Positions 1-63,056 of a DNA stretch of 63,056 nt are shown one piece after another; position 1 is the stretch's first letter; each line of letters opens with the position of its first letter. The notes under the pieces were generated by a model that searched no databases, was not told the DNA's origin, and saw nothing but the letters and a program-made list of their open reading frames with translations. A program made the position numbers and the translations under genes. The stretch comes from Thermococcus sp. EP1 (GTDB lineage Archaea > Methanobacteriota_B > Thermococci > Thermococcales > Thermococcaceae), in contig NZ_JXCG01000010.1 in the NCBI RefSeq assembly GCF_001317345.1, forward strand, positions 1 to 63,056. The letters run 5' to 3'.

Positions 1-933
1 GCTGGTGCAAAATCAATGACCGCCACCTCTGGTCCTGGATTCAGTTTAATGATGGAAAATCTGGGTTATGCTATAATGACTGAGACTCCATTGGTTTTAG
101 TAAATGTCCAAAGAAGCGGCCCATCAACAGGACAACCCACACTTGCTGCTCAAGGGGATATTATGCAAGCAATATGGGGAACTCATGGGGATCACAGTGT
201 AATAGTGTTAACTCCTGCAACAGTTCAAGAGGCATTTGACATGACAATAAAAGCTTTCAATTTAGCTGAAAAATACAGAACACCAGTGATACTCTTAACT
301 GATGCCGAAGTTGGACATATGAGGGAGAGAGTTTATGCTCCAAATCCTGATGAGCTTGAACTTATTTATAGAAAGCTTCCAGCTAATGAGGAGGAGTCTA
401 AGTATCCTTTTGGAGATATTCACGGAGACTTAGTTCCCCCAATGCCGATTTTTGGGGAGGGACACCGAACATATGTCACTGGACTAACGCATGATGAGAG
501 AGGAAGGCCCAAGACGGTGGAAAGTGAGATTCATGAGAAGTTAATAAAGCGCATAGTTGAGAAAATAGAGAAAAACAAAAAGGACATAATTGATTATAAT
601 GTGTACGAACTTGAAGATGCTGAAATTGCTATTGTGAGCTTTGGAATTGTTGCGAGATCTGCAATGAGGGCAGTTAAGGAATTGCGCAAGAGGGGAATTA
701 AAGCGGGACTTCTTAAATTAAACGTTCTATGGCCGTTTGATTTTGATCTCATAGAAAATATAGCGAAAAAAGTTGAGAAGATCTATGTAGCAGAGATGAA
801 CCTTGGTCAGCTTTATCACATGGTTAAGGAAGGTTCCAACGGAAAAGCTCCTGTGGAATTGATCCCTAAGATCGGTGGCGAAATTCATACTCCTCAAGAG
901 ATAATAGAGAGAATTGAAGATGATTTGAGGTGA
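1..933 (+). CDS. korA: 2-oxoacid:ferredoxin oxidoreductase, alpha subunit (5' truncated)
   Basis: The reading frame is open from base 1, so the N-terminus lies outside the window; 310 residues are visible. It carries the family block TATSGPGFSLM, the PVILLTDAEVGHM segment and a C-terminal transketolase-like domain ending in a helical tail. With the beta and gamma genes that follow it would oxidatively decarboxylate a 2-oxoacid, probably 2-oxoglutarate, reducing ferredoxin in the cytoplasm. The next gene starts 5 bp after its stop codon. A kor rather than por or vor identity is inferred from overall similarity; the substrate is not certain from sequence alone. Confidence 0.9.
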   Translation, partial: AGAKSMTATSGPGFSLMMENLGYAIMTETPLVLVNVQRSGPSTGQPTLAAQGDIMQAIWGTHGDHSVIVLTPATVQEAFDMTIKAFNLAEKYRTPVILLTDAEVGHMRERVYAPNPDELELIYRKLPANEEESKYPFGDIHGDLVPPMPIFGEGHRTYVTGLTHDERGRPKTVESEIHEKLIKRIVEKIEKNKKDIIDYNVYELEDAEIAIVSFGIVARSAMRAVKELRKRGIKAGLLKLNVLWPFDFDLIENIAKKVEKIYVAEMNLGQLYHMVKEGSNGKAPVELIPKIGGEIHTPQEIIERIEDDLR

Positions 934-938
934 AGAGA

Positions 939-1784
939 ATGTATCTAAAGTCAAGTTACGAGATTAGGGATAAGTACCTTAGAAAAGATATGCTTCCAAC
1001 AATTTTTTGTCCTGGCTGTGGTATAGGGGCTGTTTTGCAGTATACTCTTAGGGCTATCGATGATCTTGGATTGAATCAGGATGAGATTGTGTGGGTAAGT
1101 GGAATAGGATGTTCCTCAAGAGTTCCAGGTTATGTTAACTTTGATGGTTTGCATACAACTCATGGGAGAGCATTAGCTTTTGCAACAGGAATAAAAATGG
1201 CCAACCCCAAGCTTAAGGTAATCGCCTTTATGGGGGATGGGGATGCAGCGGCAATAGGTGGTAACCATCTGATTCATGCTATAAGAAGAAATCTTGATAT
1301 TACAGTGATTCTGATCAATAACTTTACATATGGTATGACAGGAGGGCAGGTGGCTCCAACAACACCAAAAGGACTTAGGGGGACTACAGCACCTTATGGG
1401 AGCTTTGAGAACCCATTTGACATAGCCGAGCTTGCTGTAGCTGCTGGAGCCAACTATGTTGCAAGGTGGAGTGTCTTTAACTACATCCAGGGTATAAACA
1501 GTATAAAGAAGGCCCTTCAGAAAAAAGGCTTTACTTTGGTTGAGTTCCTCTCCCAGTGTCCGATAAGCTTTGGAAGAAGGAACAGGTTGAAGACAGGTAC
1601 AGAGCTGATAAAATGGTACCAACAAATAACAGTGCCTATCAGTAAAGCAAAGAATATGACTCCAGAAGAACTTGAAGGCAAGGTTGTAATTGGGGAATTT
1701 GTTGATAGAGATAGACCAAGTCTGGTAGAAGAGTACGAGGCATACAAAAAGAGAGCGAGAAAAATGATGGGGTGGGAAGAATGA
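939..1784 (+). CDS. korB: 2-oxoacid:ferredoxin oxidoreductase, beta subunit
   Basis: 281-residue thiamine-diphosphate subunit. CPGCG at residues 24-28 supplies two Fe4S4 ligands. The GDGDAAAIGGNH segment followed by NNFTYGMTGGQ is the ThDP/Mg binding motif, and further cysteines lie in GIGCSS and SQCP. ATG 939 is preferred over the in-frame GTG at 930 because GAGGTGA (927-933) sits at ribosome-binding distance. Its stop overlaps the korC start as ATGA, so the three subunits are translationally coupled. It is the catalytic partner of korA and korC. Confidence 0.93.
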   Translation: MYLKSSYEIRDKYLRKDMLPTIFCPGCGIGAVLQYTLRAIDDLGLNQDEIVWVSGIGCSSRVPGYVNFDGLHTTHGRALAFATGIKMANPKLKVIAFMGDGDAAAIGGNHLIHAIRRNLDITVILINNFTYGMTGGQVAPTTPKGLRGTTAPYGSFENPFDIAELAVAAGANYVARWSVFNYIQGINSIKKALQKKGFTLVEFLSQCPISFGRRNRLKTGTELIKWYQQITVPISKAKNMTPEELEGKVVIGEFVDRDRPSLVEEYEAYKKRARKMMGWEE

Positions 1785-2341
1785 GAAAGGAAGTTCTCAT
1801 AGGTGGCTTTGGTGGTCAGGGCGTTATCTTGGCAAGTGTCATTCTTGGAAGGGCTGCAACGGTATATGAAGGCCTTTATGCAGTTCAAACTCAGGCATAT
1901 GGTCCAGAATCTAGAGGAGGAGCAAGCAGAGCGGAAGTGGTTATAAGTGATGAACCTGTAGATTACCCAAAGGCATTAAATCCAGAATATGCACTCCTTC
2001 TTTCTCAACAAGCATATGAAAAGTACCTTCCTGTTGTTAAAGAAGGCGGTATAGTTATAGTGGAGAAAGATCTTGTTCCAAACAGAAATGAAGAACTCGA
2101 GAGAAAATTCAAAGTTTATGCGCTTCCCTTAACTGAAATAGCTGAGGAAACTACTGGTCTCAGTTTGACAATGAATATTCTTACTCTTGGATTTTTGGTG
2201 AAATTAACTGAAATAGTGAGTGAAGAAGCAATAGAAAAAGCTGTGCTTGACTCGATTCCTAAGGGTACAGAGCACCTTAATTTAAGGGCTTTAAAGAAGG
2301 GTTTTGAGCTCGGGGAAAAAGCTCTTAATGGGGAACTTTAA
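1781..2341 (+). CDS. korC: 2-oxoacid:ferredoxin oxidoreductase, gamma subunit
   Basis: 186 residues matching the gamma/pyruvate-ferredoxin oxidoreductase catalytic domain: the N-terminal GGFGGQGV nucleotide-binding-like loop, [18 protein letters not shown] and a helical C-terminus. ATG 1781 overlaps the korB stop, with GGTGGGAAG as ribosome binding site, and is preferred to GTG 1772. It completes the korABC complex. The delta (ferredoxin) subunit, if present, would lie upstream of the window. Confidence 0.92.
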
Positions 2342-2400
2342 TTTTCCTTGTTTTCTTTCTCCGCAAGATTTATTATGAATGTCCTGGTATTTCTCTTAGT

Positions 2401-2865
2401 ATGCTGATAAACAAAACTAAGAACCAAGTATGGAATGGAAGAGTAAAAGTTGCAGACACATTTTTCAAGCGATTTAGGGGATTAATGCTTACTCCAGAAG
2501 TTAACTATGCATTGGTGTTTATTCTACCTACAGAGAGCAGAATAAATGCTTCGATTCATATGTTTTTCATGTTTCAGAGCATAGATGTTCTCTTTCTTGA
2601 CTCTTCTCGAAAAGTGGTTGATCTTAAGCGCGCAAAGCCTTGGAGAGTTTATATGCCAAAGGAGAGTGCAAAATATATAATTGAAGCTCCAGTAGGTGTT
2701 ATAAATGCTATTCATGCTGAAATAGGAGACGAGATTGACTGGCAAGTAGAGGAAGAGAGAAAAGCTGTTCCTTCTCCTGCAAGTGCGATTAATAAGATAA
2801 ACATAAAAAGTTCAAATGGTGTTATAAGCTTGGCTGAACCTAAACCAAAGCTTAAAGGGAAATGA
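2401..2865 (+). CDS. DUF192 family protein
   Basis: 154 residues resembling the DUF192 fold: KRFRGLML near the N-terminus, [15 protein letters not shown] in the middle and [18 protein letters not shown] toward the end. The family's function is unknown. No clear signal peptide is present, so a cytoplasmic location is likely, whereas many bacterial members are secreted. The last ~35 residues are a polar tail. A TATA-like stretch (TTTATTATG, about 2370) lies near the start, suggesting a short or absent leader. The downstream nucleotidyltransferase begins one base after this stop and is probably co-transcribed. Confidence 0.8.
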
Positions 2866-2866
2866 C

Positions 2867-3547
2867 ATGCTTGAGAGTATTATTGAATGCATAAAAAACA
2901 AAATTGAAAAGAACAGAGAACTTAGAGATGAACTTTACTCCTTGATTCTGTATGGCTCTTTTGTGAGAGGAGATTTTATTGAAGGAGTCAGTGATTTGGA
3001 TTTCTTTGCTGTAATAAAGGATAATGAAAAAGTTATTGCTTCCTTAAAAATAGTTTTAGAGGAATGTTGTGCTAATCTAGGTGCTGTTGAGATTGACTTA
3101 GCGTGGGAGTACCTTGAGAATTTAGATGATCCATTACATAAAGGATTTCCATTTAAATTTTTAACAATATACCAGCAAGACTTTTTAGAGCATCATGTTG
3201 TAATATATGGAGATGATATAACTTCCTTACTTCCGAGATACTATTTTAAGGATCTTTTGAAGTGGAGAATTGAAAGGTTGCTGGCTTCAATAAATAAGTT
3301 CAGTGGAAATTTAAAGATGCTACATATAGGTGCCGGAGAAGTAGTCCGTCTTTTGGCCCTTATCCATGGTGCTAGAAGCCTCAGAAAAAAAGAGGTGTTA
3401 AGAGTTCTTGAGATAATTGGAGACATAGAAGCATTGGAAATTTATAGGGCGTATCTTAATGGCAGGGAGTTAAGATTTAGTGAAGATTATCTTAAAGAGT
3501 TCGTTCGTTCTAGGTGCGAAATACTCAAAAAACAGCAAAATCTATAG
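2867..3547 (+). CDS. Nucleotidyltransferase-fold protein
   Basis: 226 residues. The motif YGSFVRGDFIEGVSDLDFF (about residues 25-43) is the GS-x9-DxD signature of polymerase-beta-like nucleotidyltransferases, with a third acidic residue plausible in EIDLAW. The C-terminal half is helical, possibly a substrate domain. It is not the small MNT antitoxin type (too long) and no HEPN partner is adjacent. It follows the DUF192 gene in an operon and overlaps the 3' end of trm5b on the opposite strand by 23 bp. The substrate is unknown. Confidence 0.75.
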   Translation: MLESIIECIKNKIEKNRELRDELYSLILYGSFVRGDFIEGVSDLDFFAVIKDNEKVIASLKIVLEECCANLGAVEIDLAWEYLENLDDPLHKGFPFKFLTIYQQDFLEHHVVIYGDDITSLLPRYYFKDLLKWRIERLLASINKFSGNLKMLHIGAGEVVRLLALIHGARSLRKKEVLRVLEIIGDIEALEIYRAYLNGRELRFSEDYLKEFVRSRCEILKKQQNL

Positions 3548-4517
3548 CGATGTTGTATTGATATGGAGCATAGGGCCTTACTTTCCTTTTCTCCAAGATC
3601 TTAATTTCCCTTCCAAGGTTTTTGGCAATTTCCTTTATTTTCTTCTCGTGCTCTCCAAAAAGATCATCCTCATGTGAGAAACCGTAATAGTGGATTATTC
3701 CTTCACGTCTCACACTTAGCATAGCCTCTCTTAGGAACTCGTGTGCGAACTTGGGAAGATTCATAATAACTCTATCTGCCTTTATTTGCCCAGCGACTTT
3801 TCTTACATCTCCGAGGATGGGAATGATATTGTTAACCTTGTTCAGTTTTTTGTTCTCTTCTAAATATCGTATGGCCCAGGGGTTGATGTCACATGCAAAA
3901 ACGAGCTTTGCCTTCTTTGCTAGAAGAACCGAATAGGGCCCCACGCCTGCAAACATGTCAAAAACTATTTCTCTCCTTTGAACTTTTTTGAAGATTCTCA
4001 TTCTTTCTGTAGCTAATCTTGGGGAGAAGTATACCTTTCCGACATCTAATTTTAGCCTGATTCCGTTTTCTCGGTGAATGGTTTCAGTTCTTTTCTCTCC
4101 AGCGAGATGAATAAGTTCCCTAACTCTGTATTCTCCTAAGACTTTACTACCTTTTGCAAACACGGCTTTTATATGCTTATGAACCTGTAGTATAGCCTCG
4201 CCAATATTTTTTCCATATGGGGTTAATTCTTCGGGAAGTTCTAGTATAGCTATCTCTCCAATAATATCAAATGAGGAGGGTAAGAGTGGGAGGAAATCTT
4301 TAGGAACTTCAACAACTTCTCTATAGCTATGGGGTCTTTTAGAAGCTTGCTCAAAACTTGTTTCAACTAGTTCAAATCCTTCTATTCTTTCTTTCACTGG
4401 AAAAATCACAAAATCCCCAGTAGTTTTGACTTTGAATCTATTATCCAGTAAATTAAGCTCAAGAAGAGTTTTTCTCACGTTTTCTGCCTCTTTTTTTGGG
4501 ACTTTTATTCCGAGCAT
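3525..4517 (-). CDS. trm5b: tRNA (guanine37-N1)-methyltransferase, Trm5b type
   Basis: 330-residue class I SAM methyltransferase. Motif I is FDMFAGVGPYSV, the acidic ribose-binding motif is FACDIN, and the catalytic motif is the NLP of MNLPKFAHEFL. N-terminal RNA-binding segments match the archaeal Trm5 layout. It methylates N1 of G37 next to the anticodon, which prevents +1 frameshifting. ATG 4517 has GTGATG upstream; ATG 4523 and TTG 4541 are alternative starts. It is convergent with the nucleotidyltransferase gene and divergent from tRNA-Glu. Confidence 0.85.
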   Translation of the reverse strand: MLGIKVPKKEAENVRKTLLELNLLDNRFKVKTTGDFVIFPVKERIEGFELVETSFEQASKRPHSYREVVEVPKDFLPLLPSSFDIIGEIAILELPEELTPYGKNIGEAILQVHKHIKAVFAKGSKVLGEYRVRELIHLAGEKRTETIHRENGIRLKLDVGKVYFSPRLATERMRIFKKVQRREIVFDMFAGVGPYSVLLAKKAKLVFACDINPWAIRYLEENKKLNKVNNIIPILGDVRKVAGQIKADRVIMNLPKFAHEFLREAMLSVRREGIIHYYGFSHEDDLFGEHEKKIKEIAKNLGREIKILEKRKVRPYAPYQYNIAIDFAVF

Positions 4518-4603
4518 TTTCATCACTAAAAGAATTTGCAATGGACTTAAAAGAATTTTGAGCGAAAAGTTTTTAAATAGATTTCAAGGTTACGATATTG
4601 GAC

Positions 4604-4681
4604 GCCCCGGTGGTGTAGCCCGGTCAAACATGCGGGCCTTTCGAGCCCGCGCCCCGGGTTCAAATCCCGGCCGGGGCACCA
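4604..4681 (+). tRNA. tRNA-Glu (anticodon TTC)
   Basis: Cloverleaf: acceptor GCCCCGG/CCGGGGC, anticodon stem CGGGC/GCCCG with loop CTTTCGA giving anticodon TTC, T arm CCGGG-TTCAAAT-CCCGG, discriminator A and a genome-encoded CCA. A TATA element (TTTTTAAATAG, about 4569-4579) lies about 25 bp upstream. No intron is visible. Confidence 0.97.
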
Positions 4682-4746
4682 AAATTCTTCTGTATTGTAA
4701 TCAAACACATCTAGTTTTAGAATAAGTTAAGCTTTTAAACTATGAC

Positions 4747-4763
4747 TTGGATAAATAATCCAG
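4747..4763 (+). promoter_or_regulatory. Candidate cobalamin-regulon operator, site A
   Basis: TTGGATA-AAT-AATCCAG, an imperfect 7-3-7 inverted repeat. It lies 6 bp after a TATA-like CTTTTAAAC and 7 bp before the permease ATG, so it covers the expected transcription start; that position suits a repressor site. It matches the repeats at 54358-54374 and 54898-54914. The function is inferred from the shared B12 context. Confidence 0.55.
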
Positions 4764-4770
4764 TGGGAAC

Positions 4771-5769
4771 ATGAAAAAGTTAATATTCCTATTGCTCTCA
4801 TCCATTGTATTAATACTCTTGGGAATAGCTGTGGGTTCTGTTAGGATATCCTTTGGAGAAATTCTTTCATCATTCAGTTTGAAAACTTTGAAAATGGCAT
4901 TTTCAAATCCAAATTCACTTCGAGGCAATACTTACATTGTGCTTCAAATACGACTGCCAAGGGTTTTATTGGCGTATTTTGTTGGAGTAAGCTTGGCATC
5001 TGCTGGTACGGCTTCTCAAGCTCTCTTTAAAAATCCGCTCGCAGATCCATATATTATTGGGATAAGTGGAGGTGCTGCAGTAGGGGCTTCAATAGCAGCC
5101 CTTTATTTTCCTCCTTATATGAGTTTTTTTGCTTTGCTTGGTGCCCTATTAGCAGTTTTCACGGTCTACAGGATCGCGAAGGTAAATGGACATATTCCAG
5201 TTGATACGTTGCTTTTAGCTGGAATCGCACTTGGATTTTTCACAAGTGCTTTGACCTCTTATCTTCTTTATGTCGGGAGAGAGAGTATCCATAATGTTAT
5301 TTTCTGGCTCATGGGAACTTTCAATGGAGCGATGTGGAAGGAAGTGAGAGTGGTTATGCTCTCATCAGTTTTAGGAACATTGTTCCTATTTCTAAGCTGG
5401 AAAGAATTAAATTTGCTTCTTTTGGGAGAGGAGAGTATTTCAATGGGGTTGGATATCAATTTGTATCGGAAACTTATTATAGGTGTTATATCGCTCCTCA
5501 CTTCTTTTGCTGTAGCAACCAGTGGGATAATAGGTTTCGTGGGTCTAATAAGTCCTCATGCCATGAGATTGGTATTTGGGCCTAACCATAAGAGATTACT
5601 TCCAGCTTCTGCACTTTTTGGAGGTAGCTTAATGGTCTTCGCTGACCTTATTGCAAGAAGTTTACTCAGTCCTACTGAAGTGCCAGTAGGAATAATAACT
5701 GCCCTTTTTGGTGCTCCGTTTTTTATCTACCTTTTGATGAAGAAGAAGAGGGGTGAGCTCCTTGGTTAA
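4771..5769 (+). CDS. FecCD/BtuC-type ABC importer permease
   Basis: 332-residue polytopic membrane protein of the FecCD family, with the hallmark segments RLPRVLLAYFVGVSLASAGTASQALFKNPLADPYIIGISGGA and, near the C-terminus, GFVGLISPHAMR. About ten transmembrane helices are expected. It forms the transport channel with the ATPase that overlaps its 3' end. The family imports Fe-siderophores, heme or cobalamin; the upstream operator shared with methylmalonyl-CoA mutase genes points to cobalamin (inference). No substrate-binding protein gene lies beside it. Confidence 0.9.
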   Translation: MKKLIFLLLSSIVLILLGIAVGSVRISFGEILSSFSLKTLKMAFSNPNSLRGNTYIVLQIRLPRVLLAYFVGVSLASAGTASQALFKNPLADPYIIGISGGAAVGASIAALYFPPYMSFFALLGALLAVFTVYRIAKVNGHIPVDTLLLAGIALGFFTSALTSYLLYVGRESIHNVIFWLMGTFNGAMWKEVRVVMLSSVLGTLFLFLSWKELNLLLLGEESISMGLDINLYRKLIIGVISLLTSFAVATSGIIGFVGLISPHAMRLVFGPNHKRLLPASALFGGSLMVFADLIARSLLSPTEVPVGIITALFGAPFFIYLLMKKKRGELLG

Positions 5770-6481
5770 GCTTGAAGTTAAAATATCTTTTTCCTATGGG
5801 GAAAAGGAGGTTCTTAAGGATGTTTTCTTCTCAACTAAAAGGGGAAAACTTCTGGCTATTGTAGGCCCTAATGGGGCTGGAAAATCAACCCTTCTCAAGT
5901 GTTTGGTTGGAATTTTAAAGCCTCGAGGTTATGCAAAATTGGATGGTATAGATCTTTTAAGCTTAAAACCGAAAGAGAGAGCTTACTATATCTCTTACGT
6001 TCCTCAAACGTCCTATCCAGAATTTGCTTTCACTGTTGAAGAGTTTGTTGAACTTGGAACTTATGCCACCGGAGGAAGTGTGGAAGATGCCCTAAAACGA
6101 GTTGGGATGGGAGATAGGAGCCATGAATTGGTAACAAAGTTGAGTGGTGGAGAATATCAGCTAATTTTAACAGCAAGGGCACTAGCACAAGGAAGCGAAG
6201 TTATGTTGCTTGATGAACCCACATCTCATTTGGACATTAATCATGCCCTTCAGGTAATGAACCTCTTAAAAGAACTGAAAGAGGAGAAAATTGTTATAGC
6301 TGTTATGCATGATCTGAATCTTGCTTTGAATTATGCGGATACTCTTTTAATTCTCAATAATGGGAAAGTGCATTGGATGGGCAGTCCATCAGAGCTCATT
6401 CCAGAAACTCTGGAAGAGGTTTACCATGTGAAAGCAAGGATAAAAGATGTTGAAGGCCTGAGGCTTGTCACAGCATTTTAA
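5762..6481 (+). CDS. ABC importer ATPase (FecE/BtuD type)
   Basis: 239-residue nucleotide-binding subunit: Walker A GPNGAGKST, Q-loop VPQTSYP, signature LSGGEYQ, Walker B VMLLDEPTSHLD and H-loop VMHDLN. TTG 5762 follows GGGGTGA at good spacing and overlaps the permease stop; GTG 5753 is the longer alternative. It powers the adjacent permease. The signature and D-loop are intact, so an active ATPase is expected. Confidence 0.9.
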   Translation: MVKLEVKISFSYGEKEVLKDVFFSTKRGKLLAIVGPNGAGKSTLLKCLVGILKPRGYAKLDGIDLLSLKPKERAYYISYVPQTSYPEFAFTVEEFVELGTYATGGSVEDALKRVGMGDRSHELVTKLSGGEYQLILTARALAQGSEVMLLDEPTSHLDINHALQVMNLLKELKEEKIVIAVMHDLNLALNYADTLLILNNGKVHWMGSPSELIPETLEEVYHVKARIKDVEGLRLVTAF

Positions 6482-6521
6482 TGTTTCCTTTTCCAAAAAC
6501 CTAATATAAGAGATCATCAAT

Positions 6522-6538
6522 ATTCACTGAGGGTGATA
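6522..6538 (+). promoter_or_regulatory. TGM-like operator before the GH13 gene
   Basis: ATTCAC-TGAGG-GTGATA resembles the Thermococcales glycolytic motif TATCAC-N5-GTGATA (10 of 12 half-site positions). It is downstream of a TATA-like element (CCTAATATAAG, about 6500-6510), the position at which TrmBL1/Tgr represses saccharide-utilisation genes. The right half also works as the ribosome binding site GGGTGAT, so the resemblance could be partly coincidental. Confidence 0.4.
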
Positions 6539-6545
6539 CTAGGCT

Positions 6546-8759
6546 ATGGAAAAAAGATATCTTAGCCTGATTTTTATTCTGCTAATACTTAGCGTAACTT
6601 TCGCTGGATGCATAACTCAAACAAATACTAAAACAGAAACTCTCGTTATTCCGGAAGGAAACTACACAACTATTTATCTTAACGAGAAAGGCACCTCTCA
6701 ATGTCCAGCTTCCAAAGTGCCTGTGACCTTCACATACACGCCACCGAAGAATGAATCTATAGACTCGGTAAGTCTCCGGGGAAGCTTTAATGACTGGGCG
6801 GAATGGCCAATGCAAAAGGAAAATGGAGCATGGAGCATAACAGTCTGTCTTGAACCGGGAAGATACGAATATAAGTTTTTCATCAATGGAGAGTGGGTTA
6901 AAGATATGTCTTCTGACAAGTATGGTAATCCAGTGGATCCAGAAGCTGACGAGTACGTGGATGATGGATTCGGCGGGAAGAATGCTGTAAGGATTGTTGA
7001 AGGCAACATGGGGTTTGTCCTAGAACATAATCCTAGAGATCCTGCTTATCTCTGTGTAGCAGATAATAGAACAGTTGTGAGGTTTAAAACTAGACCAGGT
7101 CAAGTGCAGTCAGCAGTACTAGTTACAAACTTGGGGGAATACAACATGTCGCTCCAACTGTGGTGGGGTTCAGGAGAGATGTGGAGGGTAGAACTTCCAT
7201 TTGTTGAGCCGATTGAGTACTATATTAAGCTCACAACCCCTGATAATGAAGAATTCCTTGTACTGAATACTTCAACAGATGCATTTTTCTCTTTTGATGG
7301 CAATAACAGCTTTCCCCAAGTAGAGTGGGTAAGTAAAGGAGTAGGGTATCAGATCTTTCCGGAGAGATTTAACAATGGAGATCCAAGTAATGATGCATTA
7401 GCGTTACAAACAGACGAGTTTTGGTTTAATGAACTCATAGAGGATAGACCAATTCTTTCCAATTGGAGTGACCCAATAACACCCCTCCACTGTTGCCATC
7501 AGTACTTTGGTGGGGATATTAGAGGGATAATTGAGAAGCTTGATTATCTTCAAGAGCTTGGAGTAACTTTCATTTATCTCAACCCGATTTTCCTTGCTGG
7601 AAGTGCACATGGATATGACATTTATGATTACTATCGTGTTGACCCACAATTTGGAACGGATGAAGATCTTAAACTTCTCCTTGAAGAGGCTCATAAGCGG
7701 GGCATTAGGGTTATTTTTGACTTTGTGCCTAACCACAGTGGAATTGGCCATTGGGCATTTCTCGATGTAGCATCAAGGGGGAAGGAAAGTCCTTACTGGA
7801 ACTGGTATTTTGTCCAAAAATGGCCATTTAAACTGGGTGATGGTAAAGCTTACATAGGCTGGTGGGGTATTGGGAGCCTTCCAAAGCTTAATACGATGAA
7901 TCCGGAAGTTAAAGAATACCTTATAGGCGCAGCTCTTTATTGGCTTGATTTTGGGTTCGATGGCATCAGAGTTGATGTTCCAAATGAGCTTATAAATGCA
8001 GATGAATTCTTTTCAGAGCTCAGGCAAAGGGTTAAGGAAAAACATCCTGAGGCATATATTGTGGGAGAGATCTGGCAGCTTTCACCTAAGTGGGTTCAGG
8101 GGGATAAGTTTGACTCTCTGATGAACTACGCTCTTGGAAGAGATATTTTGCTCAATTATGCATTGGGCACATGGAATGGGGAAAGAACTCTTGAACTGCT
8201 TGGAAGATATTTTGCCAGCTATGGTGAAAATGTTGCAGCTATGGGCTTCAACCTGATTAGTTCCCATGATACGTCAAGACTCTTAACCGATCTGGGTGGA
8301 GGAAGATTTGGGGAAAATCCAAAGCCAGAGGCAATAGAAAGACTTAAAATGCTCTCTACACTGCTTTATAGCTTACCTGGAGCTCCAGTAACTTTTCAAG
8401 GTGATGAAAGAGGAATTTTGGGTGAAAAAGAGTATTATGATGCTCATAGATATCCTATTCAGTGGGATAAGGTGAACGAAGAAGTTCTTACTCATTATAA
8501 GGGACTTGGGATGCTGAGAAAAAGGATTCCAGCATTAACAAGTAGTGCAATAAAGCTTTACACAGCAAAAGATGGTGTGATAGCGTTTTTCAGGGGACAC
8601 GAAAATGAAGTTCTAGTTTTAGCAAACAATGGAAAAACTTCAACTTCAATTGCACTTCCCCCTGGGAAGTGGAAACTCGTCTGGCCGGCTGAAGAGGGAA
8701 TCTTTGAGGGAGAAATAGAAGTTCCACCAGTGATGACTTTAGTCCTTGAAAGAGAATAA
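6546..8759 (+). CDS. Secreted GH13 lipoprotein: pullulan/cyclodextrin hydrolase
   Basis: 737 residues. The N-terminus is a signal peptide ending in the lipobox FAGC, so a membrane-anchored extracellular enzyme is expected. A CBM48/20-like segment (RGSFNDWAEWPM, about residues 78-89) and a neopullulanase-type N domain precede the GH13 barrel. Barrel regions: I FDFVPNH (~390), II DGIRVD with nucleophile Asp (~476), III VGEIW with acid/base Glu (~507), IV SSHDT (~575). It would cut alpha-glucans, pullulan or cyclodextrins to oligosaccharides for uptake. Overall layout resembles Thermococcus type III pullulan hydrolases; exact bond specificity is not readable here. Confidence 0.88.
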   Translation: MEKRYLSLIFILLILSVTFAGCITQTNTKTETLVIPEGNYTTIYLNEKGTSQCPASKVPVTFTYTPPKNESIDSVSLRGSFNDWAEWPMQKENGAWSITVCLEPGRYEYKFFINGEWVKDMSSDKYGNPVDPEADEYVDDGFGGKNAVRIVEGNMGFVLEHNPRDPAYLCVADNRTVVRFKTRPGQVQSAVLVTNLGEYNMSLQLWWGSGEMWRVELPFVEPIEYYIKLTTPDNEEFLVLNTSTDAFFSFDGNNSFPQVEWVSKGVGYQIFPERFNNGDPSNDALALQTDEFWFNELIEDRPILSNWSDPITPLHCCHQYFGGDIRGIIEKLDYLQELGVTFIYLNPIFLAGSAHGYDIYDYYRVDPQFGTDEDLKLLLEEAHKRGIRVIFDFVPNHSGIGHWAFLDVASRGKESPYWNWYFVQKWPFKLGDGKAYIGWWGIGSLPKLNTMNPEVKEYLIGAALYWLDFGFDGIRVDVPNELINADEFFSELRQRVKEKHPEAYIVGEIWQLSPKWVQGDKFDSLMNYALGRDILLNYALGTWNGERTLELLGRYFASYGENVAAMGFNLISSHDTSRLLTDLGGGRFGENPKPEAIERLKMLSTLLYSLPGAPVTFQGDERGILGEKEYYDAHRYPIQWDKVNEEVLTHYKGLGMLRKRIPALTSSAIKLYTAKDGVIAFFRGHENEVLVLANNGKTSTSIALPPGKWKLVWPAEEGIFEGEIEVPPVMTLVLERE

Positions 8760-9260
8760 TGCCTTCAGTTCTTTGACAACTTCATCTTTAATTTTTTCTC
8801 TATTTTCAGTGGTAAGCACGTAGAGTTTTCCCATCCCTCTAAAGCGTTCTGTATATCTTCTGTGCACTGTTGCTAAGAGAGGTTTCTCTTTTTTGAGAAC
8901 TTCGTTGATTATCATAGCAAATTCCCTGCTTTTATATTCCATGGCCCCTATTTCATCAATAATTATAAGGTCTGCTTCACTTATTGCCCTTCTTATCGCA
9001 GATACTCCGACTCTATTTAAGTCTTCAAGATTAACGACGTATTTTCCAACTCGTGGATAGCCTTCTCCAACCCATGCGAGGATTCCTTCTTCTTTGGTGT
9101 CAATTGCTTTAATCTTAAATCCTACTCTCCTACCTTTTTCTCTTACTTCTTGTGTCGTGAACCCTCCAATCTTTAGGCCCAAGCCTTGCATTTCTTCTGC
9201 AACTTTTAAAACAAGAGTAGTCTTTCCAACTCCCGGTAACCCGGTTACGAAGAGTCTCAT
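8739..9260 (-). CDS. THEP1-family nucleoside-triphosphatase
   Basis: 173 residues: P-loop GLPGVGKTT at residues 7-15, KIGGFTTQEVREKGRRVGF and Walker B LIIIDEIGAMEY, the typical layout of thermophilic NTPase THEP1. It hydrolyses NTPs; the cellular role is poorly known, though relatives are linked to cancer-related NTPase and to RNA or signalling roles. Its 3' end overlaps the GH13 gene by 21 bp on the opposite strand. Confidence 0.88.
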   Translation of the reverse strand: MRLFVTGLPGVGKTTLVLKVAEEMQGLGLKIGGFTTQEVREKGRRVGFKIKAIDTKEEGILAWVGEGYPRVGKYVVNLEDLNRVGVSAIRRAISEADLIIIDEIGAMEYKSREFAMIINEVLKKEKPLLATVHRRYTERFRGMGKLYVLTTENREKIKDEVVKELKALFSFKD

Positions 9261-9353
9261 ATCCTCACCGAAAGAGTATAAAGAAAAGAGAATTTAATAA
9301 TTTGTCGAAAAATAAATAATGAAGCAGAGATTGTTCAGTTTGTTTTTATCTAT

Positions 9354-10529
9354 TTAACCCTTGTCGTGTCTATGCTTATTCCTTTCTCTCTCTTTCCATT
9401 TTTCTCTTATCATTAGTTTCTCTGTGTGGAACTTTTCTTTTATCATATCTCTCAACTGGTTAATTAACTCTTCCGCTCGTTCGTAGTCGCCTTCTTTGAA
9501 GGCATCCTTGAGTTCCTCAAGTAGTGTTCTTTCTTCCGTCATGTTAAGTCCTATTTTCTCGAATTTTGTCATGATTCTTTCGAGTTTCTCTATTCTGATT
9601 TCGATTCTAAGGGTTTGGTTTGTCCTGAGCATGATTTCTCGTTTTTCACCTGCCATTCTAATCACTGCTTCTGCGTGTGCTTTGGCTGCTATTGCCTGAC
9701 CATAGGCTTTTCCGTATTTTCCTTCGTCATACGCTTCTTTAGCATTTTCAAGTTCCTTTTCGGCAAGGAGTAGAAGTCTCTCTGCAGCTGGAACTTTCAC
9801 ACTCTCGTTTTCCAATAGCTCCTTAGCAAGTAATGTTTTGTTCTCAGCAATTTCTATGGCCTCCCACGCCATTTCAGCTGTTATGTTGGCTTCCTCTTTG
9901 GTTACGTTGACTTTCAGCTCTTTCCTTATTCTTTTTTCCATCATTTCCGTCGCATTTTCTGAAAATGGGGTTTTTATTATTACAATATGAGTTACCTTGA
10001 TCATGGCAAGTATTTGAGTTTGGTTCTCAGTCTTGTTAGTGTCTATATACACAGGAAAAGCCTTTTCGACCTTAATTTTCTTGAGGGCACCTATGTCTCG
10101 GCCGTGAGCAATAATGATCTTAACGTTATCTAAAATCTCTGGATAGTTTTCCAAAACATACTCTAGCACTTTAATATTTGTCTCATATCTGTCATTTCCC
10201 CATATTCTTGTCCATTCTATTCCCATATCGTCTAAATCTTCCTCATAATCCTTGGGCACAGCCGCCGGGCCACCTATGATTAAGACCTTATCTGGGGCAG
10301 CGCTCATTATTTCCGCTGTTATGTTTGGGTCGTACATTCCCCACGATGTTATGAATATTGTGAGGTTCATGCTCTCTCCTAACTTTTGTGCGAGTGTTAG
10401 GTCAGCTTCATTATCACTTACGAGTATTACAAGAGTAAGGTCACTTTCTTCAGTTGCGGTAGTGGTGGGTACTATGCTTAGCAAAAGGAGGATTCCAAAC
10501 AGCCCAACAAATACTTTTTTCACTATCAT
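9354..10529 (-). CDS. Secreted CWB2-like surface protein, paralogue 1
   Basis: 391 residues with a Sec signal peptide (hydrophobic residues ~5-20, TTTATEE cleavage region). Residues ~30-190 resemble a cell-wall-binding repeat 2 fold: VILVSDNEAD, VLIIGGPAAVPK, GNDRYETN, AHGRDIGAL. The rest is charged helix, probably coiled coil, including GKYGKAYGQAIAAKAHAEAVIR, and ends in a basic KHRHDKG tail. Several NxS/T sequons fit a glycosylated surface protein. A clear paralogue sits at 46735-47901 and shares its promoter block. The function is unknown; S-layer association is inference. Confidence 0.75.
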   Translation of the reverse strand: MIVKKVFVGLFGILLLLSIVPTTTATEESDLTLVILVSDNEADLTLAQKLGESMNLTIFITSWGMYDPNITAEIMSAAPDKVLIIGGPAAVPKDYEEDLDDMGIEWTRIWGNDRYETNIKVLEYVLENYPEILDNVKIIIAHGRDIGALKKIKVEKAFPVYIDTNKTENQTQILAMIKVTHIVIIKTPFSENATEMMEKRIRKELKVNVTKEEANITAEMAWEAIEIAENKTLLAKELLENESVKVPAAERLLLLAEKELENAKEAYDEGKYGKAYGQAIAAKAHAEAVIRMAGEKREIMLRTNQTLRIEIRIEKLERIMTKFEKIGLNMTEERTLLEELKDAFKEGDYERAEELINQLRDMIKEKFHTEKLMIREKWKERERNKHRHDKG

Positions 10530-10564
10530 GCTATATCACCTCACTTATTATTAAGGAAAAACAT

Positions 10565-10614
10565 CTATTTAAGCTTTTTTCGTGAAATCGTTTTGTTTAG
10601 TTTTTGTTTGTTCA
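10565..10614 (-). promoter_or_regulatory. Twin promoter block of CWB2 paralogue 1
   Basis: This 50-bp block matches 47937-47986 at 46 of 50 positions, with the same 35-bp distance to the ATG, while sequence on either side diverges. Read on the minus strand it holds a TATA-like GCTTAAATAG preceded by an A-rich BRE and by an unusual AACAAAC-type upstream stretch. Selection on a shared regulator site is inferred. The remaining gap to mtnA (10615-10826) holds only a TATA-like CTTTAAATC near 10788 for mtnA. Confidence 0.6.
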
Positions 10615-10826
10615 AAAATAATCCATTTCAAAGGAGTTTGAGTACCTCATCGTTAAATACCGTTTTTAAGTGTTTACGAATGTTTAAAGAGGGTTATAAG
10701 ACCCCTTTATGCAAATTCTACACTTAATCTTTTAGTTTAGGCAATGAAACAATACTGGAAGTAAAAACTTGTTGAGTAAAAGCAAACTTTAAATCATTCA
10801 GTGAAGAAAGGATGGTGGTGGTTGGA

Positions 10827-11891
10827 ATGAAAATAAAGTATAAACCTGAGGAATTGACGAGACTTCCTAGAAGCGTGGAATTTAGAGATGGGAAAGTTCA
10901 TATAATCGATCAGCTCTTGCTTCCAAAAGAGTTTAAAGTAATATCATTGGAGACTGTTGAAGAGGTAGCTAGGGCAATAAAAACTCTACAGGTTAGAGGC
11001 GCTCCGGCTATAGGTGCAACCGCTGCCTATGGACTTGCACTGCTTGCTGAAAAGAGTAAAATGGAAAATAAAGAGAAGTTTTTAGATGAGTTCTACAGAG
11101 CTTTTGAAGTTTTAAAGAATACACGGCCAACAGCTGTGAATCTTTTCTGGGCTCTTAATAGAATTAAGGATATTGTGGAAGAACACAGAGAGGAGAGCCT
11201 TGATAAAATAAAAAGCCTGATCATTGAAGAAGCACATAAAATAGCAGATGAAGACGTAGAGGCAAACCTTAGAATGGGTCACTATGGAGCTGAGACTCTT
11301 CCTGAAGGGAACATTTTAACTCACTGTAATGCCGGAAGTTTAGCAACAGTGCATCTCGGTACAGTAGGAGCAGCTTTGAGGGTAATGCACAGAGAAGGTA
11401 AATTGAAGCTCTTATGGGTGGATGAGACAAGGCCAGTTCTCCAGGGAGCCAGACTTTCAGCTTGGGAGTATCATTATGATGGGATTCCATTGAAACTGAT
11501 AAGTGATAATATGGCCGGTTTTGTGATGCAACAGGGAAGAGTAGATGCAATAATTGTTGGGGCAGATAGAATTGTGGCAAATGGTGATTTTGCCAATAAG
11601 ATTGGGACTTACTCTTTAGCAGTACTTGCAAAGGAGCACAATATACCCTTCTTCACGATTGCACCGTTGTCAACAATAGACATGAGTCTTAAGAGTGGTA
11701 AAGAAATCCCAATTGAAGAGAGACCAAAGGAGGAAGTTTTAACATGCGGGGGATGTAAAATAGCTCCGGATGTCGATGTTTACAATCCGGCCTTTGACAT
11801 AACTCCGCACAAATATCTCACAGCAATAATCACCGATAAAGGAGTAGTCTATCCTCCTTTCGAGAGAAATTTAAAGAAACTCTTTGAATAA
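10827..11891 (+). CDS. mtnA: S-methyl-5-thioribose-1-phosphate isomerase-family protein (MtnA)
   Basis: 354 residues of the aIF2B/MtnA family. THCNAGSLAT contains the catalytic Cys, GADRIVANGDFANKIGT the catalytic Asp, and VRGAPAIG the phosphate-site loop. It would convert methylthioribose-1-phosphate to methylthioribulose-1-phosphate in methionine salvage; in archaea, family members may also act on 5-substituted ribose phosphates. ATG 10827 follows GGTGGTGG; ATG 10812 is in frame but poorly spaced. MtnP, the preceding enzyme of the pathway, is at 39293-40093. TATA-like CTTTAAATC lies about 30 bp upstream. Confidence 0.88.
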   Translation: MKIKYKPEELTRLPRSVEFRDGKVHIIDQLLLPKEFKVISLETVEEVARAIKTLQVRGAPAIGATAAYGLALLAEKSKMENKEKFLDEFYRAFEVLKNTRPTAVNLFWALNRIKDIVEEHREESLDKIKSLIIEEAHKIADEDVEANLRMGHYGAETLPEGNILTHCNAGSLATVHLGTVGAALRVMHREGKLKLLWVDETRPVLQGARLSAWEYHYDGIPLKLISDNMAGFVMQQGRVDAIIVGADRIVANGDFANKIGTYSLAVLAKEHNIPFFTIAPLSTIDMSLKSGKEIPIEERPKEEVLTCGGCKIAPDVDVYNPAFDITPHKYLTAIITDKGVVYPPFERNLKKLFE

Positions 11892-11918
11892 CTTTATAAT
11901 TTTCCATGGTGGGGTGAT

Positions 11919-13061
11919 ATGAAGTTCTTTGGCTTAAAAACAAGGATAATAATTGGAGAAGGAAGCCTTCGATATGTTCAGAGTATTGCGAGAAATTATG
12001 AGAGAGTTATGGTCCTTTCCAGCAAATCTATGCGAATTCACGGATTTCTCAATGAGGTTATGGACTATGTAGAGGAAGCGGGAGCAGAGGTGGATGCCAT
12101 AGAAGGTTTACCTGCTGAACCTGATTATGAAGATGTTGAAGAGTTAATACCGAGGGTTAAGGCTTTTTCTCCAGATTTGCTCATAGCTCTTGGAGGGGGA
12201 AGTGTAATAGATATCACAAAGGCCGTAAAGGTCTTCTATGATGCACCAGAACTTAGTTTTGAGGAGGTAGCATTTTTTAGTAGGTTTACGAAGCCTGTAA
12301 AGGTTATACCAAAACTTAAAACTCCATTAGTGGCAATACCCTCTACAAGTGGGGCTGGAAGCGAAGTTTCTGCTGCGAGTGTGCTCAGAAAAGACGGAGT
12401 AAAATACAACCTTGTTTCCTACGAGATTGCTCCGGAGTATGCAATTCTTGATCCACGGTTACCAAGAACAATGCCGGAGGACGTTGCGAGAAATTCAGGT
12501 TTAGACGTTTTAGTTCATGGAATTGAGGCGTACACCACTAATGCTACAACTCCATTCAGTGATGCCATGGCAATAAAAGCAATAAAGACTGTTTTTAAAT
12601 GGCTTCCACTGTCTGTTAAAGGGGATGAGAAAGCTAGGGAGAACGTCCATTATGCGGCAACAATGGCTGGGATAGCATTTTTAAATGCTCGTCTTGGCAT
12701 GTGCCATAGTATGAGCCATAAAGCCGCTTGGATAGCTCCACATGGTCTGCTTAATGCGATCTTCTTGCCATATGTAATTGAATTCAACATGAAGAGTGAG
12801 TATGCAAGGAAAAAGTATGCAGAGATAGCTAGAGAGGTTGGATTTAATACAGCTGAGGAACTTATTGAAGTTGTGAAGGAATTCAATGAGATGCTTGGTG
12901 TTCCAGCACTTAATAAAGTGGTGAATGAGGACATATTCCTCTTGAAACTTGATGAAATGGCAGATATGGCCTATGCTGACCCCTTGATAAGTTTTAACCC
13001 TGTTGAACCAAGTGTGGGTGATATTAAAGAACTTTACAGAAAGGCGTACTATGCCGAGTAG
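11919..13061 (+). CDS. Iron-containing (group III) alcohol dehydrogenase
   Basis: 380 residues. GGGSVID binds NAD(P), IPSTSGAGSEVS is the family motif, and the metal ligands are visible as Asp and His in LDVLVHGIEA (~195-199) and His in GMCHSMSH and IAPHG (~263-274). It interconverts alcohols and aldehydes or ketones with NAD(P)H. The gene starts 28 bp after mtnA behind GGGGTGAT and may be co-transcribed. The physiological substrate is not evident. Confidence 0.88.
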   Translation: MKFFGLKTRIIIGEGSLRYVQSIARNYERVMVLSSKSMRIHGFLNEVMDYVEEAGAEVDAIEGLPAEPDYEDVEELIPRVKAFSPDLLIALGGGSVIDITKAVKVFYDAPELSFEEVAFFSRFTKPVKVIPKLKTPLVAIPSTSGAGSEVSAASVLRKDGVKYNLVSYEIAPEYAILDPRLPRTMPEDVARNSGLDVLVHGIEAYTTNATTPFSDAMAIKAIKTVFKWLPLSVKGDEKARENVHYAATMAGIAFLNARLGMCHSMSHKAAWIAPHGLLNAIFLPYVIEFNMKSEYARKKYAEIAREVGFNTAEELIEVVKEFNEMLGVPALNKVVNEDIFLLKLDEMADMAYADPLISFNPVEPSVGDIKELYRKAYYAE

Positions 13062-13090
13062 TTTTTAAACCCTCTTTCACTTTTTCTATC

Positions 13091-15841
13091 ATGCACTTTC
13101 TCTTAAAAAGGGCAATAAAAGAAAGATTTGGGAGTCTTAATAAACTCCAAATAAGGGCTTTTGAAGAGGTTAGTTCTGGAAGGAGTGTCCTAATAGTTGC
13201 TCCCACCGGTAGTGGAAAGACTGAGGCTGCAGTGTTACCAGTTTTTAATGCAATCCTCGAAGAAGGCCTGAAACCAATTTCTGTTCTCTATATAGCACCT
13301 TTAAAGGCCCTTAACAGGGATTTACTTGATAGGTTAATCTGGTGGGGAGAAAAACTCAATTTGGATGTAGAGGTTAGGCATGGAGATACTTCTGCCTATA
13401 GGAAATCTAAACAAGTGAAAAAGCCTCCTCATATGTTAATAATAACTCCTGAAACTCTTGGAGTTATTCTTACAATGAAGTCTCTTCGCAAAGCTCTATC
13501 CAATGTCAGGTTTGTAATTGTTGATGAGATAGTAGAACTTGTTGATAATAAAAGGGGAATACAACTTAGCTTAGCTCTTGAAAGATTGGCAGAAATAGCT
13601 GATTTCCAGAGAATTGGACTTTCTGCAACTGTAGGAAATGAGGAAGAAATCAAAGCATGGCTTAAAGCCGATATCGTCGTGAAACCCCCAATAGCTAAGA
13701 GGTATAAGGTTAAGGTCTTATTTCCGCAACCTGATGAAAAGGACTTTGAACTCTCCAGAGAGCTTAGTATCCCATTGGATGTTGCTACTCGACTGAGAGT
13801 GCTCTGGAAGATAATAGAACGATATGAAAGGGGATTGATTTTTACAAACACAAGGCAGTTTGCTGAGATTTTAGCTCATAGACTTAAGGCTTGGGGAAAG
13901 CCCGTTGAAGTTCATCATGGGAGTCTCTCAAAAGAGGCTAGAATTCAAGCTGAAAGAGCTCTTAAAGAGGGGAAAGTAAAGGCCCTTGTGTGTACATCCT
14001 CAATGGAGCTTGGAATAGACATAGGAGAGGTGGATGTTGTAGTCCAGTACATGAGTCCAAGACAGGTAAACAGGCTTGTCCAACGGATTGGGAGGTCAAA
14101 ACATAGGGTAGGAGAGATAAGCGAAGGTTATATCATCACGACAAATATGGAAGATTATTTGGAAAGTTTGATAATTGCTAAGAGGGCCCTAGAAGGTAAG
14201 CTGGAAGCCGTGAGACCATATGAAAATGCTCTAGACGTTCTGGCTCATTTTATAGTTGGACTTCTAATAGAACACAAAAAACTCCCAAGAGAAGTTCCAT
14301 TTGAAATAGCTAAAAGGGCGTACTCTTATAGAAATCTAAGTTGGGACGAGTATGGTGCGGTTTTAAACATGTTAAATGATGCTCGGTTAGTAGGTTATGA
14401 TGAAGAAAGCGGACTATTATACCTGAGAAGAGGGGCATATCAGTACTATTATGAGAATCTTTCCACAATCCCAGATGAAATCAGCTACAGGGTTTTTGAC
14501 GTCAAAACTGGTAAAATTGTTGGTCGTCTGGATGAGAAGTTTGTGATGGATCTTGAGGAAGGGATGGAGTTTATCATGCATGGAAGGAGCTGGATAATTT
14601 TGGGAATAGATGAGGAGAGTAGGCTTCTTAAAGTTAGGGAAAGCAAAAGCTTAGAAAGCGCAGTTCCAAGCTGGGAAGGCGAGATGATCCCCGTGCCGTT
14701 TGAGGTGGCTATTGAAGTTGGAAAACTTAAAAGAGACCTTCTTTTTGATTTTGTCTCCGCTAAAAGAGTAATATCAAATGTAGATTTTGATGAAAAAGAG
14801 CTTGAATTTGTGAGGATCCTTCTTGAAAAGCAAAAACCTTTAGGAACGGATAGGGATATTGGGATAGAGTCCATTCCAAAGGCTCTTGTGATTCATGCTG
14901 ATTTTGGAAACCAGGTTAACGAGAGTATTGGAAGATTTCTCATGGCATTTTTGACAGCCAAGTATGGCAAAGTATTTGCAATGAAAGCTCAAGCTCATGC
15001 GATAGTACTTCACACTCCGTTCCAGCTCAATCCCAATGAAGTCAAGAACTACCTCCTCCAAGACCACAGGGTTCTCGAGTTTGTGATAGCTAGAGAATTG
15101 AGAGGGAGCACGGCCTATCGGTGGAGAATGCTCAATGTGGCAAAAAGAATGGGGGCTCTAAGAAGGGAGGCTAAAATAAGAAAAGTGGAGAGGCTTTTTG
15201 AAGGCACAGTTATTGAGAAAGAGACTTTAAATGAACTTTTCCATGATAAACTTGATATTAAGCAGGCGGAAACAGTTTTAAAGGCATTAAAGGAGGGCAA
15301 AATTAGAATCAAAGTAAATCTGGGGAGAGAACCATCTCCACTTGCAACTCTTAACTTAACTGTTGGTGGAGAGTTTCTAGTAAGTGGGGAACTGGAAAAG
15401 GATGAAATATTAATTCTCTTTAAAGAGCGTCTCTTAAATACGGAAGTAGCCTTAGTATGCACAAATTGTGGATGGAGAGGTACTACAAGAGTTTCACGTT
15501 TAAAAAACCGAGTTAAAGATTTACAGTGTCCCAAATGCTCTTCCCTAATGATAGCTGTAGCCCATCCAATAGATGCTGAACTCTTTATTTCGGCTTTAAA
15601 GAAGTTTAAACGTGGGGAAAAACTAGAAAAAGAGGAAGAGAGTGCTTATAGGAGGCTAATAAAAGCAAGCGATCTTGTAAAGGCCTATGGGTTTGATGGG
15701 ATCTTAGCCTTGGCGAGCTATGGGGTAGGTCCAGATACGGCTGCAAGGCTTTTAAGTCAATATCGAGGAGAAGCTCTTCTTGTGGCTCTCCTTGAGGCTG
15801 AAAGGAGATATATAAGAACAAGACGGTTTTGGAAAGAGTGA
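13091..15841 (+). CDS. Lhr-type superfamily 2 helicase
   Basis: 916 residues. Two RecA domains with Walker A APTGSGKT (~37-44), motif Ia APLKALNRDL, motif III LSATVG and motif VI QRIGRSKHR, then a winged-helix/Lhr core. A four-Cys zinc motif lies near the C-terminus (CTNC ~789, CPKC ~812), followed by a helix-hairpin-like segment. Motif II reads DEIVEL where Lhr proteins normally have DEIHEL. Probable ATP-dependent 3'-5' nucleic-acid helicase in DNA repair or RNA metabolism. The C-terminal zinc finger suggests one of the archaeal Lhr subfamilies; which one is not resolved. Confidence 0.88.
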   Translation: MHFLLKRAIKERFGSLNKLQIRAFEEVSSGRSVLIVAPTGSGKTEAAVLPVFNAILEEGLKPISVLYIAPLKALNRDLLDRLIWWGEKLNLDVEVRHGDTSAYRKSKQVKKPPHMLIITPETLGVILTMKSLRKALSNVRFVIVDEIVELVDNKRGIQLSLALERLAEIADFQRIGLSATVGNEEEIKAWLKADIVVKPPIAKRYKVKVLFPQPDEKDFELSRELSIPLDVATRLRVLWKIIERYERGLIFTNTRQFAEILAHRLKAWGKPVEVHHGSLSKEARIQAERALKEGKVKALVCTSSMELGIDIGEVDVVVQYMSPRQVNRLVQRIGRSKHRVGEISEGYIITTNMEDYLESLIIAKRALEGKLEAVRPYENALDVLAHFIVGLLIEHKKLPREVPFEIAKRAYSYRNLSWDEYGAVLNMLNDARLVGYDEESGLLYLRRGAYQYYYENLSTIPDEISYRVFDVKTGKIVGRLDEKFVMDLEEGMEFIMHGRSWIILGIDEESRLLKVRESKSLESAVPSWEGEMIPVPFEVAIEVGKLKRDLLFDFVSAKRVISNVDFDEKELEFVRILLEKQKPLGTDRDIGIESIPKALVIHADFGNQVNESIGRFLMAFLTAKYGKVFAMKAQAHAIVLHTPFQLNPNEVKNYLLQDHRVLEFVIARELRGSTAYRWRMLNVAKRMGALRREAKIRKVERLFEGTVIEKETLNELFHDKLDIKQAETVLKALKEGKIRIKVNLGREPSPLATLNLTVGGEFLVSGELEKDEILILFKERLLNTEVALVCTNCGWRGTTRVSRLKNRVKDLQCPKCSSLMIAVAHPIDAELFISALKKFKRGEKLEKEEESAYRRLIKASDLVKAYGFDGILALASYGVGPDTAARLLSQYRGEALLVALLEAERRYIRTRRFWKE

Positions 15842-15848
15842 AAAGATA

Positions 15849-16901
15849 CTACATTTTCCCAAAAATTTTATTTACTTCTTTTAGGAATTCACTGGCGCTA
15901 ACCACGTCTCTAACATCTATACGTTCATGTTTGGTGTGTGAGATGTCGAGGTTTCCTGGCCCGAAGACAATAGTTCTTGTACCGTTGTACACAAAGTTTA
16001 TAGCATCTGTCCAGCTTCTCATCCCTCCAAATTCATCTAGACCTACTGCATCCATGGCCTTTTTAGCTATTTGCACGATCTCTTCATCCTCTTCAAGTTC
16101 ATATCCATCCCATATCTCAGTGTATTCATATTTGGAAGTGTATTCTTCAAGTATTGGCTCCATAAGGTCTAGAATATCCTCGACCTCTTGCTCTGGTAAT
16201 AATCTTGCCTCGAATCGTCCCCTACATAAAGCGGGGATTAAATAATATGGGTTCTCACATATCAGTTCTTGAAGGCCAATGTACGCATCGAAGTATTTGC
16301 CCTTCTGGTTAAAAGGTTCAAGAGCCTTGAGTTCTTCAATCATTTTGTAAGCTTGGTCGATGGCATTTATTCCGCTTTCTGGGCAGGCACCATGAGCCTC
16401 TTTTCCATCTACTTCGAAATATGCTTCAATGTTACCTGCGTGAGCTACATGTACTTCTAAGTCTGTAGGCTCAAGTACGATAGCCATCTTTGGTTTGTAA
16501 CGTTCCATGAACAATGCTGAGCCCATTCCACCTTTTTCTTCATCACTCACAAAGACGACTCCAACGTTTAGTTCGCCATTCTCTTTTTTCAGACTCTCTA
16601 ACATGAGAAGTACACTGGCAAGTCCACCTTTTACGTCACTTGCTCCAGTACCATAGACTATGTTTCCTCTCACGAAAGGTTTTGCTCTTATATCTATTGT
16701 GTCCATGTGGACCTCAAAGAAGAGTTCAGCTTCAGGATTGACAACTAGATCGATTACTCTTCCATCACTCTCTATATGGACTTCATAGTCAAGTTTATGA
16801 AGGAATTCCATTATGTGCAATGCAAGGCGATCTTCATGGTCTGAAGGGGAAGGAATCTTTAATAGCTCAACTAAAATTTCTTTTGCCCTTTCGGCTTTCA
16901 T
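15849..16901 (-). CDS. M20-family metallohydrolase
   Basis: 350 residues. The zinc ligands and catalytic residues fit M20: EVHMDTID, GASDVKGG, DEEKGG and VLEPTD. The dimerisation domain follows (HAGNIEAYFEVDGKEAHG). It is a deacylase or aminoacyl hydrolase, perhaps related to LysK or acetylornithine/succinyl-DAP hydrolases, but the substrate cannot be fixed. ATG 16901 has AGGTGA five bases upstream and is preferred to GTG 16910. It is convergent with the Lhr helicase, 7 bp apart. Confidence 0.82.
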   Translation of the reverse strand: MKAERAKEILVELLKIPSPSDHEDRLALHIMEFLHKLDYEVHIESDGRVIDLVVNPEAELFFEVHMDTIDIRAKPFVRGNIVYGTGASDVKGGLASVLLMLESLKKENGELNVGVVFVSDEEKGGMGSALFMERYKPKMAIVLEPTDLEVHVAHAGNIEAYFEVDGKEAHGACPESGINAIDQAYKMIEELKALEPFNQKGKYFDAYIGLQELICENPYYLIPALCRGRFEARLLPEQEVEDILDLMEPILEEYTSKYEYTEIWDGYELEEDEEIVQIAKKAMDAVGLDEFGGMRSWTDAINFVYNGTRTIVFGPGNLDISHTKHERIDVRDVVSASEFLKEVNKIFGKM

Positions 16902-16990
16902 TAGGGTCACCTAAGTGGAATGGGATTTCCTCACTTATAAACACTTTGGGTTGAGGAAAAGTTTATTTTATCCTCCATCAACTATCCTTG

Positions 16991-17059
16991 GGCGATGAAG
17001 AGATTCATCCCTCCTGACGGGACAAGTCCTCGGATGAGGATGCGGTCCCCCCTTGAGCC
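16991..17059 (+). ncRNA. Candidate C/D box sRNA 1 (variant boxes)
   Basis: GGC (16991-16993) is followed by C box GATGAAG, D' box CTGA (17014-17017), C' box GATGAGGA (17033-17040), a D-position TTGA (17053-17056) and GCC (17057-17059), which pairs with the opening GGC. The two guide spacers are 13 and 12 nt, the expected size. A T5 run follows, and a TATA-like AGTTTATTTT lies ~25-30 bp upstream. The TTGA in place of CTGA is the main doubt. The opening GGGCGATGAAGA is identical to the sRNA at 53013-53069. It sits in the leader of the MBL hydrolase gene. Confidence 0.55.
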
Positions 17060-17076
17060 TTTTTGAGGTGAACAAC

Positions 17077-17766
17077 ATGATTCCTATAGAGATACCCCCT
17101 AATACTGTCATGCTCAGAGGAGTGGGATATGATTCAAATATTTACCTCTTTCGGGATGGGGAAGAGGGACTCATAGTAGACACCGGGACCGGAGTTTACT
17201 GGCACAGGTATTTTGAGGTTTTTGAACGTGAAGATTACCTTAGGGGACTTAGACGGGTTATTATCTTAAGCACACATGAACATTTCGACCATGTGGGGGG
17301 TAACAGGAGGTTTAAAGAATTTTTTGAGAGAATGGGACTTGAAGTAAGTTTTGCGGCTCATGAAGTTGCAGCAGAAGTTCTTGAGAAGGGTGATGATTAC
17401 GTGATACTTTCCTATGCTTATGGAAGAAAGTTTGCTCCCCAAAGGGTGGATCTATTTATTAAAGATAAGGATGTCTTAAGAATTGGGAGGAAAGAATTGA
17501 TTGTTCTTCATACTCCTGGCCATACAGCAGGTAGCGTTTGTATATATGAACCTAAAGAGAAGCTCCTCTTTACAGGAGATACTCTATTTAAGGGTTCTGT
17601 AGGTAGAACTGATCTACCAACAGGGGATTTTAAGGATCTCGTAACTTCTTTAGAAAAATTAGAGGGGATTGAAGTAGATATTGCCCTGCCTGGGCATGGG
17701 AGACCCATACTTGATTGGAAGAAGAACCTTAAAGATATTCAAAAATACTTGGGGGTTATTGAGTGA
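17077..17766 (+). CDS. MBL-fold metallohydrolase
   Basis: 229 residues of the metallo-beta-lactamase fold: STHEHFDHVGG (HxHxDH, ~64-73), LHTPGHTAGS, FTGDTLFKGS with the bridging Asp, and LPGHG with the final His. Resembles glyoxalase II-type hydrolases; the substrate is unknown. ATG 17077 has GAGGTGA six bases upstream, so the longer TTG start inside the upstream sRNA candidate is rejected. GTGA overlap with the DUF504 gene indicates co-translation. Confidence 0.87.
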   Translation: MIPIEIPPNTVMLRGVGYDSNIYLFRDGEEGLIVDTGTGVYWHRYFEVFEREDYLRGLRRVIILSTHEHFDHVGGNRRFKEFFERMGLEVSFAAHEVAAEVLEKGDDYVILSYAYGRKFAPQRVDLFIKDKDVLRIGRKELIVLHTPGHTAGSVCIYEPKEKLLFTGDTLFKGSVGRTDLPTGDFKDLVTSLEKLEGIEVDIALPGHGRPILDWKKNLKDIQKYLGVIE

Positions 17767-18026
17767 GAAAGGGCTTTGTTAAAGAAGTATTGTCCAAGCT
17801 TAAATATGATCCTCGTGAAAATGAGGAGGATTACTATATCGTCATAGAACATAGGGGTGCTTATGGAGATATAAAAAAGATTCCTGTTAAACTGATAACT
17901 CTTGGACATGGGTATTTTTTCATTGAAGATACACAAATTCCCTACCATAGAATCCTTGCAGTAGTTAGAAAAGATGGGAAAATAATATGGAAAAAACGTG
18001 GATTAGGAGATAAATTCAAATTCTGA
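17763..18026 (+). CDS. DUF504/UPF0248 protein
   Basis: 87 residues matching the small archaeal DUF504 family: KYDPRENEEDYYIVIEHRG, IPYHRILAVV and IIWKKRG. The fold is a compact beta barrel; an RNA-related role is suspected in the family but unproven. The GTG start overlaps the previous stop as GTGA. The 3' end overlaps the DUF835 protein gene by 24 bp on the opposite strand. Confidence 0.82.
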   Translation: MRKGFVKEVLSKLKYDPRENEEDYYIVIEHRGAYGDIKKIPVKLITLGHGYFFIEDTQIPYHRILAVVRKDGKIIWKKRGLGDKFKF

Positions 18027-18953
18027 AATTAGAAGCCCCTTATTCTTTTCTTCAAATGTGTTCAAATCTCCAGAAATTAGTAAAAAGCTTTTACTCACAA
18101 TTGCATGGTCTTTTAGGTATGTCAGTATTTCAAAGAGCTTTTTGAACCCAATTTTGGCATTAAGGTGTTCAATTCCCTCTATTGCGAGTATGGTGTTCCC
18201 TTGTTTCAAAAAGTCTATCATGAACTTCTTGGAGTCTTCAAAGCGTTCTGGTGAAATTGAACCGATTACAGGGACGTTTGTTATCCAGTAAACCTCTATC
18301 TCCTTCTTAAAGAGCCCTTTAATAGTTTCTGGGTCATCTCGTGTTATAACCATGCTTTTTCTGTTGTCTAAAATGTTCATGAGGAAGTAACGGGATTTGA
18401 ATTTGCTTGAGAAAAGATATCCTCTTGGCGAAGGCTCTTTGAGCTTAACTTCATCTTCAGATAGTGCAAGGAGCAAGTCATATAGTTCTTTTAACTCCTC
18501 ATAATGTTGTTGCGCTTTTCTTGACATTTGGGAAAGAATTAACTTTAACTTTTCATCCATGGAAACCCTCGCTAAAATTTCATAAATCTCTTTTTCTAGC
18601 AGTTCATTGTTCATGCACACACGGAGAACCTTTAGATACTCAGTAACACTAGTCAATGTCTTTTGAGGGGGTTTGATCTCAAGAAGCGGTAAGTCAAGTT
18701 CTATTGGTTCTTCTTCTGGATAAAGGAGTTTGAATTCGTTATAAAGTTCATCTCTATGTTTAAGATTTTCTTCAGAAAGCATAGAAAAGAGAGCTTTTGC
18801 ACTCTCTATATAGCTGTTTTCAGCAAGTTTTTTGTAATACTCGCTCTCTTTTTCTTTATTAGGTATCAAATAACTAAGAATTTCCTTTGGAGATTTATCT
18901 TTAAGATATTTAATGATTTGATCATTCTGTATTAGATGTGACCAAATCTCCAT
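18003..18953 (-). CDS. Rubrerythrin-like helical domain fused to DUF835
   Basis: 316 residues. Residues ~30-175 look like a ferritin/rubrerythrin four-helix bundle: ESEYYKKLAEN, LSEENLKHRDELY, LLEKEIYEILA and KAQQHYEELKELY, although several metal ligands deviate from the usual ExxH pairs. Residues ~185-316 form a DUF835 domain (MVITRDDPETIKGLF, LAIEGIEHL, SKSFLLISGD). A strong GAGGGGGAT site precedes the ATG. DUF835 is an archaeal P-loop-less domain of unknown role. The fusion suggests a redox or metal sensor, which is inference. A second DUF835 protein lies at 28265-29089. Confidence 0.72.
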   Translation of the reverse strand: MEIWSHLIQNDQIIKYLKDKSPKEILSYLIPNKEKESEYYKKLAENSYIESAKALFSMLSEENLKHRDELYNEFKLLYPEEEPIELDLPLLEIKPPQKTLTSVTEYLKVLRVCMNNELLEKEIYEILARVSMDEKLKLILSQMSRKAQQHYEELKELYDLLLALSEDEVKLKEPSPRGYLFSSKFKSRYFLMNILDNRKSMVITRDDPETIKGLFKKEIEVYWITNVPVIGSISPERFEDSKKFMIDFLKQGNTILAIEGIEHLNAKIGFKKLFEILTYLKDHAIVSKSFLLISGDLNTFEEKNKGLLISEFEFIS

Positions 18954-19033
18954 TCTATCCCCCTCTACTTTTTAGTCAGTTCAAATAGAAAAGCTTTTCT
19001 ATGATTTAGGCTATGGCGTTAGGAGGGTAAAAG

Positions 19034-19795
19034 ATGATAGATGCTCATGCTCACGTGGAGATGTTTAAGAGAGACGTTTCACCCATTATAATGGAGAGTA
19101 AAGAAGAATTAAAAGCTATAGTGGACTCTATAACCGAATACAGAAAGTTTCATGTGTGGAAAAGTTGGGAACTTTTGAAACCTTACTTTGGCTTTATATT
19201 TCCCACTTTGGGATTTGCACCTAATGAAGCTCGGAGAGGTAACTGGGAGAAGGTCAAAAAGGTAGAGGATTTTATTTGGCAACATAAGGATGAGATAGTT
19301 GCGGTTGGAGAGATAGGTCTTGATTACTACTATGCTCAGACGGAAAAAGAAAGAGAAAACCAGAGAGCGATATTTGACTATTTTCTTGGTGTTGCGGAGG
19401 AATTAAAGCTTCCTGTAGTCATACATGCTAGAGATGCTGAAAGAATAGCCTTTGAAATGGTTCAAAGAAGAGGGTTAAAGGCTTACTTTCACTCATATAG
19501 TGGAAACATCGATGTTGCTAAGGAAATTGTTGAAAATGGTCATTTTATTGGCATAAACACGGGTATAGTTTTTATCCCAGAAATCGAAAATGTCACGAGG
19601 GCTCTTGAAATTGAGAGCATTCTCGTTGAGACTGATGCTCCATATATGAGTCCGTTTAAAGGTGAAAAGAACAAACCTCAGTACATAAAAGTTGCTATTA
19701 AAAGAATATCTGAAATCAAGGAAATTAGCTTTGATGAAGTTGAACAGATAACAGAAAGGAATACGTTAGAATTTTTCAGACTAAATTTGGGGTGA
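19034..19795 (+). CDS. TatD-family metal-dependent hydrolase
   Basis: 253-residue TIM-barrel hydrolase: DAHAH (3-7), VGEIGLDYYY with metal Glu (~97), VVIHARD (~132), YFHSYSG (~155) and VETDAPY with catalytic Asp (~203). Probable Mg-dependent DNase or phosphohydrolase. The small gene downstream begins 6 bp after its stop, suggesting an operon. Confidence 0.87.
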   Translation: MIDAHAHVEMFKRDVSPIIMESKEELKAIVDSITEYRKFHVWKSWELLKPYFGFIFPTLGFAPNEARRGNWEKVKKVEDFIWQHKDEIVAVGEIGLDYYYAQTEKERENQRAIFDYFLGVAEELKLPVVIHARDAERIAFEMVQRRGLKAYFHSYSGNIDVAKEIVENGHFIGINTGIVFIPEIENVTRALEIESILVETDAPYMSPFKGEKNKPQYIKVAIKRISEIKEISFDEVEQITERNTLEFFRLNLG

Positions 19796-19800
19796 GGAAA

Positions 19801-20100
19801 ATGGAAGAGATTGAAAAGGTTAAACTCTTGTGTGAAAAGCTTGGAGAAAAAAATATTGTAAGGGCGATAGACTCATTTGTAGCTCTTCAAAAAGAACTTT
19901 CGAGTAAGAAAGGTGAGGACTTTGTAAATGTATCGATTTTGGGTTTCATTGAAGGAATGTTGGTAAGTTTTCAAAGAAAATATCCGGAAAACGAAGATGT
20001 TCAAGCTCTTCTAGAAGAAGTGAAGGCAAAGAGAGAAAGGCTTGAAGAGAAGTTCAAAAGAGCAAAGGTGCCACTTTTTGAGGGAAATAATAGTACTTAA
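19801..20100 (+). CDS. Small helical protein, possibly DUF3216
   Basis: 99 residues, predicted mostly alpha helical and charged: KLGEKNIVRAIDSFVALQKEL, then NVSILGFIEGML, and an acidic/basic C-terminal helix. Resembles a Thermococcales-restricted family (DUF3216) from memory; function unknown. ATG 19801 follows GGGGTGAGG; GTG 19792 is unlikely. It lies in an operon with tatD, and its stop directly abuts an sRNA on the other strand. Confidence 0.7.
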   Translation: MEEIEKVKLLCEKLGEKNIVRAIDSFVALQKELSSKKGEDFVNVSILGFIEGMLVSFQRKYPENEDVQALLEEVKAKRERLEEKFKRAKVPLFEGNNST

Positions 20101-20165
20101 CTCTCAGCCCTGGCTGTATTCATCATAGCCAAAGGGCTCGGGCCGTAGGGAAAGCTCATCACGAG
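20101..20165 (-). ncRNA. C/D box sRNA 2
   Basis: Minus strand: CTC, then a perfect C box GTGATGA (20156-20162), guide, degenerate D' CCGA, C' ATGATGA (20120-20126), a 12-nt guide, D box CTGA (20104-20107) and GAG closing on the opening CTC. A TATA-like AATTTAAAAG lies ~20-27 bp upstream (about 20185-20194). It is expected to guide 2'-O-methylation with L7Ae, Nop5 and fibrillarin. The D guide is complementary to CCCTGGCTGTAT; I did not place its target. Confidence 0.75.
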
Positions 20166-20206
20166 CCCGCCAAAATAACTTCTCCGTTTACTTTTAAATT
20201 TTTTCG

Positions 20207-21721
20207 CTAGTAGAACTCTTTGAATAGCTCACCTTCTTGGAGGTAGGTTCGTTTGAGCTTAAGGGCAGTTTTTGCCTTTTCTAGTTCTCTACCTAAATAA
20301 AAGGCATGTCTTGGAGAGATTTTGAAGTTTTCGAGAATTGTGTCAATTATTGCATTTGGTTTGTCTCCGACAACGGTTAAAACCTGATCAGTGCCCTTAT
20401 GGGCTATGACCCAGATTTTATCATCTTTGAGGAATATCCGGAAGTAAATGTCTTCTAACTTAATCTCCCTTTCTCTAGCCTTTATAACAGGTGAGTCTAT
20501 GATATACTCCACTTTTTCACTTCTCTTCTCTTTAAGGATGAGAAGATCAAAGCCTAGGTCTTTGGGCATGTTAAATAGCATCATATCTAGGGCCCTCTTG
20601 AGTTCTTTAACGACTCCTCTGCATTTTGGACTAACTTCGGTGGTTAAAAGTAAAGAGATATTAAGTTCTTTTGCAATTCCGGCCAAAATAGCGTTTATAC
20701 CAACACTATCTGCATCAATCATTTCTACGACGTTACCAACACCAGCCAATAGAACGTCCTCTGGATTTCTCTCACGATAAAATTGAAGAGCACTTAAAGA
20801 CCGTGTTAGATGAGGGATGTGTTCAAGAATTGGATCCAAGATAATTCTCTTATAACCAAGGCTAATTGCTTTTTCTTTGAGTTTCTCTAAAAATTCGACT
20901 CTTTCTTTTGGATTTTCTGGGAAATATCCTCTTTTCTGATTAGTTGGAATTAAGACAACTGGTTTTTTTGTAACAAGAGCATCAACATTGCCTTCGTCCA
21001 CACTTAAAAGAAGATCCACATAGTTCAACGCGTTCTCAAGTTCTTGTTCATTTAGGGAATCAAAACTTATAGGCGGGTTAAAACCATTTCCTCCTAACCT
21101 TTCTCTGATTTCTGGAATGTTTTCAATAAATTCAAGATTTTCTTCTCCACTTATCATCCCTACATCTATGATGTCGGCACCATTCTTTAGGTAATATATA
21201 GCTTTTTCTACGATTTTGTTTAGATCAAGTTTAGGTGCATCTACGATTTCTGCGACAATCCTCTGAGGAAAGTCCAATCCAACGGGTAAATTCCCTACCA
21301 AAAAATTGTATGGCTTCTTAAGAGCTTTTTCGATGTAGTTTTTATTTTTTGTTTTATTTTTTATATCCTCCACTCTTTTTAGCGCATCAATTTGAAATAG
21401 TTCATCAGCAGGAGTCTCTTTGCTTAGTTTAAAACCATTTCTAAGAGCCTCGAGTGTTTGAGGGATGTCATATGCATATTTGGGCCCTTTGAAAGTTGGG
21501 ATTCCCAAGGCCTCTTCGATCTCCTGAGTAGAGCCTTTAACTAATCCTGGAACCATAATTAGGTCGTAGTTCTTTATTTTGGCCTGTTTTAGATAATTGG
21601 TTATCATTCTTGGAGTTAAAAAAGCCGCAACACTAACCGGACAAACAAAGACATCACATCCTTTTCCATATTGTCTCACTAGAGGCTCTGCAATTTTTCC
21701 CGTGACTAAGAGAATTTTCAT
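20207..21721 (-). CDS. Dihydropteroate synthase-like protein
   Basis: 504 residues. The N-terminal ~140 residues form a Rossmann-like domain (MKILLVTGKIAEPLV, LIMVPGLVKGS). The middle is a TIM barrel related to dihydropteroate synthase (GADIIDVGMISGEE, ISFDSLNE, LAGVGNVVEMIDADSVGINA). A third region follows. Family members occur in archaea and may serve tetrahydromethanopterin or another pterin or C1 pathway; the activity is unproven. ATG 21721 sits ~30 bp after a TATA element (CTAAATATATTTA), implying a leaderless mRNA; longer in-frame starts lack support. Confidence 0.8.
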   Translation of the reverse strand: MKILLVTGKIAEPLVRQYGKGCDVFVCPVSVAAFLTPRMITNYLKQAKIKNYDLIMVPGLVKGSTQEIEEALGIPTFKGPKYAYDIPQTLEALRNGFKLSKETPADELFQIDALKRVEDIKNKTKNKNYIEKALKKPYNFLVGNLPVGLDFPQRIVAEIVDAPKLDLNKIVEKAIYYLKNGADIIDVGMISGEENLEFIENIPEIRERLGGNGFNPPISFDSLNEQELENALNYVDLLLSVDEGNVDALVTKKPVVLIPTNQKRGYFPENPKERVEFLEKLKEKAISLGYKRIILDPILEHIPHLTRSLSALQFYRERNPEDVLLAGVGNVVEMIDADSVGINAILAGIAKELNISLLLTTEVSPKCRGVVKELKRALDMMLFNMPKDLGFDLLILKEKRSEKVEYIIDSPVIKAREREIKLEDIYFRIFLKDDKIWVIAHKGTDQVLTVVGDKPNAIIDTILENFKISPRHAFYLGRELEKAKTALKLKRTYLQEGELFKEFY

Positions 21722-21914
21722 GGTTTGGTATTGGAGATAAATATATTTAGAGATTTTGCTTAAACATCCTTCCCGCCTGAAAGCCTCACCCTTCACAGTA
21801 GAAAGGAGGTAAATGTTTAGAATATTTACTTGATAATATCCTAGAAAAATGTTCAATATAGAGGGAAAGCTATTAAATATGGTGTGGACTTATTCGGATT
21901 TAGGTGTAAACATC

Positions 21915-22676
21915 ATGATTAGGGTTGAGGGACTCTCTAAAAAGTTTGGGGAGAAGATTGTACTTGATAAAATTAGTTTTAGTGTCAATGATGGTGAGAT
22001 TTATGGATTATTGGGACCAAATGGAAGTGGAAAGTCCACAACAATGAAAATTCTTGTTGGGATACTAAAGCCAACTGCGGGAAAAGTGGATATTAATGGA
22101 ATTGACCCCTCGAGAGATCCAATAAAGGTTAAAGAAATCTCGGGCTATGTTCCAGAAACACCTGTTCTATATGAGAGCTTAACCCCTGCAGAATTTTTCA
22201 ACTTCATTGCTAGTATTAGGGGGATCCCTGAAAATGTCTTGGAAGAAAGGGTCAACTATCTTGTTGAAGCGTTTGGAATTGAAGAATACCTTGACCAGTT
22301 TATTGGAACTCTCAGTTTTGGGACCCAACAGAAGATTTCATTAATCTCTGCTTTGCTTCATGATCCTCAGGTGCTGATTCTCGATGAGGCCATGAATGGT
22401 CTTGACCCTAAGAGTGCCAGGATCTTAAGAGAGCTCTTACTTGAGTTTAAAAGGGAGGGAAAAAGTATAATCTTTTCTACCCATATTTTGCCTTTGGCAG
22501 AGATGATATGTGATAGAATTGGGTTGATATATAGAGGAGGGCTTATTGTAGAGGGGACAATAGAGGAGTTGAAGGAGAAGGCTCATGAGGAGAATCTTGA
22601 AGACATATTCCTTAAGCTTACAGAGAGCAAGGAGGAGATTTACAATATAGTTCAGGCTTTAAAAGGAGCATTATAG
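21915..22676 (+). CDS. ABC transporter ATPase
   Basis: 253 residues: Walker A GPNGSGKST at 34-42, Q-loop VPETPV, Walker B VLILDEAMNGLDP and H-loop FSTHILPLAE. The signature reads LSFGTQQK rather than LSGGQ, as in many exporter-type ATPases of this subgroup. ATG 21915 is favoured over upstream starts because similarity begins there and TAGGTG precedes it. With the following permease it forms an exporter of unknown substrate. Confidence 0.87.
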   Translation: MIRVEGLSKKFGEKIVLDKISFSVNDGEIYGLLGPNGSGKSTTMKILVGILKPTAGKVDINGIDPSRDPIKVKEISGYVPETPVLYESLTPAEFFNFIASIRGIPENVLEERVNYLVEAFGIEEYLDQFIGTLSFGTQQKISLISALLHDPQVLILDEAMNGLDPKSARILRELLLEFKREGKSIIFSTHILPLAEMICDRIGLIYRGGLIVEGTIEELKEKAHEENLEDIFLKLTESKEEIYNIVQALKGAL

Positions 22677-22685
22677 GTGATTTTT

Positions 22686-24167
22686 ATGATCGGCACTCTT
22701 TATCGTGAACTTCATTATCAAATAGCTAAAAGGAATCCTCTCATTGCAAACGATGAAAAGCAGTTTAAAAAAGCTATCAAAAATGCAATGAGTATTAAGC
22801 GTGGCGTTGGGATACAAATTTTAGGTTTTTTGCCTTTTGGGCTCATAATGGCTTCTACTTTTATTTTCACAAGCGAGAAGATAGTTCTTGCTTCATTGAT
22901 GGTCTCTCTATCCCTTCTTCCCTTTATTTTTGCTATGTACGTGACTGCGATTCAAACTTCGTATATTCTCTCAGTTGGAATTTTTGAACCTTTGAAGTAT
23001 CTTCCAGTGAGACTTGGGTCAAAATACCTTAGTGGGCTTTTATTGCTTGAGATTTTCCCAGCTTTGGCCACAGTGCTCCCAAGCGTCTTCGTCTTAATGG
23101 TAAAGTATCCATACGCAGGAGTACTTGGGGTCTTTTGGGTATTTATGGGCCTCTTTTTAGGTCACACATTAGGACTCATTGCGGTAAACTTTTTCTCTCT
23201 TAAAATTCAGCATAGGGCCGGGAAGGGGCAGTCCATTAGAAACATTGCAAGAATTGTGCTTTTCTTCCTCTTTATAGGCATGTTCATGGTGATGAACTAC
23301 CTTCAGTATTATATACGGGATCATTCAGAAGAGGTTGCGAGAATAGTTGGAAAATATTTTATTGCATATCCTTTTTCAGTAGCCTCTATTTTTGATCCAT
23401 TAAGGAGTCTTGTTCTTCTTGGTACATATTTCTCTGTATTTGGATTCCTCTATTATTTGACTCTTAGAAGTGTATGGGGTAAGATACTAGAGCCTGCCGT
23501 GGTTTCGGAAAAACACATCGTGACTAAATTTAAAGCAAAGACCACGAATAAAATCTTTGCCGTAGTCTTCAAGGATTTTAAGGTATTTTTACGAAAGCCT
23601 GCAATGCTCGTTGCATTCTTGTTTCCAATTTATATACTTTTTCCAACGCTTATCTCCTCCTTTAGAGAGGGACATCTTAGCCTAGTGGAAGTTCTTCCTC
23701 TTCTCTTTATGATTGGCCTCTTTTCTGTTCCTGGCGCTGATGCAGTTCTCAAAGTTGAAGGGAAAGCCTTGGACTTTTTAAGGACACTTCCCCTGAAAAA
23801 GAGAGAATTTGTAGTTGGAAAAGTTTTATCTATGGCCACTGTGCCGATTTTGTTAGGGATCGCTCTTGTAGGCCTTGGAAGTTATTATGACTACAAGGCA
23901 GTAGTTTTATTCCCATATGCAATCTTGCTTCCATTGATAGCGTCTTTTACGACAATGTTATACTTTTTCCATTATTCCGGAGAGGAGATTGGAATACCGG
24001 ACCTCAAGTGGATTCATGTTATTTTCATGTTTATCTTAGTGGGAGCTATTTTTGCAATCATAGCTATTCCCGTTATTTTGAGCCTAGAAAATATTTTTAT
24101 AAGTCAGTTTATAGGCTTTATAATCCTGTTAATCTTGGTATTTCTTATACGCGGCTCTAGCAGGTAA
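22686..24167 (+). CDS. ABC transporter membrane subunit
   Basis: 493-residue polytopic protein with about 12 hydrophobic segments in two halves separated by a cytoplasmic loop (VVSEKHIVTKFKAKTTNKIF). Partner of the upstream ATPase, whose stop is 10 bp before this ATG; AGGTGA gives the ribosome site. Similar two-gene ABC-2-like systems export lipids, drugs or peptides. The substrate is unknown. Confidence 0.8.
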   Translation: MIGTLYRELHYQIAKRNPLIANDEKQFKKAIKNAMSIKRGVGIQILGFLPFGLIMASTFIFTSEKIVLASLMVSLSLLPFIFAMYVTAIQTSYILSVGIFEPLKYLPVRLGSKYLSGLLLLEIFPALATVLPSVFVLMVKYPYAGVLGVFWVFMGLFLGHTLGLIAVNFFSLKIQHRAGKGQSIRNIARIVLFFLFIGMFMVMNYLQYYIRDHSEEVARIVGKYFIAYPFSVASIFDPLRSLVLLGTYFSVFGFLYYLTLRSVWGKILEPAVVSEKHIVTKFKAKTTNKIFAVVFKDFKVFLRKPAMLVAFLFPIYILFPTLISSFREGHLSLVEVLPLLFMIGLFSVPGADAVLKVEGKALDFLRTLPLKKREFVVGKVLSMATVPILLGIALVGLGSYYDYKAVVLFPYAILLPLIASFTTMLYFFHYSGEEIGIPDLKWIHVIFMFILVGAIFAIIAIPVILSLENIFISQFIGFIILLILVFLIRGSSR

Positions 24168-24510
24168 TATGGAATATCCCAAGAACTCTCTCCTCTTTTC
24201 TGAGATCGTTGAAGATTTTTATCGCTTCCTGGGTAGGTCTTTCAATAACTCTTTTCCCTTTCATCAGTTCTTTGCTCTCTGGGAGGAGGGAAAGTATGCC
24301 GTAAATTCCAGTTCCAACTACGAGCACATTAAAATCTTCTCCCATATACTCTTTTAACTCGTCAGGGTCGAGCTTATGGCTTGTACCATGTTTGTTTTTG
24401 GATATCCACTTCTTTCGCTTTTCAATCTTTCCGGAAGGGTAGATAACAATATCATGAGTATAGTCTACTCCATTCACAGTTATTCTCCCAAATTCCACTC
24501 TCTCAATCAT
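24157..24510 (-). CDS. Mth938/DUF498-domain protein
   Basis: 117 residues of the Mth938 (NDUFAF3-like) fold: ITVNGVDYTHDIVIYPSGKIE, NVLVVGTGIYGILSLLPES and RPTQEAIKIFNDL. The biochemical role is unknown; eukaryotic relatives act in complex I assembly. ATG 24510 follows GGTGAG. Its start overlaps the end of the Nudix gene, so the two are coupled. The 3' end overlaps the ABC permease by 11 bp on the other strand. Confidence 0.82.
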   Translation of the reverse strand: MIERVEFGRITVNGVDYTHDIVIYPSGKIEKRKKWISKNKHGTSHKLDPDELKEYMGEDFNVLVVGTGIYGILSLLPESKELMKGKRVIERPTQEAIKIFNDLRKEERVLGIFHITC

Positions 24511-25027
24511 TTTTCTCACCTAATAACTTTAAGGCATCGTTTATGATTTCTCTATGGTCAAAAGCAAGTTTAAGGTCTTTTAATTCACTAATTCCAAAAA
24601 CTTTGGCCTCTTTAGCATCATCACCACCCTTTAATATGCCCTTGCCCTTGGCTAAAAAAGCTGTTGTGACGGTATGACCTCTTGGGTCTCTATTGGGGTC
24701 ACTGTAAACTCCAATAAGCTTTATAAGTTCTACGTCAAGGCCTGTCTCTTCCTTTGCCTCTCTTATTGCTGCATCTTCTACCCTCTCACCATATTCTACA
24801 AATCCACCTGGTAGGGCCCAATGGTCTTTGTAGGGCTCATTACGGCGCTGTATCAGAACTATACCATCTTTATAGAGGATTACTAGGTCTACGGTTAAAC
24901 CTATACACCGATGTGTTTCTACCCTAAGCTGGGGGTGTTTAGTCTCAATGAGCTTTTTTATTTCCTCTTTAAGAGGGGTGATATTGTACCCCTTTGGAGT
25001 TTTTATAAGCAGGATATATCTTTCCAT
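24503..25027 (-). CDS. Nudix hydrolase (ADP-ribose pyrophosphatase-like)
   Basis: 174 residues. The Nudix box is complete: GGFVEYGERVEDAAIREAKEETGLDVE (Gx5Ex7REUxEExGU). The post-box YSDPNRDPRGH segment resembles ADP-ribose pyrophosphatases. An extra N-terminal ~55 residues form a small domain (YNITPLKEEIKKLIE). ATG 25027 has AAGGTG upstream; TTG/ATG codons farther upstream are not supported. Likely hydrolyses an ADP-sugar or related nucleoside diphosphate. Confidence 0.83.
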   Translation of the reverse strand: MERYILLIKTPKGYNITPLKEEIKKLIETKHPQLRVETHRCIGLTVDLVILYKDGIVLIQRRNEPYKDHWALPGGFVEYGERVEDAAIREAKEETGLDVELIKLIGVYSDPNRDPRGHTVTTAFLAKGKGILKGGDDAKEAKVFGISELKDLKLAFDHREIINDALKLLGEKND

Positions 25028-25073
25028 ATGAGACACCTTGCTTGATAATAACTCACGTGGATTCAACCAGTGT

Positions 25074-25913
25074 TTATTTCTCACTATCTACTTTCTCAAC
25101 TTCTACAAATTTAGCATTTTCTGAAACCTCATTGAGTGAAAAATCAAAATTTCTTCGTTCTAAGAACATTGCCGTGAATGCGTTGGCGCTCTTCAGAGCT
25201 GGGATGAAGGGTAGTGTCTTGTAAAAGTAAGAGAAGGCCGCTAAAAATACATCTCCTGCCCCAGTAGATTCTTTAACGTCTTTTTTTATAGGTTTATAGA
25301 GATACTTTTGTCCTTCGTGATATGCAATCCCGCTTTCAGGGCCGTTAGATACCAACAAGACATCCACTTTTTTTGGATCTATATTATTTAAATGCTTGAA
25401 TTCATTAACATCAGCATGAAGGATCTTTACTTTGCTTAGGAAGCTTCCATCAATATCTTTCAATCTTATGCTCTCGTTTTTTACTTCTCTAATGAACCCT
25501 TGGATATCTATAGCTAGCCATTCCTCTTTAAACTTGTGCACCACCTCAGGCGGAATTTCATTTGCCACTGGATTCAGTAAGATCATGTCAAATTTTCCCT
25601 CTGGAATTTCTTCCGGAGAAAATGGTTCGGCTTTTGATAGAAGTCTAAGGGTTCTCCTGTTTTCATTGATGTATTTTAACTCATATGTCGTACTGTTTTT
25701 TGAGGGAATGATTATAACAGAAATTCCATGTTCTTCAAGTTCATTTAGCCATGAAATTGGAAATTTCTCCCCAACTTTGGTTAGAACCACTACCTCACAG
25801 AACTTTGAGAGCGCTAAAGAGGAGTAATAAGCGCCACCACCAACTCTCTCGATTCTCTCGCTTCCTTTTACTATTATGTCGTGTGTTATATGTCCAATTA
25901 CTAAGCACCTCAT
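25074..25913 (-). CDS. PfkB-family sugar kinase
   Basis: 279 residues of the ribokinase fold. RVGGGAYYSSLALS is the N-terminal glycine motif and ESTGAGDVFLAAF the C-terminal ATP/anion-hole motif with catalytic Asp; the usual first Asp of the signature is Glu. The sugar or nucleoside substrate is not determined. ATG 25913 follows GGGTGGA. It is divergent from the DapA-family gene, sharing a 47-bp intergenic region. Confidence 0.83.
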   Translation of the reverse strand: MRCLVIGHITHDIIVKGSERIERVGGGAYYSSLALSKFCEVVVLTKVGEKFPISWLNELEEHGISVIIIPSKNSTTYELKYINENRRTLRLLSKAEPFSPEEIPEGKFDMILLNPVANEIPPEVVHKFKEEWLAIDIQGFIREVKNESIRLKDIDGSFLSKVKILHADVNEFKHLNNIDPKKVDVLLVSNGPESGIAYHEGQKYLYKPIKKDVKESTGAGDVFLAAFSYFYKTLPFIPALKSANAFTAMFLERRNFDFSLNEVSENAKFVEVEKVDSEK

Positions 25914-25960
25914 TTCTTCCACCCGCAAGGTTTAATTAGGTTAAGGTTCTTTTTAAATTG

Positions 25961-26842
25961 ATGCCTATGTTTGAGGGTATTTTTGTTCCTCATATAACAC
26001 CCTTTGATGATAGAGAAGAGATAAATGAGGAGATACTGAGAGAACTCGTCCATTATTTTGCTGACGCAAAGCTTAATGGGCTGGTAACTTTGGGAAGCAA
26101 TGGTGAATTTCCCTATCTTAGCTTTGAAGAGAAATTAAGGGTTTTGAAGATTGTCAGAGAGGAGTCTCTTCTCCCTGTTATAGCTGGGGTTGCTGAGAAT
26201 TCAACGAGAGAGACTATTCAGCTTGCAAAAGAAGCTTGGGATATTGGTGTTGATGCAGTTCTCATTGCCCCACCCTATTACTTTAAGCCCAATAAACGCG
26301 AACTTTTGGCTCATTATTCAAGGATAGCTTATGAGGTAGATATCCCTATTTTGCTTTATAATGTTCCAAAGTTTACTGCAGTTAATATTGATCTTGATAC
26401 GATTGAAGAACTTGTAGAGGAGCATTCAAATATTGTGGGAATAAAAGACTCTAGTGGATCAATAGGTAGAATAGCCGAACTTATAAGAAGAGTGGGAGAC
26501 AAAATAAACATTTTGGCTGGAACGGCAGATGTGATGTACCCTTCATGGCTTTTGGGGGCACATGGGGCTGTTGTTGCTGTAGCCAATGTGGCTCCAAGAC
26601 TTTGTGTGGAGCTGTATAACGCATTTCTTGAGAAAAAGTATGAAAGAGCTAGGAAACTGCAACTCATGGTAAACTATCTCAATGAGGTTATTGTGAAGAA
26701 GTATAACCAGATAAGTGCCATAAAAGATGCTATGAGAATGTGTGGGCTTGAAGTAGGTTATCCCAGAATGCCTGCTCTTCCCTTGGATGAGGAAGCTTTA
26801 GAGGATATAGAGCAAGTTCTGTTGGATATTGGTCTCATTTAG
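25961..26842 (+). CDS. DapA/NAL-family class I aldolase
   Basis: 293 residues: GSNGEFPYLSFEE, the Tyr motif LLYNVP and Schiff-base Lys in VGIKDSSG (~162). The family covers dihydrodipicolinate synthase, N-acetylneuraminate lyase and 2-keto-3-deoxygluconate aldolases. No lysine-DAP genes lie nearby, so a keto-deoxy sugar acid or another pyruvate aldol is as likely. A TATA-like TTTAATTA about 25 bp before ATG 25961 suggests a leaderless mRNA. Confidence 0.83.
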   Translation: MPMFEGIFVPHITPFDDREEINEEILRELVHYFADAKLNGLVTLGSNGEFPYLSFEEKLRVLKIVREESLLPVIAGVAENSTRETIQLAKEAWDIGVDAVLIAPPYYFKPNKRELLAHYSRIAYEVDIPILLYNVPKFTAVNIDLDTIEELVEEHSNIVGIKDSSGSIGRIAELIRRVGDKINILAGTADVMYPSWLLGAHGAVVAVANVAPRLCVELYNAFLEKKYERARKLQLMVNYLNEVIVKKYNQISAIKDAMRMCGLEVGYPRMPALPLDEEALEDIEQVLLDIGLI

Positions 26843-26919
26843 TACACAATTCTGTGAACAACTTATGGTTTAAAAAAGAATTAAAAACCAGTTCCCGTAC
26901 CCATTTTAGGTGAGAGAAA

Positions 26920-27144
26920 ATGTGTTTGGCAATACCTGCTAAGGTTATTGAAATTAAGGATAACGTTGCTATAGTAGATTTTGGAGGAGTTAAACGAGAA
27001 GCGAGAATAGACTTCGTAAAAGATGTCAAAGTAGGAGATTATGTTATAGTCCACACTGGATTTGCTATTGAGAAGCTTGATGAGAAAACCGCCCTTGAGA
27101 GCATTAAAGCTTGGGAAGAAGTTATGAAGGCCATGGAGGAATGA
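26920..27144 (+). CDS. hypC: Hydrogenase maturation chaperone HypC
   Basis: 74 residues beginning MCLAIPAKV with the essential Cys2, an OB-like beta barrel and a C-terminal helix. HypC carries the Fe(CN)2CO unit with HypD to the large subunit of NiFe hydrogenases. GGTGAGA precedes the ATG and the stop overlaps the hypD region (ATGA). Confidence 0.95.
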   Translation: MCLAIPAKVIEIKDNVAIVDFGGVKREARIDFVKDVKVGDYVIVHTGFAIEKLDEKTALESIKAWEEVMKAMEE

Positions 27145-27146
27145 AC

Positions 27147-28256
27147 ATGGAGCTCTCAATATTTCAAGATAGGGAATTAGCTCAAAAAATATTGAGGGGC
27201 ATAAAGAAAGAGGCTGAAAAAATCGGAAGAGAAGTAAAACTTATGCACGTTTGTGGAACTCATGAGGATACAGTTACTAGAAATGGAATAAGGTCTCTTC
27301 TCCCAGAGAACGTTAAAATAATGAGTGGCCCTGGGTGTCCTGTTTGTATCACACCTGCAGAAGATATAGCGACAATGATGGAGATAGTTCGGAAGGCGAA
27401 GGAAGAGGGTGAGGACATTATCCTCACAACCTTTGGTGACATGTATAAGATCCCGACTGCAATTGGTAGCTTTGCAGATTTAAAAAGTGAAGGTTTTGAT
27501 GTTAGGGTTGTTTACTCAATATACGATTCTTATAAGATCGCTCTTAAAGAGAGTAATAAACTTGTTGTTCACTTCTCTCCAGGTTTTGAAACTACAACAG
27601 CTCCAGCGGCAGGAATATTAAAAGAGGTCATTGAGAGGGAGATCGAGAATTTTAAAATATATTCTGTGCACCGACTAACTCCTCCTGCAGTGGAGGCACT
27701 AATAAAGCAGGGGACAGTCTTCGATGGATTAGTTGATCCTGGACATGTCTCTACCATCATAGGAGTTAAGGGATGGGAATATATAACAAAGGAATACGGT
27801 GTTCCTCAAGTTGTGGCGGGTTTTGAACCGGTAGACTTCCTTATGGGTGTGTTTATGCTTCTAAGGATTATACGGAAAGGGGAAGCTAAGATAGAAAACC
27901 AGTATACAAGGGTTGTTAAATATGAGGGAAATGTGGAAGCTCAAAGGACTATAGAAGCTATTTTTGAGACTGTAGATGCAAAATGGAGGGCCCTGGGAGT
28001 AATACCCAATAGTGGCTTGGAGCTTAAAAAGGAATACAAAGACTACGAAATAAGGAGCCTCTTCAAGATTAAGCCTCCAGAGCTTCCTGATTTAGAAAAA
28101 GGCTGCATATGCGGGGCAATACTAAGGGGTCTAGCCTTGCCTACTCAGTGTCCTCTATTTGGAAAAACATGCACTCCGAGGAATCCCGTTGGTCCATGTA
28201 TGGTATCTTATGAGGGCACATGTCAGATATTTTACAAATATGGTGCACTCTTCTAA
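27147..28256 (+). CDS. hypD: Hydrogenase maturation protein HypD
   Basis: 369 residues: HVCGTHEDT, SGPGCPVCITP, GFETTTAPAAG and the C-terminal Fe4S4 cluster cysteines in GCICGA, LPTQCPLFGKTCTP and GPCMVSYEG. It builds the Fe(CN)2CO moiety with HypC. GGAGGA six bases before ATG 27147 decides the start; ATG 27141 overlaps the hypC stop and is the alternative. hypE, hypF and hydrogenase structural genes are not in the window. Confidence 0.95.
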   Translation: MELSIFQDRELAQKILRGIKKEAEKIGREVKLMHVCGTHEDTVTRNGIRSLLPENVKIMSGPGCPVCITPAEDIATMMEIVRKAKEEGEDIILTTFGDMYKIPTAIGSFADLKSEGFDVRVVYSIYDSYKIALKESNKLVVHFSPGFETTTAPAAGILKEVIEREIENFKIYSVHRLTPPAVEALIKQGTVFDGLVDPGHVSTIIGVKGWEYITKEYGVPQVVAGFEPVDFLMGVFMLLRIIRKGEAKIENQYTRVVKYEGNVEAQRTIEAIFETVDAKWRALGVIPNSGLELKKEYKDYEIRSLFKIKPPELPDLEKGCICGAILRGLALPTQCPLFGKTCTPRNPVGPCMVSYEGTCQIFYKYGALF

Positions 28257-28264
28257 TTTTAATT

Positions 28265-29089
28265 TTATTCTATCACTGGGAATTCCTTCTTTAATATTGC
28301 CCATTGGTTTTTACTCCACGCCTCTGGAGAAATTACCAGGAGAACTATTGAATTCGTTAGAACAGCGTAATCTTTAATGCTGGAGAGAAACTTAAAGATC
28401 CTCTCAAAGTTGTTCTCAAGAGCGAGGTATTCCAACCCCTCTATCAATACTACTTTTGGAATATTGTCCTTTTTGAGAAAGTCTACTATCAAATGTCCTA
28501 GGTACTCAAGGTTTGTGGGCCATATGCACTGTTCACATTCTACTTTTGTGAGCCACATTATAGGGGTCTCCTTGACTCCAAAAAATGTTTTAACTTTGTC
28601 AGGCGAAGTTCGGGAGATAATAAACCCAGGACGCTTTTGTAAAATACTTAAGAAAATCTCTTTCTCCTTTCCGGGAATTATAATATAAGAACCTGAAGTT
28701 AAACCAGCATCTAGGTTGTCCGAGTCGTTTAGAGATCTCTCTTTGATAACTCCTATTGCATACCTACTCACAAGTGCCCCAAAAAGGGATGCAAATGCAT
28801 AAAGAAACAGCAGTTGGAATATTACCCATATGTTATCTGCGATCCATTCCGACTTTTCTATAAATTCTTCGGTGAAGTAATCTGAAAAATATGATGGAGC
28901 ATAAAAGCATTCTGCGATAAACCATACCACTGTGGCAAGGAGCAAAGCATCATAAAACTTTCCTACACCCATATATCGCTCTTTAAATGGTTTCCTGAAC
29001 TTGAGAGCTAGAGCTATTGTTATTATATTGATTAGGAGAGTGATCCCTTCATTAAACTCTTCACTTAGGAGGATTTCAACAATCCCCAT
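28265..29089 (-). CDS. Membrane-anchored DUF835 protein
   Basis: 274 residues. Three hydrophobic segments in the N-terminal half (LLINIITIALAL, LLLATVVWFIAE, IWVIFQLLFLYAFASLFGALV) predict a membrane anchor. The C-terminal ~140 residues are a cytosolic DUF835 domain (FIISRTSPDKVKTFFG, VVLIEGLEYL, NSIVLLVISPEAW) with a CEQC pair. Function unknown. ATG 29089 is chosen over GTG 29098, neither with a strong ribosome site. Convergent with hypD, 8 bp apart. Confidence 0.75.
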   Translation of the reverse strand: MGIVEILLSEEFNEGITLLINIITIALALKFRKPFKERYMGVGKFYDALLLATVVWFIAECFYAPSYFSDYFTEEFIEKSEWIADNIWVIFQLLFLYAFASLFGALVSRYAIGVIKERSLNDSDNLDAGLTSGSYIIIPGKEKEIFLSILQKRPGFIISRTSPDKVKTFFGVKETPIMWLTKVECEQCIWPTNLEYLGHLIVDFLKKDNIPKVVLIEGLEYLALENNFERIFKFLSSIKDYAVLTNSIVLLVISPEAWSKNQWAILKKEFPVIE

Positions 29090-29220
29090 TATGTCCACTT
29101 TTTCTAACTGTGCAACGTGTGTTAATAAATTTTTTGATCAAAAGAACAAGAATTAGGTAACTACAAAAGGAATAAAGACAAATATTCGCTGATTTTCTTA
29201 AACTTTGAAGTGAATACAAA

Positions 29221-29276
29221 GGCTCGGAGGGTGTTCACGTCATCACTCTTCAGCATGCTTGCTAATCGTCATTGCC
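29221..29276 (-). ncRNA. C/D box sRNA 3
   Basis: Minus strand: GGC, C box ATGACGA (29266-29272), 12-nt guide, D' CTGA (29250-29253), C' GTGATGA (29240-29246), guide, D-position CCGA (29224-29227) and closing GCC. A TATA-like GCTTTAAAAG lies ~25-30 bp upstream on the same strand. It occupies an otherwise gene-free 300-bp gap (29090-29399). C and D boxes each depart from consensus by one base; the internal C'/D' pair is perfect. Confidence 0.65.
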
Positions 29277-29399
29277 TGAAATAGCTACGTTTTTTCTCTT
29301 TTAAAGCTATCTCTCAAATATGAAGGGTAATTCTACAATAAGAAAAATTTTTATGCTCGGAAAACAAATATTTCTGACCTAATTTGGAAGGTGATGGTT

Positions 29400-30593
29400 A
29401 TGATAAAGGCATCTAAACGGGCTATGGGCATTGAGTATGCTATTAGAGACGTCGTTCTTCCGGCAAGAGAACTTGAAAAACAAGGTGTTAAAATTATCAA
29501 ACTGAATATAGGGGACCCGGTAAAGTTTGATTTTCAACCACCAGAGCACATGAAAAAAGCCTATTGTGAGGCTATAATGGAAGGTCACAACTATTATGGG
29601 GACAGTGAGGGAGATAAAGACCTTAGAGCAGCTATAGTTGAGAGGGAAAAGAAAAAGAATGGGGTTGATATAACACCAGAGGACGTTCAGGTTACAGCAG
29701 CTGTTACTGAAGCGTTGCAATTTATCTTTGGCGCTCTGATAGATGGAGGGGAAGAGATACTTATCCCCGGTCCAAGTTATCCGCCCTATGTGGCTTTGGT
29801 ACACTTTTATGGTGGAGTCCCAGTGGCCTATAGGACAATTGAGGAAGAGGGCTGGCAGCCGGATATTGATGACATGAGGAAAAAAATAAGCGACAAGACG
29901 AGGGCCATAGCAGTCATAAATCCAAACAACCCAACTGGTGCATTATATGAGAAGAAAACTCTTCAGGAGATAATTGATCTTGCTGGAGAATATGACATAC
30001 CAATAATAAGCGATGAGATCTACGATCTTATGACATACGAAGGAAAACACGTTTCTCCAGCTTCTCTAACTAAAGATGTACCTGTGATAATAATGAATGG
30101 CCTTTCAAAGGTTTATTTCGCAACAGGTTGGCGTTTAGGATACATGTGTTTCGTTGATCCAGAAAACAAGCTTGTTGAAGTAAGGGAGGCCATTGGAAAA
30201 CTGGCAAGAATTAGGCTCTGTCCAAACACTCCTGCTCAAAAAGCTGCTATAGCTGGTCTTACGGGTCCAATGGATTATTTGGAGGAATACATGGCAAAGC
30301 TTAAGGAGAGAAGAGATTACATCTACAAGCGCCTAAATGAAATACCTGGAATAAGCACCCAAAAACCGGAAGGAGCTTTCTATATCTTCCCCAAGATTGA
30401 GGATGGGCCATGGAAGAACGACAAGGAATTTGTACTTGATGTTCTCCATAATGCCCACGTGCTATTTGTCCACGGTTCTGGATTTGGAGAAGGCGGAGAA
30501 ATGCACTTCCGTTCAATATTCCTTGCACCAGTGCCTATTTTGGAAGAAGCTATGGACAACTTGGAGAAGTTCATGAAGGAAAGACTTGGTTAA
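29400..30593 (+). CDS. Alanine aminotransferase-type PLP enzyme
   Basis: 397-residue fold-type I aminotransferase: NIGDPVKFDF, GHNYYGDSEG, NPNNPTGAL, SDEIYDLMTYEG and the PLP Lys in NGLSKVYFATGWR. Very close in sequence to the Pyrococcus alanine aminotransferase as I recall it, which links glutamate and pyruvate pools to alanine overflow. ATG 29400 follows GGAAGGTGATGG; earlier GTG/ATG codons fall inside that site. Confidence 0.9.
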   Translation: MIKASKRAMGIEYAIRDVVLPARELEKQGVKIIKLNIGDPVKFDFQPPEHMKKAYCEAIMEGHNYYGDSEGDKDLRAAIVEREKKKNGVDITPEDVQVTAAVTEALQFIFGALIDGGEEILIPGPSYPPYVALVHFYGGVPVAYRTIEEEGWQPDIDDMRKKISDKTRAIAVINPNNPTGALYEKKTLQEIIDLAGEYDIPIISDEIYDLMTYEGKHVSPASLTKDVPVIIMNGLSKVYFATGWRLGYMCFVDPENKLVEVREAIGKLARIRLCPNTPAQKAAIAGLTGPMDYLEEYMAKLKERRDYIYKRLNEIPGISTQKPEGAFYIFPKIEDGPWKNDKEFVLDVLHNAHVLFVHGSGFGEGGEMHFRSIFLAPVPILEEAMDNLEKFMKERLG

Positions 30594-30687
30594 TTTTTTC
30601 TTCTTTTTTGGCAGGAAAGAGTATTGGTTCTCCAAGGCTTTCTAAGACCTTTTTGTTTCCTCCTCTCAATAACCACGCCGACCTCCT

Positions 30688-30707
30688 CCCCGTCCTAAAG
30701 GGCGGGG
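30688..30707 (+). repeat. IS200/IS605-like terminal hairpin
   Basis: CCCCGTCC-TAAA-GGGCGGGG is an 8-bp hairpin followed by CTTG. The same unit, more degenerate, occurs at 35187-35206 and 35432-35451 in the same orientation. Such palindromes mark ends of IS200/IS605-family elements. No transposase is nearby, so this is a solo relic. The rest of the 263-bp gap (30594-30856) shows nothing else convincing. Confidence 0.5.
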
Positions 30708-30856
30708 CTTGAAAAAAGAGAAAAGTCAACATGATTTTAAGATCCCACCTCTTGCCATGATCTAAAAGCTTTTCAGTCTCGGCTATTCCAGATTCTTTGT
30801 GGGACTCTTGGAGGATAAGTTCCATGAGGATCTTCTAAAAAAGGGAGAGTTAAATC

Positions 30857-31060
30857 TCAACCCCCAGAAACGACTGGAATAACTTCAACATAATCCTCAT
30901 CTTTAACAGGATCATCTTCTAGGGCAACTTTCCCATTCACCTTTGCTATCGCACTTTCTGTATTGAATCCAACTGCTCTAAGCACGTCTTTAACTTTCAT
31001 ACCCTTCTGATGTTCTATTTCTCTCTCGATTTTTCTTCCAATGACTTTGACCTTGATCAT
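30857..31060 (-). CDS. MoaD/ThiS-family ubiquitin-like sulfur carrier
   Basis: 67 residues, beta-grasp fold, ending in the diglycine of PVVSGG that is adenylated and thiocarboxylated by an E1-like enzyme. It could serve molybdopterin or tungstopterin, thiamine or tRNA thiolation, or act as a SAMP modifier. The MoeA gene at 59873-61075 supports tungsten-cofactor use in the organism but is not linked. Confidence 0.82.
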   Translation of the reverse strand: MIKVKVIGRKIEREIEHQKGMKVKDVLRAVGFNTESAIAKVNGKVALEDDPVKDEDYVEVIPVVSGG

Positions 31061-31140
31061 AAGACCTCACCTGAGGAGCATTTTATCTGATATTTTTAAC
31101 TTTGTCGAAAATTTCTTTAAATTAGTTATTAAAATTCCAA

Positions 31141-31199
31141 TGTCGATGATGGTCGTGGCCCGGCACTGAAAGATGATGAGGGCCATCACACCTGAGACA
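31141..31199 (+). ncRNA. C/D box sRNA 4
   Basis: TGTC (31141-31144), C box ATGATGG, guide, D' CTGA (31166-31169), C' ATGATGA (31173-31179), 12-nt guide, D CTGA (31192-31195) and GACA, which pairs perfectly with the opening TGTC. A TATA-like TTTCTTTAAATT lies ~22 bp upstream. Guides are complementary to TGCCGGGCCACGAC (D') and GTGTGATGGCCC (D). Best-formed of the five sRNAs here. Confidence 0.85.
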
Positions 31200-31241
31200 G
31201 AACTCCCTTTGTTTCTTATATAAAACAATAAAGAACTCTTC

Positions 31242-31319
31242 TGGCGGACCGGCGGGGATTCGAACCCCGGACCCTCGGCTTAGGAGGCCGATGCCCTATC
31301 CTGGCTAGGCTACCGGTCC
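31242..31319 (-). tRNA. tRNA-Arg (anticodon CCT)
   Basis: Acceptor GGACCGG/CCGGTCC, anticodon stem TCGGC/GCCGA with loop CTCCTAA giving CCT, T arm CGGGG-TTCGAAT-CCCCG, discriminator G, encoded CCA. A minus-strand TATA (AATTTATAAG, near 31350) lies ~30 bp upstream. Convergent with sRNA 4. Confidence 0.97.
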
Positions 31320-31434
31320 ACTCCCGTTTTCCTATCCCTTCTTCCTCGCTTATAAATTTTGTGTTAAACTATTCTATTTAACAAAAATCCAAGGGTATTT
31401 AAAGTATTTTTCAAATTCTCTTTGGTGTGGAGGA

Positions 31435-31878
31435 ATGGTGGATGAGCTCGATAGGAAGATAATCTCGATCCTTCAGAAAGACGCTAGACTTTCTTATAGA
31501 GAGATAGCCAAGAAATTGGGAATTGCAGTTGGAACAGTTTATAACAGGCTTAAAAAGCTGGAAGAAGAGAAAGTGATCTTGGGTTTCACTCCAAAACTCG
31601 ATTACAGTAAGTTGGGTTATGATCTGACAACCATTATTGGAGTTAGGGCTCAAGGGAAGAGAATAATTGAGATCGAACGAGAAATATCTAAAGATCCCCA
31701 TGTGGCATGCGTATATGACGTAACTGGAGAGTATGACATAATTGTAATTGCAAAATTTAGGGGACGAGAAGATATGAATAAATTTGTGAAGAAACTTCTC
31801 AGGATAGATGGGGTGGAAAAAACTTACACCCATGTTGCTATGGAAGTGGTGAAGGAGGACTTGACATTAGAGGTTTAG
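31435..31878 (+). CDS. Lrp/AsnC-family transcription regulator
   Basis: 147 residues: N-terminal helix-turn-helix (ILQKDARLSYREIAKKLGIAVGTVYNRLKKLEEE) and a C-terminal RAM effector domain (GEYDIIVIAKFRG). Binds DNA as dimers or octamers and responds to amino acids or related ligands. GGAGG precedes the ATG. Targets are unknown. The 3' end overlaps the convergent 31867-32217 gene. Confidence 0.88.
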   Translation: MVDELDRKIISILQKDARLSYREIAKKLGIAVGTVYNRLKKLEEEKVILGFTPKLDYSKLGYDLTTIIGVRAQGKRIIEIEREISKDPHVACVYDVTGEYDIIVIAKFRGREDMNKFVKKLLRIDGVEKTYTHVAMEVVKEDLTLEV

Positions 31879-32217
31879 AAAAGTATCTATGAAACGTTTG
31901 GCGAGGCTTTGAACGCTCTCTGCGGGAAGTTTTACCTTTTTTCCGTTTACAGTGCCTTCAAATATCAAGGGAGTTGGATTTAATGTTTTAATGGCTTCAA
32001 ATTCTGCATGTTCTTTGAGAGTCTCTTTGAGGACTCTCTTGTACTCTTCCAGTGATACCATTTTTATAATGCCTTGAATTTCTATGGTTTCTCCACATTC
32101 TTCAATTGGACAAATAAATCTAAATTCCTTGTTTAACCCTGTTTCCACCATTATACTTTTACCCATAACGTTGTATATCATAAATCTATCTTCCGTTTGG
32201 ATATTTTCAACTTCCAT
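31867..32217 (-). CDS. Conserved hypothetical protein with CPIEEC pair
   Basis: 116 residues, not recognised. The N-terminal half is beta-rich with a CPIEEC cysteine pair. The middle is helical (MVSLEEYKRVLKETLKEHAEF), and a short beta segment (LIFEGTVNGKKVKLPAE) precedes a final helix. It lies 28 bp after the GfcR-like gene and may be its operon partner. The length, codon use and start context look genuine. Confidence 0.6.
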   Translation of the reverse strand: MEVENIQTEDRFMIYNVMGKSIMVETGLNKEFRFICPIEECGETIEIQGIIKMVSLEEYKRVLKETLKEHAEFEAIKTLNPTPLIFEGTVNGKKVKLPAESVQSLAKRFIDTFLNL

Positions 32218-32245
32218 TGAGAGGCCTCCAAAAGTAATAAAAAAA

Positions 32246-32959
32246 TCAAAGTTGGATCATAACATCCACGGGGATCTTATATTCCTCGTTTATTCTTTCA
32301 ACTACGCTACCAACGCTTATCAGGAAGAACATCCCCACGGGGGTGGCATTAGCCTGCTTACACATTTCCAATAATGCCTTTTGAGTTTCTCCACTCCTCA
32401 CAACATCATCGACTATGAGCACATTTTCTCCTTTTTTAATAGCCCAGTAGGGCAGATAAAGTGTCATAACACTGCCAGAAGAACTTGATACATAATTCAC
32501 CTCATAGAACTTCTCTACACCAACCTCTCTTTTCTTTTTGGCATAAACTACATCGACACCAAGTTCATTTCCGATGTGGATTGCCAAAGGGATGCCATCT
32601 GTGGCAGCCGTTAATATCTTGTCTATCTTCACTTCTCTATATTTCGAGGCAATGTTCTCGGCAATGAGGCTCATTAAGTCACTATCACTAAGAATCTTCA
32701 AATTATCAAACAACCCATGCTTATCAAATATTATCCTTCGCCTAACTTCTTCTTCCAGGTTTAGGTAAGGTGAGAGTATCTCTATTAACTCCTTAGTCCT
32801 CTGTGTACTTGGGAGGACTTTCCCTCTTACATATCTGTTTAGCACTGTGATTGGAAGGCCTGTAATCCTTGATAACTCCTCATAGGTGTAATTCTTCTTC
32901 AAAAGCCTTAAAATCCTGATAACTCGAAGTTTTTCCTTGACAGCTTCTATTTGACTCAA
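32246..32959 (-). CDS. PRTase-like transcription regulator (GfcR type)
   Basis: 237 residues. An N-terminal HTH (YTYEELSRITGLPITVLNRYVRGKVLP) is fused to an orotate-phosphoribosyltransferase-like domain with the PRPP loop VLIVDDVVRSGET. In haloarchaea relatives regulate sugar catabolism; others are annotated as OPRTase-like regulators. The TTG start is decided by GGAGGTGGGAGC just upstream. It probably binds PRPP or a sugar phosphate. Confidence 0.82.
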   Translation of the reverse strand: MSQIEAVKEKLRVIRILRLLKKNYTYEELSRITGLPITVLNRYVRGKVLPSTQRTKELIEILSPYLNLEEEVRRRIIFDKHGLFDNLKILSDSDLMSLIAENIASKYREVKIDKILTAATDGIPLAIHIGNELGVDVVYAKKKREVGVEKFYEVNYVSSSSGSVMTLYLPYWAIKKGENVLIVDDVVRSGETQKALLEMCKQANATPVGMFFLISVGSVVERINEEYKIPVDVMIQL

Positions 32960-33023
32960 GCTCCCACCTCCTATTGGTAGATAATATTGACAGAAAAATG
33001 TATAAATATGTTTCGGTTAGGCT

Positions 33024-33548
33024 TCAAATTGTAAGATTTTCTGGTTTATAGTGCGTGTTTGAAATTCCCAGTTTATGCTGGTATTCTCTAATAACGTCGC
33101 CAAAGTATCTGAGGACAAGCTCAAGTGTAATAGGTTCCCCCTCAGGATGGTTAATCCCCTTACAGAAAGAATCTTCTTTGAGGTATACTTCAAGGGCTAG
33201 GCCATGTCTAACTAAAATAAAGGGATAGAGTTTACATGCAAGTGGTCGGTGGGAGTATATCTTGCACTTACCATCTTCCTGAAGGAAGGGGCAAGCGTCG
33301 TCAAATGGTCTCTTTTTTAGACCATACCCTAAAAATTTGTTCCCACGATAGAACATTTTCTCATAATCAACGAATTCCCACGCGTTATATCCAAGATCCT
33401 CTATTTTGGCGATGTCCTCATCCCTTAAGGGTATGTCTAACTCAATGCAGCATCTACCACATCCTGGTAAGCACTTAAATTTAAAAGAAGGGTCATTTTC
33501 AATTCGAAGGCTATCCAGGTGTATTGTGGCTACCCACCTTTTCTCCAC
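33024..33548 (-). CDS. YkgJ-family cysteine-cluster protein
   Basis: 174 residues with cysteines arranged CLPGCGRCC (~22-30) and CPFLQEDGKCKIYSHRPLACKLYPF (~85-110), the metal or Fe-S binding pattern of YkgJ/UPF0153 proteins. Function unknown. A GTG start behind GAGGTGAT. It lies 12 bp downstream of the RAM-domain gene in the srp54 operon. Confidence 0.82.
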   Translation of the reverse strand: MEKRWVATIHLDSLRIENDPSFKFKCLPGCGRCCIELDIPLRDEDIAKIEDLGYNAWEFVDYEKMFYRGNKFLGYGLKKRPFDDACPFLQEDGKCKIYSHRPLACKLYPFILVRHGLALEVYLKEDSFCKGINHPEGEPITLELVLRYFGDVIREYQHKLGISNTHYKPENLTI

Positions 33549-33560
33549 CTTTTTATCACC

Positions 33561-33800
33561 TCAGCTCCCATAGGAGCTTGCTATTAACGTCTCGGTCATC
33601 TCTATCTCCCTTATTTTCCTCAAAACTGTGTCATGAAATTCATCGAGGGCCTTGATATTATCCACTTCAACGCGGAGTATAATATCATATTCTCCGTAAA
33701 CCTTGTATATCTCCTTAACTTGGGAGACTCCATTCAGTTTGTCATATACCAAATCTTCATTTCCGGGCTTAACAATAATCAACACAAAGGCCTCTATCAT
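33561..33800 (-). CDS. Stand-alone RAM (Lrp ligand-binding) domain protein
   Basis: 79 residues forming a single alpha/beta RAM domain ([26 protein letters not shown]) without a DNA-binding half. Such proteins may sense amino acids or form mixed oligomers with Lrp regulators. The ATG overlaps the srp54 stop (ATGA), so expression is tied to protein targeting. Confidence 0.83.
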
Positions 33801-35143
33801 AGACCAAACCCTCCAACATTAAACTTCCTGGCCATCTTGGCCAATTTTCTTTTATCCATACCCTTAAAGAATTTTTTCATTTGATTGTATTGGTTGAGCA
33901 GCTCCCTTACGTCTTTTGGTGTTGTGCCTGAACCGCGAGCTATTCTCTTTATCCGTGAATAGTTTATTATCTCGGGATTTTCAAGTTCCTCCTCAGTCAT
34001 GGAGTCCATAATAACTTTGAACTTCTTTAACCTGGCTTCACTGACTTTTATCATTTCATCAGGGATGGAGTACCCCATTCCAGGGATCATTTTCAATATT
34101 TGCTGAAGTGGCCCCATTTTACTCATGGCCTCAAGTTGGGCGTACATATCCTTGAGGTTGAATTTCCCTCTGAGGAACTTTTCTACATCCTCCTCTTTGA
34201 ACTCTACTTCCTTGCTCAGCTCTTCAAACTTCTCCAGCAACCCTTGGATATCTCCAAGCCCGAGAAGCCTTGACACAAATCTTTTCGGGTCAAATGGTTC
34301 AAGATCATCTATTTTCTCTCCTACACCAATGAATTTTATTGGAGCACCAGTAGCAACTACTGCGGATAAAGCTCCTCCTCCTTTTGCAGAACCATCAAGT
34401 TTGGTAACAATAATTGACCCAATGGGAGTTGCCTCTTTGAAGGCTAAAGCTTGGTTATATGCCTGTTGCCCGATGGTACCATCTATTACCAAGATGACTT
34501 CATGTGGGTCTATTGTATTGCTTATTTGTCTCATTTCCTCAATTAGGCCTTTCTCTTCTTTGTGTCTTCCAGCGGAGTCAACTATTATCACGTCTACTCC
34601 TTTCTTTCTGAAATACTCAACACCTTCTTTTGCGAGTTTTATTGCGTCTTTTTCCTCTGGATCTCCAAAGACTTCGATACCATGGGGTTCTACAAGCTGT
34701 TTAAGCTGGTGATAAGCACCAGGACGCCATGTGTCTGAACACACCACTCCAACTTTGTAACCGTGTTTCTGAAAATAGCGAGCCAGCTTTGCGACGCTTG
34801 TAGTTTTTCCAGAACCTTGGATACCTACTGTCAAAAGTATAGTGGGCTTTGCTTTGATTTCAATTGGCTTGGCCTCTTTTCCTAAGAAGTTTGTGAGTTC
34901 TTCATACACTATCTTTATTATATGTTCTTTTTTGGAGACCCCAGCAGGGGGTTTCTCCTCTAGGGCCCTCTTTTCTATTTTTTTGGTTAAATCAAGAACA
35001 AGACGAACATTAACATCACTCGTGATTAAAGCTCTCTGAATATCTCTAACAACCTCTCTCACAAGGGCCTCATCAACCGTGCTTGCACGTGCAAGCTTTC
35101 TCAGAGCATTATTTAATGACTGTCCCAGTTTATCTAGCACCAT
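33797..35143 (-). CDS. srp54: Signal recognition particle GTPase SRP54
   Basis: 448 residues: N domain, G domain with P-loop [27 protein letters not shown], and the Met-rich M domain ([29 protein letters not shown]) that binds 7S RNA and signal sequences. It targets nascent membrane and secreted proteins to SecYEG with FtsY. GGTGG precedes the start. Confidence 0.95.
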
Positions 35144-35186
35144 TTTTTTCCACCATACATAAAGGCGTTTGTAAGTTTGTGACCTA

Positions 35187-35451
35187 CCCCACCCTGAAGG
35201 GTGAGGCTTTGTGAGAGTTCATTTGGCATCCCGTTGCCGGTAGCCTCACTCTCACTGGCCGGGTCACGCGGCCACTACCGGCTATCTCCCTAACGGGGGG
35301 AATCGCCGGCTACCTTTGAATGTTCAACCGGGCTGGAGCCCGTCCAAGACCTCACGGTCTTGTAGTAGCCTGAATATTGTCTGACGGTGGGTATTTAACT
35401 TTTTCGGTGCCTGCTTTTGGAGTGTTTGCATCCCCGCCCTAAAGGACGAGA
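35187..35451 (+). mobile_element. IS200/IS605-like remnant or PATE, no transposase
   Basis: Bounded by two degenerate copies of the hairpin at 30688: CCCCACCC-TGAA-GGGTGAGG (35187-35206) and CCCCGCCC-TAAA-GGACGAGA (35432-35451), both in the same orientation. The 265-bp body has no ORF but a GC-rich structured core (35236-35370). The size and the like-oriented end palindromes suggest a non-autonomous element. It lies between srp54 and the MFS gene. Confidence 0.5.
35236..35370 (+). ncRNA. Structured RNA candidate inside the IS-like remnant
   Basis: Module 1: GCCGGTAG (35236-35243) pairs with CTACCGGC (35275-35282) around an inner TGGCC/GGCCA hairpin. Module 2: GGCTAC (35308-35313) pairs with GTAGCC (35365-35370), closing three consecutive hairpins (35316-35327, 35329-35342, 35345-35362 with a 7-bp stem and TCAC loop). 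The region is much richer in GC than its neighbours. The strand is not decided by symmetry; plus is given arbitrarily. It could be an omega/reRNA-like scaffold or an independent high-GC ncRNA. Confidence 0.45.
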
Positions 35452-35514
35452 TTTTCGAGAGATAAGTCCTCACATGGATGATTGAAGATTAAAATGAACT
35501 CGGAGGGATAGAAA

Positions 35515-35586
35515 ATGGAGTGGCTTTTGAGACTTTACGAGTACCTGTTTGTGAGTGGGTTGGAAAAAGAAAAAGAAGGTTCTTAG
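35515..35586 (+). CDS. Possible 23-residue peptide ORF
   Basis: ATG 35515 to TAG 35586 encodes 23 residues (MEWLLRLYEY... EKEKEGS): a short amphipathic N-terminus and a charged tail. GGAGGGAT eight bases before the ATG is a strong ribosome site, the only reason to list it. It may be the start of a gene truncated by element activity. Confidence 0.2.
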   Translation: MEWLLRLYEYLFVSGLEKEKEGS

Positions 35587-35612
35587 TTGAGGGATTCTCA
35601 TGTATTAATCTT

Positions 35613-36896
35613 TTACGCTAATTTTATTCCTTTTGTTTCTTTTCCAAGGATAAAGACGTCAAAAGCGCCTATTATTGATATGATTGCTATTACTAGCACC
35701 GCTACTCCAACTGTGGATGTTTCCATGATTCTTCCTGCTAGTATTGGGGCTAGTCCACCACCGATTCTAGCCATTGCACCGGCCCAACCAGCTCCGCTTC
35801 CCCTAACTTCTGTTGGATAGAGTTCGGGAGTGTATGCATATATGGCCCCCCATGCTCCCAAGTTGAAGAAACTGAAGAGCACAGCACTAGTCAAGATCAT
35901 CGAGACATTTCCAGAACTTGCATAGTTGTAAAACATTACTCCTGCGAGCCCTGAGAGGAGTAGATATCCTGAAAGGGTTTTTCTTCTTCCAATTTTTTCT
36001 AAGAGATAAGCGGCGCTCCAATAACCAGGAAGTTGAGCTATGGCAGTTATTATAAAGTATTGAAAGCTTTTAAACACTGTTATTTTAAGAGTAGCCGCTA
36101 AGAACTTTGGAAGCCATACAAAAAACCCGTAATAGGCAAAAGCGATGCTAAACCATGCAATTGATAACATTAATGTGATTTTTCCATATCTCTGCCAGAG
36201 CTCTAGAACGGTAACTTTTGCTCTTATTTCTGGTGGTTGTTCCACTTTTGCTTTAACTCCAAATATTCTTTCTAGTATTTTCTCAGCATCTCCGGTTTTT
36301 CCCTTCAGAGCCAAGAACCTTGGGGATTCTGGAAGCCACAGTACTAAGGGTAATAGTGCCAAGACCGAGCCTCCAAAGAGGAGTATGCCTCTCCAGCTGG
36401 CCTTTAAGATTATTGCAACTATCCCTATTACTATTGTACCGATTGCCCAAAAGCTTTCGAGAACTGAAATCATTGCCCCCCTGATTTTTGTAGGCATGAA
36501 TTCTGCAAAGTACGAGCTCGCTACGGGAAGAGCCCCTCCAAGGCCTAAACCTACGATAAACCTGAGACCAATAAGCTGATCCAATGTACCTGCAAAGCTG
36601 CTTGCAATACTACCAAGGCCAAAAAGACTAATCGCAAGTCCTAAGGCTTTTTTTCTTCCGAGGTAGTCTGATAGGGTTCCAAATGACCATGCCCCAACTA
36701 ACATTCCCCAGAGTGCCGCAGAGCCCATTGCACCAAGCTTGCTTAGACTCCCTTGGAAGGCAGGTTCTTTACTTATAAGAGGAATCACAAAACTTACTGA
36801 GAGCGTGTTTATCGCTATAAAAGCCCATACGGTTCCGAGTATGCCTAAAAGTAAATAATGAAACCTTCCGAATTTTGCTTTATCTATGACCTCCAC
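35613..36896 (-). CDS. MFS transporter, sugar/acid symporter type
   Basis: 427 residues with 12 predicted transmembrane helices. Characteristic loops: GTLSDYLGRKKALG after TM2 (motif A), LPESPRFLALKGKTGDAEKIL in the central loop, and YTPELYPTEVRGSGAGWAGAMARIGG near TM10-11. Related to the sugar-transporter/aromatic-acid symporter branch; the substrate is unknown. GTG 36896 is favoured because GGTGAGT precedes it; GTG 36905 is the alternative. A perfect palindrome overlaps the start region. Confidence 0.85.
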   Translation of the reverse strand: MEVIDKAKFGRFHYLLLGILGTVWAFIAINTLSVSFVIPLISKEPAFQGSLSKLGAMGSAALWGMLVGAWSFGTLSDYLGRKKALGLAISLFGLGSIASSFAGTLDQLIGLRFIVGLGLGGALPVASSYFAEFMPTKIRGAMISVLESFWAIGTIVIGIVAIILKASWRGILLFGGSVLALLPLVLWLPESPRFLALKGKTGDAEKILERIFGVKAKVEQPPEIRAKVTVLELWQRYGKITLMLSIAWFSIAFAYYGFFVWLPKFLAATLKITVFKSFQYFIITAIAQLPGYWSAAYLLEKIGRRKTLSGYLLLSGLAGVMFYNYASSGNVSMILTSAVLFSFFNLGAWGAIYAYTPELYPTEVRGSGAGWAGAMARIGGGLAPILAGRIMETSTVGVAVLVIAIISIIGAFDVFILGKETKGIKLA

Positions 36897-36903
36897 TTCA
36901 CTC

Positions 36904-36921
36904 ACCGAACATCTGTTCGGT
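36904..36921 (-). promoter_or_regulatory. Perfect 18-bp palindrome at the MFS start
   Basis: ACCGAACA-TC-TGTTCGGT is an exact 8-2-8 inverted repeat just upstream of the MFS start and within the 60-bp divergent region shared with the DUF89 gene. It is positioned as an operator or as an mRNA leader hairpin. No second copy was noticed in the window. Confidence 0.5.
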
Positions 36922-36965
36922 AAACACTTTTTAAATTTATTTTAAATTTTGAAGTAGGTGGGAGC

Positions 36966-37811
36966 ATGAGAATTCATTATGAATGTTTCATGTGTATTGC
37001 TGATCAGTGTCAGAGAATCATTGAAATGTCAACAGATGACTTGGAAAAAAGGAAAAAGGCAGCAGTTTTCGCAGCAAAGCTCATGAGTAAACTTAAGGAA
37101 GATTCAATCTCAGGAATAGTTGCTAGTGAAATATTTTCTGAGCTCTATAAGTTTCTTGGGGTTGAGGATCCATTTAAGGAATATAAAGAACGCTCAAATG
37201 AACTTGCAAAAAAAGTCTTAGGCAGTATTGAAAAAAATTTAGACATTGACCTTAAGACTGCCCTTAAGCTTTCAATAGTTGGGAACATCATTGATTTTGC
37301 AGTGGGATATTCTCTAGAAAAAGTAGAGGAGGATATTATTCAACTGATTAATGAAGAGCTGTACATTGACAACTCAAAGGAACTTTTTGACAGACTTAAG
37401 GATGCAAAGATACTTCTTTACCTCACCGATAATTGTGGGGAGATATATTTCGACAAGCTCTTTTTGAAAAAAATACGTGAAGAATTTCCCGATATTGAGG
37501 TATATATTGCTGGAAAAGAGCAACCTGCTATTAACGATGCCACTGTAGAAGACCTAAGGGATGCAGGCCTTCAGGAAGTTGGAGAAATAGTGTCCACAGG
37601 TTTTGGAATTGTGGGGGTTCCGTTTGACAGGATTTCTGGGAGATTTAAAGAAATCTTTGAAAATGCCGACATAATTATAGCAAAAGGCCAGGCGAACTTT
37701 GAGACATTAAACGAGCTCGGTGACGATAGAATATTTCATCTGTTGAAGGCAAAATGTAAACCGATTGCGAGAGAGTTAGGGGTTCCACAAGGGGCCATCC
37801 TATGTATATAG
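36966..37811 (+). CDS. DUF89/ARMT1-like damage-control phosphatase
   Basis: 281 residues: N-terminal Cys pair in YECFMCIADQC, then YLTDNCGEIYFDKLF and IIAKGQANFETL, metal and phosphate motifs of the DUF89 family. Members dephosphorylate damaged or side-product phosphometabolites in a metal-dependent manner. AGGTGGGAGC precedes the ATG. Divergent from the MFS gene. Confidence 0.85.
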   Translation: MRIHYECFMCIADQCQRIIEMSTDDLEKRKKAAVFAAKLMSKLKEDSISGIVASEIFSELYKFLGVEDPFKEYKERSNELAKKVLGSIEKNLDIDLKTALKLSIVGNIIDFAVGYSLEKVEEDIIQLINEELYIDNSKELFDRLKDAKILLYLTDNCGEIYFDKLFLKKIREEFPDIEVYIAGKEQPAINDATVEDLRDAGLQEVGEIVSTGFGIVGVPFDRISGRFKEIFENADIIIAKGQANFETLNELGDDRIFHLLKAKCKPIARELGVPQGAILCI

Positions 37812-37893
37812 ACATTTGACGATATTAATGTTGACAAGCATCGATTAGAAAGCCTTTTATACCCTGGAGTTGTATAATATAATGGTGATATCT

Positions 37894-38103
37894 ATGCCAA
37901 CCATGATTAAAAAGGATTTGAAAAAGTTTATGAAGGAATTAAAACTTCATTATGATGATGTCTGGCGTGTTCCTTCTAGTGAGTACCTTAAACAACCAGA
38001 TTTCGTTGTAGTTGACCCCAAGACGGGCAAAAAAATAAAAGTTAGTTTTGTGTCATTGGATGATGGAGAAGTTGTCAGTGTAGTATATGATGACCTTAGC
38101 TAA
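37894..38103 (+). CDS. Small conserved hypothetical protein
   Basis: 69 residues, not recognised: an N-terminal basic helix (MIKKDLKKFMKELKLHYDDVW) and a beta-rich rest (PDFVVVDPKTGKKIKVSFVSLDDGEVVSVVYDD). ATG 37894 follows GGTGATATCT. A TATA element (TTTTATACC, near 37856) lies ~30 bp upstream, so it has its own promoter. Confidence 0.6.
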   Translation: MPTMIKKDLKKFMKELKLHYDDVWRVPSSEYLKQPDFVVVDPKTGKKIKVSFVSLDDGEVVSVVYDDLS

Positions 38104-38204
38104 TTTCGTTTTTTGACGTATTTTTTTGCGACGCTTATTTTATATACATAAAATTGTGAAAAGCGTTAAATATTTCTTTGTCCAATTTTTCTTGATGATG
38201 AGAC

Positions 38205-39251
38205 ATGGAAGAGGATATTATCAATACCATTTTTGATCTAGTCGAGATAATTGCGGATCCAAAAGTTAGGGCAATTACTTATGCACGTATTGGCTTGGAA
38301 CTTTTTAGGATAGAAGATCCCAGGTATGTAAAGGCATTTAGAAAATCCTTTGAAGCCGCAGAGCTTGTTGAAGACATGCGTGAGTTGGCTGATCTTCTCA
38401 TAAACATTGGGATATACATAGGCGAGACAAACAGAAATTCGGCGATTAGGGTTTTTAGACATGTTGTGGAACTTATTGAGGGCTTGCCTTTCCAAGACAG
38501 GGACAGAGCATTGGAGAAAATGATAAGGTCGATGCTAAAACTTGGGATCACCGAACATGCCCTCCCATATGCACTGCTGATTGAGGACAGTAAAATAAGG
38601 AATGAGATGCTTTTCTCAATCCTCAAGAAATACCTCTCCGAGGGGAACCTGAAAAATACTATTCAGGTTTCAAAAGAGCTTCTTGAAGAGCCTTGGAGCT
38701 CTAAAGCAAAAGCGGAGATCTTAAAATTTCATATTGGCAAAGGTGAAATTGAAAATGCATTGGAAATTTTTAATACCATCGAAGAGGACAGGGCGAAGCT
38801 GCTCATAGAGATTGCTGAGGAGCTTATGAAGTATCCTGAGTATCTCTCTAAGTTTCTCAACTCATTGGGAGAGGATGAGCTAAAAGAGGTCTCTAAGAAT
38901 TTGCTGACTATTTTAATTGATTCTCCAAGAAGGGAATACATAGACCTAGTAGAGGAAATTGCAGGAAAAGTGCCCGATGAGACTATTAAAGTAAAGACTG
39001 TGGCTTTCTTGAATAGAGTCGGGGAGATGGAAAAGGCCCTAAAATATGCTAAGGAGATAAAAGATGACTATCTACGGTCCTTAGCTTTTGGAGAGGTAGC
39101 AATAGCCTACCTTAAACAGCAAGACCTAGACAGGGCCATAGAAGTTGTAATGAATGTTAAAGACCCCAGATGGAACTCACGGCTTCTGGGAGAGATACTT
39201 GTTAGGGTATTCAAATTGGCAGCAGAAGAGAGTTTGGAAGAAGAGCATTAG
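38205..39251 (+). CDS. Helical-repeat (TPR/HEAT-like) protein
   Basis: 348 residues, almost entirely alpha helical, built from ~34-residue repeats such as RAITYARIGLELF, ELADLLINIGIYIGETN and RSLAFGEVAIAYLKQQDLDRAIEVV. Probably a protein-interaction scaffold. No enzymatic motif. A TATA (TTTATATAC, near 38140) lies upstream with a ~60-bp leader. mtnP follows 41 bp downstream with its own ribosome site. Confidence 0.68.
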   Translation: MEEDIINTIFDLVEIIADPKVRAITYARIGLELFRIEDPRYVKAFRKSFEAAELVEDMRELADLLINIGIYIGETNRNSAIRVFRHVVELIEGLPFQDRDRALEKMIRSMLKLGITEHALPYALLIEDSKIRNEMLFSILKKYLSEGNLKNTIQVSKELLEEPWSSKAKAEILKFHIGKGEIENALEIFNTIEEDRAKLLIEIAEELMKYPEYLSKFLNSLGEDELKEVSKNLLTILIDSPRREYIDLVEEIAGKVPDETIKVKTVAFLNRVGEMEKALKYAKEIKDDYLRSLAFGEVAIAYLKQQDLDRAIEVVMNVKDPRWNSRLLGEILVRVFKLAAEESLEEEH

Positions 39252-39292
39252 CTTTAAATTCTCTTCTTTTAACTATCTTTGGTGATGTTTTG

Positions 39293-40093
39293 ATGGTAAG
39301 AATAGCCATAATCGGTGGATCAGGAGTATATGACCCAAAACTTCTTGAAAATTTGAGAGAGGAGGTTGTAAAAACTCCTTATGGGGATATTAAAGTCAAG
39401 ATTGGGACATATAAAGGAGAAGAAGTAGCATTTTTGGCAAGACATGGAGAAAGACATAGCGTTCCTCCTCACAAGATAAACTACCGGGCTAACATATGGG
39501 GGTTACATGAGCTCGGTGTTGAGAGAATACTATCAACTTCAGCAGTGGGTTCATTAAATGAGGCCATGAAACCTGGGGATTTTGTAATACTGGATCAGCT
39601 GATAGACTTTACCAAGAATAGGACGTACACGTTCTATGATGGCGAAGATGCACCTCATGAGAGGAATTTTGTGGCTCACGTGGATTTCACAGATCCTTAC
39701 TGTCCAGAGCTTAGGGACTCTTTAATTAGAGCTGCAAGAGAGCTTGGCTTCAGCTACCATCCAAGGGGAACTTATGCTGCAATGGAAGGCCCAAGGTTTG
39801 AAACAAGGGCTGAAATTAGAGCCTTGAGAATATTGGGTGCAGATGTTGTAGGGATGACACAATCACCTGAGGCCATCTTAGCTAGAGAACTAGAAATGTG
39901 CTATGCTAGCGTTGCTATAGTGACTAACTACGCCGCAGGGATAAGCAAAACTAAGCTTACTCATTCAGAAGTTGTTGAACTTATGCAGCAGAAGAGCGAG
40001 GAGATTAAGCTTCTCCTCATGAGGGCTGTTGAGTATATTCCAAAGATTAGGAGATGTGCATGCAAAGATGCTTTGAAAGGTGCTACAGGTTGA
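39293..40093 (+). CDS. mtnP: S-methyl-5'-thioadenosine phosphorylase
   Basis: 266 residues: IIGGSGVYD phosphate loop, ARHGERHSVPPHKINYRANI, MEGPRFETRAEIRALR and NYAAGIS, typical of MTAP. The C-terminal CACK (CxC) motif is the thermostability disulfide known in hyperthermophilic MTAP. It converts MTA to adenine and methylthioribose-1-phosphate, the substrate of MtnA (10827-11891). ATG 39293 follows GGTGATG. Confidence 0.93.
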   Translation: MVRIAIIGGSGVYDPKLLENLREEVVKTPYGDIKVKIGTYKGEEVAFLARHGERHSVPPHKINYRANIWGLHELGVERILSTSAVGSLNEAMKPGDFVILDQLIDFTKNRTYTFYDGEDAPHERNFVAHVDFTDPYCPELRDSLIRAARELGFSYHPRGTYAAMEGPRFETRAEIRALRILGADVVGMTQSPEAILARELEMCYASVAIVTNYAAGISKTKLTHSEVVELMQQKSEEIKLLLMRAVEYIPKIRRCACKDALKGATG

Positions 40094-40173
40094 TCTTTAT
40101 CTATTCCTATTTATTTTCGGGGTTGCCTTTTAATTGAAAAATGGCTTGGTAATACTCATTTAAAGAAGGTGGT

Positions 40174-40503
40174 ATGGTGATTTTAAAGACCAATTTGGTG
40201 GATAAAATTAAAGAAATTGACAAACCGTGGTCTCCAGTCGAAATAGCACGGGTTAACGACTACGTGATCCGGATGGCCCTTTTTGATGGTGAGTATCACT
40301 GGCATAAACATACAAATGAAGACGAGCTTTTTTATGTATACAAGGGGAGCATAGTGATTCAGCTAAAGGAGCAGCCTGACATAATCTTACACGAAGGTGA
40401 AATGGCAGTGGTGCCAAGGGGCATTGAACACTGCCCCAGGGCCTTGGAACCATCCTATGTCCTAATGTTTGAACCAGCAGTGTTGAAAAGCAAAGGGGAT
40501 TAG
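40174..40503 (+). CDS. Cupin-domain protein
   Basis: 109 residues, a single conserved barrel: motif 1 HWHKHTNEDELFYVYKG supplies His/His/Glu metal ligands, and motif 2 GEMAVVPRGIEHCP the third His. May be a small sugar isomerase, dioxygenase or binding protein; the substrate is unknown. GAAGGTGG precedes the ATG. Confidence 0.83.
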   Translation: MVILKTNLVDKIKEIDKPWSPVEIARVNDYVIRMALFDGEYHWHKHTNEDELFYVYKGSIVIQLKEQPDIILHEGEMAVVPRGIEHCPRALEPSYVLMFEPAVLKSKGD

Positions 40504-40565
40504 AGGAAAAAAATAATAGGTTTTTTATTAATCCCTTGAAGATCTTTATAAGTGAGAAAAAGTAG

Positions 40566-41201
40566 TTATATCATCACTTCCATACCGTCGATTTCGTTAT
40601 TCACTGACTTCACGACATTAAAGGAGAACCTCCTATCTTCCTTAGTTACCTTAATCACAGTAGTTGCCATGTTTTCAAACAATAACAAAGCATAAGGAAC
40701 ACTTTTCTCTAATAAATCAGTAGTAATAAAGTAGAATGCTATTCTTTTGGTCCCAGTGAAGGAGAGAACTGTGTTCATAGTGGTTAAAGTATCTTGCTTA
40801 GAATCAGCTATTAATAAAAGCTTTTCAAAACCCAAAACAGGATTAACTACTTTGTCATTTGGTGAGATGGACTTGAAAATTCTCCTATACTCACTCTCTC
40901 TAATAGAGGGCTCCTTGAGACTAATACGGCCGAGAATTTGACCAACCTCAAGCCTGCCCCCAGCCTTTATCACTTTAAGCTCGTCTAGAATACTTGTATC
41001 AAAACCAGCTAACTCCAAATGAATCTTATACATGTAAAGGGTGTCTAAAACATCATCCACCACTACAGTGTTCCCCTTCTCCCTAGCCCAACTTATTAAG
41101 TGATAAAATCCCAACACTGGACTTGTCACTGAGTCATGTTCAATTAAGACAGTTTCCCCATACTTTATTGAATTCCAAATCTTATGAAGGCTCTGTTCCA
41201 C
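40566..41201 (-). CDS. DUF257 family protein
   Basis: 211 residues resembling the Thermococcales-restricted DUF257 family, a RecA/KaiC-like fold without a recognisable Walker A: IKYGETVLIEHDSVTSPVLGFYHLISWA, NTVVVDDVLDTLYMY and TTTVIKV-type C-terminal strands. Function unknown. GTG 41201 is chosen since GGGAGGTGG lies four bases upstream; GTG 41210 is the alternative. Confidence 0.72.
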   Translation of the reverse strand: MEQSLHKIWNSIKYGETVLIEHDSVTSPVLGFYHLISWAREKGNTVVVDDVLDTLYMYKIHLELAGFDTSILDELKVIKAGGRLEVGQILGRISLKEPSIRESEYRRIFKSISPNDKVVNPVLGFEKLLLIADSKQDTLTTMNTVLSFTGTKRIAFYFITTDLLEKSVPYALLLFENMATTVIKVTKEDRRFSFNVVKSVNNEIDGMEVMI

Positions 41202-41454
41202 ACAGGCCACCTCCCATAACCCGATATTGGAAGTATTCCTTAAATATTTTGTGCAGATTTAAGCTCAAATATTGTAGAAGTTCTAATTTTTATACAAAAA
41301 TACTGAAAAAATCACAAAAATAATGAAATTTCCTGAAATTTGTAAACTATTGAGGATGTGAAATCAACCGTTGGTGTTGTTAATTTCTGTGGATCTTCCT
41401 AAAATAAGCAGACAGAAAATTCTCTTCCTTTAGAGACTTTTTTGAGAGGTGGTA

Positions 41455-41762
41455 ATGAGGGAAGGCTGGATGTGCAAAGAAGAAGTCCGAGTATTAAGGA
41501 TACTGAAACAAACGAAAAATAAAAGGAAAATATTCTCAGTCATGTTCCAAGTAGTGGGTCAAAATGAGCAAATGTGGGCATAAAAATAGCAGCTCTCATT
41601 TGGGGGATTTGGTCGCGGAAGCTTGTAAAAGAGAGTATAACATTTCACAGGTGGTTAATATGATTCTTGCAGCAATAGTTTCACAAGAAAACGCTTTAGA
41701 AAAACTTCAAAAACAAATTGTGGTGCGGTGGCCGGGATTTGAACCCGGGCCCGCGGCGTGGC
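41455..41762 (+). pseudogene. Possible integrase N-terminal relic at tRNA-Gly
   Basis: An ORF (ATG 41564) reads through the antisense of the tRNA-Gly 3' half (QIVVRWPGFEPGPAAW), the arrangement left by SSV/TKV-type integrases, whose attP lies inside int and overlaps a tRNA 3' end. A start with GAGAGGTGG at 41455 opens a 42-codon frame that would join it by one frameshift near 41564-41581, giving ~85 residues before the att region. No int(C) or second tRNA-half copy was found, so the element would be deleted. Any antisense T-arm yields GFEPG, so chance is possible. Confidence 0.35.
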
Positions 41763-41798
41763 AGGCCGCTGTCCTAGGCCAGGCTAGACTACCACCGC
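41721..41798 (-). tRNA. tRNA-Gly (anticodon GCC)
   Basis: Acceptor GCGGTGG/CCACCGC, anticodon stem GCGGC/GCCGC with loop CTGCCAC giving GCC, T arm CCGGG-TTCAAAT-CCCGG, discriminator A and encoded CCA. A TATA (GATTTATAAAG, near 41830) lies ~30 bp upstream on the minus strand. The gap between it and DUF257 (41202-41720) holds only the possible integrase relic. Confidence 0.97.
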
Positions 41799-41855
41799 AC
41801 AAGTCCGGTAGATAATCAATTGCAGACGCTTTATAAATCTTTCGCTGAGATATTT

Positions 41856-42563
41856 TCAAATCCCGCCGCTTTCTTTGATCTTTCTTCTAATGTTGGGGTC
41901 TCTATCGGCTATTCTTTTCAACGCCTCTTCAAAGCTCATCCAATCGGGCACCTCTTCATTGAGATAAATTCCTGTCCTTCCTATTGAGTCTCTTCTTGTA
42001 AGTATTTTTACCCTCTCTTGTACAAGTTCGATGCTCACTCCAAGAGCCTTTGCAACTTCGCTTTCTCTCCCCACAACTTCCTTCTCTATGTGCCCTTTAT
42101 CTGTAGGGAGTATTAGAATTAGCTTCTTATTGACTCCTGGAACCCTTAGATTTGTCTTAACTCCCCAGATATCGATCATTCCTCCCCATTTATAAAATTC
42201 GAATTCTCTGTCAGTAGGATTGATAAGAGGAAAAGTTACTGTTGTCTCTTCATCAATCTCGATATGACCCTTTATTAGATGCCATGGAGTGGCCATTACA
42301 ATTCTTCTATTTTGAAAGGGGACTCCCTCCAGGCTAAGCTCAACTAAAAAGCTCGGGACCTTATAGGGGATGATTATATCTATATCGCTGTCTTTTCTTA
42401 CGTCTCCCCTGGCTACGCTTCCATAAACATGAGGGTCAAACTGTTCCAGCCTTTCCATTATTTTTAATGCCTTCTCCCTTTTTTCCCTTAAAATTGTCCA
42501 TCTTTTAGGGGAATAGACCACTTCTCTCTCGTCCCACACTCTCACAACTTTTTCTCTCGGCAT
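41856..42563 (-). CDS. Archaeal nucleotidyltransferase-domain protein
   Basis: 235 residues: YGSVARGDVRKDSDIDIIIPY (~49-69) is the GS-x9-DxD core. A C-terminal segment (ESEVAKALGVSIELVQERVKILTRRD) resembles a helix-turn-helix, then SFEEALKRIADRDPNIRRKIKE. Substrate unknown; the layout differs from the nucleotidyltransferase at 2867-3547. A GCATG start with its own TATA upstream is plausible. Confidence 0.78.
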   Translation of the reverse strand: MPREKVVRVWDEREVVYSPKRWTILREKREKALKIMERLEQFDPHVYGSVARGDVRKDSDIDIIIPYKVPSFLVELSLEGVPFQNRRIVMATPWHLIKGHIEIDEETTVTFPLINPTDREFEFYKWGGMIDIWGVKTNLRVPGVNKKLILILPTDKGHIEKEVVGRESEVAKALGVSIELVQERVKILTRRDSIGRTGIYLNEEVPDWMSFEEALKRIADRDPNIRRKIKESGGI

Positions 42564-42646
42564 GCTTAATGATTCGTGTAATTCTTTTTAAGCATCACCG
42601 ATACTTTTTAATAACTCCACAGTAATTGTTGAAAGGAGGTGGAAAA

Positions 42647-43063
42647 ATGCCAGTACTTGGTATTAATATTACTAAAGTAGAAATGGAAAAGCAGGGAGGA
42701 ATGGCAAGTAAAGTGGAGATCAACCTTTCACCAAAAGTTGAAGAGGTAAGATTGGGAGAGATAAAGACTCCTTCAGGCAAGGTAAACGGTATCGAAGTTC
42801 TTTTCACGTATCAAATAGGTTATAGACCAGATATAGCCCGTGCTTCGATAAGTGGCATGGTATTTTACCTTCCACCACAAAAAGAGAAAATTGACGAAAT
42901 ACTTGATAGCTGGGAGAATGAGAAAAAGATCCCTCCAGAGATGTTTGCGGAGATCGTGAACTTCATCACAAACGAGGTAACACCGCTGTTAATGCTTATC
43001 TCAAAAGAGATGCGGATTCCCTACCCAATTCCAGTGCCTAGGGTCTCTATAAAGCAGCCTTAA
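42647..43063 (+). CDS. Conserved hypothetical protein, weakly SecB-like
   Basis: 138 residues: beta-rich N-terminal two-thirds (INITKVEMEKQ, KVEINLSPKVEEVRL, EVLFTYQIGYRPDIARASISGMVFYLPP), a helix-rich end (PPEMFAEIVNFITNEVTPLLMLISKEM) and IPYPIPVPRVSI. This strand-strand-helix order with a final proline-rich strand recalls SecB-like chaperones, but I cannot confirm homology. GGAGGTGG precedes ATG 42647, indicating strong translation. Confidence 0.65.
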   Translation: MPVLGINITKVEMEKQGGMASKVEINLSPKVEEVRLGEIKTPSGKVNGIEVLFTYQIGYRPDIARASISGMVFYLPPQKEKIDEILDSWENEKKIPPEMFAEIVNFITNEVTPLLMLISKEMRIPYPIPVPRVSIKQP

Positions 43064-43127
43064 TTTTTCTTTTGCCTCTTTCAAAACACTTATAAAGGCA
43101 ATGTGTTATCCTTTTTCGGTGGTTGTG

Positions 43128-43356
43128 ATGAGGGGGGATTTACTTTGCTTTACCCAAATCAGCTCTTCAGGTCTTTAATGCCTTAGAGGATAGACCAATA
43201 TCTTCTAAAGAGCTAGCAAGAAGAACTAACCTTTCTGAAAGGACTGTCCGATATGCGTTGAAAGTTTTGAAGGAAAATGGGCTTGTTGAGGAGATATTTT
43301 TCTTACGCGATGCCCGGAGAAGGGGGTATAAACGGAAGAAACTTACTCCGGGCTGA
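43128..43356 (+). pseudogene. Frameshifted small winged-helix DNA-binding protein
   Basis: ATG 43128 has a TATA (CTTATAAAGG, ~43090) and a GGTGG site, but its frame soon stops. The +1 frame from 43138 encodes YFALPKSALQVFNALEDRP, SSKELARRTNLSERTVRYALK, VLKENGLVEEIF and DARRRGYKRKK, a clear winged HTH, yet has no start codon of its own. Removing one G from the G6 tract (43132-43137) fuses ATG-AGG-GGG to this frame, giving a ~75-residue protein. Either a mutation, a sequencing error in the homopolymer, or programmed slippage. Overlaps the convergent TPR gene by 14 bp. Confidence 0.65.
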
Positions 43357-44599
43357 GGCCTTCTACTTTTTGAAGGCCTTTTTTAATTTCTGGATACCTG
43401 GTCTCAAAGACAAGTTCCGCTATTTCAATTGCTTGGGCATAGGCTTCTCGTTTTGCGTAGAACTCCATCTGCTCCACAAACTCTAGGTAGTTCTTACTTT
43501 TCTCTTTAGCTGCCAAATAGAGCATTAAGGCTCGCCTTATGTGGTACTTGTGTTCTAATGTTGTTTCGGCTTCCACCATGAGGCTCTTGTACGTTTTAAG
43601 ACCGTCTAGGAGTTTATCAATCCCAAATAGGGCCTCAGAAAGCATCAACAACCCTTCACCAAGTTCGTCCCTGAACCTAGCTCTTCTATACTCTTCCACA
43701 AGTTGGTAGAACATTTTGGTTGCATTTAGCCCTGCAAGTTTTACCCGCTGGGTGTTGCCAGCCAGTAAATACGAATACTCTGCATTTAGGAGCATTCTTG
43801 CAGTGGAGTAAAGATCCCCCTTTGCATACCAGTTTTTGCTGGCTCTTTCATAGTTTCGTCCAGCATCTTCCATTAGCTCCATGAAATGAGAATCATATCC
43901 AAAAACATCTTTTACGATAAATCCAAGCCTGAAGAATGTGTCGCCGGCTTTTTGGTATTCTTTTTTGTTCACAAATATTTCTGCCCCCTTTCCAAAAAGG
44001 TCAAGAAGGATGCTTACTGTGTCCTCTATTCCCTCTCTATGGTGAATTATTTTATAGTATCTGCGGGCGGTTTCATAAGATTGGATGGCCAGCTGAATAT
44101 TTCTATTTTTGAGCTCAGTATCTCCCAGGTTTTGGTACATAGCTCCGAATTCCTTGGCATACTTTTCAAATTTCTCCTTTTCACCTAGGATCTCAAATAT
44201 TCTTAGAATATTAGAGCAGAACTCATCGAGGAGTTCTAAGTTTGGGGTCTCGGCCTCAATCTCTCGTTCTAAAATATCTAAATAATAATAAGCGCTTTTG
44301 AGAAGGAAGGGCCGAGCATCTTTTATCCCTTGGGGATTAACATTAAGAATCAAATCTCCTATGTATCTATACATACGAGCAGCATCTAAAAATCGTTTTT
44401 GTAATTCATACTCTTTTGCAGATTTTATCAGGAGGTTTATTCCTTTTTTAAACTCTCCTTTGGTTATCATAGTTTTTCCAGCTAGTTCCAGCTCTCCAGG
44501 ACTAGATCTTATTATACCTGTGATCAAAGGGGCACCCCCGGATAGTTTCTGATTTAGCATATGTTCTTCTACTTCAAAATATTTAACAATTTCTCCCAT
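43343..44599 (-). CDS. TPR/SNAP-like helical repeat protein
   Basis: 418 residues, predicted all-helical with repeated Ala/Tyr-rich helix pairs (KGINLLIKSAKEYELQKRFLDAARMYRYIGDL, IQLAIQSYETARRYYKII, YQKAGDTFFRLGFIV). Resembles archaeal alpha-SNAP-like or TPR scaffolds; partner unknown. ATG 44599 with a nearby TATA-like element implies a leaderless transcript. Confidence 0.7.
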   Translation of the reverse strand: MGEIVKYFEVEEHMLNQKLSGGAPLITGIIRSSPGELELAGKTMITKGEFKKGINLLIKSAKEYELQKRFLDAARMYRYIGDLILNVNPQGIKDARPFLLKSAYYYLDILEREIEAETPNLELLDEFCSNILRIFEILGEKEKFEKYAKEFGAMYQNLGDTELKNRNIQLAIQSYETARRYYKIIHHREGIEDTVSILLDLFGKGAEIFVNKKEYQKAGDTFFRLGFIVKDVFGYDSHFMELMEDAGRNYERASKNWYAKGDLYSTARMLLNAEYSYLLAGNTQRVKLAGLNATKMFYQLVEEYRRARFRDELGEGLLMLSEALFGIDKLLDGLKTYKSLMVEAETTLEHKYHIRRALMLYLAAKEKSKNYLEFVEQMEFYAKREAYAQAIEIAELVFETRYPEIKKGLQKVEGLSPE

Positions 44600-44640
44600 G
44601 TACAATTGGATACTTTAATAATTGTAAAATTTTCGAAGAA

Positions 44641-45666
44641 TTAGACTTTTATGATTCTGTAGCCGGCAGCTTTTTTAAGCCTATTCATTACGGCCAGACC
44701 TAATCCATGTTCTGCTATTCCTTCTGCCAATATTATCTCCACTCCACTTTTATCAAGCTCTCTAAGCGCTTTAAATAAATTGCGAGCTATTTCTTCTTCA
44801 CTCTCCCCTATGTTAAAATATGAATCTGCCTCATAGAAATCTCCTGTCGCCATAACACCTACTTTTATTCCTTGCTTTTTATACTCATCAATAAGCTCTT
44901 TGATTTTCTTAATAACTCGTTCACGTTCACCATCTATTATTATTACTTGGGCCTCTGGAGCGTAGTGTTTGTATTTCATTCCTGGAGCTTTTGCAAGCTC
45001 TACTGCCTTTCCTTTGACTGCGGGATGTATTTTAACTTCGCCGATGATGCTTTTTATTCTTTCTAAAGGGAGGCCTCCTGGCCTTAGGAGCATTGGGGGG
45101 TCGGTTGTGAGGTCTATCACTGTAGATTCAACGCCGATTTTAGTTTCTCCCCCGTCTATTATGCACTCTATTTTCCCGTAGAAGTCATCGGCTACGTGTT
45201 CTGCTAGAGTAGGACTAGGTTTTCCACTAATATTTGCAGATGGTGCAGCAATTGGTCGGCCACTTGATTTTATCAATGCAAGAGCAATTTCATGAGCAGG
45301 CATTCGTATTGCAACGGTGTCCAGACCTCCTGTGGTAACGTAGGGAACTTCCTCTTTTTTGGGCAATACTATTGTTAATGGGCCAGGCCAGAAGTTTTCG
45401 GCTAAAATTTTGGCTCTCTCGGGGACATCTCTTGCCAGTTCATAAACCTGATTAAACTCTGCTATGTGTATTATAAGAGGGTTATCGGGGGGCCTGCCCT
45501 TGGCTTTGAATATCTTTCTCACAGCGTTATCATTAAGAGCGTCTGCTCCAAGCCCATATACGGTTTCAGTAGGAAATGCAACTAACTTAGCTTCTTTAAT
45601 AAATCTTGCAGCTATCTTAATTTTCTCCCAGTCCACCCCTTCTCGCATGTTTATTATTATCGTCAT
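44641..45666 (-). CDS. Threonylcarbamoyl-AMP synthase Sua5
   Basis: 341 residues: N-terminal YrdC domain (FPTETVYGLGADALN, KGRPPDNPLIIHI, SGRPIAAPSANISGKPSPT) plus the C-terminal Sua5 domain, so the long Sua5 form. It makes threonylcarbamoyl-AMP from Thr, bicarbonate and ATP for t6A37 of ANN-decoding tRNAs. ATG 45666 follows GGTGAGAGAT, 50 bp inside the end of the glycosyltransferase gene. Confidence 0.9.
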   Translation of the reverse strand: MTIIINMREGVDWEKIKIAARFIKEAKLVAFPTETVYGLGADALNDNAVRKIFKAKGRPPDNPLIIHIAEFNQVYELARDVPERAKILAENFWPGPLTIVLPKKEEVPYVTTGGLDTVAIRMPAHEIALALIKSSGRPIAAPSANISGKPSPTLAEHVADDFYGKIECIIDGGETKIGVESTVIDLTTDPPMLLRPGGLPLERIKSIIGEVKIHPAVKGKAVELAKAPGMKYKHYAPEAQVIIIDGERERVIKKIKELIDEYKKQGIKVGVMATGDFYEADSYFNIGESEEEIARNLFKALRELDKSGVEIILAEGIAEHGLGLAVMNRLKKAAGYRIIKV

Positions 45667-46699
45667 ATCTCTCACCGACAAGTTCTCTATATCTCTCTTC
45701 AACGGCTTCCCCAATTTTCTTCCAATTGTATCTTCCACTGATAGTGTTCCCTATTTTCCCCATTTTTAAAGCTTTTTTATTTGGCAATAAAGAATCAACT
45801 TTTTTCACAAGCTCCTCAAAAGTCTCAAAAGTATAACCGTTTTTACCCTCTCGAATAAGTTCTCTTATGCCACCTACAGCCCTACCAATGACGGGTACTC
45901 CAAGGGAATTGGCTTCGAGAACAACTAATCCAAACCCTTCTCTCACAGAAGGAAGAATTAAAAGCTTGGTTTTTGAGAGAATTTCTCCGATGTCTTCTCT
46001 ATATCCTAGGAATTTTACATTTTTAGGTGCCTGTTTTTCAAGCTCCTCCCTTAGTGGCCCGTCTCCAACAACTAGAAACTTCTCATTTGGAAAATGTCGA
46101 GCAAGTTTTATGAATGTGGCAGGGTCTTTATACGGGGTTAAGCTGCCAATGAAAGTGATATATTCCCTTTTTAGGCTTTTTCTTTTTAGGTTTTTAATGG
46201 CGTTAGGGATTACTCTTACTTTGTTTGCTCCCAGTGCTAAAGCCCGCTTTTTAAGATAGTGACTTACCGTTATTGTTAGATCGCTCTTTGTCAAACTTTC
46301 CTTAACAAAATATCTTCCAAGAGGAAGTTTAGACATAAAATCAAGATCACTCCCGTGAGCTGTGATAATAAGCGGAATTTTTAATCTGTTTTTTGCAAGT
46401 AACCCTGCATAACTTGTGGTTCCAACGTAGTGGGCATGAATAATATCAAAATCGAATTTTTTATGAAGTTTGATGGCCTTAACGGCAGCAAGAAAAGTGA
46501 ACAGAATGCCTCTCAAACCGAAAACCTTTGGAACAGTTACTTGGTGGACAAATTCTTTCTCAAACTCTCTAGGACTTATTGGTCCATAGGTTATTATGTG
46601 AACTTCATGTTTCTTTCTTAATTCCTTCACTAGACTCTCAGTATGAGTGGCAACGCCGCCCTTGTGGGGAGGATAATGGCCTATTATCAAAATCTTCAT
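45617..46699 (-). CDS. GT4-family glycosyltransferase
   Basis: 360 residues of GT-B fold: PPHKGGVATHTESLVKEL at the N-terminus, HAHYVGTTSYAG, and the C-terminal E-x7-E motif in VREGFGLVVLEANSLGVPV. It transfers a sugar from a nucleotide donor to a lipid or glycan acceptor. The last ~18 residues overlap sua5 out of frame and look unlike a conserved tail. Expression with sua5 is coupled. Confidence 0.85.
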   Translation of the reverse strand: MKILIIGHYPPHKGGVATHTESLVKELRKKHEVHIITYGPISPREFEKEFVHQVTVPKVFGLRGILFTFLAAVKAIKLHKKFDFDIIHAHYVGTTSYAGLLAKNRLKIPLIITAHGSDLDFMSKLPLGRYFVKESLTKSDLTITVSHYLKKRALALGANKVRVIPNAIKNLKRKSLKREYITFIGSLTPYKDPATFIKLARHFPNEKFLVVGDGPLREELEKQAPKNVKFLGYREDIGEILSKTKLLILPSVREGFGLVVLEANSLGVPVIGRAVGGIRELIREGKNGYTFETFEELVKKVDSLLPNKKALKMGKIGNTISGRYNWKKIGEAVEERYRELVGERYDDNNKHARRGGLGEN

Positions 46700-46734
46700 G
46701 AATAAAAAATATGGAAGAAAAGTAAAAAGCCTTT

Positions 46735-47901
46735 CTATGGCCTACCCCTACCTCTTCCAACTGGTAGGTTTATTTCTTTCATCTTTCCTCTTCCTTGCAT
46801 GAAAGCATCTCTGAGCATGTTTTTGGCTTGTTCAATGAGTTCTCTTGCACTCTCGTAATCTCCTGCTTGGATTGCATTTTTGGCTGCTTCTATTTTTTCG
46901 CTTATTTCAGTTACGTCGATTCCAGCTTTTGTAAGAACCTTGAGTTTAATCTCAAGCTTGTAGACTTCCCTTTCGAGTTGTATGTCCACTTTAGCATGCA
47001 TGACGTTTCTCCATTCTTTTCCTGCCAGTCTGATAACAGCTTCAGCGTGGGCCTTAGCGGCTATTGCTTGGCCATATGCCTTTCCATAGTTACCTTCGTT
47101 GTAGCTCTCTTTTGCTATTTGTATCTCTTTTTCGGCGAGCTCCAAAAGCTTTGTGGCACTTGGGATTGTTAGGTTATCTAATACCTCTTTTGCAGTCTCT
47201 GTTCTGTTAATTGCTATTTCTATGGCCTCCCATGCCATCTCAGGGGTTATTCCAATATCTTCCTCGGTTATATTCCCATTTTGAACTCTTTCTCTCACGC
47301 GCTCTCTTATCATTTCAGCAGTTTCATTGTCCATTAATGGGCTCTTGATTATTATAACAGTCTTTGTTTTGAGTAATGTTCCAATTATTTCAGTTTGGTT
47401 GGTTAGATTCTTGTCTACATAAATAACAAATTTCTTTCCTTGGATACCTTTTACCTGTTTAATAGCTCCAAGATCTCTTCCATGGGCGATGACAATCTTA
47501 ATATTGACGAATAGTTCTGGATACTCTTCTAGTGCATATTTAATGACCTCAAGATTGGTCTCATACCTGTCTTCACCATACCACCTTACATAGGGTATTC
47601 CCAACTCATTTAGATCTGTCTCATACTCTTTTGGAACTGCGTCGGGTCCGCCAATAATTATCACTTTGTCTGGTGCATAGCTCATTATCTCTGCAGTTAC
47701 GTTTGTATCGTAGACTCCCCAAGTAGTTACAACTATTGTTGCATTTAAAATGCTGGCAAGATCTTCTGCAAGTGCTGAATCTGCTTCATTGTCACTTACA
47801 AGTATAACTATTGAAAGTGTTGCCTGTGCTTGTGAGAGGGGTATCATACTTGCTAAAAGCAATATTCCAAACAGCCAAGCAAATCCTTTTTTCACCATCA
47901 T
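46735..47901 (-). CDS. Secreted CWB2-like surface protein, paralogue 2
   Basis: 388 residues, paralogous over its whole length to the 9354-10529 product: signal peptide (LFGILLLASMIPLSQAQA), VILVSDNEAD, VIIIGGPDAVPK, GEDRYETN, AHGRDLGA and the same GNYGKAYGQAIAAKAHAEAVIR block. Tails differ (here GRGRGRP versus KHRHDKG). Multiple N-glycosylation sequons. GAGGTGA precedes the ATG. Probable surface-associated protein; role unknown. Confidence 0.75.
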   Translation of the reverse strand: MMVKKGFAWLFGILLLASMIPLSQAQATLSIVILVSDNEADSALAEDLASILNATIVVTTWGVYDTNVTAEIMSYAPDKVIIIGGPDAVPKEYETDLNELGIPYVRWYGEDRYETNLEVIKYALEEYPELFVNIKIVIAHGRDLGAIKQVKGIQGKKFVIYVDKNLTNQTEIIGTLLKTKTVIIIKSPLMDNETAEMIRERVRERVQNGNITEEDIGITPEMAWEAIEIAINRTETAKEVLDNLTIPSATKLLELAEKEIQIAKESYNEGNYGKAYGQAIAAKAHAEAVIRLAGKEWRNVMHAKVDIQLEREVYKLEIKLKVLTKAGIDVTEISEKIEAAKNAIQAGDYESARELIEQAKNMLRDAFMQGRGKMKEINLPVGRGRGRP

Positions 47902-47936
47902 GGTCTTTCACCTCAATTATAATTAGTGAAAACCTA

Positions 47937-47986
47937 CTATTTAAGCTTTTTTCATGAAATCGTCTTGTTTGGTTTTCGTTTGTTCA
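47937..47986 (-). promoter_or_regulatory. Twin promoter block of CWB2 paralogue 2
   Basis: Matches 10565-10614 at 46 of 50 positions with an identical 35-bp spacing to the ATG; contains TATA-like GCTTAAATAG on the minus strand and an upstream AAC-rich stretch. The flanks are not conserved. Confidence 0.6.
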
Positions 47987-48045
47987 CTTTACTTTTATGA
48001 GAAGGGTTTTTACTGATGGGAATGTTAAAAAAGGTTTAAAATTGT

Positions 48046-49491
48046 TTATCTTTGTTCAAATACCTCATTAAAGACTTTTTCTGCAAACTTGGAAAGTTTG
48101 AGCCCTTCTTTTTTGGCAATCTTCTCTAAGAGTTTTTGAGCATTGGTTCCGTATTGGCAGGCCTTTTTCTCTCTATATGCCACTTCTTTGGGCAGTCCTA
48201 GTTCAAGGGCCACTTCTCTTAGGATAGCTTTTCTTGTTCCATTATGTATCTTATATTTCAGAGGTACTCTAAGTGCACTTTTGACCATATTAATGTCTAA
48301 AAATGGAAATCTCCCTTCTACGCTGTTAAGCATGGCAATCTTATCATCCCTTGCGAGGTTTTTCTCTCCCATTTCAGTTAGGTCCTTTTCCATAATCCTT
48401 GGATTGGTGAGATATTTTGCATATCCACCAAAAAGCTCGTCTGCACCCTGTCCACTTAAGAGTATTTTTGTCCCATCTTCGCTTGCGAGCTTTGTTGCAA
48501 AGTAAAGAGGAATACCTATTGCAAGATTCATGGCATTTGGCTCCTCTATGGCGAACATAACCGAGGGCACGGCATCTCTCACGTCATCGATGTCAAAAAC
48601 GTATTCTTTTAACTTTAGACCTAATTCCTCACTTACCTTCCTTGACCACTCTAAGTCTGGACTCCCCTCAGCTCCTGCTGTGTAAAGAGTAACCTTCTTT
48701 GAATACTTGGATGCGAGAATGGTTATTAATGAGCTGTCTAACCCTCCTGAAAATAGAATTCCTATCTTCTTACTACCTCTTAAGCGAATTGCGTAGTCCA
48801 AACTTCTGGTTATGCTCATTTTACTGTTGCTATAGTCAAAGAAGCTTCCCTTCATGTCTAAAACATTGAAAAGTTTGAACTGCTCAATTTTTCCATTGGA
48901 AATTCTTACTAGTTCTCCTGGTTTTACTGGAATGGCATTTTCCCCTATACTCCATAGTACTTTCTTTTCTGAGGCAAAAAATCCATTAGGGGAATAGTAT
49001 AGTGGCCTGACTCCTATGGGATCTCTGAAGAGGTAAATATCTTTTTTATCTGAGAAGGCCACTGCATAATCTCCATTTAAACTCGTCATTAACTTCTTTA
49101 CGGCTTGTGGTATTGGAATATTTTTTTCAATTAGGAATTCTAGAAGGCGGAGGATAACCTCAGTATCCACATCGCTTTCAAATTCAATCCCTCTCTTTTC
49201 CAAAAACGCCTTTATTTGGTGGTAATTGTAAATCTCACCATTGTGGACTAGGATAAATTCATTATAAAAAGGTTGAGTGAAGCTTTTTGATCCAGTCATC
49301 GCAAGACGACACTGTAAGAGGCCAATTTTACCGTCTGGAATCTCATTAATTTGGGAGAAGTCTTCACTTTTTAATACTCCTTCATTAGTCCATACTCCAA
49401 AAGAATCTCTCCCCCTATGTTTTCCAGAATTTATCATGGTTGCTAATTTGATCTTGAGGTTTTTTCCCATCCCACCAGCTATCAAGCACAT
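48046..49491 (-). CDS. asnB: Asparagine synthase-family amidotransferase
   Basis: 481 residues. The class II glutaminase domain starts MCLIAGGMG with nucleophile Cys2, then HRGRDSFG and LVHNGEIYNY. The synthetase domain has the PP-loop FSGGLDSSLI and SGQGADELFGGYAKYL. It amidates Asp or a related carboxylate using Gln and ATP. ATG 49491 is required so that Cys becomes residue 2; upstream codons are rejected. Shorter than bacterial AsnB (~550), typical for archaeal forms. Confidence 0.85.
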   Translation of the reverse strand: MCLIAGGMGKNLKIKLATMINSGKHRGRDSFGVWTNEGVLKSEDFSQINEIPDGKIGLLQCRLAMTGSKSFTQPFYNEFILVHNGEIYNYHQIKAFLEKRGIEFESDVDTEVILRLLEFLIEKNIPIPQAVKKLMTSLNGDYAVAFSDKKDIYLFRDPIGVRPLYYSPNGFFASEKKVLWSIGENAIPVKPGELVRISNGKIEQFKLFNVLDMKGSFFDYSNSKMSITRSLDYAIRLRGSKKIGILFSGGLDSSLITILASKYSKKVTLYTAGAEGSPDLEWSRKVSEELGLKLKEYVFDIDDVRDAVPSVMFAIEEPNAMNLAIGIPLYFATKLASEDGTKILLSGQGADELFGGYAKYLTNPRIMEKDLTEMGEKNLARDDKIAMLNSVEGRFPFLDINMVKSALRVPLKYKIHNGTRKAILREVALELGLPKEVAYREKKACQYGTNAQKLLEKIAKKEGLKLSKFAEKVFNEVFEQR

Positions 49492-49616
49492 TATTCTCAC
49501 CAGCCTTTCTAAGAGAGAAGAAGCTAAAAACTTTCCCTGTTTCTTTCTGAAAAGGGGTTCATTTTTCTAGGGTAACAAATGAACAAAAACTTGTCTGCGA
49601 TGTAATTTGATGAATC

Positions 49617-49751
49617 TCAGGTCAAGTCCCCGCAGGTGCAATAATGCTCATAAGCTACAGTTTCAAGGTCTTCAAACCCCTCTCTCCTTTTTGCTGAGAG
49701 GTATAGGACTCTAACAGGAGGGGATACTTCAGGTAAAATCTTACACAATTT
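49617..49751 (-). pseudogene. 3' remainder of GPN GTPase after in-frame TAG
   Basis: Directly after the TAG at 49752-49754 the same frame continues for 44 sense codons to TGA (49617-49619): KLCKILPEVSPPVRVLYLSA then GFEDLETVAYEHYCTCGDL. These match the conserved C-terminus of archaeal GPN GTPases. The full frame 49617-50369 would be 250 residues, the family's normal size. A single-base change of a Tyr codon to TAG explains it. Confidence 0.75.
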
Positions 49752-50369
49752 CTATGCTAAAAGTGATTGCATGGACGTTTCAAGGTTTAGACGAGTCGAG
49801 AGATACTCAACATCTTCTAGATACTTTTTAATTTCTGTTAAATTCTCAAGGAGATCCACTTTGTTAAGCCCTGGTATTGTTGTGGTGCCGAGTCGGAGGT
49901 CTATCATCAAGGTGAAGAATTTAACAAAACAGTAGTCGTGAGGTTTCTGGAGTATTGTTGGGTCGAAAAGATAAATGACAAGTGGATAAGGTATGTTTTC
50001 CATTAACTTAACCCCAAATTCGTGAAATAAGAATGTTTCCATCTGCCCGGGTGTGTCTATCAACACATAATCGTTTTCTTTCTCCAGCTCCAGTATTTTA
50101 GGGAGGTAGTAGTTTACATGAGCCATTAGCCTATCGTAGCTTTCTACTATAGCTCCGTTGGGCCCATATCCTTCTTTCATAAGGTCTTCAACGGTAATGT
50201 GTTCTCTGACATCAATATCTGCTTTGTATGGAATCCTCTTTACACCTGTGTCTAGATTAACATAGGCAACCTTATTCCCATTCTCTACTAAGTATCTTCC
50301 AAATTCTGCCGTTAAAGTGGTTTTTCCACTTCCGGCTGTTCCCACAAAAGTCAATATCACTTCCTCCAC
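49752..50369 (-). CDS. GPN-loop GTPase, truncated by an amber codon
   Basis: 205 residues to the TAG. P-loop GTAGSGKTT, the diagnostic GPN insert (GYGPNGA), DTPGQMETFLFHE and base-recognition LNKVDLL are intact. GPN GTPases are dimers conserved in archaea and eukaryotes (RNA polymerase II assembly in the latter). The loss of the C-terminal helices would probably harm dimerisation. It is 2 bp downstream of minD and co-transcribed. Sequencing error, real mutation and stop readthrough cannot be told apart here. Confidence 0.85.
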   Translation of the reverse strand: MEEVILTFVGTAGSGKTTLTAEFGRYLVENGNKVAYVNLDTGVKRIPYKADIDVREHITVEDLMKEGYGPNGAIVESYDRLMAHVNYYLPKILELEKENDYVLIDTPGQMETFLFHEFGVKLMENIPYPLVIYLFDPTILQKPHDYCFVKFFTLMIDLRLGTTTIPGLNKVDLLENLTEIKKYLEDVEYLSTRLNLETSMQSLLA

Positions 50370-50371
50370 CG

Positions 50372-51094
50372 TTATAATTCCTCTTCCGTTTTTATGAGGT
50401 TCTGTGCAGTTTCGATTATTGCTCGACTAGCTTTTGTATCTGGGTCATAAACTAGTACTGGCATTCCACTAAGGGCTGCTTCTCTAACTTTCGGGTCCTC
50501 AGGGATGATCCCTAAGAGGGGGAATTCCATTATTTCTTCAGCTATCTCGGGTGAGATCCCATTTTTATGAGGTTCATAACGATTAAAAATGAATCCTAGA
50601 ACGTTTTTTCCAGCCTTTTTCAAAATTATTCCAACTTTCATGGTGTCGCTTATACTGGCTATCTCAGGGTTCGTGATTAATAATACTTCCTCTCCACTTA
50701 ACATTGCGCTCATAGCATCCATCTGTAACCCTGCGGGGCAGTCTAAGAGCACGTAATCAAATTCGTCCTTTATTTGTGGAATAACTTCGGGTAAATCTCT
50801 TGGATCTGCCTTAGCAACATGTTCCCAATCAAATGCCCCTGGAATCAGATATACGAATTCATATCTGGTTGTGTGAATCGCCTGCTTAATGTCTATTTCT
50901 CCCATTAGAACATCGTGAATAGTTTTGGTTGTATCCTCCAGGCCAAAGTGTAGAGTTAGATTTGCCATTGTTAAGTCCGCGTCTACGGCACAAACTTTTT
51001 TTCCCAGTAAGCCTAATGCCATGGAGAGATTGGCTATCATAGTTGTTTTTCCGGTTCCACCTTTTCCAGAGGCCACTGCGATAATTCTTCCCAT
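50372..51094 (-). CDS. MinD/ParA-family ATPase
   Basis: 240 residues: deviant Walker A GKGGTGKTT (10-18), VDADLTMANLTLHFGLE, Walker B YVLLDCPAG. The C-terminal end lacks an obvious amphipathic membrane helix. Archaeal MinD homologues position chemotaxis or motility structures or act in other spatial roles. GGGGGAAA precedes the ATG. Operon with the GPN GTPase. Confidence 0.88.
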   Translation of the reverse strand: MGRIIAVASGKGGTGKTTMIANLSMALGLLGKKVCAVDADLTMANLTLHFGLEDTTKTIHDVLMGEIDIKQAIHTTRYEFVYLIPGAFDWEHVAKADPRDLPEVIPQIKDEFDYVLLDCPAGLQMDAMSAMLSGEEVLLITNPEIASISDTMKVGIILKKAGKNVLGFIFNRYEPHKNGISPEIAEEIMEFPLLGIIPEDPKVREAALSGMPVLVYDPDTKASRAIIETAQNLIKTEEEL

Positions 51095-51194
51095 AATATT
51101 TCCCCCAATAAAATTCCTACTAAACCTTTATGAACTTTTACCAAAAGGTTATAAACAGAGAGGTCAAGTTGAGGCGCCGTGAGGGGTGAGGAAA

Positions 51195-53003
51195 ATGAAA
51201 GTATTTGTTGTTGATACGAGTGTTATAGTGGATGGGAGACTAACCCAATACTTAGAGAGAATTAATGAGAAAGTTAAGGTGGTTATCCCAGAGGCTGTTG
51301 TTGCTGAGATAGAACATCAAGCTAATGAGGGTAAGGCTATTGGTCATACTGGATTGGAGGAACTTAAGAAGCTTAGAAGTCTAGCTGAGAGAGATAAAAT
51401 TCTGTTGGAGTTCTATGGCGAGAGGCCTGATCTCTGGCAGATAAGGAGAGCTAAGGCTGGAGAAGTTGATCACATGATAAGAGAGGTCGCTAGAGAGCTG
51501 AATGCAGTCCTCATAACTGGTGACCAAGTACAGAGAGACATTGCCATAGCGAAGGGGATTGAAGTAATCTATTTAGAGGCCAGAAAGGAAGTAAAGCACC
51601 GTCTCGAGGATTTCTTTGACGAACATACCATGAGTGTTCACCTAAAGGCAGGTGTAAGACCTTTAGCCAAAAAGGGTAAACCTGGTCAGTGGAGATTAGT
51701 TCCCATAAAAGAGGAAGAACTAACTGATGCAGAGCTTGAGGAAATAGCGGATGACATAGTTGAGAGAGCTAAAAGGGACCCAGAATCATTTATAGAGCTT
51801 GATGAGCTTGGTGCAACAGTGGTGCAGCTTAGGAATTATCGTATAGTCATAGCAAAGCCGCCATTTGCTGACAGGATAGAAATAACGGCAGTAAGGCCCA
51901 TAATCAAGTTAAGTATTGAAGACTATGATATTCCAGAGAAGCTTTTAGAGCGTTTAACAGACAAGGCCGAAGGTATTCTGATTGGTGGTGCTCCAGGGGA
52001 AGGAAAAACCACTTTTGCCCAGGCTTTAGCAGAGTATTATGCGTCCATGGGTAAGATCGTGAAAACAATGGAAAAGCCCAGGGATCTTCAAGTTAGTGAG
52101 GAGATAACTCAATACACTGCCCTTGCAGGGAAAATGGAAAAAACAGGAGACGTCCTTCTTTTAGTTAGGCCTGATTATACAATATTTGATGAAATGAGAA
52201 AAACAAGTGACTTCCAGATTTACGCTGACTTACGACTTGCTGGTGTTGGAATGGTTGGTGTTGTTCACGCTACAAAGCCTATAGATGCTATCCAGAGGTT
52301 CATTGGAAGGGTAGAACTTGGAATGATTCCGCAAATAGTGGATACCGTAATATTCATCAAAGCTGGGGGCGTTGACAAAGTTTTAACTCTCGAGTACAAG
52401 GTTAAAGTTCCCAGTGGAATGACAGAAGAGGATTTGGCCAGACCTGTAATTGAGGTTAGAGACTTCGTGACTGGTGAGCTAGAGTACGAGATATACACCT
52501 ACGGTGAGGAGATAAGTGTTGTACCTGTGAAGAAAAAGGAGAAGCCACCCGCAATGAAATTAGCAGAAAAGAAGCTTAAACAAGAAATTAAAAAATTCCT
52601 ACCAGATGTTTATACAGAGGTTGAGCTTGCAAGTCCCCATAAGGCCGTAATATATGCAGATGAATTTGATATACCTACCATTATAGGTAAAAAGGGCAAA
52701 AGAATCACGGAAATCGAGAAAAAGCTTGGAATAAGCATAGATGTCAGAAGTTTTGAGGAGAAGATGGTAGAAATGCCGACGGAGAAAATAACAGTTGAAG
52801 TTGAAGAAAAGAAAAAGCAAATAGTTCTCAGAGTTTCACCGGATTTTGCAAAGAAGCCTCTCAAGTTCTTTGCAGGCGATGAATACATCTTCACTGCAAC
52901 TCCATCGAGAAAGGGTCTGATTAAGGTTAATAAGAACACTCCAATAGGGAGAGAACTAAGGAGAGCTTTAGAAGCAGGAATAGAGCTTTGGGCATCTCTT
53001 TAA
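51195..53003 (+). CDS. PIN-domain/KH ATPase (PINA-type)
   Basis: 602 residues: N-terminal PIN domain with acidic residues (VVDTSVIVDGRL, EIEHQANEGK, LITGDQ), a central PilT/VirB11-like ATPase with Walker A GGAPGEGKTT and IFDEMRKTSDF, and a C-terminal KH motif (IPTIIGKKGKRITEIEKKLG). Crenarchaeal PINA acts in Holliday-junction processing, so a DNA-repair role is likely by homology. ATG 51195 follows GGGGTGAGG. Divergent from minD. Confidence 0.88.
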   Translation: MKVFVVDTSVIVDGRLTQYLERINEKVKVVIPEAVVAEIEHQANEGKAIGHTGLEELKKLRSLAERDKILLEFYGERPDLWQIRRAKAGEVDHMIREVARELNAVLITGDQVQRDIAIAKGIEVIYLEARKEVKHRLEDFFDEHTMSVHLKAGVRPLAKKGKPGQWRLVPIKEEELTDAELEEIADDIVERAKRDPESFIELDELGATVVQLRNYRIVIAKPPFADRIEITAVRPIIKLSIEDYDIPEKLLERLTDKAEGILIGGAPGEGKTTFAQALAEYYASMGKIVKTMEKPRDLQVSEEITQYTALAGKMEKTGDVLLLVRPDYTIFDEMRKTSDFQIYADLRLAGVGMVGVVHATKPIDAIQRFIGRVELGMIPQIVDTVIFIKAGGVDKVLTLEYKVKVPSGMTEEDLARPVIEVRDFVTGELEYEIYTYGEEISVVPVKKKEKPPAMKLAEKKLKQEIKKFLPDVYTEVELASPHKAVIYADEFDIPTIIGKKGKRITEIEKKLGISIDVRSFEEKMVEMPTEKITVEVEEKKKQIVLRVSPDFAKKPLKFFAGDEYIFTATPSRKGLIKVNKNTPIGRELRRALEAGIELWASL

Positions 53004-53012
53004 TTTATTTTT

Positions 53013-53069
53013 GGCTCAGATGCGAGGGTACTCATCATTTTTCAGCTAGCGAAATTGTCTTCATCGCCC
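53013..53069 (-). ncRNA. C/D box sRNA 5, predicted 23S H71 guide
   Basis: Minus strand: GGGC, C box GATGAAG (53059-53065), guide, D' CTGA (53042-53045), C' ATGATGA (53032-53038), 12-nt guide, D CTGA (53016-53019) and GCC, which pairs with the GGC. The D' guide is complementary to TAGCGAAATT, a universally conserved 23S rRNA stretch in helix 71. The D'+5 rule places the methyl on the C of AGCGA (E. coli C1934 by my recollection of the numbering). TATA-like CTTAAAG lies ~25 bp upstream. Confidence 0.85.
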
Positions 53070-53106
53070 GAAATTCTTATATTCCTAATTCTTTAAGTGC
53101 CTTTTG

Positions 53107-53664
53107 ATGAGATTGATACTTGCATCTCAAAGTCCTCGAAGAAGAGAAATACTTGCAAAGTTTTTTGATAGTTTTGATATTGTCCCTAGCGCGGTTAGTG
53201 AGGAGTGTACCACTGAAAATCCTGTGGAACATGCTATTGAGGTTGCAAAAAGAAAGGCTTGGGATGTTTATACGAGATATGGTGGGGTAGTTATTGGAGC
53301 AGATACAATAGTTGTTCTGGATAATATGATATTAGGTAAGCCTGAAAACAAGGAGGAAGCTAAAGAAATGCTTAGAAGTCTGAGTGGAAAGATTCACAAA
53401 GTGATTACTGGGTACTGCATAGTCAGGGAAGGAGAAGAAATTACAGGGTATGAAATTACTGAGGTAAAATTTAGAGAACTTAAAGATGAGGAAATAGAGT
53501 GGTATGTTTCCACGGGAGAGCCACTTGATAAAGCCGGAGCTTATGGCATCCAAGGGAAGGGTGGTATTCTGATTGAATGGATAAAAGGAGATTATTACAA
53601 TGTCGTTGGATTTCCGATAAAAATAATTCTTGAGCTTATAGATCTTGGCTTTAAGCTTTCATAA
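53107..53664 (+). CDS. Maf-family nucleotide pyrophosphatase
   Basis: 185 residues: ASQSPRRREIL, VIGADTIVVLDN, LGKPENKEEAKEMLRSLSG and the YGIQGKG loop, the Maf signatures. It hydrolyses dTTP/UTP or modified NTPs to monophosphates, limiting their incorporation. ATG 53107 is used; the TTG before it is unlikely. Overlaps the convergent PHP gene by 6 bp. Confidence 0.9.
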   Translation: MRLILASQSPRRREILAKFFDSFDIVPSAVSEECTTENPVEHAIEVAKRKAWDVYTRYGGVVIGADTIVVLDNMILGKPENKEEAKEMLRSLSGKIHKVITGYCIVREGEEITGYEITEVKFRELKDEEIEWYVSTGEPLDKAGAYGIQGKGGILIEWIKGDYYNVVGFPIKIILELIDLGFKLS

Positions 53665-54309
53665 AAGTTCTGAGAAAAGCAAATCCTCTTTTTTACCACC
53701 TGCTTTCTGAAAAGCCTTTAGACTCCAGCTAATATTTCCCACGTCCCTGACTTGATGGGCGTCACTTCCAAAGGTTAGCTTTACTCCTTTCTCGATACAG
53801 AGTTTTATAAAATCTAGTTCCGGTGCTCTATAACGGCTGCTTATTTCAAAGGCCTTTCCATATTCCTCGGCAAGTGCGACGATTTCTCTGTATTCTTCTA
53901 TAGAGGGATATCCAATGTAGGGAAAGACGTTTCCAAAATGACCGATTATATCAATGTTTTCATCTTGGATTGCCACCTTTACTAAGTTTAAGTACTCTTC
54001 GTGTCCTCCTAGGGTAAAGTACATGTGCACTGAAGCAATGGCATAATCAAGTTTTTTTCTGATTTCAGAAGTTATGTCTACTCCATCGGGAAGGATATTT
54101 GCTTCTATTCCTGCTAGAACGACTATCTCACTTTCTTTTTTCAGTTGTTTTATAATGGAAACGTAAGAATTTAGCACGTGGTTTGAAAAGAAATGCAGAT
54201 GGTCACTTATTCCAATAATGTGTAGTTTCTTCTTTTCTGCCTCGGCAATATTGTCTTGAATGTCTCCTATCCCGTCTGAAAATCTTGTATGGGTGTGAAT
54301 ATCGATCAT
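53659..54309 (-). CDS. PHP-domain metal-dependent phosphoesterase
   Basis: 216 residues: DIHTHTRFSDG at the N-terminus, GISDHLHFF, GIEANIL, IASVHMYF, DIIGHFGN and FGSDAHQ carry the trinuclear metal ligands of the PHP family. Could be a histidinol phosphatase-like or nucleotide phosphoesterase. GAGAGGAT precedes ATG 54309. Divergent from the mcmA2 region across a gap with the B12-type operator. Confidence 0.83.
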   Translation of the reverse strand: MIDIHTHTRFSDGIGDIQDNIAEAEKKKLHIIGISDHLHFFSNHVLNSYVSIIKQLKKESEIVVLAGIEANILPDGVDITSEIRKKLDYAIASVHMYFTLGGHEEYLNLVKVAIQDENIDIIGHFGNVFPYIGYPSIEEYREIVALAEEYGKAFEISSRYRAPELDFIKLCIEKGVKLTFGSDAHQVRDVGNISWSLKAFQKAGGKKEDLLFSELL

Positions 54310-54357
54310 TTTAATCCTCTCTCTTTTAATTTTAAACATTTAAAAGTATTGCAGTAT

Positions 54358-54374
54358 TTGGATAAAATATCCAA
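54358..54374 (+). promoter_or_regulatory. Candidate cobalamin-regulon operator, site B (perfect)
   Basis: TTGGATA-AAA-TATCCAA, an exact 7-3-7 inverted repeat between the PHP gene and mcmA2. It is ~28 bp upstream of the likely mcmA2 TATA (TGTTTAAATAC, about 54402) and ~13 bp upstream of the PHP TATA-like sequence. It is the best copy of the motif seen at 4747 and 54898. Confidence 0.65.
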
Positions 54375-54441
54375 TGTAAACCCTGAACTTTAGGTTTGAC
54401 AATGTTTAAATACTATTTCACTCTAATGAAGGTCGGTGGTG

Positions 54442-54879
54442 ATGATGGTAGAGCGCTCAAAAGTTAGAGTTCTAATAGCTAAACCAGGATTGGATGGTCA
54501 CGACAGAGGAGCAAAGGTTATAGCGAGAGCCCTTAGAGACGCCGGGTTTGAAGTTATTTATACTGGGATAAGACAAACTCCAGAACAAATTGTAGAGTCT
54601 GTTGTTCAAGAGGATATAGATGTTTTGGGTCTTAGTATCCTTTCTGGAGCTCACATGGTTCTTATACCAAAAATTCTAAGGCTTTTAGAGGAAAAAGGTA
54701 TAATCCCAAATGAAGATGTTCTTCTGCTCGCTGGGGGAATAATACCTCCAGATGATGCTCAAGAGCTCGAAAAGATGGGTGTTGGTAGAGTTTTTGGTCC
54801 TGGAAGTCCGATTGAGGAGATTATCAAGTTTATCGAGGAGAACGTTCCCAAACTTAAGAAATTTAGGAGCGAAAGCTAA
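54442..54879 (+). CDS. Methylmalonyl-CoA mutase, cobalamin-binding subunit
   Basis: 145 residues, a stand-alone B12-binding domain: DGHDRGAKV carries the His that replaces dimethylbenzimidazole, followed by LSILSGAH and LLAGGIIP. It pairs with a separate catalytic subunit (not in the window) to interconvert methylmalonyl-CoA and succinyl-CoA. GGTCGGTGGTG precedes the tandem ATGs (54442 or 54445). meaB and mce follow. Confidence 0.92.
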
Positions 54880-54897
54880 AGGTTTATATTTTCTTTT

Positions 54898-54914
54898 TTG
54901 GATAATTAATCCAA
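54898..54914 (+). promoter_or_regulatory. Candidate cobalamin-regulon operator, site C
   Basis: TTGGATA-ATT-AATCCAA, a near-perfect inverted repeat (6 of 7 pairs). It starts 8-9 bp after a TATA element (TTTATATT, 54882-54889) and ends 9 bp before the meaB ATG, so it spans the likely transcription start. Same geometry as site A before the BtuC-like gene. Confidence 0.62.
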
Positions 54915-54923
54915 GTGATAAAC

Positions 54924-55883
54924 ATGATAGATGAATTAATTGAAAGAATGCTTAAAGGTGACAAAAGAGCAACGGCTAGGTTGATTACGTTTGTAGAGAA
55001 TAATGAGGAAAAAGCAAGGGAAATCGTTAAAAAAATTTACCCTTATACTGGAAGGGCCTATATAATTGGAATAACTGGCCCTCCTGGTTCTGGAAAATCA
55101 ACCTTGGTTGATAAGCTCATTAAAAAGGCTAGAGAGGAAGGGAAAGTAGTAGGAGTTATTGCAATAGATCCGACTTCTCCCTTTACGGGAGGAGCTCTTC
55201 TTGGGGATAGAATAAGGATGCAACGACATTCAACAGATCCGGGAGTTTTTATAAGAAGCATGGCCACAAGAGGGTCTCTTGGAGGTTTAGCTAAGGCAAC
55301 AAATGACGCTATAAAAATACTTGATGCGTATGGATGTGACGTTATTTTTGTAGAAACTGTAGGTGTCGGGCAAATAGAAGTGGATATAGTAAAGACGGCT
55401 GATACAGTGGTTTTAGTTACAGTCCCTGGATTGGGGGATGATATTCAAGCAATAAAGGCTGGTTTAATGGAGATAGCAGATATATTTGTGGTCAATAAAG
55501 CAGATAAAGAGGGTGCAGAGGCCACAATGTTTGAACTCGAACTTATGCTTGATCTAGAAAAAGAAAAATGGAATAAGAAAGGATGGAGGCCATCAATAGT
55601 TTCGACTATTGCGTTTACCAATAAAGGGATTGAACAACTGTGGGAGGCTATTAATAAGCACAGAGAGTTCCTCCTAAGTAGTGGGGAGATCGAAAAGAAA
55701 AGAAAGTTTAGGGTAGAGGAGGAGATTAAGGCTATTGTCTCAAGCACAATTGCAAGGAAGATTGGTGAAAAGATGGGAGAAGATGATATAGCTACACTTA
55801 TAGAAAAGATAGCTAAAAGAGAAATCGACCCATATTCTGCTGCTGATCTTGTGCTGGAAAAGGCTTTGGGGGTGAAAGCATGA
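54924..55883 (+). CDS. meaB: Methylmalonyl-CoA mutase-associated GTPase MeaB
   Basis: 319 residues: P-loop [50 protein letters not shown]3E GTPase that protects and loads methylmalonyl-CoA mutase with adenosylcobalamin. ATG 54924 follows AAGTGAT. Its stop overlaps mce (ATGA). It has its own promoter and operator (site C) despite following mcmA2 closely. Confidence 0.92.
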
Positions 55884-56281
55884 TAAAAAAGGTTGACCAT
55901 ATTGGAATTGCTGTTAAAAATCTTGAAGAGGCTATTAAGATTTGGGAAGGCCTTGGATTGAAGGTTGAAGAAATTGAAGAGGTCGCAGAGCAAAAAGTTA
56001 GGACAGCAATATTCCATGCTGGCGAAACGAGGATTGAACTTTTAGAGGCCACTTCTGAGGATTCGCCGATAGCAAAGTTCATTGAGAAGAGGGGAGAGGG
56101 AATTCATCACATTGCGTTGGGCGTTGATAACATTGAGGAGCACCTCAAAAAGCTAAAAGAGGAAGGCTTTAGGTTAATTGATGAAACACCTAGGATAGGT
56201 GTTGGTGGGGCAAAAATAGCTTTTGTACATCCAAAAAGCGTTGGTGGAGTTCTCTTAGAACTATGTGAAAGAGAAGAATGA
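55880..56281 (+). CDS. mce: Methylmalonyl-CoA epimerase
   Basis: 133 residues of the VOC (glyoxalase) fold: metal ligands in [16 protein letters not shown] and the C-terminal LLELCE. Interconverts R- and S-methylmalonyl-CoA. The start overlaps the meaB stop. Together with mcmA2 and meaB it forms the propionyl/methylmalonyl-CoA module. Confidence 0.93.
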
Positions 56282-56347
56282 TCTCTTCTTTTTTAAATTT
56301 GTAATAGAAAGTTTTTCTTGTTAAAGAATTTTAGAAGAATCTTTAAG

Positions 56348-56470
56348 TGGCCGGCGGCGTCCCCGGTTTCCCGCCCCCTCTCGGAGGGCAGTACCGCCGG
56401 GATCGCTGGCGGGCTTAACTTCCGGGGTCGAAACGAGTCCGGGTGTGACCCCGCCGCTATGACCGCCGTA
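56348..56470 (-). rRNA. rrf: 5S ribosomal RNA
   Basis: The minus strand reads TACGGCGGTCATAGC... and ends ...GACGCCGCCGGCCAC, with the conserved CCCGGAAGTTAAGCCC loop and helix IV CCTCCGAGAGGGGGCGGG of archaeal 5S rRNA. Helix I CGGCGGT pairs with GCCGCCG. It is not attached to 16S/23S genes and has its own TATA (56495-56502) 25 bp upstream. The local GC peak reflects hyperthermophile rRNA. Confidence 0.95.
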
Positions 56471-56493
56471 CCGATACTAACTCTCAGCACAGG

Positions 56494-56503
56494 CTTTATA
56501 AAG
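56494..56503. promoter_or_regulatory. Palindromic TATA box shared by 5S rRNA and the 56523 gene
   Basis: CTTTATAAAG is self-complementary. Its left edge is 25 bp from the 5S rRNA 5' end, and its right edge 20-23 bp from the ATG codons of the plus-strand gene, both fitting archaeal TATA-to-start spacing. No other TATA candidate lies in the 52-bp divergent gap. The A-rich BRE-like side (GTAAAC on the minus strand) favours 5S. Confidence 0.6.
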
Positions 56504-56522
56504 TTTACGGTAGATGAAGGGA

Positions 56523-58052
56523 ATGATGGAAAAGGAGATAATGGAACTGCTAAGACTAGAGCGAATAAGAGAGCCACTTAGTCCAAGTAGGAGAGTTAAG
56601 GACTTTCAAGTTACAATTCAACGAACCAAAAATGGAGAAGAGATCGAGTTGACTGGTTTTCTACTGGCAAGAAAGCCTCCATACGCCCCTAACGATGCTG
56701 CTTATTACTTGTTATCGCCATTAACCCCATCAGAGCTGGCATCACTTAGTAAGGATGATTTCAGGAGTTATTTAGTAATTAGAATAACAGAAATGACAAA
56801 AGTACAGGGTAATGTGAGACCAGGAAGTCATGTTCGTGTAAAAGGAATCATTGATGCTTACCCTTGGGGCAACCTTCGGACTGTTCACACGTTATTAATA
56901 GAAGGTAGGGAATATCCGGAGTACTGGAAAGACTATCAAGAGTTTGCGCTTAGCAGAAGAGAGGTAATTAATCTATTCGAGAGAACGGTTTATATGCCTG
57001 ATGAGATGAGGATGGCACTCATTTATTCACTTTATGGTGTTCCTTATGTGCTTGGAATGGAGCAATCTCGAAATTGGGGTGAAGGCTTTGACTTCACAGT
57101 TTACAAATACAAGGAAAATTTAGGACTTCTAGCTCTGTGGAAAGCACTGAAATATCTCTATGATAGTCTCCCTTGGGAAGTTCGTGTTAGCAAAAAAACC
57201 ATGCTTGAGATAGAAGATCCTTTTTTGGGAATAGATTTTCGAGTTAGAAACCCCAATGGGACAGATATGAAATATTACACCCCTCTGAAGAAGATAAGCA
57301 TGAATAAGCTTCCAAAATGGGTAAAAGATCAGATAACAAATAAGAAGGCGATAGGATTACTTCCAGAAAACAAAGAGCCTAACCCAACAGATCTACTAGC
57401 AAGAATTTCAGAAACTCCTTTTGTTTTAACTCCTTGGGAAGAGAAGCCATACTTTGAGAAGAACAGGGAATTCCAACAACTTATGCCTAATTTGCTCGTT
57501 ACGGTCTTCCTCCAACGCGAACAACACATGGCGATGAACACCAAGGACTTAGAACTATTCAGAAAGGAATTCCTAAAGTGGATAGAATATGGTAGACAAG
57601 AGTATCCCGATATGTTCAATCCTCTTAGCAGTAGTCCAAAAGGCCTTTTTCACATAAATCTTAGATATCTCTTGGATGTTAGGGTCTTTGGAGCAGCAAC
57701 TAGGTTCTCTGGAAAAGTTACAAAGAAAACAATAGGGGACATAAGACAAATTAAAGAAGCTATCCTTAATGATTGGGCAGTTGTTGTCAAAGATCATCCT
57801 GAAATTCTTATGGAACTTAGGAAAGACTATGAACGCTATGTTCCAAGAGACGTCAGAGCACAAAAGGCTCTTCAAGTATTCTACGACTTGTCATCCACCA
57901 GTATTACGGGAGACGTGGATAAGGAAGAGTTCTTAAATGAACTGTTGCAGCAGGGCTTCAATCAGAAAGATGCCTTAGAGCTCATTGAAAGGTTTATATC
58001 CTCTGGGTATGTGTACGAACCATTTCCAGGAAAGCTCCGGTTAATAAGGTGA
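56523..58052 (+). CDS. OB-fold protein with MCM-like C-terminal winged helix
   Basis: 509 residues, not recognised as a whole. Residues ~20-145 look like an OB-fold with a strand-rich core (GNVRPGSHVRVKGIIDAYPWG, TVHTLLIEG). The last ~55 residues (DVDKEEFLNELLQQGF then DALELIERFISSGYVYEPFPGKLRLI) resemble the MCM or RPA C-terminal winged helix. No Walker A/B is seen between them. ATG 56523 (or 56526) fits a leaderless start from the shared TATA; ATG 56514 is too close to it. rnp4 follows 4 bp after the stop. Confidence 0.7.
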   Translation: MMEKEIMELLRLERIREPLSPSRRVKDFQVTIQRTKNGEEIELTGFLLARKPPYAPNDAAYYLLSPLTPSELASLSKDDFRSYLVIRITEMTKVQGNVRPGSHVRVKGIIDAYPWGNLRTVHTLLIEGREYPEYWKDYQEFALSRREVINLFERTVYMPDEMRMALIYSLYGVPYVLGMEQSRNWGEGFDFTVYKYKENLGLLALWKALKYLYDSLPWEVRVSKKTMLEIEDPFLGIDFRVRNPNGTDMKYYTPLKKISMNKLPKWVKDQITNKKAIGLLPENKEPNPTDLLARISETPFVLTPWEEKPYFEKNREFQQLMPNLLVTVFLQREQHMAMNTKDLELFRKEFLKWIEYGRQEYPDMFNPLSSSPKGLFHINLRYLLDVRVFGAATRFSGKVTKKTIGDIRQIKEAILNDWAVVVKDHPEILMELRKDYERYVPRDVRAQKALQVFYDLSSTSITGDVDKEEFLNELLQQGFNQKDALELIERFISSGYVYEPFPGKLRLIR

Positions 58053-58056
58053 TACC

Positions 58057-58425
58057 ATGTCCAAGAAGTATATTCGTCAAAGAGAAAAAAGGGAGAAGAA
58101 AAAGATAGCGCTTGAGAGGATAGACATACTTTTTACTTTAGCTGAGAGAGTATTCCCTTACGACAAAGAACTCGCAAATAGGTATGTTGAAATAGCTTTA
58201 GCAGTACAGCGAAAAGCAAAAGTCAGAATCCCAAGAAAGTGGAAGAGAAGGTATTGTAAAAAGTGCCACTCATTTCTTGTTCCAGGAGCTAATGCGCGAG
58301 TTAGACTCAGAGAGAAAAGAATGCCTCATGTTGTTATAAAATGTCTTGAATGTGGCCACATCATGCGTTATCCTTATTTAAGGGAGAAGAAAGAAAGGAG
58401 ACGGGCCCATAAAGGCCAAATTTAA
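58057..58425 (+). CDS. rnp4: RNase P protein component 4 (Rpp21/Rpr2)
   Basis: 122 residues: basic helical N-terminus and a zinc ribbon CKKCHSF...CLECGH near residues 68-98. Works with Rpp29 on the specificity domain of RNase P RNA to cleave tRNA 5' leaders. Co-transcribed with the OB-fold gene. The 3' end overlaps the convergent serS by 4 bp. Confidence 0.93.
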   Translation: MSKKYIRQREKREKKKIALERIDILFTLAERVFPYDKELANRYVEIALAVQRKAKVRIPRKWKRRYCKKCHSFLVPGANARVRLREKRMPHVVIKCLECGHIMRYPYLREKKERRRAHKGQI

Positions 58426-59789
58426 CCCTGACAGCATTTATCTTTTTTATCAAGGGGCAAAATTTCTTTGAATCCTGTATAGGGCCATAATGCCTTGGGG
58501 ATTTTTACAGTTCCATCTTCTTCCTGGAAGTTCTCTATTATTGCCACTATTGCTCTTGAAGTTGCTATTGCGGTTGAATTTAGTGTATGAACAAAGCGGG
58601 GCTTTTCGTTTGGTTTATCTCTGAATCTGATGTTTAGTCTTCTTGCTTGCCAATCAGTACAATTTGAGCAACTTACTACTTCTCTGAATTTGCCTTGGGC
58701 ACTCATCCACGCTTCAATATCGTATTTCTTCGCTGCTACATACCCCAAATCGCCGGTACAGATGTTCACGATTCTGTATGGAATTTCTAAGGCCTGGAAT
58801 ATTTCTTCAGCATTTTGTATGAGTTTCTCATGCCATTCCCAGCTTTCTTCTGGCCTCACATAAACAAATTGTTCTACCTTATGGAACTGATGAACTCTGA
58901 AGATGCCCTTTGTGTCTTTTCCGGCAGTTCCAGCCTCTTTTCTGAAGCATGGGCTTACTCCTGCATAAAGGATGGGTAAATCATTTCCGTCGAGGATTTC
59001 ATTTGCGTGCATTCCTGCTAGAGCATGCTCTGATGTAGGAATTAGGTAGAGGTCTTCACCTTCAACCTTGTATATAACATCTTCAAAGTCTCCAAAACTG
59101 GTGACGCCTTCTTCGACATATCTTCTTACCATATATGGAGGTATTACTGGAATAAAGCCTTTTTCTATGAGCTTATCTAATGCAAATCTTATTAGTGCTA
59201 GATCCAAGATTACTAACTCATTGAGAAGATAGAAGAATCTTGAACCACTAACCTTTGCAGCTCTCTCAAGATCGGCCCCACCAAGTTTTGGGAGTAAATC
59301 AGCATGAAGCTGGGGTTTCCATTTGATAACCTCGTACTCCATTTTTCTTTGGCTTTGTTCTAGAAAGGTCTCTAAATGCCCTTCCCAGACTTTGGCCTTT
59401 CCCCAAAATCTGATTGGGACGTTTTCAGTGTCATCTTTTCCAATAGGAACGCTCTCATGGGTTATATTTGGGAGACGCCAGAGATAGTAATCGATCTTTT
59501 CTTTAATCTTATTATTTTCCTTTTCAATTTCCTCTATCCGCTTTGCTATTTCGTTGCTTCTTGTTAACAGATCTTCAATTCCTTCACCAGCTTTTTTTCT
59601 CTTACCTATCTCAATAGCAAGCCTATTTCGTTCTCTTCTAAGTGCATTGATCTCTTTTAGGTTTTCTCTCCATTTCTTATCGAGCTCAAGGATCTCGTCA
59701 ATCCATTGGAGTTTCTCAAGCTCCCCACGCTTTATAAGATCGCCTTTTACAATGTCAGGATTTTCTCTGATGAGCTTTATATCAAGCAT
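58422..59789 (-). CDS. serS: Seryl-tRNA synthetase
   Basis: 455 residues: N-terminal long coiled-coil tRNA-binding arm (~30-100) and class II catalytic core with motif 2 SPCFRKEAGTAGKDTKGIFRVHQFHKVEQF and motif 3 LNSTAIATSRAIVAIIEN. Bacterial/common-type SerRS, not the rare methanogen type. ATG 59789 follows AGGTGAAAGAT. Confidence 0.95.
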   Translation of the reverse strand: MLDIKLIRENPDIVKGDLIKRGELEKLQWIDEILELDKKWRENLKEINALRRERNRLAIEIGKRKKAGEGIEDLLTRSNEIAKRIEEIEKENNKIKEKIDYYLWRLPNITHESVPIGKDDTENVPIRFWGKAKVWEGHLETFLEQSQRKMEYEVIKWKPQLHADLLPKLGGADLERAAKVSGSRFFYLLNELVILDLALIRFALDKLIEKGFIPVIPPYMVRRYVEEGVTSFGDFEDVIYKVEGEDLYLIPTSEHALAGMHANEILDGNDLPILYAGVSPCFRKEAGTAGKDTKGIFRVHQFHKVEQFVYVRPEESWEWHEKLIQNAEEIFQALEIPYRIVNICTGDLGYVAAKKYDIEAWMSAQGKFREVVSCSNCTDWQARRLNIRFRDKPNEKPRFVHTLNSTAIATSRAIVAIIENFQEEDGTVKIPKALWPYTGFKEILPLDKKDKCCQG

Positions 59790-59872
59790 ATCTTTCACCT
59801 ACCGTAATAACGAAGAGTTTATTTAAAAGTTTATCCAGATGATGTGAGAAGACAACAAGAATGAAATAATGC

Positions 59873-61075
59873 TTAAAATTTGAATAAAACTACTCTAACT
59901 TCTTCCCCCTCTTCCAGTATTTCAACATTCTCTGGAACTTCTACAAACCCATCGGCTTCTATAAAACTCGTCACTGCTCCACTTCCTTTTAGAATTGGGT
60001 GTGCTACGTCGTCATTGATTCTTACTGGTAAGAACTGTCTCCTCCCTTTAACAGAGAATACCTTATGAGCAAGCTTTTTCTTGGCGTACTCTATTTTGAA
60101 GTCCATTCCAAGGAGTTTTCTAATTAGTGGAGCAACTAGAAGGGTGAAGTTTGTCAGACAGCTGGTGGGATAACCTGGTAGACCAAAAATAGGCTTTCCA
60201 TCTATAAGGCCTATTATCGTTGGTTTCCCTGGTTGGATTGCTATTCCGTGGATTTTTACCTCTCCCAGTTCTTCAATTATTGAAGCTGTAAGGTCTCTTA
60301 TACCGCCACTAGCACCGCCGCTAAGAATTATGATGTCATATTTGAGAGCTTCTATTATTTTCTCTTTTAGACTCTCCCGATTATCTTCTGCTATTCCTAT
60401 AAAGTGAGGTTCTCCTCCAAGTTCTTTAACTGCATCACTAACTGCTCGTCCATTTATATCATATATCTTTCCTGGTCTTAGTTCGTCTCCAGGTAAAATA
60501 ATCTCGTTCCCAGTACTTATTATTGCGACTTTTGGTTTTGAGAATACTTTTACTCTTTCAAAACCAATTGCGGAAAACAAGGCCGTTTCTTTAAATCCAA
60601 GTTTTGTACCTTTTTTTAGAAGAGGCTTGCCTTTTGAGATATCAGTTCCTGCTTTCATGACGCCTGCTTGGGGATAAACGGGCTTGTAGATAATAACTTT
60701 ATCCTCTTCTCTTTCGACTACTTCAAATTCAATAACTGCGTCTGCCCCCTTGGGGAGTACCGCTCCTGTGGAAATGTAAACTGTTTCCCCATCGCCTACC
60801 TCAACTTTAGGCTCCTCTCCTGCATGAACCTCTCCAATAACCTTTAATACTACTGGGTTGCTTTCGCTTGCATTCCAGGTATCTTGACTTTTTAAAGCAT
60901 AGCCATCAACGCTTGCTCTGTCAAAGGGTGGGACGTCTATTGGGGAAATAATGTCCTCCGCTAGAATCCTTCCATGAGCTTCTTCAATTTCTATCTCTTC
61001 GATTGTTGGTTTTAATGGGAATGAGTTTATGATCTCTAGAGCTTTTTCGAGGGATACCACTTTTAAAAATGCCAT
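59873..61075 (-). CDS. moeA: Molybdopterin molybdenumtransferase MoeA
   Basis: 400 residues: PPFDRASVDGYAL (substrate domain), VYISTGAVLPKGADAVI, STGNEI, GGASGGIRDLT and FGLPGYPTSCLTNF typical of MoeA. Inserts molybdate or tungstate into adenylated molybdopterin; Thermococcales use tungsten oxidoreductases. ATG 61075 follows GGTGATAAA. Confidence 0.93.
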   Translation of the reverse strand: MAFLKVVSLEKALEIINSFPLKPTIEEIEIEEAHGRILAEDIISPIDVPPFDRASVDGYALKSQDTWNASESNPVVLKVIGEVHAGEEPKVEVGDGETVYISTGAVLPKGADAVIEFEVVEREEDKVIIYKPVYPQAGVMKAGTDISKGKPLLKKGTKLGFKETALFSAIGFERVKVFSKPKVAIISTGNEIILPGDELRPGKIYDINGRAVSDAVKELGGEPHFIGIAEDNRESLKEKIIEALKYDIIILSGGASGGIRDLTASIIEELGEVKIHGIAIQPGKPTIIGLIDGKPIFGLPGYPTSCLTNFTLLVAPLIRKLLGMDFKIEYAKKKLAHKVFSVKGRRQFLPVRINDDVAHPILKGSGAVTSFIEADGFVEVPENVEILEEGEEVRVVLFKF

Positions 61076-61159
61076 TTTATCACCCATTTGAAAAAATGAG
61101 AAAAAGTTAATAAATCTGTTGGAAACGCGTGGGCTTATGACTGGGAGAATAGGGAGGAT

Positions 61160-61339
61160 TCACCATTCATCTTCGTCTTCCCAATCCTCTTCTTCCCATT
61201 CATCTTCTTCCCAGTCTTCCTCCCACTCTTCTTCCTCCCAATCCTCATCAAATTCTTCCTCTTCCCATTCTTCTTCCCATTCTTCCTCAAAGAGTTCTTC
61301 TTCGAACTCTTCAACTTTCTTTTTCTTTGGAGGTTGCAT
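61160..61339 (-). CDS. Acidic tryptophan-rich microprotein
   Basis: 59 residues. After MQPPKKKK it contains 31 Glu, 7 Asp and 8 Trp; aromatics (F12, F17, W21, W25, F30, W34, W39, W43, W48, W53, W59) recur every 4-6 residues. GAGGTGAG six bases upstream of ATG 61339 gives a strong ribosome site. No homology recognised. Possible nucleic-acid mimic, chaperone-like or basic-protein binder; all speculative. A Ser-rich frame on the opposite strand is just its antisense. Confidence 0.65.
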   Translation of the reverse strand: MQPPKKKKVEEFEEELFEEEWEEEWEEEEFDEDWEEEEWEEDWEEDEWEEEDWEDEDEW

Positions 61340-61525
61340 ATTTCTCACCTCGGCCCACTTCTGGGGCATTTTTATCTCTGTGGCAAGGGTTTATAAAGTT
61401 TATTAAAAAATTTTTCAATTGTCCTTGCTTTATATGAGGATTGGAGTCTTTTTAATCCACTTTGAGTTTTTGAAATCTTCTCTTTTTTCCTTAATCTTTT
61501 TAATAGTTCCTTCGAATCATCACAC

Positions 61526-62299
61526 ATGAGAGTGGCGATCATCACAGAAAATGCAAGAATTTATTACATGGCCGCAAAAGTTTTGCAAGAGTATAGGATA
61601 CCTTTTTATAGCCTTAGACCTGGCGATAAGATCCCTTTTGATGTGGAAGTAGTTTTAACAAGTAAAGAAGAATACGCTAAAATTAATTTTCCAGCTAAAA
61701 TAACGATTGTGAATGAGAATTTTATAGATGACCTCTTGGCAAAACTTGAAGGAAGAGAGAAATTTAAAACTATATACATTGCTATAGATCCTGGGGAAAG
61801 ACCTGGAATAGCTGTTGTCGCAGATAACCGGGTTATTGAAGTTCATCACTTAAAAACTCCGAAGGATGTTGATGTTATCTTGAGTTTATTAGAGAAATAT
61901 CCAAAGGCCAAAATTAAAATAGGTCATGGGGCAAAAAGGTACAGGATTTTAATGCTTAAAAGCTTGGCAAATATTCTAGGAGACGATTTTCCAATTATTT
62001 TAGTAAATGAGAGGGGTACCACTCCAAAAGTTGGTGGGATTGAGGCATCACAAGTTCAGGATATTGTAGCTTCAATCAATATAGCTTTAAGGGATGGGAG
62101 AGAGGCTACTCTTGGAGAATTAATGCATGTGGGTGAACCTAGTAGGGGGGAGATCGAATATATAAAAACAAGGAGTAGAGAATTAAGTAATGGCATGATT
62201 ACTATATCATCAAAGCTTGCGAGAGAAGTTGCAAAGGGTAATTTGACTTTAGAAGAAGCTATTGAAATCCACAAAAAGAAAAAAGGTGATAAAAAATGA
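61526..62299 (+). CDS. RNase H-fold (RuvC/YqgF-like) archaeal protein
   Basis: 257 residues. Residues ~88-100 ([16 protein letters not shown]) have the DPG strand of RNase H/RuvC-like folds, [10 protein letters not shown] the second acidic strand, and [18 protein letters not shown] a final helix. An N-terminal ~80-residue Rossmann-like domain precedes. Possibly a nuclease or nucleotide-binding protein; function unknown. Its stop overlaps the CDC48 ATG, hinting at a linked role. Confidence 0.7.
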
Positions 62300-63056
62300 T
62301 ATTTGGTAAGGAAGAGGTTAAAGAGGAAATAAAGTTACGAGTTGCTGAGGCCCTTAAGCGAGATGTTGGGAGAGGTGTGGTTAGGTTTGATAGGAGATAT
62401 CAAAGGCAATTGGGAGTAGGGCCCGGTGATATAGTAGAATTAGAAGGAGAAAGGAAAACAGCTGCCATAGTGGAGAATGCTCATCCAGATGATAGGGGTC
62501 TTGACATAATACGAATGGATGGTTACATCAGAAGAAATGCTGGGGTTAGTATAGGGGACTACATTACTCTGAGAAAAGCTGAGGTTCAAGAGGCTAGAAA
62601 AGTTGTGTTGGCCCCAGCTCAGAGAGGGGTCTACCTTCAAATTCCAGGGGAACTTGTTAAAAGGAACCTCTTGGGGAGACCCGTTGTTAAAGGGGACTTG
62701 ATAGTAGCTAGTGGAAGGGAAACGGAGATTTACACGGGTTCTCCATTTGATGAACTTTTCAGAGGATTCTTTGAGAGTTTGCCATTAGGATTTGGTGAGT
62801 TAAAGTTCATTGTAGTGAACACAGCTCCAAAGGGCATAGTTCAGATAACGTACAATACCGAGATAGAGGTGCTTCCACAGGCGGTAGAGGTTAAAGAAGA
62901 AAAAGTTCCTGAAGTTACTTATGAGGACATTGGTGGTCTTAAAGACGCTGTTCAAAAAATTAGAGAAATGGTAGAGCTTCCCTTAAAGCACCCAGAGCTC
63001 TTCGAGAGACTTGGAATTGAACCGCCGAAGGGTGTTCTACTTTATGGTCCTCCTGG
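62296..63056 (+). CDS. CDC48/VAT AAA ATPase (3' truncated)
   Basis: 253 codons visible, then the window ends within the first Walker A (LLYGPPG). The N domain (double-psi barrel, [39 protein letters not shown]) and the linker [30 protein letters not shown] are those of archaeal CDC48. Unfolds proteins for the proteasome. The ATG overlaps the upstream stop (ATGA) and follows AAGGTGAT. Confidence 0.93.

Follow-up and report, generated by a model that had tools for sequence, protein, structure and literature searches.

The single-copy gene for a GPN-loop GTPase in this genome, a member of the Thermococcaceae, is interrupted by one in-frame TAG codon, which most probably represents a recent natural nonsense mutation in a dispensable gene. 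The gene lies in the window, by which we mean the whole stretch of 63,056 nucleotides that was analysed. It corresponds to contig C10 of a draft assembly of 1.82 Mb in 43 contigs, which is 95.9% complete and the only assembly of this genome that the analysis covered. Matches to the C/D-box RNA families sR19, sR39 and sR47, and a comparison with named Thermococcus sequences, assign the genome to the Thermococcaceae. The features of the locus are the following.

48046 to 49500, minus strand: asparagine-synthase-like gene, downstream neighbour, intact
49617 to 50369, minus strand: GPN-loop GTPase gene (PF03029, NF010339) with one in-frame TAG inside, orthologue of Pyrococcus PAB0955
49617 to 49751, minus strand: orphaned 3' part, 44 codons and TGA, with G5 (SAK), the last strand and helix and the invariant CTCGDLT tail
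49752 to 49754, minus strand: premature TAG at codon 206, TAC in genomes G009, G005 and G003
49755 to 50369, minus strand: remaining open part of 205 codons, keeping the P-loop (G1), the GPN loop, DTPGQ (G3) and NKVD (G4)
50372 to 51094, minus strand: minD-like ATPase gene, upstream neighbour at a distance of 2 bases, intact
51186 to 53003, plus strand: PIN-ATPase-KH gene (PINA-like), divergent flank and synteny marker

The reading frame starts with GTG at 50369, runs through 205 sense codons to the TAG at 49754-49752, and continues for another 44 sense codons up to the TGA at 49619-49617, so that read-through gives a translation of 250 residues. An earlier note on this DNA had described exactly this arrangement and assigned the gene to the GPN GTPases; translation confirmed it in every detail, and the PF03029 (ATP_bind_1) profile matches the read-through protein over positions 1-239 of 240 with 203.9 bits and the one TAG inside. 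The open codons alone (204 scored) still reach 178.4 bits, above the cut-off of this family. The read-through protein aligns with its orthologues up to the last residue at 62-96% identity, and likewise with the family of the Pyrococcus structure 1yr6, while the tail CTCGDLT is identical in every Thermococcaceae copy read. The 44 codons past the TAG are thus real coding sequence and no chance extension, and the resemblance to the conserved GPN C-terminus proposed in the earlier note holds. The G1, GPN loop, DTPGQ and NKxD motifs are all encoded 5' of the TAG. The G5 motif (SAK) and the C-terminal part are encoded 3' of it and are consequently outside the translated product. The gene is a member of the GPN family by descent, but it is broken as a product. 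Compared to Pyrococcus abyssi PAB0955 (PaGPN; PDB 1yr6 series; NF010339), a full-length orthologue that shares its motifs and its C-terminal tail, it differs in the stop at codon 206, and its open codons score 358 bits against NF010339, below the cut-off of 414.

The stop is restricted to this genome. We found the GPN gene in 77 of the 94 Thermococcaceae genomes searched (one further match, the 78th, was short and unrelated; it lies in G091 and was left out), and an internal stop occurs in this one only. In the nearest genomes, G009 and G005, the GPN proteins are 96% and 93% identical and codon 206 is TAC, as it is in the more distant G003. Throughout the Thermococcaceae copies read, this codon nearly always specifies Tyr, with His or Asn in a few, which agrees with the expectation of a Tyr at this site that had been put forward from the sequence. 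A single C-to-G change (TAC to TAG) is sufficient to explain the stop. A conserved programmed stop was rejected, because no relative among the gene-bearing family genomes has a stop at this position.

The surroundings of the gene show the order that is usual for the family. The divergent PINA-like gene, minD, GPN and the asparagine-synthase-like gene follow each other in the same way in the majority of the relatives compared. The genomes of genus g2 depart from this: they keep minD together with GPN, and the other two locus genes are not adjacent. The comparison of the window with G009 and G005 also revealed two differences at other places. An alpha-amylase-family gene of 737 residues (window 6546-8759, plus strand) has no counterpart in the stretches of the two relatives that were compared, although its flanks are otherwise about 94% identical to them; as judged from this comparison, it is strain-specific gene content. 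A DUF257 gene (window 40566-41210, minus strand) is 92% identical to G005 and only 66% to G009 within a region that is otherwise 95% identical, which suggests replacement or recombination.

The pattern of substitutions bears on the age of the stop. As unique changes we counted codons that differ in this genome only, at sites where the G009 and G005 codons are identical. In the GPN gene 4 nonsynonymous and 9 synonymous unique sense changes are present, with the stop as an extra one, versus 96 nonsynonymous and 511 synonymous changes for the whole window. Against the rest of the window (92:502) the ratio of 4:9 is a non-significant excess of nonsynonymous changes, with a Fisher p of 0.13 without the stop and of 0.055 with it. 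None of the unique nonsynonymous changes falls past the TAG. From these counts the gene appears to have been constrained along the greater part of the branch; the stop would be either recent or an error.

We propose that one base change, from TAC to TAG, recently introduced a nonsense codon into the single-copy GPN gene of this strain or population and inactivated it. Translation would end at codon 206 and leave a fragment of 205 residues, probably unstable or inactive, that would lack, besides the G5 motif and the C-terminal tail, the last helix and a strand of the central sheet. The cell would tolerate this loss because the gene is dispensable in Thermococcaceae. The stop, its restriction to this genome, the TAC of the relatives, the normal use of stop codons and the repeated absence of the gene elsewhere in the family are observed directly; the reality of the base, the inactivity of the fragment and the fixation of the mutation are inferred. 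In its single-base stop, its intact remaining frame and the dispensability of the gene, the case resembles other prokaryotic nonsense pseudogenes and strain-specific null alleles, from which nothing distinctive sets this gene apart.

The main rival to a natural mutation is a sequencing or assembly error, with the gene intact in the organism and one wrong base in the draft, and we regard it as rather unlikely but as a serious candidate. The assembly is a draft of 43 contigs, only one base separates the sequence from an intact gene, about 5% of the single-base changes in this gene create a stop, and the lack of any other decay in the gene is equally the look of a base-call error. However, the error rate needed for this was not seen. 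Apart from start-site differences and the stretch ends, reciprocal comparison with G009 and G005 showed no other window gene interrupted by a frameshift or a premature stop. When 160 kb sampled from contig C1 were compared with G009, none of 128 genes was broken either; window and sample together cover about 180 orthologous genes and about 220 kb. A generally poor assembly was rejected on these grounds, and a high error rate is unlikely, while a single base is still not cleared by them. Since the locus was picked for having a stop, the low error rate of the sample carries less weight than might at first appear. Natural loss, in addition, is common in this very gene (see below), which likewise speaks against an error.

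Decoding of the TAG, as Tyr by near-cognate misreading, by a suppressor tRNA or as pyrrolysine, would give full-length GPN, and it is in agreement with the conserved frame past the stop. We nevertheless hold it to be very improbable. TAG terminates 11 of the 45 window genes, at the same place as in the orthologues, and is swapped with TAA in some of them; it is therefore a normal stop here, and a genome-wide reassignment of this common, conserved terminator was rejected. Neither the PylS N-terminal domain (TIGR03912) nor MtmB (PF05369) was found in the genome, while a Methanosarcina control matched, and pyrrolysine decoding was discarded as well. None of the 43 tRNAs of the assembly has a CUA anticodon. 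One intron-containing tRNA at C6:62555-62659 (stretch L146) was missed by ARAGORN in bacterial mode; its anticodon reads CAT by eye. With this lone uncalled tRNA being CAT and no CUA anticodon present, a suppressor tRNA was rejected. A small loophole is left by the missing 4% of the genome, in which such a tRNA could sit: the assembly (96% complete) yielded no tRNA-Trp, and two tRNA-Val are missing from it as well. Taken together, the lack of a pyrrolysine gene, of a CUA tRNA and of a stop shared with any relative disfavours recoding. That a tyrosine tRNA reads through TAG 206 at a useful level and so provides full-length GPN is more doubtful still; if it were true, a hyperthermophilic archaeon without pyrrolysine would make a full-length GPN from a stop-interrupted gene.

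The position of the stop within the fold is informative for the fate of the truncated protein. In an AlphaFold2 model (alignment of 22 sequences, mean pLDDT 91.6) residue 206 is located in the middle of helix 200-215, and the part past the stop is predicted to comprise the rest of this helix and a further one (232-244), a strand near 222-224, G5 at 225-227 and the tail. As the lost part thus includes G5 and a strand of the core, together with the last helix and the invariant tail, the 205-residue product is, on the strength of the model, probably inactive. A functional split or shortened GPN, with the 205-residue part working alone or together with a reinitiated piece of 43 residues (putative reinitiation codon TTG, two codons past the TAG), is the least credible reading: G1, GPN, G3 and G4 all lie upstream of the stop, but the elements named are lost and a split form occurs in no relative.

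Loss of a GPN GTPase is lethal in eukaryotes. The earlier note, which had named mutation, error and readthrough as options and thereby the right set, expected a real loss to be striking as the gene is broadly conserved. This expectation fails for the Thermococcaceae. Among the 74 near-complete genomes of the family, nine have no GPN gene and no full-length PF03029 match. In G012, a closed genome from the same genus that the flanking-gene tree places as sister to this species trio, minD ends 85 bases before the asparagine-synthase frame, and GPN is missing in between (L155:2595-2680). GPN is likewise missing between minD and the asparagine-synthase gene in G082, G100, G104 and G105 (stretches L157, L127, L126 and L120), and in G065, G072, G086, G091 and G101 minD is present and GPN absent, with the asparagine-synthase gene not adjoining. 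Parsimony on a flanking-protein tree gives about eight separate losses, an approximate number, because support is weak at some nodes and the count considered losses only. Genomes of the same class outside the family (G037-G057) gave no full-length match. For the single archaeal paralogue of the same family in Sulfolobus acidocaldarius, SaGPN (Saci_1281; PDB 7zhf, 7zhk), which is distant in sequence, loss was tolerated experimentally: the deletion strain grew normally and showed reduced motility (PMC10746158). In view of the nine absences, the repeated losses and this viable deletion, a GPN loss such as the one proposed here is not surprising.

The reduced motility of the SaGPN deletion raises the question of the archaellum. 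All nine near-complete genomes without GPN have archaellin genes, in contrast to 13 of the 65 near-complete GPN-bearing genomes in which archaellin is missing, and a tie between GPN loss and archaellum loss was rejected. Since the nine keep their archaellin genes, the motility role known from Sulfolobus does not by itself explain the pattern of loss. Taken alone, the interrupted gene is an ordinary broken gene; its value is that of one case in a pattern of repeated GPN loss. The Thermococcaceae lose GPN repeatedly at one fixed locus and thus offer natural knock-outs for the role of GPN in archaea and for its compensation.
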